The position numbers and the translations under genes were made by a program. From Novosphingobium sp. 17-62-19 (GTDB lineage: Bacteria; Pseudomonadota; Alphaproteobacteria; Sphingomonadales; Sphingomonadaceae), in the NCBI RefSeq assembly GCF_002256775.1, contig NZ_NCII01000008.1, forward strand, positions 1 through 50,795: a stretch of 50,795 bases of DNA, in the 5' to 3' direction. The notes beneath the pieces are model-generated. The model was given only the letters and a program-made list of their open reading frames with translations, did not search any database and had not been told where the DNA came from. Of this stretch, positions 1 through 50,795 are shown one piece after another. Numbering within the stretch: the stretch's first letter is position 1; each line of letters begins with the position of its first letter.

Positions 1-1
1 G

Positions 2-286
2 CGCGTGCTGCGGGCCTATTCGCCCTATCACAACGTCAAGCAGGGCACGCCCTATCCGGCGGTGCTGGTGACGACGGCGGATACCGATGACCGCGTGGTG
101 CCGGGACACAGCTTCAAATATGCCGCCGCACTGCAGGCCGCTGGACTTGGGCCGAAGCCGCAATTGATCCGCATCGAGACGCGCGCCGGGCATGGATCGG
201 GCAAGCCGGTTTCGAAGCAGATCGAAGAGACGGCGGATGTCTTTGCATTTCTGGCGCACTGGACGGGGCTGAAGCCGAAGGACTGA
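2..286 (+). CDS. Prolyl oligopeptidase (S9A), C-terminal part, cut by window edge
   Basis: The frame is open at the left edge, so the start lies outside the window and only about the last 94 codons are seen. They match the end of an S9A serine peptidase catalytic domain: [18 protein letters not shown] carries the charge-relay Asp and RAGHGSGK the catalytic His. The nucleophile Ser would lie outside. By eye about 60% of residues agree with the C-terminus of the complete gene 77 bp downstream, so the two are tandem paralogues in the same orientation. These enzymes cleave short peptides after proline. Whether this copy is exported cannot be seen. Confidence 0.88.
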
Positions 287-362
287 CGGGCATTCGGGTA
301 TCTCCCCATGGTTGGACGGGTGTGCTAAGCCACTGAGAACGATGATGTGGGAGCAGGATAGA

Positions 363-2600
363 ATGGGTGCGCGCCTTGCGGGCGTGCTTGCCGCGACGGC
401 GCTTTTCGCGTCGGGCGCGGTGCGCGCGGACGATGGTGCTGAGACGGCCGCGGCTGTGTCGCCAGCAGTCACCACTGGCTCGGCGCAAAAGCCCGTGGTG
501 CCGAACCGACTGGTCCTGCCGCGCAGCGCCTATCCTGAAACGCGCGATGATGGGCTGGTCGAACAAGTGTTTGGTCATCGCGTTGCCGATCCCTATCGCT
601 GGCTTGAGGCCGACCCGCGCAGCGAGCCCAAAGTTGCAGGCTGGATGGCGCAGCAGAATGCGCTTTCGGCGGACTATCTGGCCAAGCTGCCACAGCGCGA
701 CAAGTTTGCGGCGCGTATCCGCAGCCTGTTCGACTACGAACGCTATGGCCTGCCGCGCAAGGCCGGGAGCCGGTATTTCTACACGCGCAACAGCGGCTTG
801 CAGAACCAGTCGGCGCTGTGGGTGCGCAGTGGCGTGGCGGGCAAGCAGCGGTTGCTGCTCGATCCCAATACGTGGAGCGTAGACAGCACGCTGGCGCTGG
901 CGCAGTGGGAGCCTTCGCCGAGCGGCAAGTACGTGGCCTTTGCCGAACAGGAAGCAGGGAGCGACTGGCGGACTTTGCGCGTGGTCGAGGTTGGCACGGG
1001 CAAAGTGTTGGGTGAGCCGGTGCGCTGGGCCAATGATACGGAGATCGCGTGGATTGGCGACGAGGGCTTCCTCTATTCGCGCTTTCCTGAGCCGAAAGCC
1101 GGGCAAGACCCGCGTGCGCCGCGCTACGACAAGGCGGTGTGGTTCCATCGCGTGGGCAGCGGGCAGGCTAGCGATGAACTGGTCCACGCCACGCCCGACC
1201 ATCCTGAATGGAGTCACAAGGCGCAAGTGACCGCTGACGGGCGCTGGGCGGTGATCGTCAGCGAAGTCAGCACCGACCGGCGCAATGCGGTTCATCTGAT
1301 CCAGTTGGACGCGCGCCGCGATGGTGCGTGGAAGGCCGAGGCGCTGGTGCCCGAGATTGCCGACCACTGGAAGCTTGTCGCGGGCATGGGCAACAAGCTG
1401 TGGTTCCTCACCGACCGGGGGGCGGCGAATTTCCATCTGGTGAGCATCGATCTGGCCCGCCCCAAGTTGGGCTGGAAAGTGGTGGTGCCCGAACGCGGCA
1501 ACACGCTGGAAGGCGCGCGGATGATCGGTGACCGGTTCCTGCTGTCTTACCTGAAGGACGGGCAAAGCGTGGCGGTGATGACCGACCGCAAGGGGCAGCC
1601 GGGCACAGCGATCACGCTGAACGGCATTGGCACCGCCAGCGGCTTTGGCGGACGGCCCGGCGATGCCGAGACGTTTTACCAGTTCACCAGTTTCAATATG
1701 CCGCCTGCGATCTATCGCATGGATCTGCGCAGCGGTGCGGTTACGCCATTTGCGGTGCCGAAGATGAGCTTCGATCCGGCAGACTACAGCGTGGAGCAGC
1801 GCGAATTTGCGTCGAAGGACGGGACTAAGGTGCCGCTCTATGTGGTGCGCAAGCGCAGTCTGGCGCAGGCGGGCAAGCCGCTGCCGACACTACTCTATGG
1901 CTATGGCGGGTTCGATATCTCGCTGACACCGGGCTATTCGCCGGTGCGGATGGCGTGGCTGGAAGCGGGCGGGGCGTTTGCGCTGGCCAACATTCGCGGT
2001 GGAGGCGAGTTCGGCAAGGCGTGGCACGAGGCCGGGCGGCGGGACAAGAAGCAGAACAGCTTTGACGATTTCATCGCAGCGGGGGAATACCTTATTTCTC
2101 AAGGCATTGCTGCCAAGGGTGGGCTGGCGGTGCAGGGATCGTCTAACGGCGGGTTGCTGGTGGGCGCGGTGGTCAACCAGCGGCCCGATCTGTTTGCAGC
2201 GGCCAATCCTGATGTGGGTGTGATGGATATGCTGCGGTTCGACCGGTTCACGTCAGGCCGATTCTGGGTGGATGATTATGGCCGCCCTGACCGCGAGGAA
2301 GACTGGCGGACACTGCGCAGTTATTCGCCCTATCACAACATCGCAGGCGGCACGGATTATCCGGCGATCCTTGTGACCACGGGTGAGAACGATGACCGTG
2401 TGGTGCCTGCGCACAGCTTCAAATATGTGGCGGCGCTGCAGACTGCGCTGATCGGGGAGAAGCCGCATCTGCTGCGGGTGGAGCCGCGCGCGGGGCACGG
2501 CGCGGGTAAGCCGGTGGACAAGGTGATCGATAGCGGGGCTGATGTGCTGGCGTTTCTGGCCTATTGGACAGGGTTGCCCGACGGCGCAGAGTGCGACTGA
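363..2600 (+). CDS. Prolyl oligopeptidase, family S9A, exported
   Basis: A complete 745-residue prolyl oligopeptidase, a serine peptidase that hydrolyses short peptides on the carboxyl side of proline. The ATG at 363 is chosen because AGGA lies just upstream and the protein then opens with a clean signal peptide (MGARLAGVLAATALFASG, cleavage near VRA-DD); an in-frame TTG at 312 would bury it. The N-terminal beta-propeller is followed by the alpha/beta hydrolase domain with GSSNGG (nucleophile Ser594), DDRVVP (Asp near 677) and RAGHGAG (His712), so the triad is intact. It follows a truncated-in-view paralogue and is probably periplasmic. The length is normal for exported S9A enzymes. Confidence 0.95.
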   Translation: MGARLAGVLAATALFASGAVRADDGAETAAAVSPAVTTGSAQKPVVPNRLVLPRSAYPETRDDGLVEQVFGHRVADPYRWLEADPRSEPKVAGWMAQQNALSADYLAKLPQRDKFAARIRSLFDYERYGLPRKAGSRYFYTRNSGLQNQSALWVRSGVAGKQRLLLDPNTWSVDSTLALAQWEPSPSGKYVAFAEQEAGSDWRTLRVVEVGTGKVLGEPVRWANDTEIAWIGDEGFLYSRFPEPKAGQDPRAPRYDKAVWFHRVGSGQASDELVHATPDHPEWSHKAQVTADGRWAVIVSEVSTDRRNAVHLIQLDARRDGAWKAEALVPEIADHWKLVAGMGNKLWFLTDRGAANFHLVSIDLARPKLGWKVVVPERGNTLEGARMIGDRFLLSYLKDGQSVAVMTDRKGQPGTAITLNGIGTASGFGGRPGDAETFYQFTSFNMPPAIYRMDLRSGAVTPFAVPKMSFDPADYSVEQREFASKDGTKVPLYVVRKRSLAQAGKPLPTLLYGYGGFDISLTPGYSPVRMAWLEAGGAFALANIRGGGEFGKAWHEAGRRDKKQNSFDDFIAAGEYLISQGIAAKGGLAVQGSSNGGLLVGAVVNQRPDLFAAANPDVGVMDMLRFDRFTSGRFWVDDYGRPDREEDWRTLRSYSPYHNIAGGTDYPAILVTTGENDDRVVPAHSFKYVAALQTALIGEKPHLLRVEPRAGHGAGKPVDKVIDSGADVLAFLAYWTGLPDGAECD

Positions 2601-2728
2601 ATTCGTTCATCTAAGGGTCTCTTTTTATGAACAATGGCTGTCATGCCGGTTCAGCACGATCTCACGCCGAATCAGGCAAACCTTCATGTGTGGCGGGAAA
2701 GGCCCGTCACGGATGAAGGATTGAAGCC

Positions 2729-3310
2729 ATGAAGACATTCTCCAAGGCCCTCGTCGGAACCGTTGCCGCCGCTGCGGTTGCGGTGTCTTCGGCCACCCCG
2801 GCAGTTGCGCGTGACAATCGCGGCGGAATCGATGGTGGTGACATTATTGCAGGCGCGCTGGTGATCGGCGGCATTGCCGCGATTGCGGCGGCCAGCAGCA
2901 ACAATGATCGGAACAGCTATGACCGGATCGGTTATGGCGGGAACGATTGGCGCGGACGCGATGGCTGGAACGATGGCCGGTTTGGCCGCATCGATCCACG
3001 CGCGGCGGTGGCGCAGTGCGTTCAGGCCGCAGAGCGCAACGCCGGACGTGTAAGCTATGGCCGGGCAGATGTGACTGACGTTCGCGATGTACGCAACACC
3101 CGCTACGGCTATGAAGTACGCGGACGGATTGCCGTGAACTCGCGCGGACGGGACTGGCGCGATGGCGATGCCCGTTATGGCCGAGGCTGGAACAACGACT
3201 ATCGCGGCTGGAACACCTCGCTCCGCGGCTATGACAGCGGCTCGTTCAAGTGCAGGATCGAACGTGGGCGGATCGTCCACCTCGACTACAGCGGCATTCG
3301 TGGCCTCTGA
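2729..3310 (+). CDS. Exported Gly-rich protein of unknown function, paralogue 1
   Basis: I do not recognise a named family. The 193-residue product has a signal peptide (MKTFSKALVGTVAAAAVAVS, cleavage near AVA-RD), then GIDGGDIIAGALVIGGIAAI, a short Gly/Ala-rich hydrophobic stretch resembling a glycine zipper. Next comes an Arg/Gly/Asp/Tyr-rich low-complexity linker, and a C-terminal domain with two Cys (QCVQAAER and FKCRIERG) that could form a disulfide. The next gene repeats the same architecture, so this is a tandem duplication. A periplasmic or envelope location is inferred from the signal peptide. The start has GGATTGAAGCC upstream. Confidence 0.85.
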   Translation: MKTFSKALVGTVAAAAVAVSSATPAVARDNRGGIDGGDIIAGALVIGGIAAIAAASSNNDRNSYDRIGYGGNDWRGRDGWNDGRFGRIDPRAAVAQCVQAAERNAGRVSYGRADVTDVRDVRNTRYGYEVRGRIAVNSRGRDWRDGDARYGRGWNNDYRGWNTSLRGYDSGSFKCRIERGRIVHLDYSGIRGL

Positions 3311-3332
3311 TCGGTGAGGACTTACGGGGGCG

Positions 3333-3364
3333 GGCGGTTCAGGCCTCGGAAAGCCTGAACCGCC
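3333..3364 (+). terminator. Perfect 12-bp hairpin between the two paralogues
   Basis: GGCGGTTCAGGC (3333-3344) pairs exactly with 3353-3364 around an 8-nt loop, 23 nt after the upstream stop codon. No T-run follows, so it may be a weak terminator, an mRNA 3'-end stabiliser or an attenuator limiting expression of the second paralogue. Confidence 0.55.
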
Positions 3365-3397
3365 TAGCCGGGTGAAGGGATGGGAAGGGAATTTAGC

Positions 3398-3994
3398 ATG
3401 GCAGGACGCTTTTCAAGGATCGCAGTGACCGCAGCCGGCGTGGCGACTGCGCTTTTGCCTTTGGCAGCCGAAGCGCGGCCTGGCTGGGGTGGCGGCGGCT
3501 GGGGCGGGCGCGGTTGGCACCGTGATCGCGGGATCGACGGTGGCGATGTGCTGGCTGGCATTCTGATCATCGGCGGCATTGCCGCGATTGCCAGCGCCGC
3601 CAGCAACGCCAACCGTAACCAGCGCACCATTCCGCGAGATAACCTGCCACAGGATGATGGCTATCGCTACCAACCACCGCGTCAGGATGAGTGGCGCAGC
3701 GACGGTCGCGTGCAGGACTGGCAGGGCAGCGGGCCGGGCTATAGCGGACAAGTTGGCGATGGGCAGGGCTATCCGCAAGATAGCCGTGGCACGGCCACGC
3801 GTGGACTTGATGGCGCGGTTGATAATTGCGTGACCGAAGCTTCGCGCAGGGATGAGATCGACGAGATCTATGATGCCACGCGCAATGGCAGCGGATACCG
3901 CGTGTCCGGCACACTGCGTAGTGGCGACAATTTTACCTGCGAGGTGAACGCGCAGGGAGGCGTGCTGCTGGACATTCGGCGTAGACCGAATTGA
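3398..3994 (+). CDS. Exported Gly-rich protein of unknown function, paralogue 2
   Basis: This 198-residue protein is a paralogue of the preceding one. The signal peptide (MAGRFSRIAVTAAGVATALL, cleavage near AEA-RP) is followed by a Gly/Trp-rich stretch and then GIDGGDVLAGILIIGGIAAI, nearly the same hydrophobic block as in paralogue 1. A Gln/Asp/Arg-rich linker leads to a C-terminal domain with the same two-Cys pattern (DNCVTEASRR and FTCEVNAQ). The ATG at 3398 is preferred over 3380 because AAGGGA sits at a good distance only for 3398. No function is assignable. The conserved block and C-terminal Cys pair are the parts under constraint. Confidence 0.83.
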   Translation: MAGRFSRIAVTAAGVATALLPLAAEARPGWGGGGWGGRGWHRDRGIDGGDVLAGILIIGGIAAIASAASNANRNQRTIPRDNLPQDDGYRYQPPRQDEWRSDGRVQDWQGSGPGYSGQVGDGQGYPQDSRGTATRGLDGAVDNCVTEASRRDEIDEIYDATRNGSGYRVSGTLRSGDNFTCEVNAQGGVLLDIRRRPN

Positions 3995-4091
3995 GAAGGA
4001 CTCGCATCACGTTTCTTTTTGTGGTCCCTTGCGGCGCGGCGTTCTGCTGATTATCGGCTGATCAAGGCATTCAACAAGGATTCCATGCACC

Positions 4092-4415
4092 ATGACCACA
4101 TTCGACGACCGCGAGAAGGCTTTCGAGGCCAAGTTCGCCCGCGACGAGGAAATGATGTTCCGCGTTCACGCGCGGCGCAACCGCCTGCTGGGCGTGTGGG
4201 CGGCGGAGCGTATGGGCCTGGATGCGGCCGAGACCGAAGCCTATGCCAAGTCCGTCGTGCAGGCCGATTTTGAAGAAGCGGGTGACGAAGACGTGGTCCG
4301 CAAGCTGCTGGGCGATCTGACCTCTGCAGGTATTGAGACCGATGAAGCGGAAATCCGCACCGCGCTTGACGCGAAGTCTGTCGATGCGCGTCGCCAGCTG
4401 ATGGGCGAACCCTGA
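4092..4415 (+). CDS. ATPase inhibitor subunit zeta (DUF1476)
   Basis: The 107-residue, highly charged, mostly helical protein matches DUF1476 from end to end (MTTFDDREKAFEAKFARDEE, RRNRLLGVWAAERMG). In alphaproteobacteria such as Paracoccus this family is the zeta subunit that binds F1-ATPase and blocks ATP hydrolysis. It has no signal peptide or membrane segment and is cytoplasmic. Its stop overlaps the next start (ATGA at 4414-4417 region), so it is translationally coupled to a BolA-family gene, an arrangement that ties it to the iron-sulfur genes that follow. AAGGA lies about 12 nt before the start. Confidence 0.92.
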   Translation: MTTFDDREKAFEAKFARDEEMMFRVHARRNRLLGVWAAERMGLDAAETEAYAKSVVQADFEEAGDEDVVRKLLGDLTSAGIETDEAEIRTALDAKSVDARRQLMGEP

Positions 4416-4648
4416 TGGCGATGCCTGCAGCGGAAATCGAGGCGATGATCCGCGCGGCCTTGCCTGATGCCGAGGTGGAGATCACCGATCTGGCAGGCGA
4501 CGGCGATCACTATGCCGCGCGCGTGGTTTCGGCCAGCTTTGCCGGAATGGCGCGCGTAAAGCAGCACAAGCTCGTTTACGAAGCGCTCGGCGGGCGCATG
4601 GGTGGCGAGCTTCATGCCTTGCAACTGACCACTGCCGTTCCCAATTGA
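4415..4648 (+). CDS. BolA family protein (IbaG-like)
   Basis: A 77-residue BolA-fold protein: AEIEAMIRAALPDAEVEITD at the N-terminus, the KQHKLVYEALGGRMGGELHA core helix, and a conserved His in the KQHK segment that in BolA proteins can help bind a [2Fe-2S] cluster. BolA proteins partner with CGFS monothiol glutaredoxins, and such a glutaredoxin is the next gene. The start overlaps the zeta-subunit stop codon, indicating one transcript. The likely role is Fe-S cluster trafficking in the cytoplasm. The short length favours the IbaG/YrbA type over the longer E. coli BolA. Confidence 0.92.
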   Translation: MAMPAAEIEAMIRAALPDAEVEITDLAGDGDHYAARVVSASFAGMARVKQHKLVYEALGGRMGGELHALQLTTAVPN

Positions 4649-4671
4649 GAGCGGAAAGGAACACCTTCCCC

Positions 4672-4995
4672 ATGTCGACCGACCAGCGCATCTCCGAAAT
4701 CGTCAATGGCAATGACGTCGTCCTGTTCATGAAGGGCACGCCACTGTTTCCGCAGTGCGGCTTTTCCAGCAAGGCGATTGCCATCCTTGAGCATCTGGGC
4801 GTGGAGTACTCCACCGTTGATGTTTTGCAGGACATGGAAATCCGCAGCGGCATCAAGGCGTTCTCGGACTGGCCGACGATCCCGCAGCTCTACGTGAAGG
4901 GCGAATTCGTTGGTGGATCGGATATAATGATGGAGATGTTCCAGGCCGGCGAATTGCAGCAGGTCATGGAAGATTCAGGCGTGAAGGCGGCCTGA
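4672..4995 (+). CDS. grxD: Grx4-type monothiol glutaredoxin
   Basis: A 107-residue monothiol glutaredoxin with the active site CGFS (Cys29), preceded by VVLFMKGTP and followed by the glutathione-binding segments WPTIPQLYVKGEFVGGSDI. This family binds a glutathione-ligated [2Fe-2S] cluster as a homodimer or with BolA, and delivers clusters to target proteins. It lies 23 bp after the BolA gene with AAAGGA upstream of the ATG at 4672; a GTG-like extension to 4645 adds only residues atypical for the family. Two terminators follow, marking the end of the zeta-bolA-grxD unit. Confidence 0.96.
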   Translation: MSTDQRISEIVNGNDVVLFMKGTPLFPQCGFSSKAIAILEHLGVEYSTVDVLQDMEIRSGIKAFSDWPTIPQLYVKGEFVGGSDIMMEMFQAGELQQVMEDSGVKAA

Positions 4996-5008
4996 CGGAC
5001 AATTTGAG

Positions 5009-5033
5009 AGGCGGCAGGGTTCTGCCGCCTTTT
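5009..5033 (+). terminator. Rho-independent terminator 1 after grxD
   Basis: AGGCGGCAG (5009-5017) pairs with CTGCCGCCT (5022-5030) over a GGTT loop, followed by TTT, starting 13 nt after the grxD stop codon. Confidence 0.8.
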
Positions 5034-5046
5034 GGCAAGATCAGGG

Positions 5047-5080
5047 CGCGGTCGGCAAAATGCCGGTTGCGTCTTTTTTT
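5047..5080 (+). terminator. Rho-independent terminator 2 after grxD
   Basis: An 11-bp stem with three G-U pairs (5047-5057 with 5061-5071, AAA loop) is followed by TCTTTTTTT. With the previous hairpin it forms a tandem terminator, suggesting that read-through from the zeta-bolA-grxD unit is tightly blocked. Confidence 0.75.
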
Positions 5081-5107
5081 GGTTCAGCGCGTGGGAAAGT
5101 CCCGGGA

Positions 5108-5164
5108 GAGGCGGAGCCATGGGAGACCGGGGGGACTGGCTCCGCCTCGAGAAGAACTACTCTT
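5108..5164. other. Structured intergenic element: long hairpin plus small hairpin
   Basis: GAGGCGGAGCCA (5108-5119) pairs perfectly with 5137-5148 across a purine-rich 17-nt loop (contains GGGAGACCGGGGGGAC). GAAGA/TCTTC forms a second small hairpin at about 5152-5164. It lies between the tandem terminators and the Nudix gene in a 334-bp gap with no ORF. It could be part of a Nudix leader or of an unrecognised small RNA. I cannot match it to a known RNA family. Confidence 0.45.
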
Positions 5165-5328
5165 CGGGACACGTAAGATAATGCAGGCATCGTGCCAGAA
5201 GAGTCAAGTAACTAAAAACATGAGGTTTTCGTAATTTTCGCCTGATCCATCCGGCGCGAGTTGTAAATTCATCCGACATAAGTGGCGGGCTTGGCAATCG
5301 ATCCGCGCTGGACCATGGTGCAAGTGTA

Positions 5329-6123
5329 ATGGAAACGCATGACATAGAGCCGGAGAACTGGCTGGCAAATACGGTCCCGGCAGCCACGACTGTCATTTTT
5401 CGGCGCGATCCTGAAGGTGGACCTGCGCAGATCCTGATGGTGGAGCGCAATGCCAGCCTGGTGTTCGCGGGCGGCGCCACGGTGTTTCCGGGGGGCAAGG
5501 TCGACCCTGCTGATCGCGAACTGGCCGCGCGCATCGCCGGGGATGGCGCTGACCTTGACGATCTGGCCGCGCGGGTGGCTGCGGTGCGTGAAACGCTGGA
5601 GGAGACCGGGCTAGTCGTGGGGATCGAAGGCGTGGTCGATGGCGCGATTGCGGCTGAGGCGCGCCGAATGCTGATTTCATTGGGCGATCTGGGCAGCGTG
5701 CTTGACGCATATGGATGGTCGCTCGCGCCCGAACGACTGATAGCGTTTGCGCGATGGTGGCCAAAACACCGAACTGAAAGAATTTTCGACACCCGCTTCT
5801 ATCTTGCCGATCTGGGCACTGGGGCGGTTGATATTGAAGTGGACGCGACCGAGAACCGACACATGTTCTGGGCAAGTGCGCGCGGCGCGCTCGATCTGGC
5901 GGCGGAAGGCAAGATCAAGATCATCTTCCCCACACGCCTCAATCTTGAGCGGTTGGCCCAGTTCACCACATTTGAGGAAACGCGGGCTCATGCGGAGGTG
6001 ACGCCGGTCGCGACAATCAGTCCGTTCATGGAGCAGCACGAGGGCAAGCCGTGGCTGATGATCCCTGACAATTTGGGGTATCCGGTGCGAGGGGAGCCGC
6101 TGGAGCGGGCGCAGCGGGGATGA
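5329..6123 (+). CDS. Nudix hydrolase, NUDT7/8/19-like
   Basis: A 264-residue Nudix hydrolase expected to cleave nucleoside-diphosphate-linked compounds; the long form resembles the CoA/acyl-CoA diphosphatase group. The Nudix box is visible as VFPGGKV near residue 50 and REXXEEXG (AAVRETLEETGLVV) near residue 88. An insertion of about 20 residues between the two halves is typical of the NUDT19-like subgroup. There is no signal peptide. The start at 5329 has no clear Shine-Dalgarno. The gene stands alone after the grxD terminators, and the substrate cannot be read from sequence. Confidence 0.88.
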   Translation: METHDIEPENWLANTVPAATTVIFRRDPEGGPAQILMVERNASLVFAGGATVFPGGKVDPADRELAARIAGDGADLDDLAARVAAVRETLEETGLVVGIEGVVDGAIAAEARRMLISLGDLGSVLDAYGWSLAPERLIAFARWWPKHRTERIFDTRFYLADLGTGAVDIEVDATENRHMFWASARGALDLAAEGKIKIIFPTRLNLERLAQFTTFEETRAHAEVTPVATISPFMEQHEGKPWLMIPDNLGYPVRGEPLERAQRG

Positions 6124-6189
6124 TAGGCGATAGTGCTTAGTCGGTGCAGCCGAATGCGTTGAGGATTTGCGGGCAGTGTTGCTGGACCA

Positions 6190-6495
6190 ATGCTCATGCA
6201 AAAACGCGAAGCCATGTCCAGAACACCTGCTTTGTCCCAACCGCCGCCCTTGCACACATCCGAAAGGCTGCTGCCTGAAGGGACCGCGCCACGCCTTGCA
6301 GACGAGGCGGAGGCGCCTATCGATTCGCCGGTTCATGCGCTGCAACGCGAGCTTGCCCGGCTTCAACCCGTTGTCGATGGGGGTGATTCGCAGCGGCGCA
6401 AGGCGTCAGGCTGGGTGCGGCTTGGGCTGCCATTGATCCTGTCGATCGGGCTTTGGTTTGTAATCATTCAGATTATCGGAACGCTCTGGCATTAG
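6190..6495 (+). CDS. Small C-tail-anchored membrane protein, unknown function
   Basis: A 101-residue ORF with a Pro/Glu-rich, probably disordered N-terminal region, a short amphipathic helix (HALQRELARLQPVV) and a single hydrophobic C-terminal segment (VRLGLPLILSIGLWFVIIQI) ending four residues from the stop. This pattern implies a cytoplasmic domain anchored by its tail. Three in-frame ATGs (6190, 6196, 6214) are possible and none has a strong ribosome binding site. No family is recognised. It is followed 49 bp later by another small membrane protein. Confidence 0.6.
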   Translation: MLMQKREAMSRTPALSQPPPLHTSERLLPEGTAPRLADEAEAPIDSPVHALQRELARLQPVVDGGDSQRRKASGWVRLGLPLILSIGLWFVIIQIIGTLWH

Positions 6496-6544
6496 GAAAT
6501 ACCACGTAACGAATTGTTGAGACGCTGACCGATATGCAAGCGCT

Positions 6545-7012
6545 ATGCAAAGCCCACTCGACAAACTGACCCCTGAACAGATCTCTCGCAAAGCACGTGT
6601 GGTTGCGGTGATCACCGCACTCGCGCTTGGCCTCGGCTATGTCAGTGATTTTCTGACACCCGTGTCGTCCGGCATCGGGGCATTCTTGCTGACATGCTCG
6701 ATCCTGCTGGCCGCTCCGCGCCAACGAGCGACGGAATTACTGGGCGCTGTGGCCGTCTGGCTGTGCTTTGCGGAATTTCTGTCAACGATCGATAGTGGTG
6801 AGTTCCAGATATGGCGGCTTTCAGTTGCAGTCGCCACACTGGGCGTGGCGATGGCGGTGCTGCGCGTACAACATTTGCGCACACTGATGCGCACCAGCCC
6901 GGGAACTGTGGTGGCAGATCTCGACCGGCGCACTGTTGGCGGCATTGGCGTGCTGCCGCGCAGTGATGCGCAATTGGCCGAACTGCGTGGTGAGGAAGCC
7001 ACCAGCTATTAA
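6545..7012 (+). CDS. Small integral membrane protein, unknown function
   Basis: A 155-residue protein with about four predicted transmembrane helices between residues 20 and 105 (VVAVITALALGLGYVSDFL, GIGAFLLTCSILLAA, LLGAVAVWLCFAEFL, LSVAVATLGVAMAVL) and a hydrophilic C-terminal tail of about 45 residues. I do not recognise the family. It ends 53 bp before the convergent ModE-type gene. There are no motifs for transport or catalysis. Confidence 0.65.
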   Translation: MQSPLDKLTPEQISRKARVVAVITALALGLGYVSDFLTPVSSGIGAFLLTCSILLAAPRQRATELLGAVAVWLCFAEFLSTIDSGEFQIWRLSVAVATLGVAMAVLRVQHLRTLMRTSPGTVVADLDRRTVGGIGVLPRSDAQLAELRGEEATSY

Positions 7013-7064
7013 GGCCAAAGTGCAAAGACCCTGAAATGCGAAAGCCAAACTCCTGATCGGATGC

Positions 7065-7436
7065 CTAGGCCTTTTGACTAACCTTTGGCTCTGCAAGCAT
7101 CGCTTTGGCCAGGGCGCTGTAGTCCGGGCCATCTGAGGTTCCTTGCAGCTTTGCCTGCAAGTTGCGGTAGTGCATCAGCACCTCCTGACCAAACGCGGTC
7201 ACTTTCGCCCCACCGCCCTTGGCACTGCCGGGTGTGGTTTCGACCAGCGGTTCACGCCAACAACGGTTCATGGTGTCTACCAGCAGCCATGCTCGGCGGT
7301 AGCTCATGTCCATTTGGCGGGCAGCGGCGGAGATTGAGCCTGCGTGGATGATAGCATCAAGCAAGTCGGCCTTGCCCGGACCCATGGCGATTTCATCGCC
7401 GCAGTAGAGCTGGATCTTGAGTTTGAGGCGCTGCAT
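7065..7436 (-). CDS. ModE-type winged-helix regulator without molybdate-binding domain
   Basis: A 123-residue protein equal to the N-terminal DNA-binding domain of ModE: LLDAIIHAGSISAAARQMDM followed by SYRRAWLLVDTMNRCWREPL and the wing KGGGAKVTAFGQEVL. Full ModE carries two Mop domains for molybdate sensing; none is present here, so the signal it senses is unknown. The ATG at 7436 is preferred to an upstream TTG (7490) because family members start at about MQRLKLKIQL. It is divergent from an aminotransferase gene 67 bp away, so autoregulation or control of that gene is possible. No molybdate transport genes are in the window. Confidence 0.85.
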   Translation of the reverse strand: MQRLKLKIQLYCGDEIAMGPGKADLLDAIIHAGSISAAARQMDMSYRRAWLLVDTMNRCWREPLVETTPGSAKGGGAKVTAFGQEVLMHYRNLQAKLQGTSDGPDYSALAKAMLAEPKVSQKA

Positions 7437-7503
7437 CGGCGCGCAGGTTATCGGCCCTGCCGCCGACCTTGCAACTTGTTTCGGCGGCAACTAGGCCGAT
7501 GGA

Positions 7504-8667
7504 ATGATCGCTCAAGTTGAACCGTTTCACGCCATTGCCATCAGCCGTCTCGCACATGATCTGGAGGCGGCGGGGGGCAGCGTGATCCACATGGAGTTCG
7601 GCCAGCCTTCCACCGGCGCGCCTGTCAGAGCCATCGCGCTGGCGCACGAGGTGCTCGACAGCGAGGCGATGGGCTATTGGGAGAGCGTTCCGCTGAAGGA
7701 TCGGATTGCGCAGGGCTATGCCGAGAATTACGGTGTGGGGGTTGAGCGCGAGCAGGTGATCCTGACGTGCGGGGCATCTCCGGCGTTCGTGATGGCGCTT
7801 TCGTGTCTGTTCCGGCCCGGCGCGCGGGTGGCGCTGGCACGGCCCGGATACGTGGCCTATCGCAACACCTTGAAGGCGATGTATCTTGAGCCGGTCGAGA
7901 TGGAATGCGGACCGGACGAGCGGTTTCAGGTGACAGCGGCGGCGGTTGATGCGCTTGATCCGGTGCCTGACGGGCTGATTGTGGCCAGCCCAGCCAATCC
8001 GACGGGCACGATCATCGAACCCGCTGAACTGGCGGCGATTGCCGAAGTTTGCCGCAGCAAGGGCATCAGGGTGGTCTCGGACGAGATCTATCATGGGCTG
8101 AGCTATGGCGCGAAGGCGGCGTCGATGCTGGAGTTTCTGCCCGATGCCGTGATCGTCAATTCATTCTCCAAGTATTTCAGCATGGCAGGTTGGCGTCTGG
8201 GCTGGCTGGTGGTGCCGCCTGTGCTGATTGATGCAGCGCGCGCGCGGATGGGGAGCCTTTTCCTGACGCCGCCGGTGCTGGCGCAAAAGGCCGGATTGAT
8301 GGCCTTTGAATGCCGCGAGGAACTGGACAGGCATGTGGATGTCTATGCGCGCAACCGGACGATCCTGCTTGAGGCTTTGCCGCAGATGGGCCTTGGCCGC
8401 ATCGCGCCGCCTGATGGTGCGTTCTATATCTATGCCGATGCCAGCGAGTTTACCGACGACAGCCTTGCCCTGTGTGAGGCGTTGTTGCGCGATACGGGGG
8501 TTGCGACTGCGCCGGGGATCGATTTTGACCCCGTGAACGGTCGACGCTTCATCCGCTTCAGTTTTGCGGTTTCCACGCCGCTGGTGCAAGAAGCGGTGCG
8601 GCGGATCGGGCCGTGGTTCGCAGATCGGCGTATAGCCGGTCGGACAGCTGATACTGCGCGTCTCTGA
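7504..8667 (+). CDS. Class I/II pyridoxal-phosphate aminotransferase
   Basis: A 387-residue fold-type I aminotransferase. Visible are the substrate-recognition N-terminus (MEFGQPSTGAP), SPANPTGTII, VSDEIYHGLSYG with the PLP-pyridine Asp, and the Schiff-base lysine K223 in NSFSKYFSMAGWRLGW. The C-terminal FIRFSFA contains the Arg that binds the substrate carboxylate. It acts in the cytoplasm, transferring an amino group between an amino acid and an oxo acid; the specific substrate is not readable. It is divergently oriented to a ModE-like regulator. Confidence 0.93.
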   Translation: MIAQVEPFHAIAISRLAHDLEAAGGSVIHMEFGQPSTGAPVRAIALAHEVLDSEAMGYWESVPLKDRIAQGYAENYGVGVEREQVILTCGASPAFVMALSCLFRPGARVALARPGYVAYRNTLKAMYLEPVEMECGPDERFQVTAAAVDALDPVPDGLIVASPANPTGTIIEPAELAAIAEVCRSKGIRVVSDEIYHGLSYGAKAASMLEFLPDAVIVNSFSKYFSMAGWRLGWLVVPPVLIDAARARMGSLFLTPPVLAQKAGLMAFECREELDRHVDVYARNRTILLEALPQMGLGRIAPPDGAFYIYADASEFTDDSLALCEALLRDTGVATAPGIDFDPVNGRRFIRFSFAVSTPLVQEAVRRIGPWFADRRIAGRTADTARL

Positions 8668-8783
8668 CACTGACACAGGAAGATCATCGAGGGGCGGGAG
8701 AGCGCAACATCACGCGGGGCAATTTGCGTTTAATCGATTAATTGATCTTGACGGATCATGTCGCACTATTGTCCAATCGCATC

Positions 8784-9833
8784 ATGAATGACCCAGAGAC
8801 CGGCCTCGCCCATGCCAGTGCCATGCGGCAGTTCACCCGATTTGCGGAAGTAGCGGGGATAGACTTGCGTCAGGTTTGTCCGTCTGAGCTATTCGCCTAT
8901 GTCGAACAGGCGCACAGTGTTGAATGGTTGCCTGCCAGTGTGCAGGTTGATGTGTTGCAAGTGGCCGCAATCGCCTCGGACCGCGCAGACCTTGGCGTGG
9001 CGTTTTCGATGTGGTGCAATGTGCGAGGGTTCGGCCCGGTTAGCCAGTTGTGGGATCACTGCTCCACGCTGGACGAAGCAACCCGGCTGACGCGGCGGTA
9101 CATGCATCTTGAAAGCGCGGCGATGCGATCAAGCACGGATATTACCGGACACGAAGCGGCGTTCCGCCATGTGCTGATGGTTCCTGCGCGCTATGGAGGT
9201 TCGCAGTTTTTGCAAGCGACGCTGACGCTTCAGGTGCGCATCGCGCGCATGATGCTGGGCGAGGAATGGATGCCCATTCGGTTGGAGCTTGATCATCCTG
9301 CGCCGCCTTGCGACCGCTATTTGCAGGCTGCGTTCCGATGCCCGATCGAGTTTGATTCAGATCGGTGTGCACTGGTTTTCCGAAAATCGGATCTGCACCG
9401 TGCGTCATCGCGCGGGAACCCCAATATGCGCCAGTTCCTTGAGCAACAATTGGCGCAGGCAGAGAGCGAATGGCCCGGTGATCTGGTGCAGCAAGTGCGC
9501 TATTTCATCGCCAGCAACCTGATCGAGCGGCGCGCAAACCTGCCGCATGTTGCCAGCCTGGCCGGACTATCAACGCAAAGCCTGCAACGGCGGTTGGCGG
9601 AGCGGGGCACGACATTTGCGATGATCCTGGAACAGGTGCGCAAGCAGACGGCAGATGAATATTTTCGCACAGCGCGCCGGCCCAACCTGACCGAACTGTC
9701 GCATCGGCTGGGCTATACTGATGCAAGCGCCGCCAGCCGTTTTTTGCGGCAACACATGGCAACCGGCGCGCGAGCACTGATGGCGCAGACGCGAACTACC
9801 CGAACACCTGTGCGGGACACATTGAATGTCTGA
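8784..9833 (+). CDS. AraC family transcriptional regulator
   Basis: A regulator of 349 residues from the ATG at 8784; a TTG at 8742 would add 14 residues, and neither has a clear ribosome binding site. The N-terminal half resembles the PF12625-type ligand-binding domain of OruR/ArgR-like AraC proteins (FAEVAGIDLRQV, RADLGVAFSMWCNVRGFGPV). The C-terminal part has the two AraC helix-turn-helix motifs (LPHVASLAGLSTQSLQRRLA and LTELSHRLGYTDASAASRFL). Its stop overlaps the next gene by 8 bp, so regulator and thiolase-like gene are co-transcribed. It probably controls the thiolase-like/CoA-transferase pathway. Confidence 0.92.
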   Translation: MNDPETGLAHASAMRQFTRFAEVAGIDLRQVCPSELFAYVEQAHSVEWLPASVQVDVLQVAAIASDRADLGVAFSMWCNVRGFGPVSQLWDHCSTLDEATRLTRRYMHLESAAMRSSTDITGHEAAFRHVLMVPARYGGSQFLQATLTLQVRIARMMLGEEWMPIRLELDHPAPPCDRYLQAAFRCPIEFDSDRCALVFRKSDLHRASSRGNPNMRQFLEQQLAQAESEWPGDLVQQVRYFIASNLIERRANLPHVASLAGLSTQSLQRRLAERGTTFAMILEQVRKQTADEYFRTARRPNLTELSHRLGYTDASAASRFLRQHMATGARALMAQTRTTRTPVRDTLNV

Positions 9834-11367
9834 TTTCACGCCAGTGCTTGTAGGCGTCGGCCAGTTTGTAGAGCGGATCGACGCCCCTGATTATGCCGGG
9901 TTATCCTTTGCCGACCTGTCGGCGCGGGCGGCAACCGCAGCGTTGGCTGATACTGGTGCTGTTGCGGCTGTCACGCCATTGATCAAGGCCGTGGGCGCTA
10001 TCCGCACTTTCGAGGAATCCGGCGCGATGCAAGTGCCGTTCGGGCGGGCCGAGCGGATGCCCTTGGCGGTGGCGCGGCGGCTGGGGATCGTTCCGTCGGT
10101 TGCGATCCTTGAGAAGGTGGGCGGGCAATCGCCACTGGCTTTGCTGGCAGACCTTGGTGGAAGGATAGCGCGGGGTGAGATTCCTGCGGCGCTGATGTTT
10201 GGCAGCGAAGCCATTTCCACCGTGCGCCATCTCGTGGCCAAAGGTGAGACGCGCGACTGGGCCGAAAGCGACGATCCAGAGGCAGTCGGTGCCGAGTGGA
10301 TTGACAAGGGCATGGGCTTTGAAGGCACGCTTTCACCCGTCAGCATAGCCCATGGCATTCGGGCGCCAGTCACCGCCTATGCCCTTTGCGAGAATGCGCG
10401 GCGGGGGAAGCTGGGGCTGTCGCAGGCGGACTATGCGCTGGAAATGGGGCAGCTATTTGCGCCGTTTACAGAAGTGGCGGCGCGCAACCCCTATAGCGCT
10501 GCCACTGTTGCGCCGATGAGCGCGGAGGAGATCGCCACGCCCGGTGAGCGTAATCGGATGATTGCCGACCCTTATCCGCTGAAGCTGGTTTCGCGTGATC
10601 AGGTCAATCAGGCGGCGGCGCTGGTGGTCATGTCGGTGGATGCCGCGCGGGCAGCAGGCGTACCCGAAGACCGCTGGATCTATCTGCACGGGGCGGCGCT
10701 GGCGAACGAGCGGGAGATCCTCGACCGGCCAGACATCGGCGGCTATCCGGCGGCAAATGCGGCGATTGCTTCGGCTTTGGCCACGGCGGGCAAGTCTGCG
10801 GACCAGATGACTGCGTTTGACTTTTACTCCTGCTTTCCGGTGCCGGTATTCACAGCCGCGATCGACGGGTTGGGGCTTGCTCCCGATGACCCTCGCGGAC
10901 TGACGGTAACAGGCGGGCTGCCCTATTTTGGCGGGGCAGGGAACAACTATTCGATGCACGCCTTTGCCACGATGGTTGAGCGGTTGCGCGATTCGCCGGG
11001 CAGCTTTGGTTTGATTGGCCTGAACGGTGGCTTCCAGTCGAAGTATGGTGCGGCAGTGCTTTCCACCGTGCCGCGTGCCTGGCCGGGGTGCGAGAGTGCA
11101 GCGGTGCAAGCCTTCCTGGATGCCGCGCCCATAGCTGCATCCGCGCGCGTTGCTGAGGGCAGGGGACGGATCGGGACCTATACGGTAAGCTATGCCAAGG
11201 GCGTGCCCGAACAAGTCATTGTGATCGGTGAACTGGAAAAAGGCGGACGTTTCATCGCCATGAGCCGTGAGACTGCCGTGATCGTGGCAGCGCTTGCAGA
11301 AGACCCGTTGGGCCGCGCAGTGGACGTGACGCCCGGCGACAAACGCAACACCTTCATTTTTGCCTGA
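9826..11367 (+). CDS. Thiolase-like protein (TLP1/SCPx type) with C-terminal beta domain
   Basis: A 513-residue thiolase-superfamily protein. The two thiolase halves are followed by an extra C-terminal domain of about 90 residues (GRGRIGTYTVSYAKGVPEQV) of the TLP1 type. At the place where thiolases carry the acyl-accepting Cys, the sequence reads GGQSPLALLADLG with no Cys, while the later His region (GNNYSMHAFATM) is kept. So canonical thiolytic activity is doubtful. It may bind or process acyl-CoA differently. It overlaps the AraC regulator and is followed 10 bp later by a CoA-transferase. Confidence 0.88.
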   Translation: MSDFTPVLVGVGQFVERIDAPDYAGLSFADLSARAATAALADTGAVAAVTPLIKAVGAIRTFEESGAMQVPFGRAERMPLAVARRLGIVPSVAILEKVGGQSPLALLADLGGRIARGEIPAALMFGSEAISTVRHLVAKGETRDWAESDDPEAVGAEWIDKGMGFEGTLSPVSIAHGIRAPVTAYALCENARRGKLGLSQADYALEMGQLFAPFTEVAARNPYSAATVAPMSAEEIATPGERNRMIADPYPLKLVSRDQVNQAAALVVMSVDAARAAGVPEDRWIYLHGAALANEREILDRPDIGGYPAANAAIASALATAGKSADQMTAFDFYSCFPVPVFTAAIDGLGLAPDDPRGLTVTGGLPYFGGAGNNYSMHAFATMVERLRDSPGSFGLIGLNGGFQSKYGAAVLSTVPRAWPGCESAAVQAFLDAAPIAASARVAEGRGRIGTYTVSYAKGVPEQVIVIGELEKGGRFIAMSRETAVIVAALAEDPLGRAVDVTPGDKRNTFIFA

Positions 11368-11377
11368 GGACATTCGG

Positions 11378-12568
11378 ATGAGCGAAAAGCCGGTCATGCT
11401 TGATGGCATTCGCGTGGTGGATCTCACCACGGTGGTGTTTGGGCCTTATGCCACGCAGATTCTGGCCGATCTTGGGGCTGATGTGATCAAGGTGGAGTCG
11501 CCGGGGGCAGGAGATGCGTTCCGCTGGTCAGGCAAGGCGGCGGTAACGCCGGGCATGGCTCCAGCGTGGATGGCGCTCAATCGGGGCAAGAAGTCTGTAG
11601 CGCTGGATCTGAAGGCCGAGGCTGACCGTGAGGTCATATTGGGGCTGTTGCGCGACGCAGACGTTTTCGTGGTCAATGTGCGTGGGAAGGCGCTTGAGCG
11701 GATCGGGCTGGATTATGAGAGCCTGAAAGCGATCAATCCGGGGCTGATCTATGTCCACTGCGTCGGCTTTGGGCAGGACGGCCCCTATGCCGATCTGCAG
11801 GCTTATGACGACGTGATTCAGGCTGCAACGGGTACGACCACGCTGTTGCCGCGCGTCGATGGCAATCCCGCTCCGCGCTACTTGCCCTCGCTGATTGCCG
11901 ACAAGGTGGCGGGGCTGCACGCCGCCTATGCTACGCTGGCCGCCGTGGTTCACAAGCAGCGTACGGGCGAGGGGCAGCATGTGGAAGTGCCGATGTTCGA
12001 GGTGTTCTCCAGCTTCATGCTGCTCGAACATCTGAGCGGGCTGAGCTTCGATCCGCCCAATGCGCCTGTCGGCTATTTTCGCCAGATAGACCCTGATCGC
12101 CAGCCTTATCCTACGGCGGACGGCCATATCAGTATCGTTACTTATGATGATGGCGCAGTGCAGCGGATGTTTGCACTGCTGGGCCAGCCCGATTTTCTGG
12201 CTGGGAATGGTCTTGGCACACCGCAAGAGCGGAAGTCTGGGCTGGCGCGGATATACCGTGGTATCGCGCGGTTCACGCCTGCGTTCACGACGGCTGAGTT
12301 GTTGCGGCGGTGCCATGAAGCGCAGATTCCGGCGCAAGCCGTGCGCGATCTGGGTGACGTGATGGACGATCCGCACTTGCGCGAGGTCGGCTTCTTTCAG
12401 CGGCGTGAGCATCCGGCGGAAGGGCCGTGGTATCAGCAATCAGCGCCTGTGCGATTCTCGGTTTCCAAACATGGTAAACAGATTCCGCATCCACCACTTC
12501 ACTCAGAACATGCTGACAGCGTGAGGAATCGCGGTTGGAAGGCATTTGATGACGAATATGACGGTTAA
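11378..12568 (+). CDS. CaiB/BaiF family CoA-transferase (class III)
   Basis: A 396-residue class III CoA-transferase, which moves CoA between carboxylic acids through an aspartyl-CoA thioester. The signature GIRVVDLTTVVFGPYATQIL and DLGADVIKVESPGAGD open the protein; AYDDVIQAATG holds the catalytic Asp (D144). GAGGA precedes the ATG at 11378. With the AraC regulator and thiolase-like protein it forms a three-gene unit probably dealing with degradation of an acyl-CoA compound; the substrate is not identifiable here. Cytoplasmic. Confidence 0.93.
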   Translation: MSEKPVMLDGIRVVDLTTVVFGPYATQILADLGADVIKVESPGAGDAFRWSGKAAVTPGMAPAWMALNRGKKSVALDLKAEADREVILGLLRDADVFVVNVRGKALERIGLDYESLKAINPGLIYVHCVGFGQDGPYADLQAYDDVIQAATGTTTLLPRVDGNPAPRYLPSLIADKVAGLHAAYATLAAVVHKQRTGEGQHVEVPMFEVFSSFMLLEHLSGLSFDPPNAPVGYFRQIDPDRQPYPTADGHISIVTYDDGAVQRMFALLGQPDFLAGNGLGTPQERKSGLARIYRGIARFTPAFTTAELLRRCHEAQIPAQAVRDLGDVMDDPHLREVGFFQRREHPAEGPWYQQSAPVRFSVSKHGKQIPHPPLHSEHADSVRNRGWKAFDDEYDG

Positions 12569-12709
12569 TATCGGCAGCGATGGCAATTAGGACCTTTGCT
12601 TATTAAAAAATAATAACATATAGGTGAATTTTAAATAACATTAGGATTCTGGAAACCGGGAAGGTCGCTTCTGGCACAGTTGTCAGCACCAGAAGGCAGA
12701 CTGAGCGAA
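12569..12709 (+). promoter_or_regulatory. AT-rich leader/promoter region of the tad-like genes
   Basis: Positions about 12595-12645 are strongly AT-rich (TTATTAAAAAATAATAACAT, TTTTAAATAACATTAGG) compared with the GC-rich genome, as expected of a promoter or nucleoid-protein binding region in front of surface-structure genes. No specific sigma hexamers are certain. Confidence 0.4.
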
Positions 12710-14647
12710 ATGTCAGGGTTCCTATCACGTCTTCGTACCAGCACGGCCGGCAGTGTCCTGCCGATCGCCGCTGTGAGCGTGCCGGTGATCATTGCATTGA
12801 TCGGCGGCGGGCTGGACATCAACCGTGTCTACAAGGCGCGTAACCGTTTGCAGTCGGCTTGCGATGCTGCCACGTTGGCGGGGCGGCGCGCGGTGACGAC
12901 GGGGGGGTATGGAAACCCCGAGAAGGCGCAGGCAGCAACCTATTTCAACACGAACTTCGTGCAGGGCGACCTTGGTGCGGAAGATACGACGTTCGTCACC
13001 AGTTCGCCCGATAATGGCAACATGATCCACGGCACCGCGACGACCAAGGTTCAGACTGCGGTCATGAACATGCTGGGCTATGAAGAGATTGATGTGTCGG
13101 TTTCGTGCAAGGCCACCATGGGTGTCGGCAACAGCGATATCACCATGGTTCTCGACAATACCGGGTCGATGGCCTGGGAGCTTGGCGACACTGGCGAGAC
13201 GCGCCTTCAAGCGCTGCGCACGGCGATGAAGAACTTTTATACAACCGTTTCCACGGCTACGACCGGATCGAATGCGCGCATACGCTATTCGTTCGTGCCT
13301 TACAGTTCGTCCGTTAATGTCGGGAATTTGATATACGATCTCGATCCGCGCTATATTGTTGATAGCTGGGCAATTCAGTCTCGTGAACCTGTTTATAACA
13401 ATATTTCTGAGCAAGTATTTGTTGGATGGTCTGAGCCTGTATATACTTCTGAGCAAAACTATAGTGAGGAAAATAATGGTCAAACAACAAAGCACAGCAA
13501 CACAAAATACAGTAAGAAGAGAAATTGTGAAAATAATATGCCAGATGATGGTTCTTGGCAAAACTATGGAGATGTAACGTATACGCCAGACGAATATACT
13601 AATGAAGATGGGCAGAGGGTCGTTTCAAATCGAACCAATCAACCTCAGAAGCGTACGCGATATGTCTGTGAAAAATCAAGTGGAGATTGGTATGTAATGT
13701 CATATCAGTCAACTCGTGTATTCTATACGTATCAGTATGCCACTTCTGAACCTGTATATGAAACTCGTACGCGGCAGGAGTTCAGTAGGTGGGCCTATAA
13801 AAATGTAAATTATGACACAAGTATATATAAGACATTTGTGTCATCATCCGTTAATAACGGTGAAAATGCCTCGTTAGTAAATTATACTTGGGGCGGGTGT
13901 ATTGAAGAACGTGAGACTGATAGTGCAAGCTCTTTTAGCTATTCTAACTTACTGGGAATGACTCCTTCAGATGCAAAAGACTTGGATATTGATTCCTTGC
14001 CAGATGTTGATGATGAAAGCACAAAGTGGGCGCCTATGTGGCCTGAATTGGCATATTACCGTGTAAACAGTAGAGGCGATCTTACAAGTTCGGCGGAAAC
14101 CACGCGTGGCGGCAAGGCAGGCTCCTATTGCCCGCAGAAGGCAAAGTTGCTTAACACGATGAGCCAGTCCGAGTTTAACACCTATACAGACTCTCTCAGC
14201 GCTACTGGATCGACTTATCATGACATTGGCATGATTTGGGGCCTCCGACTCAGTTCGCCGACTGGCCCTTGGCAGAATACCGTGAACATCCAGCCGAGCA
14301 ATGGTGGCAAGGTTTCGCGCCACATCATCTTCATGACCGACGGCGAAATGGCGCCAAGCATTTCAATCCAGTCCGCCTACGGGATTGAGTGGCATGACCG
14401 TCGTGTCACGGACGACGGAAACTCGTCGCACAGCACACGTCATACCGCGCGTTTTCGAGCTCTTTGTGATGCGGCCAAGGCCAAGGGGTTCCGCGTTTGG
14501 GTGATCGCTTTTGCATCGTCACTCACCGAGGATCTGACCTATTGTGCATCGAGCAACAGCTCGTACCTTGCCACCAATGCCACACAGCTCAACACTGCGT
14601 TTCAGGAAATTGCCAAGAACGTCGGCGAGCTTCGGATCTATCAGTGA
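12710..14647 (+). CDS. TadG-like pilus-associated protein with vWA domain
   Basis: A 645-residue protein with the TadG N-terminal hydrophobic segment (TAGSVLPIAAVSVPVIIALI) followed by LQSACDAATLAGRRAV, the usual pseudopilin-like start. A von Willebrand A domain follows: MIDAS motif VLDNTGSM with Asp149, and the later metal-site Asp544 in FMTDGEM. Between these, residues about 204-460 form a Tyr/Ser/Asn-rich insertion encoded by AT-rich DNA. The ATG at 12710 is preferred to TTG 12680. The protein is likely anchored in the inner membrane with a periplasmic vWA domain and is coupled to a TadE-like gene by an ATGA overlap. No Tad ATPase or secretin genes are in view. Confidence 0.88.
   Translation: MSGFLSRLRTSTAGSVLPIAAVSVPVIIALIGGGLDINRVYKARNRLQSACDAATLAGRRAVTTGGYGNPEKAQAATYFNTNFVQGDLGAEDTTFVTSSPDNGNMIHGTATTKVQTAVMNMLGYEEIDVSVSCKATMGVGNSDITMVLDNTGSMAWELGDTGETRLQALRTAMKNFYTTVSTATTGSNARIRYSFVPYSSSVNVGNLIYDLDPRYIVDSWAIQSREPVYNNISEQVFVGWSEPVYTSEQNYSEENNGQTTKHSNTKYSKKRNCENNMPDDGSWQNYGDVTYTPDEYTNEDGQRVVSNRTNQPQKRTRYVCEKSSGDWYVMSYQSTRVFYTYQYATSEPVYETRTRQEFSRWAYKNVNYDTSIYKTFVSSSVNNGENASLVNYTWGGCIEERETDSASSFSYSNLLGMTPSDAKDLDIDSLPDVDDESTKWAPMWPELAYYRVNSRGDLTSSAETTRGGKAGSYCPQKAKLLNTMSQSEFNTYTDSLSATGSTYHDIGMIWGLRLSSPTGPWQNTVNIQPSNGGKVSRHIIFMTDGEMAPSISIQSAYGIEWHDRRVTDDGNSSHSTRHTARFRALCDAAKAKGFRVWVIAFASSLTEDLTYCASSNSSYLATNATQLNTAFQEIAKNVGELRIYQ
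13320..14090 (+). other. AT-rich segment inside the TadG-like vWA gene
   Basis: GC content drops visibly (about 35-40% in lines near 13381-13860 against about 60% on both sides) while the reading frame continues. The encoded part is rich in Tyr, Ser, Asn and Glu and has the tetrapeptide EPVY three times (in SREPVYNN, WSEPVYTSE and TSEPVYETR). It looks like a recombined or horizontally acquired surface-exposed module. Confidence 0.7.
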
Positions 14648-15264
14648 TGCGTTGGCCTCAACCCATTTCCCAAGGCCTCAACGTCACGGCGCGAAGGCTG
14701 TGCACCGACCGGCGCGGCGTGACGACTATCGAGTTTGCGCTGGTTGCACCAGTGTTTCTCATGGTCATCATTGGCTGCCTTGATCTTGGGCAGATGGTCT
14801 ATGCCAAAGGCGTTCTGGACGGGGCAGTGGAAAAGGCTGCGCGGGATTCGTCGCTTGAAACAGGCGACACTACCCTGGCCGATGGTCTGGTGAAGAAGAC
14901 GATCACGAAGGTGCTGCCCAAGGCAACCGTTTCATCGACACGCAAGAGCTATTTCGATTTCACCAACGCCAACAAAGGCGAGGATCTCGACGATGGAAAT
15001 GGCGATGGTGAATGCTCTGAAGGCGAAACCTTTACCGATCTCAACGGGAACGGGCGCTGGGATGAAGATCTTGGTGAAGATGGTAACGGCGGGGCGAACG
15101 ATGTCATCGTCTACACCGTCACTGTTGCTTATGACCCTGTTTTTGCAGTGCCGCTGGTGCCGATCAACTGGTCACGCCGTGAAATTACGTCAACCGCAGT
15201 GAAGCGTAATCAGCCCTTTGCTTTGCAAGAGGGTAGCTACGCATCGACGCCGGGGAGTTGCTGA
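14647..15264 (+). CDS. TadE-like pseudopilin with Asp/Gly calcium-binding-like loops
   Basis: A 205-residue protein of the TadE type: RRGVTTIEFALVAPVFLMVI contains the pilin-like Glu after a short basic leader, then one transmembrane helix. The soluble part has an acidic stretch (about residues 113-150) with DGNGDGECSEGE and DLNGNGRWDEDL (D131 onward), patterns resembling EF-hand/dockerin-like calcium loops. This is unusual for TadE. The ATG overlaps the TadG-like stop codon (ATGA at 14645-14649), so the pair is translationally coupled. The product is probably inner-membrane/periplasmic and part of a Tad pilus or related assembly. Confidence 0.87.
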   Translation: MRWPQPISQGLNVTARRLCTDRRGVTTIEFALVAPVFLMVIIGCLDLGQMVYAKGVLDGAVEKAARDSSLETGDTTLADGLVKKTITKVLPKATVSSTRKSYFDFTNANKGEDLDDGNGDGECSEGETFTDLNGNGRWDEDLGEDGNGGANDVIVYTVTVAYDPVFAVPLVPINWSRREITSTAVKRNQPFALQEGSYASTPGSC

Positions 15265-15266
15265 CA

Positions 15267-15929
15267 ATGCTGGCCAAACCTACCATGTCCCGGCTGGCCC
15301 AACGGCTGTTGCATGATACGTCGGGCGTCTCAGTGATCGAATTTGCGATCGTCACGCCGTTCATTTTGTCTATTGCACTCTATGGCATCGAACTCGCGTA
15401 TTTCAACAGTGTAGACATGAAAATGAGCGAGATCGCGCTTTCGCTGGCCGACAACGCTTCGCGCATTGGCCAGACCGACAACAGCGTGATTACGCCCACG
15501 GTGAGCGAGACTGATATCAACGAGGTGATGCGCGGGGCGCAGGAACAGGCTGCCGGACTGGAATTCCAGACGCGCGGACGGGTCATCCTGTCCAGTCTTG
15601 AACGGGACGGTGCCAGCGGCAAGCAGTACATCCATTGGCAGCGGTGTTACGGAAATTTGGACCGTGAATCTGCATATGGGAACGATGGTGACCGCAATGG
15701 CCTGACGGGGGAAGTGCTCGCTGGAATGGGCAATGGCCCTACTCAGGTCACGGCGGCCACCGGAAGTTCAGTCATGTTTGTGGAAGTCTTCTACGAATAC
15801 GCGGGCTTGTTTGGCGATATGTTCGTCGGTGACAGGACCTTGCACAAGGAAGGCGCCTTTCTCATCCGTGATCAGCGCAATCTCACGCCCGGCGTAACCG
15901 GAAACGGCGGAACATATCCCTGCACCTGA
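15267..15929 (+). CDS. TadE-like pseudopilin
   Basis: A 220-residue TadE-family protein. The N-terminus has the Glu-containing hydrophobic segment TSGVSVIEFAIVTPFILSIA followed by the helix continuing to about residue 55, and a periplasmic domain (AYFNSVDMKMSEIALSLADN, then a mixed region with one Cys near residue 130 and one at the extreme C-terminus). The ATG at 15267 has GGGAG 10 nt upstream and lies 2 bp after the previous stop, so three genes form one unit. Tad pseudopilins support assembly of thin adhesive pili. The machinery genes are elsewhere or missing. Confidence 0.87.
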   Translation: MLAKPTMSRLAQRLLHDTSGVSVIEFAIVTPFILSIALYGIELAYFNSVDMKMSEIALSLADNASRIGQTDNSVITPTVSETDINEVMRGAQEQAAGLEFQTRGRVILSSLERDGASGKQYIHWQRCYGNLDRESAYGNDGDRNGLTGEVLAGMGNGPTQVTAATGSSVMFVEVFYEYAGLFGDMFVGDRTLHKEGAFLIRDQRNLTPGVTGNGGTYPCT

Positions 15930-15981
15930 TCGGCTTGCGCGCGATCAATTCACCTGACCCCATTGATGCTGTATGGAGGAT

Positions 15982-16001
15982 CGCGCAGGGCGCGGTTTTT
16001 T
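15982..16001 (+). terminator. Terminator of the tad-like unit
   Basis: CGCGC (15982-15986) and GCGCG (15990-15994) form a short GC-only stem with a 3-nt loop, followed by G and TTTTTT. It lies 53 nt after the second TadE-like stop and just before the CHRD gene. Confidence 0.6.
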
Positions 16002-16033
16002 CCCGAGTTCCTGCAAGTCAGGGAGACACTTCG

Positions 16034-16456
16034 ATGACAAAGGCGATTTTCGCGCTCGCGCCGGTAGTGATGCTATTGGTGCCGCAGGCGGTTCAGGCCA
16101 AGCCCGCAGTAATCACGGCAACATTGTCTGGTGCGGCGGAGACGGACGGGGGCGACGCCGATGGCATTGGCGGCTTCAAGGCAGAGGTCGATGACGAATC
16201 CGGCGACTTCTGCTTTACGCTGTGGGCCGAGAAGATCGAAAAACCGACCATGGCACACGTCCATGAAGGTGCAGCGGGAAGCGACGGAAAGCCTGTGGCG
16301 ACGCTGGAGGTGACCGGCAAGGACAGCGACAGTTGCATCGCGATGGAGCCGGAACTGCTGAAAAAGATTCTGGCTGCGCCAAAAGACTACTACGTCAACG
16401 TTCACACCGCTGATTTCCCGAAGGGCGCGGTGCGCGGACAGATCGACGTGAAGTGA
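16034..16456 (+). CDS. Exported CHRD-domain protein
   Basis: A 140-residue protein: signal peptide (MTKAIFALAPVVMLLVPQAV, cleavage near VQA-KP) and one CHRD domain. The domain shows ETDGGDADGIGGFKAEVD, FCFTLWAEKIEKPTMAHVHE and YYVNVHTADFPKGAVRGQI, the last being the strongest family signature. CHRD domains occur in chordin and in many bacterial exported proteins of unknown function. GGGAG precedes the start at 16034. Two Cys in the mature part may form a disulfide. It is likely transcribed separately from the tad-like genes because a terminator precedes it. Confidence 0.93.
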   Translation: MTKAIFALAPVVMLLVPQAVQAKPAVITATLSGAAETDGGDADGIGGFKAEVDDESGDFCFTLWAEKIEKPTMAHVHEGAAGSDGKPVATLEVTGKDSDSCIAMEPELLKKILAAPKDYYVNVHTADFPKGAVRGQIDVK

Positions 16457-16503
16457 CGCAAAGGTTTTGGCCGACGCCTTGTGCGCTGCTGGTATGACGG
16501 CAA

Positions 16504-16533
16504 ATGGGGGTCAGCATCGCTGCTGGCCCCCAT
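16504..16533. terminator. 13-bp hairpin downstream of the CHRD gene
   Basis: ATGGGGGTCAGCA (16504-16516) pairs with 16521-16533 with one G-T pair around TCGC. It starts 48 nt after the CHRD stop. No clear T-run follows on either strand, so its role as terminator is likely but not certain. Confidence 0.55.
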
Positions 16534-17212
16534 TCTACGTCCGCATTGGCTTTCTTGCTTCGCGACTGCTCGGGCTCTTCTTTCGTGGCCGACCGTTGCG
16601 GGCCTTCCATCGTCCGATACACCTTCGCTTGCCGAGCGACTTGTGCTTGCTGCATCTGTTCAGACGTCGTCCGGGGCGCGAAGCCCCTGGGCTGCTGCCG
16701 ATCCATGCTTTCGCACAGGTCCGCGCCGCTATCTGTCCATCTGCCCGCTGGTATGGTCTGTGCTGGGCACCGACCGCACTCTGCATCTTCGCGACTGCCT
16801 TAGGCTGCTTTTGCAAACTGCCTGAAAAAGCCGTTCGTGGGCGTTACCTCCGCTCCGTGACCTCGCTTTCGGCAGTGTTCGCACACAACCGGATTAAATC
16901 CCGCAGGAAGGGTGGAATGCCTCGCGTCGCTTTCTCTGTGCTGCTTTGCGCTGGTTGCAGGCCAAAGCCCTTGCCGCGCATTGCTTCCTTCAAGAAAGTG
17001 CCGTCGGGCACTCCATTTCCGATCATGAAAGCTGCAGTTTCGCGCATCCGCGGGTCAGCCCGAAGGTGACTGCTAGTTGGTTACACTGAAAACTATCTAT
17101 GCTCGCACCAAGTTGCATAATTCTCTTGAAATTCAGAAGCTTTCACTCCGAACTTCGAGACCGTCTGCACTCTCGACACACAAAAGCTGCGCCTCTTGAG
17201 CGAGTCGCGCAA
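16534..17212. other. About 0.7 kb without a convincing gene; possible gene remnant on the minus strand
   Basis: No ORF here resembles a known family. On the minus strand a short frame at 16844-17047 (67 codons, MRETAAFMIGNGVPDGTFLK) and later frames to about 16500 have plausible amino-acid composition but are broken by stops and frame changes, as in a decayed gene. A plus-strand frame of 200 codons (16467-17069) has Cys/Arg-rich, protein-unlike composition and is rejected. From 17060 on the sequence becomes AT-richer. An untranslated RNA is another possibility. Confidence 0.35.
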
Positions 17213-17214
17213 GC

Positions 17215-17247
17215 AAAAAGTGCGGGAGTTATCCACAGCCCCCGCAC
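17215..17247 (-). terminator. argG terminator containing a DnaA-box-like loop
   Basis: Read on the minus strand, GTGCGGG (17247-17241) pairs with CCCGCAC (17226-17220), followed by TTTTT (17219-17215). It lies 45 nt after the argG stop. The 14-nt loop contains TTATCCACA on the plus strand (17229-17237), identical to a consensus DnaA box. Confidence 0.75.
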
Positions 17248-17291
17248 CTTTTGGTGGATAGTTTTGTGCAGTGCCAAAAGCGGTGGTGGCG

Positions 17292-18506
17292 TCAGCGGCC
17301 TTGCTGGGCCAGCAACCGGAGGCGGAGCGCATTGAGCTTGATGAAGCCTGCCGCGTCCTTCTGATCATAAGCGCCCGCATCGTCCTCGAACGTCACGTGA
17401 CGTTCGGAATAGAGGCTATCGGGCGACTTGCGGCCGACGACCGTGGCGCTGCCCTTGTAGAGCTTAAGGCGCACGGTGCCGTTCACACGGGCCTGCGAGT
17501 GGTCGATGGCTGCCTGCAGCATCTCACGCTCTGGTGCGAACCAGAACCCGTTGTAGATCAGCTCTGCGTACTTCGGCATCAGCTCATCCTTCAGGTGAGC
17601 CGCGCCGCGATCAAGCGTGATGCTTTCGATCCCACGGTGCGCGCGGGCGTAGATCTCACCGCCGGGTGTTTCATACATGCCGCGGCTCTTCATGCCGACG
17701 AAGCGGTTTTCGACCAGATCCAGCCGGCCGATCCCGTGCTTGCGGCCAAGCTCGTTGAGGGCGGTGAGCAACGTGGCGGGTGACATGGCCTGCCCGTTAA
17801 GCGCGACGCCATCACCCTTTTCGAAATCGACGGTGATGTATTCGGGCACGTCCGGCGCGTCTTCAGGATTGACGGTGCGCGAATAGACGTAGTCCGGGGT
17901 TTCTTCCCACGGATCTTCCAGCACTTTGCCTTCGGACGAGGTGTGGAGGAGGTTGGCGTCGGTCGAGAACGGGCTTTCGCCGCGCTTGTCCTTGGGCACC
18001 GGGATCTGGTGCGCTTCGGCCCACGCGATGAGCGCGGTGCGGCTGGTCAGATCCCATTCGCGCCACGGTGCGATGACCTTGATGCCGGGTTCCAGCGCAT
18101 AGGCGGAGAGTTCGAAGCGAACCTGATCATTGCCCTTGCCCGTGGCGCCGTGCGCAACGGCATCGGCCCCGGTTTCGCGCGCAATCTCGATCAGGCGCTT
18201 GGAAATGAGCGGGCGGGCGATTGACGTACCCAGAAGGTAATCGCCCTCGTAGCGGGCATTGGCGCGCATCATCGGGAACACGAAATCGCGCACGAATTCT
18301 TCGCGCAGATCGTCGATATAGATGTGCTCGTCGGGCACGCCCATGAGCTTTGCCTTGGCGCGTGCAGGCTCCAGTTCCTCGCCCTGTCCGAGGTCTGCGG
18401 TGAAGGTAACCACCTCGCAATTATAGGTGACCTGAAGCCACTTGAGGATGACGGAGGTGTCGAGACCGCCGGAATAGGCGAGAACGACCTTCTTGATATC
18501 GGACAT
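17292..18506 (-). CDS. argG: Argininosuccinate synthase
   Basis: A 404-residue enzyme that joins citrulline and aspartate with ATP to give argininosuccinate in arginine biosynthesis (cytoplasm). The N-terminal ATP-pyrophosphatase loop [15 protein letters not shown] is intact, followed by family signatures [32 protein letters not shown] and [10 protein letters not shown]. The ATG at 18506 gives the family length and has GGGGAG upstream; an upstream extension to 18569 is not homologous. It is monocistronic here, with its own terminator. Confidence 0.98.
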
Positions 18507-18697
18507 GAGCGGAGCAACTCCCCTTGGAACACGCGCCGCGCGCCTATCAGGCGGGGTGCTACATCGCAACCTTTGCCGATCAATTCACTCAACATGTGGT
18601 TGGCGTCACAGTAGGGTGGCGATGGTGCAGGCTATGAGATGCCTGTCGGTCCGGGGATGGCCTCGCGATCAGGAGGCCCCGTTCGGGGAAACAGCAA

Positions 18698-19837
18698 ATG
18701 CCGATCAATTCAACGATCAGGATTATGGGCAGTGTGGGTGCGGGCGGGCGTAACACCGCGTCGGACGTCAAGACTGTTCAGCAGCGCCTCAATGATTTGA
18801 TGCGGCCTCCGCGGGTGAAGCTTGCAGTTGACGGAGTTGTCGGCCCGAAGACCAAAGGGATGATCGGCGATTTTCAGAAGGTTGTGGTTGGCCTGCGTTC
18901 ACCTGATTCGCGCGTTGACCCCAATGGCCGCACGCTGGCGGCGCTGAATACGGCCCAGTCTGAAAACATCTGGGCCGGGCAAAGCGTTGCGCCACCGCCA
19001 GCAGCAGGTACTCTGCCAGGTATGCCGGGCGCGGGGAACGGGACGGGCAAGGTCACCGGGCTTTCTCCGGTTGAACAGCAGCGGCTGGACACCTTGCGCG
19101 CGCAATTGAAGACACGGACCGACAGCGCTCCTGCGATCGATTTTCTGGCCTATATCGCCAGCAACGAAATTCAGACGCTGAAAATGATCCTGAATGCGCA
19201 AGGTGCCGCGCAGTATGCCGTAGAGGCGTTGATGGGGATCAAGAACGCCTTGAAGGTGGGGTTCACCTCGCGCGATATTGTCACTATCCTGACCAGCCGG
19301 GCCATCAGGCTTGATACGGCGCTGGAAATGATGCGGTCATGGGGCAGCGCCACCAAGGTGGTCAGCGTATTGAAATCCCTCGGCTCCATCGCTCTGGTGG
19401 TGCAGGTTCTGGCGACCGGCGCAGTGGTGATCGATCATTTCCGTGCAGGCCGTTTTGGTCCCGGCTTTTCCGAGATCTATGCCACAGCCATCGGCGCGGC
19501 AGTGCCATGGGGCGGGTTCCTGAACGCGATGCAGGAAATGCTCTATGCGGCAAATCCTGCTGCAGCGAGCGATCCGCGCTTTGGCACGGCATTCCGCTAT
19601 CTGCTGGCGATTGACCCCATCGGCGCGGGCAAGACGGCTGTAGATACCGTGGCCACATTTACCGAGCTGGCGATGAAATCGCTGTTTGGTGGCAACATTC
19701 GCGGCAACGAAGTGGATGAGCTGATCGAGCGGATGCGTGCCAGCCCGATGAAGTTCTGGGTGGAGATCGGCGAAAGCTCGGGCAACTGGATGGGCGACCG
19801 TTTTGGCGACTGGTGGTATCGCAACGTTCTATCGTGA
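18698..19837 (+). CDS. Peptidoglycan-binding-domain protein with hydrophobic helical C-terminal half
   Basis: A 379-residue protein without signal peptide. Residues about 20-75 resemble a peptidoglycan-binding (PG_binding_1-like) repeat: DVKTVQQRLNDLMR, LAVDGVVGPKTKGMIGDFQ. A Pro/Gly/Ala linker (about 90-118) leads to a mainly helical region with several hydrophobic stretches (SIALVVQVLATGAVVI near 230, IYATAIGAAVPWGGFL near 265) and an ending rich in Trp (WMGDRFGDWWYRNV). Such a layout fits a cell-wall-directed or membrane-active protein delivered by another system, but no secretion genes are adjacent. GGGGAA precedes the start. Function unknown. Confidence 0.8.
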   Translation: MPINSTIRIMGSVGAGGRNTASDVKTVQQRLNDLMRPPRVKLAVDGVVGPKTKGMIGDFQKVVVGLRSPDSRVDPNGRTLAALNTAQSENIWAGQSVAPPPAAGTLPGMPGAGNGTGKVTGLSPVEQQRLDTLRAQLKTRTDSAPAIDFLAYIASNEIQTLKMILNAQGAAQYAVEALMGIKNALKVGFTSRDIVTILTSRAIRLDTALEMMRSWGSATKVVSVLKSLGSIALVVQVLATGAVVIDHFRAGRFGPGFSEIYATAIGAAVPWGGFLNAMQEMLYAANPAAASDPRFGTAFRYLLAIDPIGAGKTAVDTVATFTELAMKSLFGGNIRGNEVDELIERMRASPMKFWVEIGESSGNWMGDRFGDWWYRNVLS

Positions 19838-19863
19838 ACGGCCGATCAGGGTGAGGGTGTTGG

Positions 19864-20841
19864 CTATTGGCCGAAATCCGGCAGTGGCTTGTCCTTGTAC
19901 CACGCGGCCACTTTGCCAAGGTTCTCATGGTGTGCCTCACGATAGGCCCACCACATGCTGGCAATGCCGTCCGCTAGTGCTTCCGGGATGAAGCGTTCGA
20001 TAGGTTGGGTGGCAAAGTCTGCATCGTGTGCGTGTTCGGCCATTCGGCGGATATAGGTGCGCGTCATGTCGATCAGGGCAGGGCTATAGCCGCCGCGCGC
20101 GATTATCGCCGGGTCGCCATGGTTGGGCAGGATGTGGGTGGCCCCCCATTGCTTCATGGTCGCCAGATTGCGGTACTGATCGGGCAGGGTTTGGGGCGCG
20201 GCAATGAAGGTGAGGGTGTCCTCCAGCGTGTCACCCGCCAACAGGAGCCGATCCTGCGGCAGGTAGGCAACCAAGCCATCGTCGGAATGGATATTCACGG
20301 GCCGAAGTTCGACAGCGTAGCGACCGACTGTGACGGTGATGGGCGCAGATATGGCAATGTCGGGCAGGTTGAGCGGCGCGATGGCGGGCAGGCCTTGGAG
20401 TGTGCCGTCTTCGATGGCTGCTTGGTGCTTCACCAGTTGGGCACGCGTCTTGTCGGTCGCGATGACGGTGCTGTCGGCGTAGACCGCGTTGCCGCCGATG
20501 TGATCGAGATGCCAGTGGCTGTTGGCGACAGTGAAATGGCGGACGCCGGCTTTCTCCAGCCAGTTGCGTACGAAGCGTGCCTGTTCGACGCTGGGGTAGG
20601 TGTCGTAAACCAGAGCCTCATCGCCATCGTGGACGGCAAAGGTGGCCACGCCAACATAGTTTGCACCATGATCGGCCCAGGTGGCCTTTGAAAGATCCAC
20701 GCTGCCCTCGGCTGGCCTGCCATCATAGAAAGCGACAACGTGGTCGTTGATGCGCATGACGCGGATGTCAGGCTCTGCGGCAGATGCAGGACAGGTGACG
20801 ACGAGCGCGAGCGTTGCGAGGTAAAGAAATCTGAATGTCAC
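19864..20841 (-). CDS. Exported MBL-fold metallo-hydrolase
   Basis: A 325-residue metallo-beta-lactamase-fold enzyme. It starts at GTG 20841 because GGAG lies 7 nt upstream and the protein then begins with a signal peptide (FRFLYLATLALVVTCPASA). Zinc motifs are present: HWHLDHIGG, LLLAGDTLEDT and the distal NHGDP. A periplasmic hydrolase is expected; the family includes B-type lactamase relatives, lactonases and glyoxalase-like enzymes, and the substrate cannot be fixed. It lies downstream of the antitoxin/toxin pair on the same strand but 91 bp away. Confidence 0.9.
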   Translation of the reverse strand: MTFRFLYLATLALVVTCPASAAEPDIRVMRINDHVVAFYDGRPAEGSVDLSKATWADHGANYVGVATFAVHDGDEALVYDTYPSVEQARFVRNWLEKAGVRHFTVANSHWHLDHIGGNAVYADSTVIATDKTRAQLVKHQAAIEDGTLQGLPAIAPLNLPDIAISAPITVTVGRYAVELRPVNIHSDDGLVAYLPQDRLLLAGDTLEDTLTFIAAPQTLPDQYRNLATMKQWGATHILPNHGDPAIIARGGYSPALIDMTRTYIRRMAEHAHDADFATQPIERFIPEALADGIASMWWAYREAHHENLGKVAAWYKDKPLPDFGQ

Positions 20842-20931
20842 GCACGTCTCCGCTCTGGTGTGAGAGGACGCTAGGGGGTGTCGATGTAGGCCGAAATAAG
20901 CCGAACCACGCAACGCGTAGCGAAATTACGT

Positions 20932-21324
20932 TCAGCCCGCAGCTTTTATGTGGAGACGGAACCAGTCGGCGAGTTCGTCCTCGGTCAATTCTCCGGCTGC
21001 GAGGGCGAGTATGGCAACAACAACTTTTGCATCGCTGGCATCAAGGATATAGCCGTTCAGCACCAGAAATGTTTCCGCGATGACGGCTGCGGTTCGCTTG
21101 TTCCCGTCCACGAAAGGATGGTTGCGGGCGATACCCCATGCATAAGCAGCGGTCAGTGCGGCAACATCTGGTTCCTCATACTGCGCCAGATTCAGCGCGC
21201 GTGCCATCGCGCATTCAAGCAAGCCTTGATCGCGGACGCCATCTGGACCACCATGTTCGGCCAACTGCTCAGCGTGCGCCGCGCGCGCGACTTCGGGTAT
21301 TACCCAGACCCAACTGTCCGCCAT
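20932..21324 (-). CDS. doc: Doc-family toxin (Fic fold)
   Basis: A 130-residue Fic/Doc protein with the signature HPFVDGNKRTA (His69 start), the motif HxFxDGNKR in which Doc proteins bind ATP and phosphorylate elongation factor Tu, halting translation. The N-terminal part (IPEVARAAHAEQLAEHGGPD, VRDQGLLECAMAR) matches the death-on-curing branch. Its start lies 2 nt after the antitoxin stop, so the two are co-translated. No membrane segment; cytoplasmic. The partner is AbrB-like rather than the classical Phd. Confidence 0.93.
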   Translation of the reverse strand: MADSWVWVIPEVARAAHAEQLAEHGGPDGVRDQGLLECAMARALNLAQYEEPDVAALTAAYAWGIARNHPFVDGNKRTAAVIAETFLVLNGYILDASDAKVVVAILALAAGELTEDELADWFRLHIKAAG

Positions 21325-21326
21325 GG

Positions 21327-21554
21327 TTACTTGGCCAGTTCGCGCAACGCTTGCTTGCGGCGTGCCATTACTTCGCGTGCGGCAGCCATCTGCGCGTCAA
21401 AGTCAGGTTCTTCGGCGCGCAGTTCAATGCCGCCCGGCGTGGTGACGACCGAAAGCATCTCACCCACCGAGGCGTTAAGGTGGGCAAGCAGTTCCTTGGG
21501 AAGGACGATCCCGGCGGAGTTGCCGATCCTGGTTATCTTTACAGTCGCGTTCAT
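21327..21554 (-). CDS. AbrB/MazE-type antitoxin
   Basis: A 75-residue protein with an AbrB/SpoVT swapped-hairpin DNA-binding N-terminus (VKITRIGNSAGIVLPKELLA) and a charged helical C-terminus (DFDAQMAAAREVMARRKQAL) that would clamp the toxin. It starts at ATG 21554; a TTG at 21572 is in frame but overlaps the promoter -10 element. It should neutralise the adjacent Doc toxin and repress its own operon through the palindrome just upstream. Confidence 0.92.
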   Translation of the reverse strand: MNATVKITRIGNSAGIVLPKELLAHLNASVGEMLSVVTTPGGIELRAEEPDFDAQMAAAREVMARRKQALRELAK

Positions 21555-21589
21555 ACGTACGTTATAACGCAATTGTCCGTTTTGTGCAA
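21555..21589 (-). promoter_or_regulatory. Promoter and palindromic operator of the toxin-antitoxin pair
   Basis: On the minus strand TTGCAC (21589-21584), a 17-bp spacer and TATAAC (21566-21561) form a sigma70-type promoter. The -10 lies inside the perfect 10-bp palindrome CGTTATAACG (21560-21569), and ACGTACGT is also palindromic. Only 6 nt separate the -10 from the antitoxin ATG, so the transcript is probably leaderless. Confidence 0.65.
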
Positions 21590-21608
21590 CTCCGCGTTCC
21601 AGAGCCGG

Positions 21609-22952
21609 TTACATATGCCGGTAGACCGCGCGTTCGTGGCTGAAGCACTTGAAGCCGAACACGCCATGGTAGCTGCCCATGCCGCTAGTGTTGACACCGC
21701 CGAACGGCAGGTTGTTCTCAAGATAGTGCGAGAATACGCCGTTGACCGTTACACCGCCCGAAGATGTGCGGGCCAGCACCTTCTCGACGTTGGCTTCGTC
21801 CTGACTATAGACATAGAGCGCCAGCGGTTTGTCGTGGGCCTCAATGTAGCCAATGGCCTGATCGAGCGTTTCGTAAGTCATCACCGGGATAACGGGCGCA
21901 AAGATCTCATCCTGAAGGATTGTCATTTGTGGAGTGACGTCGGTCAGCATGGTGGGGTGGACGGTCAGGTCGCCAGCCTCGAAGGTGCCACCTGCGGCAA
22001 CGGTTGCGCCCTTTTCCACCGCGTCATCGAACATCGCCTTCACGCGGTTGAAGTTCGCCGCGTTGACGATCTGTGCGATGCTGTCCTTCTTGAGCGCGCC
22101 TGCCGCGTCATAGAGGTTCTTCTGCACATTGGCGCGGAAGCCTTCGACCAGCGCGGCCTTCTTGTCTTCCTTTACGAAGACATAGTCCGGGCTGATGCAG
22201 GCCTGCCCGCCGTTGAATTGCTTGGCAGCGGCAAGCTGCGCAGCAACCAGATCAATGTCGGCGCTGTCGTCTACGATTACGGGTGATTTGCCGCCCAGTT
22301 CCAGCGTCACGGTGGTGAGGTGCTTGGCAGCAGCGGCCATCACGATCTTGCCAACGCGCGGGGATCCGGTGAAGAAGATGTGGTTGAACGGCAGATCAAG
22401 CAGTGCCGTGGCGACCGAGACATCGCCTTCGAAAAGGGCCACGTCCTTTTCGTCAAAGGCTTCCTTGATGATGATCGCAGCGATCTTTGCCGTTGCAGGG
22501 CAGAGGTCGGTCAGCTTGACGATGCAGGTGTTGCCTGCCGCCACGGCAGCAGCGACCGGACCAAGCGCAAGGCCGAGCGGGAAATTCCACGGGCCGAGGA
22601 TCAGGCACACACCCCGTGCTTCGTAGTTGATCTGGGCGCGGTCCGCCGGGTTCATCGAAGTCGCCACCTCTACCGGTGCCATCCACGCGTCGAGGTTGTC
22701 GATATTGCGCTGAACGTTGGCTGTAACGTTCATCACTTCCGTGACGCGGATTTCGCCGACGGGCTTGCGCGTATCTTCGAGCACTGCGGCGATGATGTCG
22801 TCGGCGTGGGTTTCCACCGCAGTCTTGAGCTTTGCAAGCTTTGCCTTGCGTTCAGCTGCGGACGAAGCCTTCGCTTCCCATTGGTGTGCTTGCTGCAATG
22901 CGAAGATGCGAGCGATTTCGGCGGAAAGGTCGGCGGCGGTGGGGGCTGTCAT
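21609..22952 (-). CDS. Aldehyde dehydrogenase (coniferyl-aldehyde-dehydrogenase-like)
   Basis: A 447-residue class 3-type NAD(P)-dependent aldehyde dehydrogenase. Visible are the cofactor segment ILGPWNFPLGLALGPVAAAV, the general-base Glu in TLELGGKSPVIVDD and the nucleophilic Cys in NGGQACISPDYV. The overall length and C-terminus (YHGVFGFKCFSHERAVY) fit the membrane-associated or coniferyl aldehyde subgroup. It starts at ATG 22952 with AGGA upstream; the longer frame to 23117 has no homology. A palindromic operator-like site lies 29 nt before the start. The likely role is oxidation of aromatic or fatty aldehydes. Confidence 0.94.
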   Translation of the reverse strand: MTAPTAADLSAEIARIFALQQAHQWEAKASSAAERKAKLAKLKTAVETHADDIIAAVLEDTRKPVGEIRVTEVMNVTANVQRNIDNLDAWMAPVEVATSMNPADRAQINYEARGVCLILGPWNFPLGLALGPVAAAVAAGNTCIVKLTDLCPATAKIAAIIIKEAFDEKDVALFEGDVSVATALLDLPFNHIFFTGSPRVGKIVMAAAAKHLTTVTLELGGKSPVIVDDSADIDLVAAQLAAAKQFNGGQACISPDYVFVKEDKKAALVEGFRANVQKNLYDAAGALKKDSIAQIVNAANFNRVKAMFDDAVEKGATVAAGGTFEAGDLTVHPTMLTDVTPQMTILQDEIFAPVIPVMTYETLDQAIGYIEAHDKPLALYVYSQDEANVEKVLARTSSGGVTVNGVFSHYLENNLPFGGVNTSGMGSYHGVFGFKCFSHERAVYRHM

Positions 22953-22980
22953 CGGTGTGGCATCCTGCAAAAGTTTGTTC

Positions 22981-22995
22981 GTTAGGTTAACTAAC
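22981..22995. promoter_or_regulatory. Operator-like palindrome upstream of the aldehyde dehydrogenase
   Basis: GTTAGGTTAACTAAC has palindromic ends (GTTAG/CTAAC). Fourteen bases match TTAGGTATACTAAC at 30742-30755 except for the two central ones. This size and symmetry suit a TetR-family repressor. Confidence 0.5.
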
Positions 22996-23073
22996 AAGTG
23001 CTGCATAGGATGGCAACGCCCGGACTTACGTGTCACCAGGGTTTTCGCAGGGCGAAACGGACACAGACCACTC

Positions 23074-24348
23074 CTATTCCGCTGCTTTGCGTTCCAGATG
23101 CCACTCTGGCGCTTCATCCAGCGCCGCCAGCCTCGCCCATTCCTGCTGCATGTAGTCGCGCGTCATTGGCAGGGAACTTCGGCGCTTTACGCTTTGGATA
23201 TGGAAATTGACCATGCTGCCGTGGCGGAAGCTCTGTTCGGCTCCGGCAAGATAGAATTGCCACATGCGGAACAGGCGTTCATCATAAAGGGCGACAATTT
23301 CGTCGCGGTGCATCGTGGCACGGCGATACCATTCGGCCAGAGTGTAGGCGTAGTGGTATCGCAGCACCTCGACGTCGCCCACTTCCCAACCGTTGCGTTC
23401 AAGCGCAGAGACAAGCTCGCTCATTGCCGGGATATAGCCACCGGGGAAGATATACTTCCGCGTCCATTTGTCGGTGGTGCCGGGCGCACCCTTTCGGCCA
23501 ATGGTGTGGGTCAGCATGATGCCGTCGGGATCGAGCAGGTCGTTCGTCTTGGCAAAATACTCGCCAAAATTGGGCGCGCCGACGTGTTCGATCATGCCGA
23601 CGCTGGTTATGCGGTCGAACTGGCCTGTGACGTCGCGGTAGTCGATCAGCTGGAACTTGACCTTATCGGCTACGCCGGCGGCTTCGGCACGTTCGTTGGC
23701 GAACTTGACCTGATCGGGCGCGAGGGAAACCCCCAACACTTCGCAGCCATAGTGGCGATTGAGGTAAAGCCCCAGCCCGCCCCAGCCGCAGCCGATGTCG
23801 AGCACGCGCATCCCTGCGCTCTGGCCGGGGATCAGCCGCAGTTTGGCAGCAATCAGCGCCTTCTTGTCGACTTGCGCGCGCTCCAGCGAATTGGACGGAT
23901 CGCGGAAATAGGCCATGGTATATTGCCGGTCTTCGTCGAGGAACAATTCGTAAAACTGGCGGGTCAGATCATAGTGGTGGACCACGTTCTTTGCGGCGCG
24001 TGCGCGTTCGTTGATCTGGTCTATTCTTGACAGCAGCTTGCTTGCCAGTTTGCGCAAACGGCCTTTGCGGTCAATCCCGCCTGCGCCGCTGGCATTGCCC
24101 ATCACAAACAGCACAAAATCGCGGATGTCGTGCGGCGGTTCAACCACCATGCGCCCATCCATATAGGCTTCGCCGGCCCCCACGCGAGGGTCGCGCGCGA
24201 TGTGCATGGCGGCTCCCTTGTCGGTGAAGCGGATGGTCAGCGGATCGGCGGACGGATCGCCATAAGTGTAGGCCTTTCCGTCATGGTCGATGATGTTCAG
24301 CCGCCCCTTGCGGATCAGCCGGGTGAGCATTTTGTCGAGCAACCACAT
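23074..24348 (-). CDS. cfa: Cyclopropane-fatty-acyl-phospholipid synthase
   Basis: A 424-residue SAM-dependent enzyme that adds a methylene group across double bonds of membrane phospholipid acyl chains. After an N-terminal domain of about 110 residues come NVVHHYDLTRQFYELFLD, the SAM loop VLDIGCGWGGLGLYL, the acidic motif around FDRITSVGMIEHVG, and the C-terminal YTLAEWYRRA and FRMWQFYLAGAEQSFR typical of the family. It acts at the inner face of the membrane. Its start has no close upstream neighbour on the same strand; a 155-bp gap separates it from the glycine-zipper gene. Confidence 0.96.
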   Translation of the reverse strand: MWLLDKMLTRLIRKGRLNIIDHDGKAYTYGDPSADPLTIRFTDKGAAMHIARDPRVGAGEAYMDGRMVVEPPHDIRDFVLFVMGNASGAGGIDRKGRLRKLASKLLSRIDQINERARAAKNVVHHYDLTRQFYELFLDEDRQYTMAYFRDPSNSLERAQVDKKALIAAKLRLIPGQSAGMRVLDIGCGWGGLGLYLNRHYGCEVLGVSLAPDQVKFANERAEAAGVADKVKFQLIDYRDVTGQFDRITSVGMIEHVGAPNFGEYFAKTNDLLDPDGIMLTHTIGRKGAPGTTDKWTRKYIFPGGYIPAMSELVSALERNGWEVGDVEVLRYHYAYTLAEWYRRATMHRDEIVALYDERLFRMWQFYLAGAEQSFRHGSMVNFHIQSVKRRSSLPMTRDYMQQEWARLAALDEAPEWHLERKAAE

Positions 24349-24502
24349 ATGCCGAATTTATGCCAAGTGCATTTTGTCGCAAGGGTTAATCGCTGAATTT
24401 TAGGGCATGAGTGCTTGACGAGGTGCGACAGAATTGATGGAAGAGGGCGAGGTCTTGCGACCCCACCCTTCGTTTGCGACCCGTTTTAGGGTGAGTTCCA
24501 GC

Positions 24503-24880
24503 TTATCGGCAGCGACCGCCGCTGCGCTCAATCTCACGGCCGAGAAGTGCGCCACCGGCAGCGCCGAGTAGCGTGCCCAGAGTACGGTCGCCCTGCGTAT
24601 CAATGGTGCGGCCAAGCAGTGCGCCGCCCGCACCACCGATGATCAGGCCAGTCGTGCCGTTGTTGCGCTTGCAGTAATAGCGCCCGTCGTTGCCGCGCCA
24701 GACCTTGTCGTTGCGCGAGATGCGGCGGGGTTGGACGTAGCGTCCGCGGTTGTCATACATACGGTCACCCTTGACCTTGTGGTAACCGTGGGCCGGTGCG
24801 TGGCGCGGCGGATCGGCCATGGCTGGGGCGGCTGGAATGGCGATTGCGGCCAGCACGGCGGCAAGAATGGTTTTCTTCAT
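24503..24880 (-). CDS. Exported glycine-zipper 2TM protein
   Basis: A 125-residue envelope protein. Signal peptide (MKKTILAAVLAAIAIPAAPA, cleavage near AMA-DP), a basic Tyr/Arg-rich part (KVWRGNDGRYYCKRNNG), then glycine-zipper repeats TGLIIGGAGGALLGRTID and LGTLLGAAGGALLGREIE. This two-helix zipper occurs in many small outer-membrane or periplasmic proteins of unknown role. AAGGGAG precedes the ATG at 24880. A 16-bp tandem repeat lies upstream. The two Cys in the mature chain are widely spaced. Confidence 0.9.
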   Translation of the reverse strand: MKKTILAAVLAAIAIPAAPAMADPPRHAPAHGYHKVKGDRMYDNRGRYVQPRRISRNDKVWRGNDGRYYCKRNNGTTGLIIGGAGGALLGRTIDTQGDRTLGTLLGAAGGALLGREIERSGGRCR

Positions 24881-24906
24881 GGGTTGCTCCCTTTGAAATC
24901 TGCAAT

Positions 24907-24938
24907 CCGACATGCGGACTTGCCGACATGCGGACTTG
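24907..24938. repeat. 16-bp tandem repeat, two copies
   Basis: CCGACATGCGGACTTG occurs twice head to tail, 27 nt upstream of the glycine-zipper gene start (minus strand). It may be a regulatory half-site pair or replication slippage. Confidence 0.6.
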
Positions 24939-25109
24939 ATCGAACAACGCCGACCATTGTGGTGTGATCCCCAACGCCAGATGAACGATCCGCTGGACTG
25001 GCACATTCGCGATGAAGCGGTCCGTAGGGGCGACCAAGTGTTTGGGAGGAAATGAAACTATAGGAATTCCTGAAAACGCAAGCCTGTGCGTGTCTCTGAT
25101 CTTTGCTCT

Positions 25110-26585
25110 TCAATAGTTCCATTGCACTTGTGCGCGGACTACATCGCCCTTTGCACGGCCAACCCGCCGTTCGTCGGCCTCCATACGGTCAACGGCAGCG
25201 TAGCTCAGCACGATTTCGAGTTCTTTCATCGGCTGCCATTCCACGCCCGCTTCGTATTGCTCGCCATCAAGGCGCGGGGCGTTGGTCGCAGCTTTCCACC
25301 CGCCGCGATACTTCTGCCAGCGCGCGAACGGAATGATCTGCCCGATACCGGTGTTCGGCATACGATACATCGTCATGATGTATCCGCCGGTGGACTCGCC
25401 CGACTTGATGGAGCTGCTCGGTGCATCCCAGACCGGTCCTTTACCCCACTTCCATTCTGCCTGGATGCCGAAGGGGCGCGGATAGATCATGGCGTGGATA
25501 CCGACGTGGTTATCAGCAAATTCGGTGGCCGAAACACCGCCGCTGCGCACTTCGGGGCGGAACTTGTTAAGAATGCCCGATGCCCCAATTTCGGCAACCT
25601 GGCCCTCGAAGATGCCGCCAAGCCCGTCCAGCCTGATCGGCATGGTGGCGAGGGCTACAGTCATCAGGCCGCCATTGCGTTCGGTCCGATTGACCGACTG
25701 GCCGTTGAAAACGCCAAAGCCCAATGCGCCGTAGTTGCCGAACAGCTTTTGCTCATCCTTGGCCAGTTCGTTCCAGATCGCCTGAAATGCGGGCGGGGTG
25801 TAGTAGGCGACAGCACCGAGATCGCGCTCACCGGGGACCGGCTGGTTGATCGGGTCGGTGCGATCAAGCGGGACGCGGTTTTGCGAGCTTTGCATATTTT
25901 CCCAGCCGAAAGGTACTTTGGATTGCCCAAAGCGCAGGCGGAAGCTTTTCGCTTCATCGAGAAAAACATCGGCATATGCGTCTCGCATCTGGAAGTAGTG
26001 AAGGCGAGATTCACCGTTTGATTGATTGCTGGTAGATGTGGCTAAATCGCCCTGCATATAGAGCGACACCCGGTCGGAAATATCGCCCTGCACGACAAGA
26101 CGGGCGCGGCGGATCGAGAAGTTGCCGTTATCGTTGATGCCGCCGTCCTGCACCGAGCGCACGCGTGCGACGCCGGAAGGAGCAGTTTTCGCGCCGCCGA
26201 CGATCTCATTCATGCGCAGCTGTGTGTAGCCGCGAATTTGCAGCTTTTCGAACCAGCCCTTCTTCTTGGCCGTGGCAGGGGCCGCTGCTGCCACTTGGAC
26301 CGCCTGAGGTGCAGAACCAGCCACGGATGGGGAGAGCGTAGAAGACGCAGGTGCAGTGATTGCGCTGCCTGTCGGCGCTGCAGCCAGTTGTGTCGTGCCT
26401 TGCTGCATTTCCTGCATCGCGCGCACCATTGCTTTCAGTTCATCAACCTGGCGCTGGAGATCGGCGATCTTCGCGTCCTGATCCAGCGGCGCGGACTGGG
26501 CCTGCGCAACGCCCGCTGCGCCAATAGTCGCCGCGCTAATGAACACAGTGGCTGCGAGTGCAGTCCTGAAAGCCTTGCCGTTCAT
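25110..26585 (-). CDS. OprO/OprP-type phosphate-selective porin
   Basis: A 491-residue outer-membrane beta-barrel of the phosphate-selective porin O/P family. Signal peptide (cleavage near AQA-QS), a short coiled-coil (DAKIADLQRQVDELKAMVRA) as in trimeric porins of this family, an Ala/Pro linker, then the barrel: IRGYTQLRMNEIVGG, FSIRRARLVVQGDISDRVSL, FRLRFGQSKVPFGWENMQS, ending in the aromatic C-terminus VQWNY needed for outer-membrane insertion. The family imports phosphate or polyphosphate. A PhoB-box-like site 59 nt upstream supports phosphate-starvation control. Divergent from lepA. Confidence 0.93.
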   Translation of the reverse strand: MNGKAFRTALAATVFISAATIGAAGVAQAQSAPLDQDAKIADLQRQVDELKAMVRAMQEMQQGTTQLAAAPTGSAITAPASSTLSPSVAGSAPQAVQVAAAAPATAKKKGWFEKLQIRGYTQLRMNEIVGGAKTAPSGVARVRSVQDGGINDNGNFSIRRARLVVQGDISDRVSLYMQGDLATSTSNQSNGESRLHYFQMRDAYADVFLDEAKSFRLRFGQSKVPFGWENMQSSQNRVPLDRTDPINQPVPGERDLGAVAYYTPPAFQAIWNELAKDEQKLFGNYGALGFGVFNGQSVNRTERNGGLMTVALATMPIRLDGLGGIFEGQVAEIGASGILNKFRPEVRSGGVSATEFADNHVGIHAMIYPRPFGIQAEWKWGKGPVWDAPSSSIKSGESTGGYIMTMYRMPNTGIGQIIPFARWQKYRGGWKAATNAPRLDGEQYEAGVEWQPMKELEIVLSYAAVDRMEADERRVGRAKGDVVRAQVQWNY

Positions 26586-26643
26586 TTTCCGAAAATCTCC
26601 ACCGTGCCCCGAACTGTGCCGACGCCGCCGCTAGTCCTGTAAA

Positions 26644-26661
26644 ATGACGGATATATGACAG
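26644..26661 (-). promoter_or_regulatory. PhoB box upstream of the porin gene
   Basis: On the minus strand CTGTCAT-ATAT-CCGTCAT (26661-26644) matches the Pho box consensus CTGTCAT-N4-CTGTCAT with one mismatch and the expected 11-bp periodicity, 59 nt before the porin start. Confidence 0.75.
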
Positions 26662-26896
26662 TTGATTGACGCAATTCCGGGTCGAGGCAGGGTGCCATAG
26701 TAGTCAAATATATGAATTTAATAAAGAAATGTTTCGTTACAATCTTGTGATGATCGTCAAAAAGATGTCTTCTAATTGAAGAATTTCGTCGTTTCGGGCG
26801 TCGACGCAACTGCACCAGCGGCTGGCGTGACTCGCGCGCGATCACCTGCTAACGGCCCTGCGATGCGCATTGCACCGCTCCTTTTCAAAGACCGAT

Positions 26897-28714
26897 ATGA
26901 CTGACCTTTCGCTGATCCGCAATTTTTCGATCATTGCCCATATCGACCATGGCAAGTCCACGCTGGCCGACCGCCTGATCCAGTACACGGGCGGACTGAC
27001 CGCGCGCGAGATGTCCGAGCAAGTGCTCGACAATATGGACATCGAGAAGGAACGCGGGATCACGATCAAGGCGCAGACTGTGCGTCTGGAATATACCGGC
27101 AAGGACGGGCGCACCTATCAGCTGAACCTGATGGACACCCCGGGCCACGTCGACTTTGCTTATGAAGTGAGCCGCAGTCTTGCCGCGTGTGAGGGCGCGT
27201 TGCTGGTGGTCGATGCGGCGCAGGGTGTGGAAGCGCAGACGCTGGCCAACGTGTACCAGTCTATCGAACATGATCACGAGATCGTGCCGGTGATCAACAA
27301 GATCGATCTGCCCGCTGCCGAACCGGAAAAGGTCAAGGCCGAGATCGAGGACATCATCGGCATCGATGCCAGCAATGCGGTGATGACCAGCGCCAAGTCG
27401 GGCATCGGTATTGAGGAAGTGCTTGATGCCATTGTAGAGCGCATCCCACCGCCGGGCGGAGATCGCGACGCGCCGTTGACCGCGATGCTGGTCGATTCAT
27501 GGTACGACCAGTACCTTGGCGTGGTCATCCTCGTGCGCGTGATCAACGGTGTGATCCGCAAGGGGCTGCAGGTCAAATTCATGGCGGGCGGGACCGAACA
27601 TCTGATCGACCGCGTGGGCTGTATGCGCCCCAAGATCGATACGCTGGACGAACTCGGTCCGGGCGAAATCGGCTTCATCACGGCACAAATCAAGGAAGTG
27701 GCGCAGGCCCGCGTGGGTGACACGATCACCACGGTCAAGAACGGGTCGACCAAGGCACTGCCGGGCTTCAAGGAAGTGCAGCCAGTGGTGTTCTGCGGCA
27801 TCTTCCCGGTCGACGCGGCCGAATTCGAAAAGCTGCGCGAGAGCATCAGCCGCCTGCGTCTGAACGACGCCAGTTTCAGTTTCGAAATGGAATCGAGCGC
27901 GGCGCTCGGCTTCGGGTTCCGCTGCGGGTTCCTCGGCCTGTTGCATCTGGAGATCATTCAGGAGCGCCTGAGCCGCGAGTATGACCTTGACCTCATCACC
28001 ACCGCGCCGTCGGTGGTCTATCGCATCCAACTCAACAAGAGCCGGACCGATGATGCGCGCGAGATCATGCTGCACAACCCGGCTGACTATCCTGATCCAA
28101 GCCGCATTGCACAGATCGACGAGCCGTGGATCAAGGGCACGATCTATACCCCCGACGAATACCTGGGGTCGATCCTCAAGCTGTGTCAGGACCGGCGCGG
28201 TGTGCAGACCGGGCTGACCTATGTTGGCGGTCGTGCGCAGGTGACCTATGAATTGCCGCTCAACGAAGTGGTGTTCGATTTCTATGATCGCCTGAAGTCG
28301 ATCAGCCGTGGCTATGCCAGCTTCGATTATGAACAGATTGGTCTGCGTGAGGGTGACCTTGTGAAGATGAGCATTCTCGTCAACAACGAACCCGTCGATG
28401 CGCTGTCGATGATTGTCCACCGCAGCGCTGCCGAAGCGCGCGGACGGCATATGTGCGAGCGCCTGAAAGACCTCATCCCGCGCCACCTGTTCAAGATCCC
28501 GGTGCAGGCTGCCATCGGTGGCAAGGTCGTAGCTCGCGAGACGATTGCAGCGATGCGCAAGGACGTGACCGCCAAGTGCTATGGTGGTGACATAAGCCGC
28601 AAGAAGAAGCTTCTGGAAAAGCAGAAGAAGGGCAAGGCGCGGATGCGCGAATACGGCAATGTCTCGATCCCGCAGGAAGCGTTCATCGCTGCGTTGCGGA
28701 TGGGCGAGGAATAA
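26897..28714 (+). CDS. lepA: Elongation factor 4 (LepA)
   Basis: A 605-residue translational GTPase that acts on the ribosome. GTP motifs: AHIDHGKST (G1), EKERGITI (G2 region), DTPGH (G3), NKIDLP (G4) and SAKSG (G5). The LepA-specific C-terminal domain is present ([20 protein letters not shown] near the end). The ATG at 26897 gives the family start [20 protein letters not shown]; a GTG-type extension to 26870 is not homologous. It is divergent from the porin gene, and a bidirectional terminator separates it from the convergent helicase gene. Confidence 0.98.
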
Positions 28715-28737
28715 AGCCCCGATCAGCGTTGGAAAAC

Positions 28738-28770
28738 AAAACCCGCCGGATTGCTGTCCGGCGGGTTTTT
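28738..28770. terminator. Bidirectional terminator between lepA and the helicase gene
   Basis: A 13-bp perfect stem (28738-28750 with 28757-28769, core ACCCGCCGGA) has a 6-nt loop with TTTTT on the plus side and a matching A-run on the other, serving both convergent genes. Confidence 0.9.
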
Positions 28771-28774
28771 CATG

Positions 28775-30550
28775 TCAGCGGGCGCCTTGTGGCCCCTTGC
28801 GATGCGGTTTGCCTTGCGGGCGAGCACCGGCGGGATGAGCGCGGTTCGGTGGGCGACGCTCGTCGCCGCCCGGGCCATGATTGCGGGGACCATTGTGGCG
28901 CGGGCCATCGTTGGACGTACGGCGATTGTCGCGCGCCACTTCGCGCGGACCATCGGGCGCTGCTTCGATGTGGATGCCGTTCTCGTCCTCACCCTTTGGA
29001 TCGGCGGTGCGGCGCACGGCATCGGCAAACCGGTCTGCGATGGCGCGCGGCACCTGGAACCAAGTGTCGTTGGGCGTAATGCGGATCGCGCCGATTTCCT
29101 GACGCGAAACATGGCCACGGCGGCACAGCGTCGGCAGGATCCAGCGCGGATCGGCGTTCTGGCGGCGGCCCACATCCATGCGGAACCACACCACATCGTC
29201 AAAGCCGGGACGGTGCGCAGCTTGCTTGCGGCCATCATCGCTGCCGGAAAGCAGTTCTTCGGGCTGGGGCAGGGCAGCGCGATGGGCACGGACCAATGCG
29301 GCAGCGAGGTCTTCAGCACTGCGCTGTTCGAGCAGGGTGCGCGCGATTTCAAGATCGGATTCGTCGGCTTCGACAGGCGCAAGGATTGTTTCGAGCAGGC
29401 GCTCACGGTCCTGTGCGCGGATGGCTTCCGGCGTCGGCACTTCTGCCCATTCGGCGTTGATCCGCGCGCCGCGCAGCATCATTTCCACGCGGCGACGGCG
29501 CGGGAAGGGGACGATGAGCACCGCGGTGCCCTTCTTGCCCGCGCGCCCGGTGCGGCCTGAACGGTGCTGCAGCGTTTCGGCATCGCGCGGAATTTCCACG
29601 TGAACAACAAGGCTGAGCGAGGGCAGATCGATCCCGCGTGCAGCAACGTCAGTCGCCACGCAAACGCGAGCGCGGCGGTCACGCAGGGCTTGCAAGGCGT
29701 TGTTGCGTTCGGACTGGCTGTGCTCGCCCGAAAGCGCGACGGCGGTGAAGCCGCGCTCTATCAGAGTGGCGTGGAGGCGGCGCACGTTGTCACGCGTGGC
29801 GCAAAACAGCATCGCGGTTTCGGCTTCATGGAAGCGCAGCAGGTTGACCACGGCAGCTTCGATTTCGGCAGGGGCAACGGCGATTGCGCGATAGGCGATA
29901 TCGCCATGTCCGCGATTTTCGCCCACGGTTGAGATGCGCAGCGCATCGCGCTGGTAACGCTTGGCAAGCGCCTCGATCGGCTTGGGCATGGTTGCCGAAA
30001 ACAGCAGTGTGCGGCGGTTACCCGGCGTTGCGTCGAGCAGCTCTTCCAGATCTTCGCGGAAGCCCATGTCGAGCATTTCGTCAGCTTCATCCAGCACGAC
30101 GCAGGCGAGAGCCGAAAGGTCGAGCGCGCCACGCTCATGGTGATCGCGCAGGCGGCCCGGCGTTCCAACCACGATATGCGCGCCCTGCTGCAGCATACGG
30201 CGTTCGCGCGACGGGTCCATGCCGCCGACGCAAGTGGCGATGCGGGCCTGGGTTGGCGCATAAAGCCACTGCAGTTCACGGCTGACCTGCAAGGCCAGTT
30301 CACGCGTGGGAGCGATTACCAGCGCCAGCGGGGCAGTGGCAAAAGGCAGGGCGCTTTCGTCGGTGATCAACTCATTCGCCATGGCCAGGCCGAACGCGAC
30401 GGTTTTGCCCGAACCGGTCTGTGCCGAAACCACAAGGTCGCGGCCTTTGGCTTCAGGTTCGGATACAACGGTCTGGACCGGGGTCAGCGCGGTATAGCCA
30501 TGCGCTTCGAGAGCCTGCGCAAGCGGGCTGGGGAGGTGTGCAAAAGTCAT
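28775..30550 (-). CDS. DEAD-box RNA helicase, DbpA-like
   Basis: A helicase of about 591 residues. Motifs in order: Q motif GYTALTPVQ, motif I AQTGSGKT, PTREL, GG and TPGR, DEAD in VVLDEADEMLDMGF, SAT, and the C-terminal HRSGRTGRAG. After the RecA domains a DbpA-type RNA-binding fold (WFRMDVGRRQNADPRWIL, GAIRITPNDTWFQVP) and an Arg/Gly/Pro-rich disordered tail follow. It probably acts in ribosome assembly or RNA remodelling. The start is uncertain: ATG 30550 (used) or ATG 30565, each with imperfect ribosome binding sites. Confidence 0.94.
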   Translation of the reverse strand: MTFAHLPSPLAQALEAHGYTALTPVQTVVSEPEAKGRDLVVSAQTGSGKTVAFGLAMANELITDESALPFATAPLALVIAPTRELALQVSRELQWLYAPTQARIATCVGGMDPSRERRMLQQGAHIVVGTPGRLRDHHERGALDLSALACVVLDEADEMLDMGFREDLEELLDATPGNRRTLLFSATMPKPIEALAKRYQRDALRISTVGENRGHGDIAYRAIAVAPAEIEAAVVNLLRFHEAETAMLFCATRDNVRRLHATLIERGFTAVALSGEHSQSERNNALQALRDRRARVCVATDVAARGIDLPSLSLVVHVEIPRDAETLQHRSGRTGRAGKKGTAVLIVPFPRRRRVEMMLRGARINAEWAEVPTPEAIRAQDRERLLETILAPVEADESDLEIARTLLEQRSAEDLAAALVRAHRAALPQPEELLSGSDDGRKQAAHRPGFDDVVWFRMDVGRRQNADPRWILPTLCRRGHVSRQEIGAIRITPNDTWFQVPRAIADRFADAVRRTADPKGEDENGIHIEAAPDGPREVARDNRRTSNDGPRHNGPRNHGPGGDERRPPNRAHPAGARPQGKPHRKGPQGAR

Positions 30551-30741
30551 CGTCAAAATCGCCATTCCTGCCGGTTGCCCGGCATTTCGCAAAGTGTTGG
30601 GCCTATCGGCGGGATGCCGGGTCATTATCCCGGTCGAATCGCCTCAGCCCGTTCCCACACAGTGCACGGCGATACCTGTGCGGCGGCCCCTACACGCATT
30701 TGCGCGATTTGACATGCATTTCTTTCAAGAGTGCCACTTGA

Positions 30742-30755
30742 TTAGGTATACTAAC
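30742..30755. promoter_or_regulatory. Operator-like site overlapping the promoter of the CmcJ-like gene
   Basis: TTAGGTATACTAAC differs only in the two central bases from the site upstream of the aldehyde dehydrogenase. It contains TATACT, a good -10 hexamer, so a bound repressor would block transcription of the gene starting at 30803. Confidence 0.5.
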
Positions 30756-30802
30756 ATATGTGATGATCCTTCCGGTCGGCAAAGAGCGACGTGGAGAGGC
30801 AA

Positions 30803-31726
30803 ATGACCGAACTTGGGCAGGCTGGATCAATCGCTGAATTGGCAGAAGAAAATGCGCGCTGCGCACCTGCGCTGATCCGCTACCTTGGTCCTGACGAATA
30901 CGTAACGCGCCGCTATGTTTCGCAAGGTGCAGAGATGAACACCGGCGACTATTTCGATTACGAATGCCAGGTGCGCGATGGAATGCCGATGCGCGATCAT
31001 TTCTCGCTCGATACCCATGGCTTCATACTGGGCCACCACCGTTCGGCCATTGCCGACTTTCATGACAAGTCTGCGGTCAATGCGGCCTATCTGCAAGAAG
31101 TCGAGGCGCTGGTCACGCGCTTGTGCGGTGCCACGCGCACCGCCGCGCAAGGGTGGATGATCCGCACTTCGGCTGACCTTTCCGAGCGCGCAAAACAGAA
31201 GGTCGAAGGCTACCAGCACTCTGGCGGTATTCAGCCGCCCGCCGGAGAGGCCCACGTTGACTACAACGAGATCACAGGCCGACGCGCTGCCGAACGGATA
31301 TACAAGGACCGGTTTCCCGACGGTCCCGGCTACAGCCGCTATATCTGCTTTTCGTTGTGGCGCACCTTTTCACCCGGCCCACAGGACTGGCCGCTGGCGG
31401 TGTGCGATGGACGTACTGTGAGCGATGAGGAAACTGCCTCCAACACGCTGTTCGTGGTCGATGAGTTTCCGGTCGGTGATGCCCTGACTGCGCCGGTCGA
31501 AGGCGAAGACGAGATGATCGCTGCAACCATTTTCCGCCAGCGTGACCGGCACCGCTGGTGGTATTTTTCCAATATGACTGCGCAAGACGTGCTGCTTTTC
31601 AAGTTTCAGGACAGCGATCATTCTGTTGCGTGGCGCTGCCCGCACACGGCATTTCATGACACCAGTCTGCCTGACACGAAAACCCGCGAAAGCATCGAAG
31701 TGCGCTGCATCGCGTACTTCGAATAG
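30803..31726 (+). CDS. CmcJ/NvfI family oxidoreductase
   Basis: A 307-residue member of the CmcJ/NvfI family, distant relatives of non-haem iron oxygenases. Family features: TRDxx-like N-terminal strand region (EMNTGDYFDYECQVRDG), FHDKSAVNAAYLQEVEALVT, the HVDYNEITGRRAAERI segment with candidate metal-binding His/Asp, the WPLAVCDGRTVSDEE stretch, and the terminal CPHTAFHDTSLPDTKTRESI with another conserved His. GGAGAGG precedes the ATG at 30803. The substrate is unknown; characterised relatives modify fungal or beta-lactam natural products. It is followed by a flavin reductase gene. An operator-like site overlaps its promoter. Confidence 0.85.
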   Translation: MTELGQAGSIAELAEENARCAPALIRYLGPDEYVTRRYVSQGAEMNTGDYFDYECQVRDGMPMRDHFSLDTHGFILGHHRSAIADFHDKSAVNAAYLQEVEALVTRLCGATRTAAQGWMIRTSADLSERAKQKVEGYQHSGGIQPPAGEAHVDYNEITGRRAAERIYKDRFPDGPGYSRYICFSLWRTFSPGPQDWPLAVCDGRTVSDEETASNTLFVVDEFPVGDALTAPVEGEDEMIAATIFRQRDRHRWWYFSNMTAQDVLLFKFQDSDHSVAWRCPHTAFHDTSLPDTKTRESIEVRCIAYFE

Positions 31727-31784
31727 CCTTTCAACCCCTCGGGGACGGTTGACGCGCGCCGATTTTGCCGACAGTCAGGCGCGC

Positions 31785-32273
31785 ATGATCGATCCACGTC
31801 ATTTCCGCAACGTGTTGGGCACATGGCCGACCGGCGTCTGTGTCATTACCTCGGTAGATCCCGATGGGACTCGCCACGGTTTGGTCGTCGGCTCTTTCAC
31901 GTCGATTTCTCTGGATCCTCCCCTGGTTGGCTTCTTCCCGGATAAAAGGTCGAGCACCTGGCCAAAGATCGCTGCCGGTGGCCGCTTCTGCGTGAATGTG
32001 TTGGCCGCCCAGCAACTCGATTTGTGCAAGCGCTTTGCAGCGCGTGCGGAAGACAAGTTTGCCGAACTCGCGCATGGTCATACGCCGTCGGGCCAGCCGC
32101 TGCTTGAAGATGCTATCGCCTGGATCGATTGCACGGTTGAGCGGGTTGAGGATATTGGCGATCATCTGCTCGTCGTCGGTGCAGTAGAAGCGCTTGACCG
32201 GAACGAGCATGGCACCCCGTTGCTGTTTTTTCGGGGCCAGTACCACGATGTGACGAATTTGCCTGAAGTTTGA
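31785..32273 (+). CDS. Flavin reductase family protein
   Basis: A 162-residue split-barrel flavin-binding protein: FRNVLGTWPTGVCVITSVDP, GLVVGSFTSISLDPPLVGFF and FCVNVLAAQQLDLCKRFAA are the family hallmarks. Such proteins reduce FMN or FAD with NAD(P)H for a partner monooxygenase, or act as flavin-binding enzymes themselves. AGG lies before the ATG at 31785; the upstream in-frame extension overlaps the previous gene and is not homologous. It lies 58 bp after the CmcJ-like gene on the same strand and may be co-transcribed. No two-component monooxygenase is next to it. Confidence 0.92.
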   Translation: MIDPRHFRNVLGTWPTGVCVITSVDPDGTRHGLVVGSFTSISLDPPLVGFFPDKRSSTWPKIAAGGRFCVNVLAAQQLDLCKRFAARAEDKFAELAHGHTPSGQPLLEDAIAWIDCTVERVEDIGDHLLVVGAVEALDRNEHGTPLLFFRGQYHDVTNLPEV

Positions 32274-32307
32274 AAAAGCACTGACCCTGCAAAATAGTCA
32301 CGCCGTT

Positions 32308-32321
32308 TTGATATCGGTCAA
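32308..32321 (+). promoter_or_regulatory. FNR box
   Basis: TTGAT-ATCG-GTCAA matches the FNR/FixK consensus TTGAT-N4-ATCAA with one mismatch. Centred at 32314.5, a class II arrangement would place the start of transcription near 32356, with TAGGAA (32344-32349) as a weak -10. Confidence 0.75.
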
Positions 32322-32355
32322 CGCGATGCTGCAATGCAGCGCCTAGGAATGATTT

Positions 32356-32449
32356 CGACGAAGCGGCCCGGTGCCTGAACAGCACCATCCCCGCTCCGGC
32401 GATTTCTCCCCAACTTGGGCGGCCCGATTTTCGCGCCGCCCAATTTTTT
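32356..32449 (+). ncRNA. Candidate FNR-dependent small RNA (about 94 nt)
   Basis: No ORF lies here. A transcript started 41.5 nt after the FNR box centre would contain a small hairpin (GGTGC 32370-32374 with GCACC 32382-32386, 7-nt loop), a C/U-rich single-stranded part (CATCCCCGCTCC, TTTCTCCCC) able to pair with Shine-Dalgarno sequences, and a strong terminator with TTTTTT. This is the usual layout of a trans-acting sRNA. Alternatives: the 3' end of the flavin reductase mRNA, or an attenuated leader of the fnr gene 62 nt further on. The start site is inferred, not seen. Confidence 0.5.
32415..32449 (+). terminator. Strong rho-independent terminator upstream of fnr
   Basis: TTGGGCGGC (32415-32423) pairs with GCCGCCCAA (32435-32443); the loop can add CG-ATTTT-CG. 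TTTTTT follows at 32444-32449. Confidence 0.9.
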
Positions 32450-32510
32450 GCCGACAAAGCTGGTGGTTTCGCCGATTGCCGGTGAAGTGCAGGGGTGATA
32501 ACGCATTTGC

Positions 32511-33206
32511 ATGACCTCCTGCGAAACCTGTGTCGTCCGTAATCGGGCAATTTGTGCCGGCCTTGATGATCGCGAAATCGCCACGCTCAACGCGATCGGG
32601 CGTCGGCGCACTGTCACGGCAGGGGAATCGTTGATCTGGGAAGATGATGATTCGCTGCTCGTCGCCAACGTGATCGACGGCGTGCTGAAACTTACCACCA
32701 GCACCGAGGATGGTCGCGAGCAGATCGTGGGGGTTGCCTATCCGTCGGATTTCATCGGCCGTCCCTTCGGACAGACCAGCAGTGCCAGCGTGGTGGCACT
32801 CACCGATGCACGGGTCTGCGTGTTCTCTCGCAACGATTTTGACCGGTTTGCCCGCGAGCACCCTGAACTTGAGCACAAGTTGCTTGAGCGCACGCTAGCC
32901 GAGCTTGACCGTACCCGGTCCTGGATGATGTTGCTCGGGCGCAAGAACGCTTCGGAAAAGATCGCAACTTTCCTGCTCGAAATGTCTGACCGTTTGGCAG
33001 AATCCGGCTGTACCCCAGCCTTCGGCCCGGCCAAGCGCTTCTCGCTTCCCTTTTCGCGCCAGCAGGTTGCCGATGTTCTTGGCCTCACGATCGAGACTGT
33101 GAGCCGTCAGTTCACCAAGCTGAAAAACGAAGGGGTGGTAGAACTGCCTTCGCGCCGCGAAGTGGAAATCCTTGATCGTGGCGCGCTAAAGGCGCTGGCA
33201 GGCTGA
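32511..33206 (+). CDS. fnrL: FNR-type oxygen-sensing regulator (Crp/Fnr family)
   Basis: A 231-residue Crp/Fnr regulator. N-terminal Cys4, Cys7 and Cys15 (C-x2-C-x7-C) and Cys103 match the ligand set of the oxygen-labile [4Fe-4S] cluster of FnrL/FnrN proteins. A cyclic-nucleotide-like beta-roll and dimer helix are followed by the helix-turn-helix SRQQVADVLGLTIETVSRQF, whose recognition helix has the E-x2-S-R residues that read TTGAT half-sites. It therefore should act on the two boxes at 32308 and 35433. It stands 2.3 kb before the cbb3 oxidase genes, as in other alphaproteobacteria. Confidence 0.94.
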   Translation: MTSCETCVVRNRAICAGLDDREIATLNAIGRRRTVTAGESLIWEDDDSLLVANVIDGVLKLTTSTEDGREQIVGVAYPSDFIGRPFGQTSSASVVALTDARVCVFSRNDFDRFAREHPELEHKLLERTLAELDRTRSWMMLLGRKNASEKIATFLLEMSDRLAESGCTPAFGPAKRFSLPFSRQQVADVLGLTIETVSRQFTKLKNEGVVELPSRREVEILDRGALKALAG

Positions 33207-33366
33207 GGCCTTTCTGATCCCGGCCTTGTGGCCATCGATGAAAAGCATCAAAAAATAGCCGTATTTCCGATGTTTGCAGTAAGACACACTTTCTAACGGA
33301 AACTCCTGTTTCCTCACGCATTGCCGCTTCCGTGTTCGCATCTGCGAGAATGGAGGGCAGAAATCA

Positions 33367-33573
33367 ATGCAACCCGATCCTTGGAACTCTGATACCGAAC
33401 GTTTTGGCAGGCTTCGTGCCAGTTTTTGGATATTGGTCTTCGGCATCGCAGTAATGGGCTATCTTATGGCTATCGGTCACCCTGACTGGTTCGTTCTGCG
33501 TCCGGTATCTTCCGCGTCTGCAGCCATGTCGCAAGCTGCTGATCAACCTGCCGTTGAACGCAGGGACAACTGA
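33367..33573 (+). CDS. Small single-pass membrane protein coupled to bestrophin gene
   Basis: A 68-residue protein with a charged N-terminus, one transmembrane helix (FWILVFGIAVMGYLMAIG) and a Ser/Ala-rich, probably periplasmic tail. GGAGGG lies upstream of the ATG at 33367. Its stop overlaps the bestrophin-like start codon (ATGA-type overlap at 33571-33575), so the two are translated together. No family is recognised; an accessory role with the channel is possible but only suggested by the coupling. Confidence 0.7.
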   Translation: MQPDPWNSDTERFGRLRASFWILVFGIAVMGYLMAIGHPDWFVLRPVSSASAAMSQAADQPAVERRDN

Positions 33574-34460
33574 TGATCACAAGGCCAGTCCCTTCGTTCA
33601 AGACTATTGTTCGCGAGGTATGGAAGCCGCTCACGTTGCTGTTTGTGTGGGACGTGATCGTCACCGTTGTCTATTTTGTGCTACCGTTTAGGGCACCGCA
33701 ATTGCCGCTGACCCTGTTTGGTTCGGTCGTGGCGCTATTCCTCGGTTTTCGCAGCAACTCGGCTTATCAGCGCTGGTGGGAAGGGCGCGGGCTTTGGGGA
33801 CTGATGATCAACGCCAGTCGAAATCTGGCCAGAGCCACGCGAAACTTCCTGCCAGACCCTGAGGCTGCTGACCTCAAGCGGGCGGTTGTTTTTCGCCAGA
33901 TTGCTTACGTGAATGCGCTGCGGTGCCAATTGCGTCGCCAGCCGCTGGACGAAGCGACTCTTGAATACGTCGCAAAAGCCGACGCTCAGATCGCAATTGA
34001 CCGGGCAAATCCTGCCAATGGGCTGCTCGACGGCGCAGGGCGCAAGATTGCCGACGCACATCGAGCTGGGCTGATCGACACGGTTCAGCAAAGCGCAATG
34101 GAAAGCATCCTGGTCGACATGGCCAACGCGCAGGGCGGGATGGAGCGGCTCAAGAACACGCCGCTGCCCAATCACTTCCGCTTCTTTCCGATGCTGTTCG
34201 TGCATGTATTTTGCGTCCTCCTGCCATTCGGGCTGGTGGAGACGCTGGGATTTGCAACGCCGCTTGGCTCAACGCTTGCCGGCTTGATGTTTCTCGCGGT
34301 GCTGGCCATCGGCGATGATCTGGTCGACCCTTTCGCCAACAGTGTTCACGATCTGCCGCTGTGCGCGATGTGCCGAACGATTGAAATTGATTTGCTGCAG
34401 TCTGTCGGGGTCGAAGCCCCAAAACCGCTGACCGCCGACGGGAAGGGCATTCTGTGGTAA
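33573..34460 (+). CDS. Bestrophin-like family membrane protein
   Basis: A 295-residue protein of the bestrophin/UPF0187 family, expected to form pentameric anion or cation channels in the inner membrane. Hydrophobic helices near residues 22-55 and 210-250; family motifs are VVALFLGFRSNSAYQRWWEG, LWGLMINASRNLAR, LLPFGLVETLGFATPLGSTL and the acidic gate-like stretch GDDLVDPFANSVHDLP. Overlaps the preceding small membrane gene and lies in the microaerobic island between fnr and ompW. Ion selectivity is not readable. Confidence 0.93.
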   Translation: MITRPVPSFKTIVREVWKPLTLLFVWDVIVTVVYFVLPFRAPQLPLTLFGSVVALFLGFRSNSAYQRWWEGRGLWGLMINASRNLARATRNFLPDPEAADLKRAVVFRQIAYVNALRCQLRRQPLDEATLEYVAKADAQIAIDRANPANGLLDGAGRKIADAHRAGLIDTVQQSAMESILVDMANAQGGMERLKNTPLPNHFRFFPMLFVHVFCVLLPFGLVETLGFATPLGSTLAGLMFLAVLAIGDDLVDPFANSVHDLPLCAMCRTIEIDLLQSVGVEAPKPLTADGKGILW

Positions 34461-34467
34461 AAAAGAT

Positions 34468-34519
34468 GCGGGCAGGAGAGCGGCGAGGTGATCCCAGAAC
34501 CTCGTCGTCTCCTGCCCGC
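34468..34519. terminator. Long hairpin between convergent bestrophin and ompW genes
   Basis: A 12-bp perfect outer stem (34468-34479 with 34508-34519) continues, after one bulged G, in a 9-bp inner stem with one G-T pair (34481-34489 with 34499-34507). The loop is 9 nt. It has no T-run but sits 8 nt after the bestrophin-like stop and serves as a likely bidirectional end. Confidence 0.65.
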
Positions 34520-34581
34520 TATCCCCGGGTCCATGGTGCGTGGGGGCACACGGACCGGTTGGGGATTTCGTCAGAGCGCGA

Positions 34582-35271
34582 TCAGAACCTGAATGCCAGG
34601 CCTGCGCTCAGTACCCACGGGTCAAGCGTGTGCTTGGTGGTCAGCACTTCTGCATTGCCCGCATAAAAATGCGCGGTGGTGTCCATGAAGTACTTCTTTG
34701 CATCGAGGCTCAGCCCCATGCCCTTGTCGTTCAATGGAATGTCGATGCCAGCCTGAAGCGCAAAGCCCAGTTCGTTGGACATCTTCACCTTGGTCACGCC
34801 CAGTGGGGTGACGCTTGCACCAGGCTTTTCGCCAAGGACCAGAAACAGCGATGGACCTGCGCCGATATAGGGCTTGATTCCGCCTTCAAGCGGCAGGTGA
34901 TACTTCAACGTCACCGTGGCGGGCAGGATCATAACGTGATCGACGATGTTGGTGGCGGGTGCCAGAGTGCCGGTCCCGCTCACACCATGCGTGGTAAAGC
35001 AGCAGATCGTCTCGACTGACACGTTCGGCGTGGCAAAATATTCAACGGCCAGGGTCGGCACATAGTTGTCGTTCGCCTTGGTATTTGCACCGACGGTGAG
35101 GCCAAGTGGGTCGTTCTTCACTTCCACGATCTTGCCATCGGGCAGTACGGCGGTGCCAAGCACCTTGACCTGCAACTTGCCATCCGACGAACCAGCCATA
35201 GCCTGTGCCGGCGCCAGCAGCGCGACAGCGGCGGCGAAAGCAGGGATGGCGGCGGTGATCAGCTTCTTCAT
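34582..35271 (-). CDS. OmpW family outer-membrane protein
   Basis: A 229-residue eight-stranded beta-barrel of the OmpW family: signal peptide (MKKLITAAIPAFAAAVALLA, cleavage near AMA-GS), DNYVPTLAVEYFATPNVSVE, LPATVTLKYHLPLEGGIKPYIG, AGIDIPLNDKGMGLSLDAKK, and the terminal aromatic residue in AGLAFRF. It may pass small hydrophobic molecules across the outer membrane. The ATG at 35271 is followed by a proper signal peptide. It is divergent from the cbb3 oxidase genes and may share their FNR-dependent control, as ompW of enterobacteria is FNR-regulated. An unusual Cys-Cys pair (ETICCFTT) sits in a predicted strand or loop. Confidence 0.92.
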   Translation of the reverse strand: MKKLITAAIPAFAAAVALLAPAQAMAGSSDGKLQVKVLGTAVLPDGKIVEVKNDPLGLTVGANTKANDNYVPTLAVEYFATPNVSVETICCFTTHGVSGTGTLAPATNIVDHVMILPATVTLKYHLPLEGGIKPYIGAGPSLFLVLGEKPGASVTPLGVTKVKMSNELGFALQAGIDIPLNDKGMGLSLDAKKYFMDTTAHFYAGNAEVLTTKHTLDPWVLSAGLAFRF

Positions 35272-35432
35272 TGCTCTTGTCCTGCACCACGGCTGGCCAA
35301 CCCCTCGTTGGCCCAAGATCGTTCCGTGGCTTGAACAGCCTGATGCACCGCAGCGAATCAGCCGACATTGACAGAGCGCAAAAATCAGAAATCGGCGGCT
35401 GCGACCGAAGTAAACGTGCCGAATTCCGATAA

Positions 35433-35446
35433 TTGATCCGGGTCAA
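35433..35446 (+). promoter_or_regulatory. FNR box upstream of ccoN
   Basis: TTGAT-CCGG-GTCAA matches the FNR consensus with one mismatch, 60 nt before the ccoN ATG. It has the same half-sites as the box at 32308. It lies between the divergent ompW and ccoN genes. Confidence 0.85.
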
Positions 35447-35506
35447 TGTTCCTTCCCCCGTGCGGGTGCAGCGCGGCATCAACATCACTCATGGAAGGAA
35501 GGCTCC

Positions 35507-37156
35507 ATGGTTACGGCACTATCGCGCTCAAGCCTCTGGCTTGTGTCGCTCCTAATCGCCGTCGTCGCCTGCGCCGCAGCCGTCGACACGGGTTTCGCAA
35601 TCCACATGTTCATCGTGGCACTGGCCTGCATCATCGGGCTGATCGTCACCTTGCGCGGTGTGGACCTGTCGAAAGCCATACTCGCACCTGATCAGGGCCG
35701 TTATGACGATGATCCGATCCGCTGGGGCGTGATCACGACCGTTTTCTGGGGCATGGCCGGGTTCCTGGCAGGTCTGTTCATCGCCTTGCAGCTTGCGCTG
35801 CCGGTGCTGAATCTGGGCTTTGAATGGACCGCATTCGGCCGGGTGCGCCCATTGCACACCTCTGCGGTCATCTTCGCTTTCGGAGGCAACGCGCTGATCG
35901 CCACGTCGTTTTACGTCGTGCAGCGCACTTGCCGGGCGAGGCTGGCCTTCCCCGGCCTCGCCCGTTTCGTGTTCTGGGGCTACCAGCTGTTCATCGTGCT
36001 GGCGGCAACCGGCTATCTGCTCGGTATCACGCAGGGCAAGGAATATGCCGAACCGGAATGGTATGTCGACCTGTGGTTGACGATCGTATGGGTCGCTTAT
36101 CTCGCGGTCTTCGTCGGCACCATCGTCAAGCGCACTGAACCGCACATCTATGTGGCGAACTGGTTCTACCTTTCGTTCATCATTACTGTGGCGATGCTCC
36201 ACATCGTCAACAACCTGAACTGGCCGGTCAGCTTTGTCGGCAGCCGCAGCTATCCCATCTTTGCAGGCGTTCAAGGTGCACTGGTGCAGTGGTGGTATGG
36301 CCATAACGCCGTCGGCTTCTTCCTGACCGCTGGCTTCCTGGCGATGATGTACTACTTCGTGCCCAAGCAGGCAGAGCGTCCGATCTTCTCCTATCGCCTG
36401 TCGATCATCCACTTCTGGGCGTTGATCTTCCTCTACATCTGGGCGGGTCCGCACCACCTTCACTACACCGCGCTGCCCGATTGGGCGCAGACGCTGGGCA
36501 TGGTCTTCTCTGTCATGCTGTGGATGCCCAGCTGGGGCGGCATGATCAACGGTCTGATGACGCTCAACGGCGCATGGGACAAGGTTCGCACCGATCCGAT
36601 CATCCGCATGATGGTGATGGCGCTGGCCTTCTACGGCATGAGCACGTTCGAAGGCCCGATGATGTCGATCAAGTCGGTCAACAGCCTGTCGCACTATACC
36701 GACTGGACCATTGGCCACGTGCACTCCGGCGCACTGGGCTGGAACGGGATGATCACCTTCGCGTCGATCTACTACCTCGTGCCGCGCCTGTGGAACCAAC
36801 CGCGCCTCTACAGCCTGCGCATGGTCAACTGGCACTTCTGGCTCGCAACCGTGGGCATCGTTTTCTACGCCGCCTCGATGTGGGTTGCGGGGATCACGCA
36901 GGGCCTGATGTGGCGCGAATATGGCGCCGACGGGTATCTGGTTAACAGCTTCGTCGAAACCGTCGCCGCGCTGAAGCCGATGTTCTTCCTGCGCGCCTTC
37001 GGTGGGCTGCTCTACCTGGCCGGTGCCGTGGTGATGACCGTCAACGTATGGCGCACCATTCTTGGCCACCAGCGCGCGGAAGCTCCGATGAGCGACGCGC
37101 CCTACGATCCCGAAAAGGACCGCCCCGTCGTCGCTGCCGCCCCGGCCGCAGCCTGA
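35507..37156 (+). CDS. ccoN: cbb3-type cytochrome c oxidase subunit I
   Basis: A 549-residue catalytic subunit of the high-affinity cbb3 oxidase, an inner-membrane proton pump that reduces oxygen at low tension. About 12-14 transmembrane helices; haem and copper ligands are seen in [15 protein letters not shown] (low-spin haem), [15 protein letters not shown] and [12 protein letters not shown] (CuB His) and [15 protein letters not shown] (haem b3 and b His pair). GGAAGGAAGG precedes the ATG. First gene of ccoNOQP-GHIS-hemN, under a FNR box. The Ala/Pro-rich C-terminal tail is cytoplasmic. Confidence 0.98.
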
Positions 37157-37184
37157 TCCCGACGCCAAGGCAAGGAACAATCCC

Positions 37185-37934
37185 ATGACCACCATCGTGG
37201 AAAAACACAAGAAACTGGAGCGCAACGTCACGCTTCTCGGGTTGGCGGCCTTTGCAGCTGTCACCGTCGGCGGGATCGTGGAAATCGCCCCCCTGTTCTG
37301 GATCGACAACACGATCGAGAAGGTGGACGGAATGCGCCCCTACACCCCGCTCGAACAGGCTGGGCGCGACATCTACGTCCGCGAAGGCTGCTACACATGC
37401 CACAGCCAGATGATCCGCCCCTTCCGGGATGAGGTCGAGCGCTATGGTCACTACAGCCTCGCCGCGGAATCGATGTACGACCATCCTTTCCAGTGGGGAT
37501 CGAAGCGCACCGGGCCAGACCTTGCCCGCGTGGGCAATCGCTACTCTGACGAATGGCACGTGCAGCACTTGAAAGATCCGCGCGCTGTGGTGCCGGAATC
37601 GATCATGCCGACATACGCCCACCTTGCCGAGCACGACCTCGACAAGGGCGATATGACCGCCACGCTGCGCACGCTTTATCAGATCGGCGTCCCCTATTCG
37701 CAGGACGACATCGCCAAGGCCAACGACGACCTGAAGACTCAGGCCGATCCGAACGCCGACGCGACTGATCTGCAGAAGCGCTATCCCAAGGCGCAGGCGC
37801 GCGACTTTGACGGCGATCCCAAGCGGCTGACCGAGATGGACGCGCTGGTCGCCTATCTCCAGATGATGGGCACGCTCGTCGATGTGAACGCCCCTGCTGC
37901 GCAGGAAGCCCTTGCCAAGGAGAAGGGCCGATGA
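37185..37934 (+). CDS. ccoO: cbb3-type cytochrome c oxidase subunit II
   Basis: A 249-residue monohaem cytochrome c subunit with one N-terminal transmembrane helix ([20 protein letters not shown]) and the haem-binding site CYTCH (Cys69, Cys72, His73) in [21 protein letters not shown] distal Met is likely in SIMPTYAHL. It passes electrons from CcoP to CcoN on the periplasmic side. It starts 28 bp after ccoN, and its stop overlaps the ccoQ start (ATGA). Confidence 0.98.
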
Positions 37935-38101
37935 GCGCGCACTCCACTTACGACATGCTGCGGCACCTCGCCGACAGCTGGGGCCTCCTTCTGATGACGG
38001 CGATTTTCGTGGGGCTGAGCGCGTGGCCATTCCGGCCCGGCGCAAAACAGCTCAACCGCGAAGCCGCGACTTCGATCTTCAAGGATGAAAGCGATGTCTA
38101 A
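37931..38101 (+). CDS. ccoQ: cbb3-type oxidase small subunit
   Basis: A 56-residue membrane protein: short amphipathic N-terminus ([15 protein letters not shown]), one transmembrane helix ([16 protein letters not shown]) and a basic then acidic tail. CcoQ stabilises the oxidase. It overlaps ccoO by 4 bp, and its last codons overlap the ccoP start at 38094 by 8 bp. Position and architecture make the call, since the family is short and variable. Confidence 0.92.
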
Positions 38102-39017
38102 ACAGCGCATCGACGACGCAACTGGCGTCGAAACTGTCGGCCACGAGTGGGACGGCATTGAGGAACTCAACAATCCGTTGCCGCGCTGGTGGCTGTGGAG
38201 CTTTTATGCCTGCATCATCTTTTCGATCGGCTATTGCGTTGCCTATCCGGCCTGGCCTCTGATTGACAAGGCCACTGCGGGCACCCTCGGCTGGACCAGC
38301 CGAGGCCAGCTTGATGGCGAGATGAAGGCTGAAACCGCCCGCCGGGCAGGCCTGATGGCCGAACTTGGCAGTGCTTCGATCGAACAGATTGCCGCTGACC
38401 CCAAGCTGCGCCGCGCCGCGATTGATGGCGGTCGTGCTGCGTTCAAGGTGAACTGCATCCAGTGCCACGGCAATGGCGCAGCAGGCAGCGCAGGCTATCC
38501 GAACCTCAACGACGACGACTGGCTGTGGGGCGGGGATGTCTCTGCGGTCCACCAATCGCTCGTCAACGGCATTCGCCAGCCGGGTGATGACGCCACCCGC
38601 ATGAGCCAGATGCCGTCCTTTGGTCGCGACGGTATTCTCAATGCGGCGCAAGTGCAGGACGTGGTCAGTCACGTGCGCGTGCTGGCAGGCGAGGAGAAGC
38701 CCGGCGCATCGGCCCAGCGTGGAGCGCAGCTCTACACCGACAACTGCACCGTCTGCCACGGCGCAGCGGGCGAGGGCAATCGCATGGTTGGTGCGCCCCG
38801 TCTCAACGATGCGATCTGGCTCTACGGTGGCAGCCGCGCGGCGTTGACGCAGTCCATCACCAACGCACGCTACGGCGTGATGCCATCGTGGGGCAACCGC
38901 CTCGACCCGGTCACGGTGAAGATGCTTGCCACTTATGTCCATTCGCTGGGCGGCGGTGAGGAAGCGCCAGCGGCAGTGCCTGATGAGGCAGCGGCCCCTG
39001 CTGCCGCCACCAACTAA
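38094..39017 (+). CDS. ccoP: cbb3-type cytochrome c oxidase subunit III (dihaem)
   Basis: A 307-residue dihaem cytochrome c. The N-terminus has HEWDGIEELNNPLPRWW, the CcoP signature, then a transmembrane helix (LWSFYACIIFSIGYCVAYP). Haem sites: CIQCH at Cys121 and CTVCH at Cys218, with the usual Met regions MPSFGRDG and MPSWGNRL. It accepts electrons from the bc1 complex or soluble cytochromes. The ATG at 38094 is chosen for the AAGGA spacing; ATG 38085 is an alternative. An Ala/Pro-rich tail ends the protein. Confidence 0.97.
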   Translation: MSKQRIDDATGVETVGHEWDGIEELNNPLPRWWLWSFYACIIFSIGYCVAYPAWPLIDKATAGTLGWTSRGQLDGEMKAETARRAGLMAELGSASIEQIAADPKLRRAAIDGGRAAFKVNCIQCHGNGAAGSAGYPNLNDDDWLWGGDVSAVHQSLVNGIRQPGDDATRMSQMPSFGRDGILNAAQVQDVVSHVRVLAGEEKPGASAQRGAQLYTDNCTVCHGAAGEGNRMVGAPRLNDAIWLYGGSRAALTQSITNARYGVMPSWGNRLDPVTVKMLATYVHSLGGGEEAPAAVPDEAAAPAAATN

Positions 39018-39039
39018 ACACTATCAAGGACACACGGTC

Positions 39040-40509
39040 ATGACTGCGCACGATCCCAAACTCAGCGCGGACCATTCGAACGAGATCGGCCTCTACGCAA
39101 AGCGCAAGTCGGTTTTCCCAAAGGCCATCGATGGAGCGTTCCGGCGCTTCAAGTGGCTGGTCATGGCTGTGTGCCTCCTCATCTACTGGGGCACACCGTG
39201 GATCCGCTGGGACCGCGGCCCCTATGCTCCCGATCAGGCGGTGCTGATTGATCTGGGCAACCGTCGCTTCTTCATGTTCGACATCGAAATCTGGCCGCAC
39301 GAATTCTATTTCGTCGCCGGGTTGCTCATTATGGCGGGCATCGGTCTGTTCCTGGTCACATCGGCAGTGGGCCGCGCGTGGTGTGGCTATGCCTGCCCGC
39401 AGACGGTGTGGACCGACCTTTTCCAGCATGTTGACCGGCTCGTTGATGGAGACCGCAACGCGCAGCTGCGCCTGCAGAAAGCGCCGTGGACTGCACAGAA
39501 GATCGCCAAGCGCGCGCTCAAATGGAGCCTCTACCTCACGATCAGCTTCCTGACCGGCGGCGCGTGGATATTCTACTTCGCCGATGCACCCACGCTGCAA
39601 TACGAATTCTGGACCGGCACGGCCGCGCCAGTCGCCTATGCCACCACCTTCGTGCTGACGATGACCACGCTGATCTTCGGCGGCTTCATGCGCGAACAGG
39701 TGTGCATCTACATGTGCCCCTGGCCGCGCATCCAGACCGCGATGCTCGATGAAAAGAGCCTTGTCGTCACCTACAAGGACTGGCGTGGAGAGCCGCGTGG
39801 CTCGGTCAAGTCCGCGCTCAAGGCCGCCACCCCGCTAGGTGACTGCATCGACTGTATGCAGTGCGTCGCTGTCTGCCCCACCGGCATCGACATCCGCGAA
39901 GGACCGCAGATCGGCTGCATCACCTGCGCGCTGTGCATCGACGCTTGCGACAAGGCGATGGCCGATGTGGGCCGCCCACGCGGGCTGATCGATTACTGTA
40001 CGCTTGACGATGCCGAGAAGGAAAAGCGCGGGGAAGAACCCACGCCGCTGCTCAAGACGATCTTCCGCCCGCGCACACTGGTCTACCTCGGCGTTTGGAG
40101 CGGCATCGGCCTTGCCCTGCTGTTCATGCTCGGCCAGCGTGCCCGGCTCGACATTTCGGTCGCCAAGGATCGCAACCCTGAATACGTGATGCTGTCCGAC
40201 GGGCATATCCGCAATGCTTACACACTCAAGCTGCGCAACATGGAAGCGCGCCCGCGCACATTCACTGTCGCGCTGGAAGGCCTCGAAGGCGGCGCCATGT
40301 TCACTGACGAGATGGACGCCGCCGCTGCCAAGCGCGTGCTGACCATCGAAGTGCCCGCTGACACCACCAAGCCTGTGCGCGTCTATGCGGTGCGTCCGCG
40401 TGGGGCAAAACCTGCCGAATTCGCCTTCGTCCTTAACGCCACCGACAAGGAAGGCGGCGCGGATCGCAGCGAAACGACGTTCACCACAGCAGAAGGAAAC
40501 GGCCAATGA
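39040..40509 (+). CDS. ccoG: cbb3 oxidase assembly protein CcoG (FixG-like ferredoxin)
   Basis: A 489-residue membrane protein with about five transmembrane helices, two [4Fe-4S]-type Cys clusters (CIDCMQCVAVCPTGID and CITCALCIDACDKAM) and membrane-proximal Cys pairs (WCGYACPQ, CIYMCPW). The C-terminal periplasmic Ig-like domain is seen after residue 370. CcoG/RdxA proteins are thought to reduce copper for insertion into the cbb3 oxidase. AAGGA precedes the ATG at 39040. First of the GHIS set, 22 bp after ccoP, and overlapping ccoH by 4 bp. Confidence 0.97.
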   Translation: MTAHDPKLSADHSNEIGLYAKRKSVFPKAIDGAFRRFKWLVMAVCLLIYWGTPWIRWDRGPYAPDQAVLIDLGNRRFFMFDIEIWPHEFYFVAGLLIMAGIGLFLVTSAVGRAWCGYACPQTVWTDLFQHVDRLVDGDRNAQLRLQKAPWTAQKIAKRALKWSLYLTISFLTGGAWIFYFADAPTLQYEFWTGTAAPVAYATTFVLTMTTLIFGGFMREQVCIYMCPWPRIQTAMLDEKSLVVTYKDWRGEPRGSVKSALKAATPLGDCIDCMQCVAVCPTGIDIREGPQIGCITCALCIDACDKAMADVGRPRGLIDYCTLDDAEKEKRGEEPTPLLKTIFRPRTLVYLGVWSGIGLALLFMLGQRARLDISVAKDRNPEYVMLSDGHIRNAYTLKLRNMEARPRTFTVALEGLEGGAMFTDEMDAAAAKRVLTIEVPADTTKPVRVYAVRPRGAKPAEFAFVLNATDKEGGADRSETTFTTAEGNGQ

Positions 40510-40976
40510 CCCAGCTGAGCCGTAAGAATCGCCCGTTCACCGGCCGCACGATGGCAGTGATCCTCGTCTCGTTCTTCGCTGTAGTGGTCGCCGTCAATGT
40601 TCTGATGGCCCGCCTTGCCAGTTCGACTTTCGGCGGGGTTGTCGTCGACAATTCTTATGTCGCCAGCCAGCAGTTCAACGGCTGGCTCAAAGAGGCTCGT
40701 GCTGAAAAGGCGCTTGGCTGGAAAGGCCAGATTGCGCGCGATCCTATGAACCGCGCGACAATTGCGCTGACCGACAGTGCGGGTAAGCCTATTGCGGCGG
40801 CCAAGGTGACGGCTGTTGCAGAACATCCACTCGGCCAGCGCCCTACGACCGCGCTGGTTCTTCATGAAACCGCTCCCGGCACCTACAGCGCCCCGCTGGA
40901 GCAGGGTCGCTGGCGGCTGAACGTCATGGTCGAGGCCGATGGCCAGATCTGGCGCACGGTGGGCGAAGCGCAATGA
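40506..40976 (+). CDS. ccoH: FixH/CcoH family assembly protein
   Basis: A 156-residue protein with one N-terminal transmembrane helix (MAVILVSFFAVVVAVNVLMA) and a periplasmic domain containing NSYVASQQFNGWLKEARAEK, the FixH core. CcoH is needed for stable assembly of the cbb3 oxidase. It overlaps ccoG and ccoI by 4 bp each, indicating translational coupling along the whole assembly operon. Confidence 0.95.
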   Translation: MTQLSRKNRPFTGRTMAVILVSFFAVVVAVNVLMARLASSTFGGVVVDNSYVASQQFNGWLKEARAEKALGWKGQIARDPMNRATIALTDSAGKPIAAAKVTAVAEHPLGQRPTTALVLHETAPGTYSAPLEQGRWRLNVMVEADGQIWRTVGEAQ

Positions 40977-43096
40977 CCGCGCCTGCCAGAAATCTCGCTA
41001 TCCCGGACGACACCATCCACACTGTGCTCGCTGTTCCCGGAATGCATTGCGCCGGGTGCATGGGCAAGGTTGAGCGCGCGCTCAGCGCGGTGGAAGGTGT
41101 CGCCAGCGCGCGAACCAATCTCACTGCTCGCACGGTTGAAGTGGTTCACACACCTCGGCTTGAAACGCCTGTGCTCATCGCCGCACTCGCTGCCACCGGC
41201 TTCGATGCCCAGCCGCGCGAGATCGAGGCCGAACCGGTCTCAGCCGTCAAACCCTTGCTCGCCCCGCTCGGCGTTGCCGCCTTCGCCTGCATGAACGTCA
41301 TGCTGATGTCGGTCAGCGTCTGGTCCGGCGCAGATGGCACAACGCGGTCGCTCTTCCATTGGGTATCGGCGCTGATCGGCGTGCCCGCCATCGTTTATGC
41401 CGGACGCCCGTTCTTTGCCTCCGCGTGGAAAGTCCTTCGCCACGGCAAAACCAACATGGATGTGCCCATCTCGATCGGCGTTACCATCGCTACCGGGCTG
41501 TCGTTCTACGAAACGCTGACCGGCGGGGCCGAGGCGTGGTTCGATGGCGTGCTGATGCTGCTGATGTTCCTGCTCGCCGGGCGTGTGCTGGATGCGATGA
41601 TGCGGGATCGCGCGCGCTCTGGTGTCGACGCACTTTTGCGGCAGGTGGCCACCGGCACGATGGTCGTCGCAGCCGACGGCGCTACCCGCTGGCTCGATAC
41701 GAAAGCGCTCCAACCCGGCATGTTGATGCGCGTTGCCGCCGGAGAGCGTCTTGCAGCCGATGGTGAAGTCTTGCGCGGCCAGACCCGCTTCGACCTCTCG
41801 CTGCTGACGGGGGAAAGCGCTCCTGTGCAGGCAGCGCCCGGCACGCTCGTACACGCGGGCACGCTCAATGTTGATGCCCCGGTGGACGTTCGCGTCACCG
41901 CCATCGGGCAAGATACGGCACTGTCCGAAATCGCCCGCCTGATGGAAGTGGCAGGCCAGTCGCGCTCGAAATATGTGCGCATCGCTGACCGCGCCGCACG
42001 CCTTTACGCCCCTGCGGTCCACACACTGGCGGCTTTGACCTTTGCCGGTTGGATGATGGCCGGGGCAGGGTGGTATCAATCGCTGGTCATTGCCATTGCA
42101 GTGCTCATCATCACATGCCCCTGTGCGCTGGGGCTCGCCGTGCCGGTTGCACAAGTTGTGGCAGCAGGGGCGCTGCTAAAAAAGGGCGTGCTGGTAAAGG
42201 ACGGCTCGGCGCTTGAACGCATGGCCGAAGTTGATCGCATCCTGATCGACAAGACCGGCACACTCACGCTGGGGCGTCCCGTGCCCGATGAAGTGGCGCT
42301 CGGCGCACTCACGCCGTTTCAAGCCTCGGTTGCACTGGCCCTTGCCAGCTATAGCCGCCACCCGCTGTCGCTCGGTCTCGCCCAGGCTCTGGGTGCTCGC
42401 GGCATCCACGCCGCCGCACTCGAAGATGTGGCGGAGGAAACAGGGCAGGGCGTCACCGCACGCTGGAATGGTCTTTCCGTTGCATTGGGTCGCCCTGCCT
42501 CGGCACAGGGCATGGCCACTGCATTGCGCATCCAAGGCGATCCCGTGCGCATAATCCCCTTTGCCGATCGTTTGCGTCCCGATGCCGAAGCGGCCCTTGC
42601 CCGGCTAAAGGACCTTCGCGTCGAAGCTTCGATCCTGTCGGGGGACTCGGTTCCTGCCGTGGCTGCCGTTGCGCGCGCCACGTGCCTCACCGCACAGGCA
42701 GCGGCCTCTCCGGCAGAAAAGCAAGAGGCCATCCAGCGCCTGCAAAACGCTGGGCGCAAAGTGATGATGGCAGGTGACGGGTTGAACGATGGTCCCGCAC
42801 TGGCCGCTGCCCATGCCTCCATCGCGCCGGGTTCAGCCAGCGATGTCGGGCGGCAGGCGGCAGATATGGTCTTTACGGCGGATTCGCTGCTCGCCATCCC
42901 CCGCGCCATCCGCGTCTCGCGCCAGACGATGCGCGTTGTCCGACAGAATTTCGTCCTGGCCATCGGGTACAACCTGCTGGCCGTACCGCTCGCAATTCTG
43001 GGCCATGTGACTCCGCTGATTGCGGCAGCCGCCATGTCCACCAGCTCGCTGATTGTCGTAGCGAATTCGCTGCGCCTTGTCCGAGAAGCCAAATGA
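40973..43096 (+). CDS. ccoI: Copper-translocating P1B-type ATPase for cbb3 oxidase assembly
   Basis: A 707-residue P-type ATPase. An N-terminal metal-binding domain has GMHCAGC; membrane helices follow; CPC (Cys382-Pro-Cys384 in ITCPCALGLAVP) is the transmembrane copper site. The phosphorylated Asp426 lies in DKTGTLT, TGES is present in LLTGESAP, and GDGLNDGPAL is the hinge. In this operon it is the CcoI/FixI exporter that supplies copper to the CuB site of CcoN from the inner membrane. It overlaps ccoH and ccoS by 4 bp. Confidence 0.97.
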   Translation: MTAPARNLAIPDDTIHTVLAVPGMHCAGCMGKVERALSAVEGVASARTNLTARTVEVVHTPRLETPVLIAALAATGFDAQPREIEAEPVSAVKPLLAPLGVAAFACMNVMLMSVSVWSGADGTTRSLFHWVSALIGVPAIVYAGRPFFASAWKVLRHGKTNMDVPISIGVTIATGLSFYETLTGGAEAWFDGVLMLLMFLLAGRVLDAMMRDRARSGVDALLRQVATGTMVVAADGATRWLDTKALQPGMLMRVAAGERLAADGEVLRGQTRFDLSLLTGESAPVQAAPGTLVHAGTLNVDAPVDVRVTAIGQDTALSEIARLMEVAGQSRSKYVRIADRAARLYAPAVHTLAALTFAGWMMAGAGWYQSLVIAIAVLIITCPCALGLAVPVAQVVAAGALLKKGVLVKDGSALERMAEVDRILIDKTGTLTLGRPVPDEVALGALTPFQASVALALASYSRHPLSLGLAQALGARGIHAAALEDVAEETGQGVTARWNGLSVALGRPASAQGMATALRIQGDPVRIIPFADRLRPDAEAALARLKDLRVEASILSGDSVPAVAAVARATCLTAQAAASPAEKQEAIQRLQNAGRKVMMAGDGLNDGPALAAAHASIAPGSASDVGRQAADMVFTADSLLAIPRAIRVSRQTMRVVRQNFVLAIGYNLLAVPLAILGHVTPLIAAAAMSTSSLIVVANSLRLVREAK

Positions 43097-43242
43097 ACGG
43101 CGTGGCCTTCATGCTGCCCATCGCGCTCGGCATGGGCATGTTCGGACTGGCAGCGTTCTTCTGGGCGCTCAAACGCGGGCAATTCAGCGACCTTGATGGC
43201 GCGGCGGCGCGTATTCTGATCGAAGATGAGGACAAGCCATGA
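43093..43242 (+). CDS. ccoS: cbb3 oxidase assembly small protein CcoS
   Basis: A 49-residue single-helix membrane protein (VAFMLPIALGMGMFGLAAFF) followed by WALKRGQFSDLDGAAARILI and an acidic end, the pattern of CcoS. CcoS is required for cofactor loading of the oxidase. The start overlaps the ccoI stop (ATGA) and its stop overlaps the next start (ATGA). Confidence 0.94.
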   Translation: MNGVAFMLPIALGMGMFGLAAFFWALKRGQFSDLDGAAARILIEDEDKP

Positions 43243-43502
43243 GCCATCGCGCGCTCCGCTTCCTCGCGCCCCTCGCCGTGCTGCAAATGGCCGCGCCCGG
43301 CCCTGCCAACGCGGCCTACATCATGGTGGCATCTTGCGGCGGAAGTGGCGGGATGGTGCCGGTGCGCGTGCCGGGAAAGGACGATGGCAGCAAAAACCTG
43401 CCCTGCTGCAAGGTTTGTCATATCTCAATGCGCAAGCGCTTCGCCGCCGATAGCTGTTGCGGAAACAGCGATGAAGGCGAGGACGATTCCGATGGCGGCT
43501 GA
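43239..43502 (+). CDS. Small exported Cys-rich protein with a CxxCH motif, in the cbb3 operon
   Basis: An 87-residue protein with a signal peptide (MSHRALRFLAPLAVLQMAAP, cleavage near ANA-AY). The mature part holds six Cys: Cys33, the cluster CCKVCH (Cys56, 57, 60, His61) and CC (73, 74), plus an acidic tail EDDSDGG. CKVCH equals the CxxCH haem c attachment motif, and the Cys-rich composition also fits copper or zinc binding. It overlaps ccoS by 4 bp and hemN by 11 bp, so it is translated as part of the oxidase assembly unit. I recognise no named family. Role in metal or haem delivery is inference. Confidence 0.82.
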   Translation: MSHRALRFLAPLAVLQMAAPGPANAAYIMVASCGGSGGMVPVRVPGKDDGSKNLPCCKVCHISMRKRFAADSCCGNSDEGEDDSDGG

Positions 43503-44841
43503 CGTGATGACCGGACCCGAAGTCCTCGGCAAATGGACCTATTGGCCCGAATTGCTGGAGCGCCCGGTGCCGCGCTACACCAGCTATCCCACCGCCGCCG
43601 AATTTGTCGAAGAGAGCTTCGAGGAACGACAGGCAGAAGCGTTGCGCAAGGTGCGCGGTACAGTCTCGCTTTATCTGCATATCCCCTATTGCCGGGAAAT
43701 CTGCTGGTATTGCGGCTGCAACACCGGTGCTGCCAACAAGACCCAACGCCTCGCCGCATACCTCGAAGCGCTGCATCACGAGATCGCTCTGGTTTCGCGC
43801 CACTTGCACCCTTCGGTAAAAGTCTCGCGCATCGCATTTGGCGGAGGCAGCCCGAACGCGATCAAGCCGACCGATTTCGTGCGGCTGGTCGATAGCCTGA
43901 CGCTCAACTTCCGCCTGCAAGACCCGGTTCTGTCAATCGAACTCGATCCTCGCACACTGGCGGCTGACTGGCTCATGGCTATCCGCGGCATTGGCGTGAT
44001 CAAGGCCAGCCTCGGCGTGCAAACGCTTGATCCGCGTGTGCAGGCCGCCATCGGTCGTATCCAACCGCGCGAGATGATCGAACGGGCCACCGAAGGCCTG
44101 CGCAAGGCTGGCGTCAATTCGATCAACTTCGATCTCATGTATGGCCTGCCGTTTCAGACCGACGAGATTCTTGCTGAAACGCTGGATCAGACGGTTGCCA
44201 TGGGTGCAGACCGAGTGGCGTTGTTCGGCTATGCCCACGTCCCCCATATGATCCCGCGCCAACAGCGGATCGATGCCAGCGAATTGCCCGATCAGCGCGT
44301 CCGTTTCCGCATGGCCGCCGAAGGTTATGTGCGGTTGACCGAGGCAGGGTACCAGCCGGTCGGATTCGATCACTTTGCGCTTCCGGGCGATGATCTGGCA
44401 GTCGCTGCAAGTGCAGGGACGCTAAGGCGCAACTTTCAGGGCTTTACCGAAGATCAGTCTCCCGTACTCATCGGCCTTGGTGCGTCCTCGATCAGCGAGT
44501 TTCCCGACCTTTATGTGCAGACCGAGAAGAACGCTGGCCGTTACCGCATGTTGATCGGCGCCGATCAGCTTGCCGGTCGCAAGGGCGTTGTGCGCAGTGC
44601 CGAGGATCGCCACCGGGGCGAGGTCATCACTGATCTGCTGTGCCGGGGCAGGGCAGCGGTCCCGGCAGACCTCATCGCGACCAACCGTGATCGGCTTGAA
44701 CCCTTCATTGCGCGTGGTCTTGCGCGGTTGGACGGCACCATGCTCACGCTGGAACACGGCACCGAAGCCTATGCTCGCTCCATCGCCGCCGTGTTCGATG
44801 CCTATCGGTCAGGTGCCCGCCAGTTCAGTTCAGCAGTGTGA
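43492..44841 (+). CDS. hemN: Oxygen-independent coproporphyrinogen III oxidase
   Basis: A 449-residue radical SAM enzyme that converts coproporphyrinogen III to protoporphyrinogen IX without oxygen. The cluster motif CREICWYCGC has Cys67, Cys71 and Cys74 as ligands, plus the HemN-typical Cys76. Further family marks: VSRIAFGGGSPNAI, GVQTLDPRVQAAIGR, NFDLMYGLPFQT and GYAHVPHMIPRQQRI. ATG 43492 is chosen because GAGGA lies 7 nt upstream; ATG 43507 is the alternative. It supplies haem for the cbb3 oxidase when oxygen is scarce and is the last gene of the operon. Confidence 0.96.
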   Translation: MAADVMTGPEVLGKWTYWPELLERPVPRYTSYPTAAEFVEESFEERQAEALRKVRGTVSLYLHIPYCREICWYCGCNTGAANKTQRLAAYLEALHHEIALVSRHLHPSVKVSRIAFGGGSPNAIKPTDFVRLVDSLTLNFRLQDPVLSIELDPRTLAADWLMAIRGIGVIKASLGVQTLDPRVQAAIGRIQPREMIERATEGLRKAGVNSINFDLMYGLPFQTDEILAETLDQTVAMGADRVALFGYAHVPHMIPRQQRIDASELPDQRVRFRMAAEGYVRLTEAGYQPVGFDHFALPGDDLAVAASAGTLRRNFQGFTEDQSPVLIGLGASSISEFPDLYVQTEKNAGRYRMLIGADQLAGRKGVVRSAEDRHRGEVITDLLCRGRAAVPADLIATNRDRLEPFIARGLARLDGTMLTLEHGTEAYARSIAAVFDAYRSGARQFSSAV

Positions 44842-44861
44842 TCGAGGCCCAAGAATAGCTA

Positions 44862-44884
44862 TGCACCCTGCCTTAGCAGGTGCA
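44862..44884 (+). terminator. Possible hairpin terminator after hemN
   Basis: TGCACCCTGC (44862-44871) pairs with GCAGGTGCA (44876-44884) with one bulged C and a CTTA loop, 21 nt after the hemN stop. No T-run, so only a moderate call. Confidence 0.4.
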
Positions 44885-44955
44885 CAATATGTCTGACTCG
44901 CGTTAAGCCCGCATCCACAACGGATTGCGCGCCAGTTCTGCGCGAGGGAGACGCC

Positions 44956-45570
44956 ATGAAGCCTATCGAAACCATCATGCGCACCGCGCCGGTCATTCCG
45001 GTTCTGGTGGTCGAGAACGTCGATCATGCGCTCCCCATCGCCCGCGCCTTGGTCAAGGGCGGCCTTCGCGTTCTTGAAGTCACGCTGCGCACTGCTGCTG
45101 CGCTCGATGTGATCCACGCGATGAAAGCGGTCGACGGCGCGATTGTCGGCGCGGGGACCGTCACCAATCCTGAGGAATTGAAAGCCGCGATCGACGCGGG
45201 CGCAGAGTTCATCGTCTCGCCGGGGCTGACCGAAAACCTTGGCAAAGCCGCCGTCGCTTCAGGCATCCCGTTCCTGCCCGGCACGGCCAGCGCGGGCGAT
45301 ATCATGCGCGGGCTGGACCTTGGCCTTACGCACTTCAAGTTCTTCCCTGCCTCCACTTCAGGCGGACTTCCTGCATTAAAGGCGTTGGCGGCACCGTTCC
45401 ACCAGTGCAAATTCTGCCCCACCGGCGGCATTACTGCCGCCACCGCGCCGGAATGGCTGGGTTTCGATCCGGTCCTGTGCGTCGGTGGCAGCTGGGTGGT
45501 GGGCAAGGGTACGCCCGATGAAGCGGCGATAGAAGCCGCCGCGCGCGAAGCCTTTGCGCTAGGGAAGTAG
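44956..45570 (+). CDS. eda: 2-dehydro-3-deoxy-phosphogluconate aldolase
   Basis: A 204-residue class I aldolase of the KDPG/KHG family, which splits KDPG into pyruvate and glyceraldehyde 3-phosphate in the Entner-Doudoroff pathway. The TIM barrel shows VLEVTLRT (catalytic Glu), GAGTVTN, FIVSPGLT, and the Schiff-base Lys in LTHFKFFPAST, then FCPTGGIT. GAGGGAGAC precedes the ATG at 44956. It lies 24 bp before the PEPC-family gene on the same strand. Confidence 0.96.
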   Translation: MKPIETIMRTAPVIPVLVVENVDHALPIARALVKGGLRVLEVTLRTAAALDVIHAMKAVDGAIVGAGTVTNPEELKAAIDAGAEFIVSPGLTENLGKAAVASGIPFLPGTASAGDIMRGLDLGLTHFKFFPASTSGGLPALKALAAPFHQCKFCPTGGITAATAPEWLGFDPVLCVGGSWVVGKGTPDEAAIEAAAREAFALGK

Positions 45571-45594
45571 AGAATTCAGGGGAATACAGCGGAT

Positions 45595-48375
45595 ATGAAG
45601 ACGGTCGCCAAGCTCAAGGCCAGGTTGCAGAAACTCCATGAGCGGACGGCCGAAACGCCGCTGTTCAACCCTGTCTTCCAGCTCAGCCACGATCTGTCGC
45701 GCCAGCTTGAAGGCGGCGATCTGTCGCTGAACGATATAGACAGCCTCGTTGCCGAACTGGAATGCGAAGCGCTGCAAAGCCGCGCCGCGCGGCTCAAGCG
45801 GCTGGTCGCGCCGACCGAAGTCCCGGAAAACCTCGCACGGATCGAAGCGCTGAACCCCGAAGAGGCGGGATTCTCCGAATTTCGCCAGCGTTGGGAAAAG
45901 CCGCTGCTCCACGCGGTGTTCACGGCGCACCCCACGTTCCTGCTTTCGCCCGCTCAGTCCGATGCCGTCGCCACCGCCGCGCTCACCGACGATCCTCAAA
46001 GCACCACCGTTTGCACCGTCCCCCACGAAGGGCCGAAGATCACGCTGGAATTCGAACACGTCGAAGTGTGCAATGCGATCCAGCGCGCCGCCACGGCGCG
46101 TGACCGGATCAACGCCACGCTGCTCAGCTACGCCCGCCAGCGCTGGCCGGGCCGGTGGCTCGATTTCCGGCCGCTGCCGTTCCGTTTCGCCACCTGGGTC
46201 GGCTACGATATGGACGGCCGCACAGACATCGGCTGGACCACCTCCATCGCCTTCCGCCTGCGCGAAAAGGCGCAGCGCCTCGCCAGCTACGCCGCGTCCT
46301 TGCGCGCCATTGACGAGGCACACGCCCTGCTCACCACGCTCGATGCTGCACAAGCCCACGCCGCGGAAATGGCCGAACTGTTCTCGTCCGATCTGTCCAG
46401 CACCGAAGCGCTCTCCGCCGCCGCCAACCGGCTTTCGGCTCAAAATCCCGCCAAACTGCTCAGCCTCACCCCGCTGATCGAAGCGCTGGAAACCGAAGCG
46501 AAGACTGCCGACGACAAAGCAGTCGCGCTCGCCACGCTCGCCGCTGCGATGCGGGCAGATGGCCTCGGCATCGGCTGGATTCACTTTCGCGTGAACTCCT
46601 CTCAGCTTCTCAATGCCTTGCGCCGCCGGATCGACCCTGAAGGCACACTGGATCTCGGCAGCAAGAGCGCACTGTCCCGCTTGCGCGAACTGCTGGCCGA
46701 AGTGCAGCCGCTGCGCGTCAACTTCGGCGCGCTGGCGATAGAGACCAGCACAGCAATGCGCCAGTTCCTGGTCATGGTCAAGATGCTGCAGCACATCGAT
46801 TCCGATGCCCCCATCCGCATGTTGATCGCCGAATGCGAACAGCCGCAGACCGTGCTCGCCGCGCTCTATTTCGCCAAGCTGTTCGGCATCGAAGGCAAAG
46901 TCGATGTCTCGCCGCTGTTCGAAACCGAAACCGCGCTGGAACACGGCGGCCGCTTCCTCGAAGCCTTGCTGGCCGAGGAATCCTATCGCAGCTACGCCCG
47001 CGTGCGCGGACGGGTATCGATCCAGACCGGGTTTTCCGACGCCGGCCGCTTCATGGGCCAGCTTCCCGCCGCGCTTGCCATCGAACGCCTGCAGGGCCGA
47101 CTTGCCGAGGCCATGAAGGCCAACGGCCTGACCGATGTCGCCGCGCTGATCTTCAACACCCACGGTGAATCGATGGGCCGCGGCGCGCACCCGGCAGGCT
47201 TTGCCGACCGCCTCACATGGCCGCTGTCCGGCTGGGCACGCCGCCGCTTTGCCAAGGCGGGCGTCACCATCGAACCCGAAGCCAGCTTTCAGGGCGGCGA
47301 CGGCTACCTGTTCTTCCGCAACGACGAACTCGCGCTCGCCACGCTCACCCGCATCGCCGAGGCCGAAGCCGGTGACCTTGACCTCACCGTCAAAGACCCG
47401 TTCTACGATCGCACCGACCTCAGCCTCGATTTTTACCGCTCGATCCGCCGCGTTCAGCGCGAACACCTTGAAAGCGCAACCTATTCCCGCGCGTTGACCG
47501 CATTCGGCCTCGGTCTGCTCAAGACCACCGGCAGCCGCGTCTCGCGCCGCCAGTCCGATATCGGCGCGGACCGCACGATGAGCCTGCGCCAGATCCGTGC
47601 CATCCCGCACAACGCTATCCTTCAACAGATCGGCTATCCGGTAAACGTGATCGCGGGGGCCGGTACGGCTGCGGGCGAGGAAATGGAATCGGTTGCCGAA
47701 TTGCTCGGCCGTTCTGACCGGGGCAACCAGCTCGTGCGCCTGCTGCGCGCCGCCAATGGCCTTGCCTCGGTCAAGACCGTGGCCGCTCACGGCGAACTGT
47801 TCAACTCCGCCTACTGGGCCAGCCGCCCCTATCGCGGCACGGAAACTGCGCTCGAATCCGCCTGCCTCGCGCTCGCCGAATATCTGACCAAGGACGACAG
47901 GGCAGGGGTCTTCCGCCGCCTGACCTCGCGCCTGCGGGTAGACTGGATGAAGCTCCACCGCCTGCTCTCCCTCGTCCCCGGCCACAAGGCTGGCCGCGAT
48001 CCGGCGCAGGATTCGGACCGCCGCAACATCGGCCTGCTGCAATCGGTGCGCCTCGCGCTGCTGATGCACATGTTCATCCGCGCGGTGCAGGTGCCGCCGT
48101 TCGCGCGTTCAAACGATGTCAGTCGTGATGATGTGCTCGAAATGGTCCTGTCGCTGCGCGTGGACGATGCACTGGCCCAGCTTCGCCGCGCCTATCCAGT
48201 GATCGAACCCGAAATCACCGATTTCGCGGTGGACGAGGAAACCGACTACCCCGATCATCGCGGCGAAGACTACGGCGCCATCCGCGCGCGCTTTATCGAC
48301 CCTATCGAACGCGCCCACGCCCTCAACATCCGCGTCGCAGTCGCCATCGCAAACTACTTCGGTGCGCACGGATAA
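45595..48375 (+). CDS. Phosphoenolpyruvate carboxylase family protein with replaced catalytic residues
   Basis: A 926-residue protein homologous along its length to PEP carboxylase, which makes oxaloacetate from PEP and bicarbonate. PLFET, FTAHPT (His112) and LRQIRAIP are kept. But GGDRDGNP of the canonical enzyme reads GYDMDGRT (203-210), GYSDSAKD reads GFSDAGRF (Lys to Arg485), FHGRGGSIGRGG reads FNTHGESMGRGA (His to Asn521, Arg to His523; Arg529 kept), QGEMIR reads QGGDGY (Arg to Tyr571), and the C-terminal RNTG is GAHG. The reading frame is intact with normal codon usage, so it is under selection. It may be a divergent or regulatory paralogue. Follows eda by 24 bp. Confidence 0.85.
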   Translation: MKTVAKLKARLQKLHERTAETPLFNPVFQLSHDLSRQLEGGDLSLNDIDSLVAELECEALQSRAARLKRLVAPTEVPENLARIEALNPEEAGFSEFRQRWEKPLLHAVFTAHPTFLLSPAQSDAVATAALTDDPQSTTVCTVPHEGPKITLEFEHVEVCNAIQRAATARDRINATLLSYARQRWPGRWLDFRPLPFRFATWVGYDMDGRTDIGWTTSIAFRLREKAQRLASYAASLRAIDEAHALLTTLDAAQAHAAEMAELFSSDLSSTEALSAAANRLSAQNPAKLLSLTPLIEALETEAKTADDKAVALATLAAAMRADGLGIGWIHFRVNSSQLLNALRRRIDPEGTLDLGSKSALSRLRELLAEVQPLRVNFGALAIETSTAMRQFLVMVKMLQHIDSDAPIRMLIAECEQPQTVLAALYFAKLFGIEGKVDVSPLFETETALEHGGRFLEALLAEESYRSYARVRGRVSIQTGFSDAGRFMGQLPAALAIERLQGRLAEAMKANGLTDVAALIFNTHGESMGRGAHPAGFADRLTWPLSGWARRRFAKAGVTIEPEASFQGGDGYLFFRNDELALATLTRIAEAEAGDLDLTVKDPFYDRTDLSLDFYRSIRRVQREHLESATYSRALTAFGLGLLKTTGSRVSRRQSDIGADRTMSLRQIRAIPHNAILQQIGYPVNVIAGAGTAAGEEMESVAELLGRSDRGNQLVRLLRAANGLASVKTVAAHGELFNSAYWASRPYRGTETALESACLALAEYLTKDDRAGVFRRLTSRLRVDWMKLHRLLSLVPGHKAGRDPAQDSDRRNIGLLQSVRLALLMHMFIRAVQVPPFARSNDVSRDDVLEMVLSLRVDDALAQLRRAYPVIEPEITDFAVDEETDYPDHRGEDYGAIRARFIDPIERAHALNIRVAVAIANYFGAHG

Positions 48376-48382
48376 AAACCTA

Positions 48383-49792
48383 TCAGAGCAGCGCGGTCAC
48401 CGTCCAGACCACGCCAACCAGCAAGAACACGCCCGCCACGTCCAACGCAAACCCGGCCTTGACCATCGCCCGCATCGAACAATGCCCCGTCGCCCAAGCG
48501 AGAGCATTCGGCCCAGTCCCGGCGGGCAGCATGAAGCCCCATGTGGCGGCAAAGGCGGCGGGCAGGGCCAGCAGGATCGGGTCCGCCCCCAGCGCGCCCA
48601 CCAGCGCCGCCACCACCGGCATGATACCGCTGGCTGCCGCGATATTGCTGGCAAACTCGGTCACGATGATCACAAACGCCACCAGCACCAATGCTACGAT
48701 CGGCAGCGGCACATGGGCGAGGGGGAGCAGCATTTCGCCCATCCATTTGGTCAGCCCGCTCTCGGTCATGCCCATCGCCATGGCCAACCCGCCGCCGAAC
48801 ATCAGCACCACATCCCACGGCGCGCGATTGGCTTCGGGCCATGTCAGCATCGGTCGGCCCGTGCCATCGGGCAGAACGAACAGCACCAGCCCCGCGATTG
48901 CCGCCACTGTCCCATCGGTAAAGCCGCCCTCGGGAAACCATCCTTCGATCACCGGCTGAAACACCCAAGCGATGAAGGCCAACACCACAACTGGCACCAG
49001 TCGCCGCTCGGCCACGCTCCATTGCGTCGCCTGCGCAATCGCTGCCCGTGCCGCCGCAGGATCAAAGCTGTCGGTATGCAGGCATTGCACCCGCGCGATG
49101 ATCCACCCGGCCAGCGGCACTGCCAGCAGCGCAATCGGCACGCCGTAGAGCGCCCATTGCAGGAACGTCACGCGCGTCCCCAGCGCTGTCTCGATCAGGC
49201 CTGCCGCAATCGCGTTGGTCGGCGTACCGATCAGCGTGGCAAGGCCGCCGATGGACGCCGCAAAGGCAATGCCCATCGGCAAAGCCCCCGCCATGCCCTT
49301 TGTCTCACCTTCCTCGACGCCACCCGCGCGCAGCATGGCAATCGCCATCGGCATCATGATCAGGGCGGTAGAAGTGTTCGAAATGAAGCTCGACAGTACC
49401 GCCGTTGCCATCATCACGCCCATCAGCAGTTGTCCGGGCTTTGCACCCGCCAGACCCATGATGAACAGTGCCAGCCGCCTGTGCAGCCCGGTGCGCTCAA
49501 TCGCCAGCGCGAGAAATGCCCCGCCAATGAACAGGAACATGATCGGCGAGTAATAGGAACTCGCGGTCTTGGTGGCATTGGCCACGCCGGTCAGCGGCAG
49601 GATCAGAAACGGCAGAAATGCAGTGGCCGAAAGCGGCAAAGCCTCGGTCATCCACCACGCCGCCATCCACCAGACCAGCCCAGCCGCACTCCATCCCGCA
49701 TCGGGCATCCCGGCCGGTGCGGTTATCAACTGCGTTACCGTAAAGCCGATTGGCCCCACCCAAAGCCCAATTCTGCGCGCATCCAATGCCAA
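48383..49792 (-). CDS. SLC13/DASS family anion permease
   Basis: A 469-residue membrane protein with about 12 helices, of the divalent anion/sodium symporter family (dicarboxylates, citrate or sulfate). The two substrate-and-sodium motifs are seen as SFISNTSTALIMMP and EFASNIAAASGIMP, related by internal two-fold repeat, each near a hairpin entering the membrane. The family motif GTPTNAIAAGL is present. It is convergent with the PEPC-family gene, 8 bp away, so both may relate to C4 acids. A start slightly downstream cannot be excluded. Confidence 0.92.
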   Translation of the reverse strand: MALDARRIGLWVGPIGFTVTQLITAPAGMPDAGWSAAGLVWWMAAWWMTEALPLSATAFLPFLILPLTGVANATKTASSYYSPIMFLFIGGAFLALAIERTGLHRRLALFIMGLAGAKPGQLLMGVMMATAVLSSFISNTSTALIMMPMAIAMLRAGGVEEGETKGMAGALPMGIAFAASIGGLATLIGTPTNAIAAGLIETALGTRVTFLQWALYGVPIALLAVPLAGWIIARVQCLHTDSFDPAAARAAIAQATQWSVAERRLVPVVVLAFIAWVFQPVIEGWFPEGGFTDGTVAAIAGLVLFVLPDGTGRPMLTWPEANRAPWDVVLMFGGGLAMAMGMTESGLTKWMGEMLLPLAHVPLPIVALVLVAFVIIVTEFASNIAAASGIMPVVAALVGALGADPILLALPAAFAATWGFMLPAGTGPNALAWATGHCSMRAMVKAGFALDVAGVFLLVGVVWTVTALL

Positions 49793-49870
49793 CGGCCCGT
49801 TCCCCCAACCTTGGGGCAGGGCCTAGCAGAGCCTAAGCAAGGCTGGCAAATTCTGACATCCACCCTTTAC

Positions 49871-49936
49871 CCCGTTCGTGTCGAGCGAAGTCGAGACACC
49901 GCGCGAAGTGTCTCGACTTCGCTCGACACGAACGGG
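49871..49936. repeat. Perfect 28-bp inverted repeat (REP-like palindrome)
   Basis: CCCGTTCGTGTCGAGCGAAG at the left (49871-49898 in full) is exactly complementary to 49909-49936, with a 10-nt loop (CCGCGCGAAG). It lies between cysH and the permease gene. Very similar palindromes are scattered in sphingomonad genomes (from memory, not checked). It would also act as a strong transcript end. Confidence 0.9.
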
Positions 49937-49957
49937 TGTTGTGCAAATGGGAACGTC

Positions 49958-50785
49958 TCAGAAAACCGGTTCATACCCCGGAGGCAGTTCATCACCCGGC
50001 TTGGCCGCACCATCCGCGCTATCGGTGGGTGAATGAATGCCGCACTCGGTCTTGTCCCAACCTTTCCACCGGCCAGAACGCGGGTCTTCACCGTCCGCCA
50101 CCTTGCTGGTGCAGGGCGCGCAACCGATCGAAGGATAACCTTGTGCCACCAGCGGATGGGCCGGAAGCCCATGCTCGGCGAAATAGGCCTCAAGCGCAGT
50201 CTTGTCCCACGAAGCCAGCGGGTTGATCTTCAACCGTCCCTGCGCATCCGAATGGTCGATTTCAAAGCGCGGCAGCCCCGAACGCGTCTTGGACTGGAAG
50301 CCCTTGCGCCCGGTCAGCGACGCATCGAAGTGCAGCAATGCCTTGGCCAGCGGCTCCACCTTGCGGATTTCGCAGCACCCATCAGGATCCCATGACCAGC
50401 GCAGCCCATTTTCGTCCTTCTTGGCAATCGCCTCTGCATCAGGCTCGATGATCTGGAGATTGGTCATCCCCAGAAACCCGATCAGTTCATCGCGATAGGC
50501 CACAGTCTCCGCAAAGTGCTTGCCCGTTTCCAGAAAAAGCACCGGGACCGAAGGATCAACTTCGGCAATAAGGTGAAGCAGGACAGCACTTTCCGCGCCA
50601 AAGCTCGAAACCACTGCAAGATCGCCCGCCAGTCCGTCACGGATCACCGAACGCAGCATTTCCTGCGTATCGCTGCCCCGGAACAGATTGTTCAGACGAA
50701 TGGCGTCCGTTTCGACAAAGCGCGGGCGCGTGTCGATCAGGTCGATCTTGCGATTGGCAACCATAGAACTCGGCGTCCTGTCCAT
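49958..50785 (-). CDS. cysH: Assimilatory adenylyl-sulfate (APS) reductase
   Basis: A 275-residue sulfonucleotide reductase that reduces activated sulfate to sulfite with thioredoxin. VVSSFGAESAVLLHL is the nucleotide loop and LFLETGKHFAET follows. The Cys set for a [4Fe-4S] cluster is complete: Cys137-Cys138 (DGCCEIRK) and Cys222, Cys225 (GCAPCTS), indicating APS rather than PAPS as substrate; the catalytic Cys248 lies in ECGIH. ATG 50785 is used; ATG 50764 is possible. Its promoter or upstream cys genes are outside the window. Confidence 0.95.
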   Translation of the reverse strand: MDRTPSSMVANRKIDLIDTRPRFVETDAIRLNNLFRGSDTQEMLRSVIRDGLAGDLAVVSSFGAESAVLLHLIAEVDPSVPVLFLETGKHFAETVAYRDELIGFLGMTNLQIIEPDAEAIAKKDENGLRWSWDPDGCCEIRKVEPLAKALLHFDASLTGRKGFQSKTRSGLPRFEIDHSDAQGRLKINPLASWDKTALEAYFAEHGLPAHPLVAQGYPSIGCAPCTSKVADGEDPRSGRWKGWDKTECGIHSPTDSADGAAKPGDELPPGYEPVF

Positions 50786-50795
50786 GCTTCAATCC

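Follow-up and report, generated by a model that had tools for sequence, protein, structure and literature searches.

A candidate FNR-controlled small RNA gene upstream of fnr in Novosphingobium and its relatives in other sphingomonads

The small RNA (sRNA) FnrS of Escherichia coli and Salmonella is activated by FNR under anoxic conditions and represses functions that are then dispensable (PMC8139620). In Rhodobacter sphaeroides, the low-oxygen sRNA PcrZ depends on PrrA and FnrL (PMC8139620). The promoter regions of two further sRNAs of this species, RSs0019 and RSs2461, are bound by FnrL; both are uncharacterised in that report (PMC4263372).

A different group of sRNAs, the alphaR8 family, includes SuhB of Sphingopyxis, MmgR of Sinorhizobium, and SisA-D of Caulobacter. 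These RNAs share with the one predicted here a weak 5′ hairpin, a single-stranded anti-Shine-Dalgarno core, and a Rho-independent terminator (PMC12559287). The Caulobacter alphaR8 sRNAs, which have a similar core, repress mRNAs with Hfq, and SisA has been found on Hfq together with the mRNAs it represses (PMC12559287). SuhB represses thnR with Hfq in Sphingopyxis (PMC6563040).

The DNA considered here, referred to as the window, is a stretch of 50,795 nucleotides from Novosphingobium sp. 17-62-19. A first-pass annotation had proposed that a near-consensus FNR box upstream of fnr lies at class II distance from a weak −10 element, and that the ∼94 nt behind it lack an ORF and hold a hairpin, C/U-rich single-stranded segments, and a strong terminator with six T residues. 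The essentials of this proposal hold, although the likeness to alphaR8/SuhB RNAs and the existence of a wider family had been missed. We consider it likely that nucleotides 32356-32449 form a separate FNR-activated sRNA gene whose product would block translation of its targets through an anti-Shine-Dalgarno core, probably with Hfq. The parts of the putative gene are as follows.

32308-32321, forward strand: FNR box TTGATATCGGTCAA, an exact match
32344-32349, forward strand: predicted −10 element TAGGAA of a class II promoter, with the A at 32345 as position −11
32356-32449, forward strand: predicted sRNA of ∼94 nt (fold, covariance model R1, and 42-sequence alignment A1)
32356-32402, forward strand: 5′ stem-loop, stem I (pairing and two-sided changes)
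32401-32414, forward strand: anti-Shine-Dalgarno core GAUUUCUCCCCAAC, predicted to be single-stranded (unpaired in the predicted fold except for its first bases)
32415-32449, forward strand: intrinsic terminator, with its stem at 32415-32443 and T6 at 32444-32449

The box matches TTGAYNNNNRTCAA without a mismatch in all 42 loci that have the layout described below, the selection of loci having tolerated one mismatch in the box. The Fnr box derived from the transcriptome of Sphingopyxis granuli TFA, TTGAc/t-N4-g/aTCAA, represents the same consensus, and most of the Fnr promoters listed for that strain have the box centered at or near −41.5 (PMC7713065). Because the box center is set at −41.5, the predicted transcription start falls at 32356 and the predicted −10 element at 32344-32349. 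At offset 37 from the start of the box, all 42 loci have an A, with no indels in any of them, and nearly all of the intervening bases are variable. With the box so centered, offset 37 is position −11, which is the place of the key −10 adenine. The class II spacing between FNR box and −10 element that marks FNR-controlled sRNAs, and that had been claimed for the window, is present at every locus with the layout. A consensus scan of 31500-33500, which omits the sRNA terminator because its loop limit is 8, detected promoter- and terminator-like sites no more commonly than in shuffled sequences. Elsewhere in the window, a perfect palindrome (TTGATN4ATCAA) is located at 19229-19242 and has no A at offset 37.

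The 94 nt are predicted to fold with −39.5 kcal/mol (z −3.6), and only 1 of 200 shuffled sequences folds equally well. When stem I is read without gaps from the predicted start, 238 of 294 cells are paired, compared with a maximum of 213 in 1000 partner shuffles, and in a MAFFT alignment two-sided changes occupy 73 cells versus 34.5 (sd 5.9) after shuffling (0 of 500 as high); kinship among the loci weakens both of these shuffle tests. Two-sided changes are found in seven of the eight pairs, and every slid version of the MAFFT alignment pairs less. Even so, few other explanations would account for pairs that alternate among GC, CG, AU, and GU. The terminator is strong: the segment 32410-32452 has a z of −4.1, and 94.4% of the cells of the helix are paired in A1.

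The core UUCUCCCC is invariant in 42 of 42 loci, which were chosen partly by this core. The proposal of C/U-rich single-stranded segments holds for GAUUUCUCCCCAAC, which is predicted to be exposed, but not for CCCCGCTCC, which is mostly paired as the 3′ arm of the 5′ hairpin. There is no closed ORF inside 32356-32449, where two start codons open frames that run past its end, and loop lengths vary freely among the loci; the possibility of a coding stretch was rejected on these grounds.

The genes that surround the candidate sRNA are listed here.

31785-32273, forward strand: flavin reductase gene (Pfam Flavin_Reduct, 153.9 bits)
32476-32504, forward strand: predicted fnr promoter, TTGCCG, 17 bases, and the extended −10 element TGATAACGC (TTG-N17-TGNTA)
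32511-33206, forward strand: fnr, CRP/FNR family, FnrL-like (Pfam HTH_Crp_2 and cNMP_binding)
35433-35446, forward strand: second FNR box, before ccoN (box scan)
35507-37156, forward strand: ccoN (TIGR00780, 758.5 bits)
43534-44841, forward strand: hemN, which closes the fnr-cco-hemN cluster on the side away from fnr (61% to the HemN-like protein encoded at locus L090 by tblastn; ORF 43345-44841)

The best NCBIfam match of fnr is FnrL, at 233 bits and under the equivalog cut-off of 300. Beyond fnr lie genes for a bestrophin and an OmpW protein, followed by ccoN, further cco-type genes (recognized by eye), and hemN. Between the terminator and the ATG of fnr, the motif TTG-N17-TGNTA occurs in 42 of 42 loci, with its TA 11-14 nt before the ATG. 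Base shuffles of these regions yield the motif, which was picked after the sequences had been viewed, in an average of 0.065 of 42 loci and in two at most. It appears, then, that fnr is transcribed from a promoter of its own that would start the mRNA at the ATG or beside it, and that this mRNA is leaderless or nearly so. An mRNA of this kind would make fnr an unlikely target of the sRNA via a Shine-Dalgarno site. The first-pass annotation had also proposed a short untranslated RNA that ends before fnr. Judged by sequence only, an untranslated RNA with its own terminator and with transcription apart from fnr is indeed what the locus appears to encode, given the terminator, the lack of a closed ORF, and the separate fnr promoter.

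When named genomes were scanned with the Fnr protein, 54 loci were found, which makes 55 together with the window. Box, core, and terminator are found upstream of fnr in 42 of the 55; the closest named locus (L021) encodes an Fnr protein identical to that of the window. Laboratory strains with the predicted sRNA include N. subterraneum DSM 12447 (L026) and N. capsulatum NBRC 12533 (L036). The layout is absent within 420 nt before fnr in the other 13 loci. Two of these loci (L049 and L059) encode Fnr proteins that are 84% and 81% identical, and for the other 11 (L063-L069 and L071-L074), which include representatives of Aurantiacibacter, Sphingobium, and Pacificimonas as well as N. mathurense, the identity is 58%-75%. 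Because only the 420 nt before fnr were examined, these 13 genomes may carry a copy elsewhere. Conservation of the box-to-terminator layout in relatives, on which the original proposal had been made to depend, is therefore seen at 42 of 55 fnr loci, and the layout recurs beside hemN.

Copies at other sites were sought with the covariance model R1, which covers the RNA and excludes the box. In its own genome, R1 matches one place with 82.3 bits, which is its source sequence, and the next place scores 21 bits. At an E value of 0.001, 21 of 397 genomes of the family match, the own genome included. The core is present in 11 of the other 20 family loci, and 10 of these 11 have an exact FNR box no more than 120 nt upstream, versus none of the nine core-less loci (p 0.0001). 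Within the genus, at least 117 of 195 genomes match, 56 of them with a score of no less than 45 bits; a single match was found in 114 of the 117. These counts are a lower bound because the filters are strict. Forty of the 64 weaker genus matches were read in rough rank order, with those already seen omitted and some being near-identical. The core is present in 38 of the 40 and an exact FNR box in 33 of these 38; there is no exact box within 120 nt in the remaining five core-bearing matches (L322, L326, L337, L351, and L354). Among the 33 matches with core and box, the −11 A is found in 29 and missing in four, 30 lie within ∼2 kb of hemN, and none is near an fnr relative.

Searches with sequence patterns extend this picture. 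The pattern box-N60..90-TTCTCCCC occurs in 30 of 396 genomes of the order, and the reversed pattern in none. By reading, these matches comprise 14 fnr-side loci, nine other sRNA loci, and seven that appear chance-like; the −11 A is present in 22 of the 23 sRNA loci. With a box-to-core spacing of 91-121 bases, eight of 394 family genomes match (reversed pattern, one), of which five are sRNA loci, four in genus g83 and one in genus g63, and three are not. The putative sRNA gene is also present in two further genera of the Sphingomonadaceae. We conclude from these counts that genomes of the genus commonly carry a single FNR-boxed sRNA locus, at the fnr end or the hemN end of the fnr-cco-hemN cluster. 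At the g63 locus L087, a different Fnr gene (36% identical) adjoins the sRNA tail to tail, and an antisense rplU-like reading and a small lipoprotein are close by (by eye); similar neighbors occur in g83. A class-wide pattern search of 385 genomes gave 10 matches besides the own genome and two with the reversed pattern. Nine of the 10 appear chance-like by reading, and a spread beyond sphingomonads was rejected; the tenth, L317, looks genuine. At L317 (∼1453-1529, reverse strand), in the distant class member G882, an alphaR8 RNA of 40.0 bits lies behind an exact FNR-type box, an arrangement that may represent an older, or an independent, instance of FNR control in the alphaR8 family.

Other explanations for the stretch upstream of fnr can be weighed against a separate sRNA gene. 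Its position directly upstream of fnr, with a terminator at its end, would suit an fnr leader, with fnr under the control of the box and attenuated by the terminator, an alternative that had been raised in the first-pass annotation. This is very improbable: copies near hemN and elsewhere do not adjoin this fnr, and the conserved fnr promoter lies behind the terminator in 42 of 42 loci. Because fnr seems to have its own promoter there, the sRNA is better regarded as a separate gene, and the leader was rejected on this basis. The same annotation had considered the 3′ end of a flavin reductase transcript, processed or terminated at this site. The flavin reductase gene does stop 34 nt before the box and is located upstream in 40 of the 41 relatives with the layout, and read-through from upstream could add to the RNA. 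However, the remaining relative (L058) has the layout without a flavin reductase gene, the hemN-side and other copies have different neighbors, and the box and the −11 A, which lie between the flavin reductase gene and the sRNA, are both conserved. The occurrence of the sRNA downstream of other genes weakens this explanation to the point of being scarcely credible, and it was rejected. A sponge or protein-binding RNA that does not regulate mRNAs is improbable, if less so. Such a function would fit the sponge RNA CrfA, which binds the Caulobacter alphaR8 core (PMC12559287), and the weakness of the mRNA target leads described below. Against it, what is conserved is simply an anti-Shine-Dalgarno sequence, and sequences of this type pair with mRNAs in alphaR8 sRNAs.

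A further possibility is compatible with a separate FNR-activated sRNA gene and concerns descent: the RNA, which looks to be built like an alphaR8 RNA, could be a true diverged paralogue of alphaR8/SuhB/MmgR that came under FNR control. We regard this as somewhat short of an even chance. A cmscan search gave a match to RF00519 (suhB/mmgR) over the full model, with 28.7 bits and an E value of 0.001 for the whole genome. The parts are in the same order, and the core stretch UUUCUCCCCAACUU is near-identical to CCUCUCCCAAACUUU, which is present exactly or closely in the five RF00519 members above the cut-off in the same genome (L002-L006). However, 28.7 bits is below the curated cut-off of 41, so the sRNA was not filed as a member of RF00519, and among 11 more sphingomonad loci compared with Rfam only L052 gave a match to this family (27.6 bits). 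Two other places in the genome score 26.6-27.5 bits and are little alike beyond the terminator, and every one of the 14 control genomes has weak family matches (E up to 10); because of these, the RF00519 score alone cannot settle descent. The position and exposure of the core fit the alphaR8 family, whereas its sequence is UUUCUCCCC and not the alphaR8 core UUUCCUCCCU. The FNR box is likewise a difference, as none is present within one mismatch in the 300 nt upstream of the five canonical copies. At least four of these five share the upstream sequence TTCGCACTTGC at a similar distance (by eye), which could be a promoter element that they have in common and that does not resemble the FNR box.

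For the separate sRNA gene, the following mechanism is proposed. At low oxygen, FNR that is made next door from its own promoter would bind the box at 32308-32321 and activate the class II promoter, and transcription would end at the terminator before fnr. We infer a transcript of this kind that depends on FNR and that, using Hfq, represses mRNA targets. The predicted RNA consists of the 5′ hairpin, the exposed core, and the hairpin of the terminator. Most likely, this core base-pairs with Shine-Dalgarno regions of the GGGGAGAA type, probably with Hfq, and would thereby block translation of genes that are not needed at low oxygen. Through such a block, FNR would acquire a repressing arm of the kind that FnrS provides in enterobacteria. 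Hfq is encoded in the same genome; its gene (L359, G000:C118:2331-2759, reverse strand) is a single open frame of 197 aa in which two Hfq domains score 109.1 and 79.8 bits.

Candidate targets were sought in nine genomes; five of these together gave 82 distinct sites, of which 80 were read. In the own genome, GGGGAGAA-N0..14-ATG occurs at 13 sites, and the reversed pattern at one. Seven of the 13 sites precede ORFs of more than 100 aa. The products are two VanA-type Rieske oxygenases (in one case, motif and ATG are only 1 nt apart), a MAPEG protein, a small periplasmic protein with no Pfam match, an ATPase that resembles HslU (by eye), and two more proteins. The motif precedes the ATG of the MAPEG orthologue in six of 12 genomes with an sRNA match of at least 45 bits versus one of 18 others (p 0.009), a count made on the 30 best-scoring of 47 matching genomes among 59, with kinship as a confounder and no control motif. 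Genes with such sites, including the MAPEG gene, are leads only.

Sphingomonads are studied for their oxygen-dependent breakdown of aromatic pollutants and lignin. A conserved RNA under FNR control would add to their low-oxygen response a repressing arm that is open to direct test. It is a tentative reading, and one that we hold to be possible rather than likely, that an equivalent of FnrS exists in Novosphingobium and some other Sphingomonadaceae. This would be an anti-Shine-Dalgarno sRNA that is switched by oxygen and has an alphaR8-like core, with its gene at one or the other end of the fnr-cco-hemN cluster. At low oxygen, it would shut down oxygen-dependent catabolism (VanA-type Rieske oxygenases and others) and other membrane functions.

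FNR-linked sRNAs are not new to the class, since FnrL binds two sRNA promoter regions in R. sphaeroides. PcrZ differs from the present RNA in that its control by FnrL may be indirect and in that it represses photosynthesis genes (PMC8139620). Searches of open-access literature, with subscription papers mostly outside their scope, yielded no report of this sRNA, and in a word search of the main text of the S. granuli TFA transcriptome paper, small or non-coding RNA appears only in references to SuhB (PMC7713065). As far as the literature searched shows, an FNR-linked sRNA family with this core kept across the genus is new. A cmscan of the sRNA region, at E values up to 5 and 10, gave no match to the FnrS family, and the lineage, core, and locus of this sRNA differ from those of FnrS. 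The FnrS-like logic that had been suggested for the locus describes its most likely function: a low-oxygen blocker of ribosome binding sites that, like FnrS, would be activated by FNR and repress dispensable functions. Such an RNA would represent a second circuit of the FnrS type, built separately from the first.
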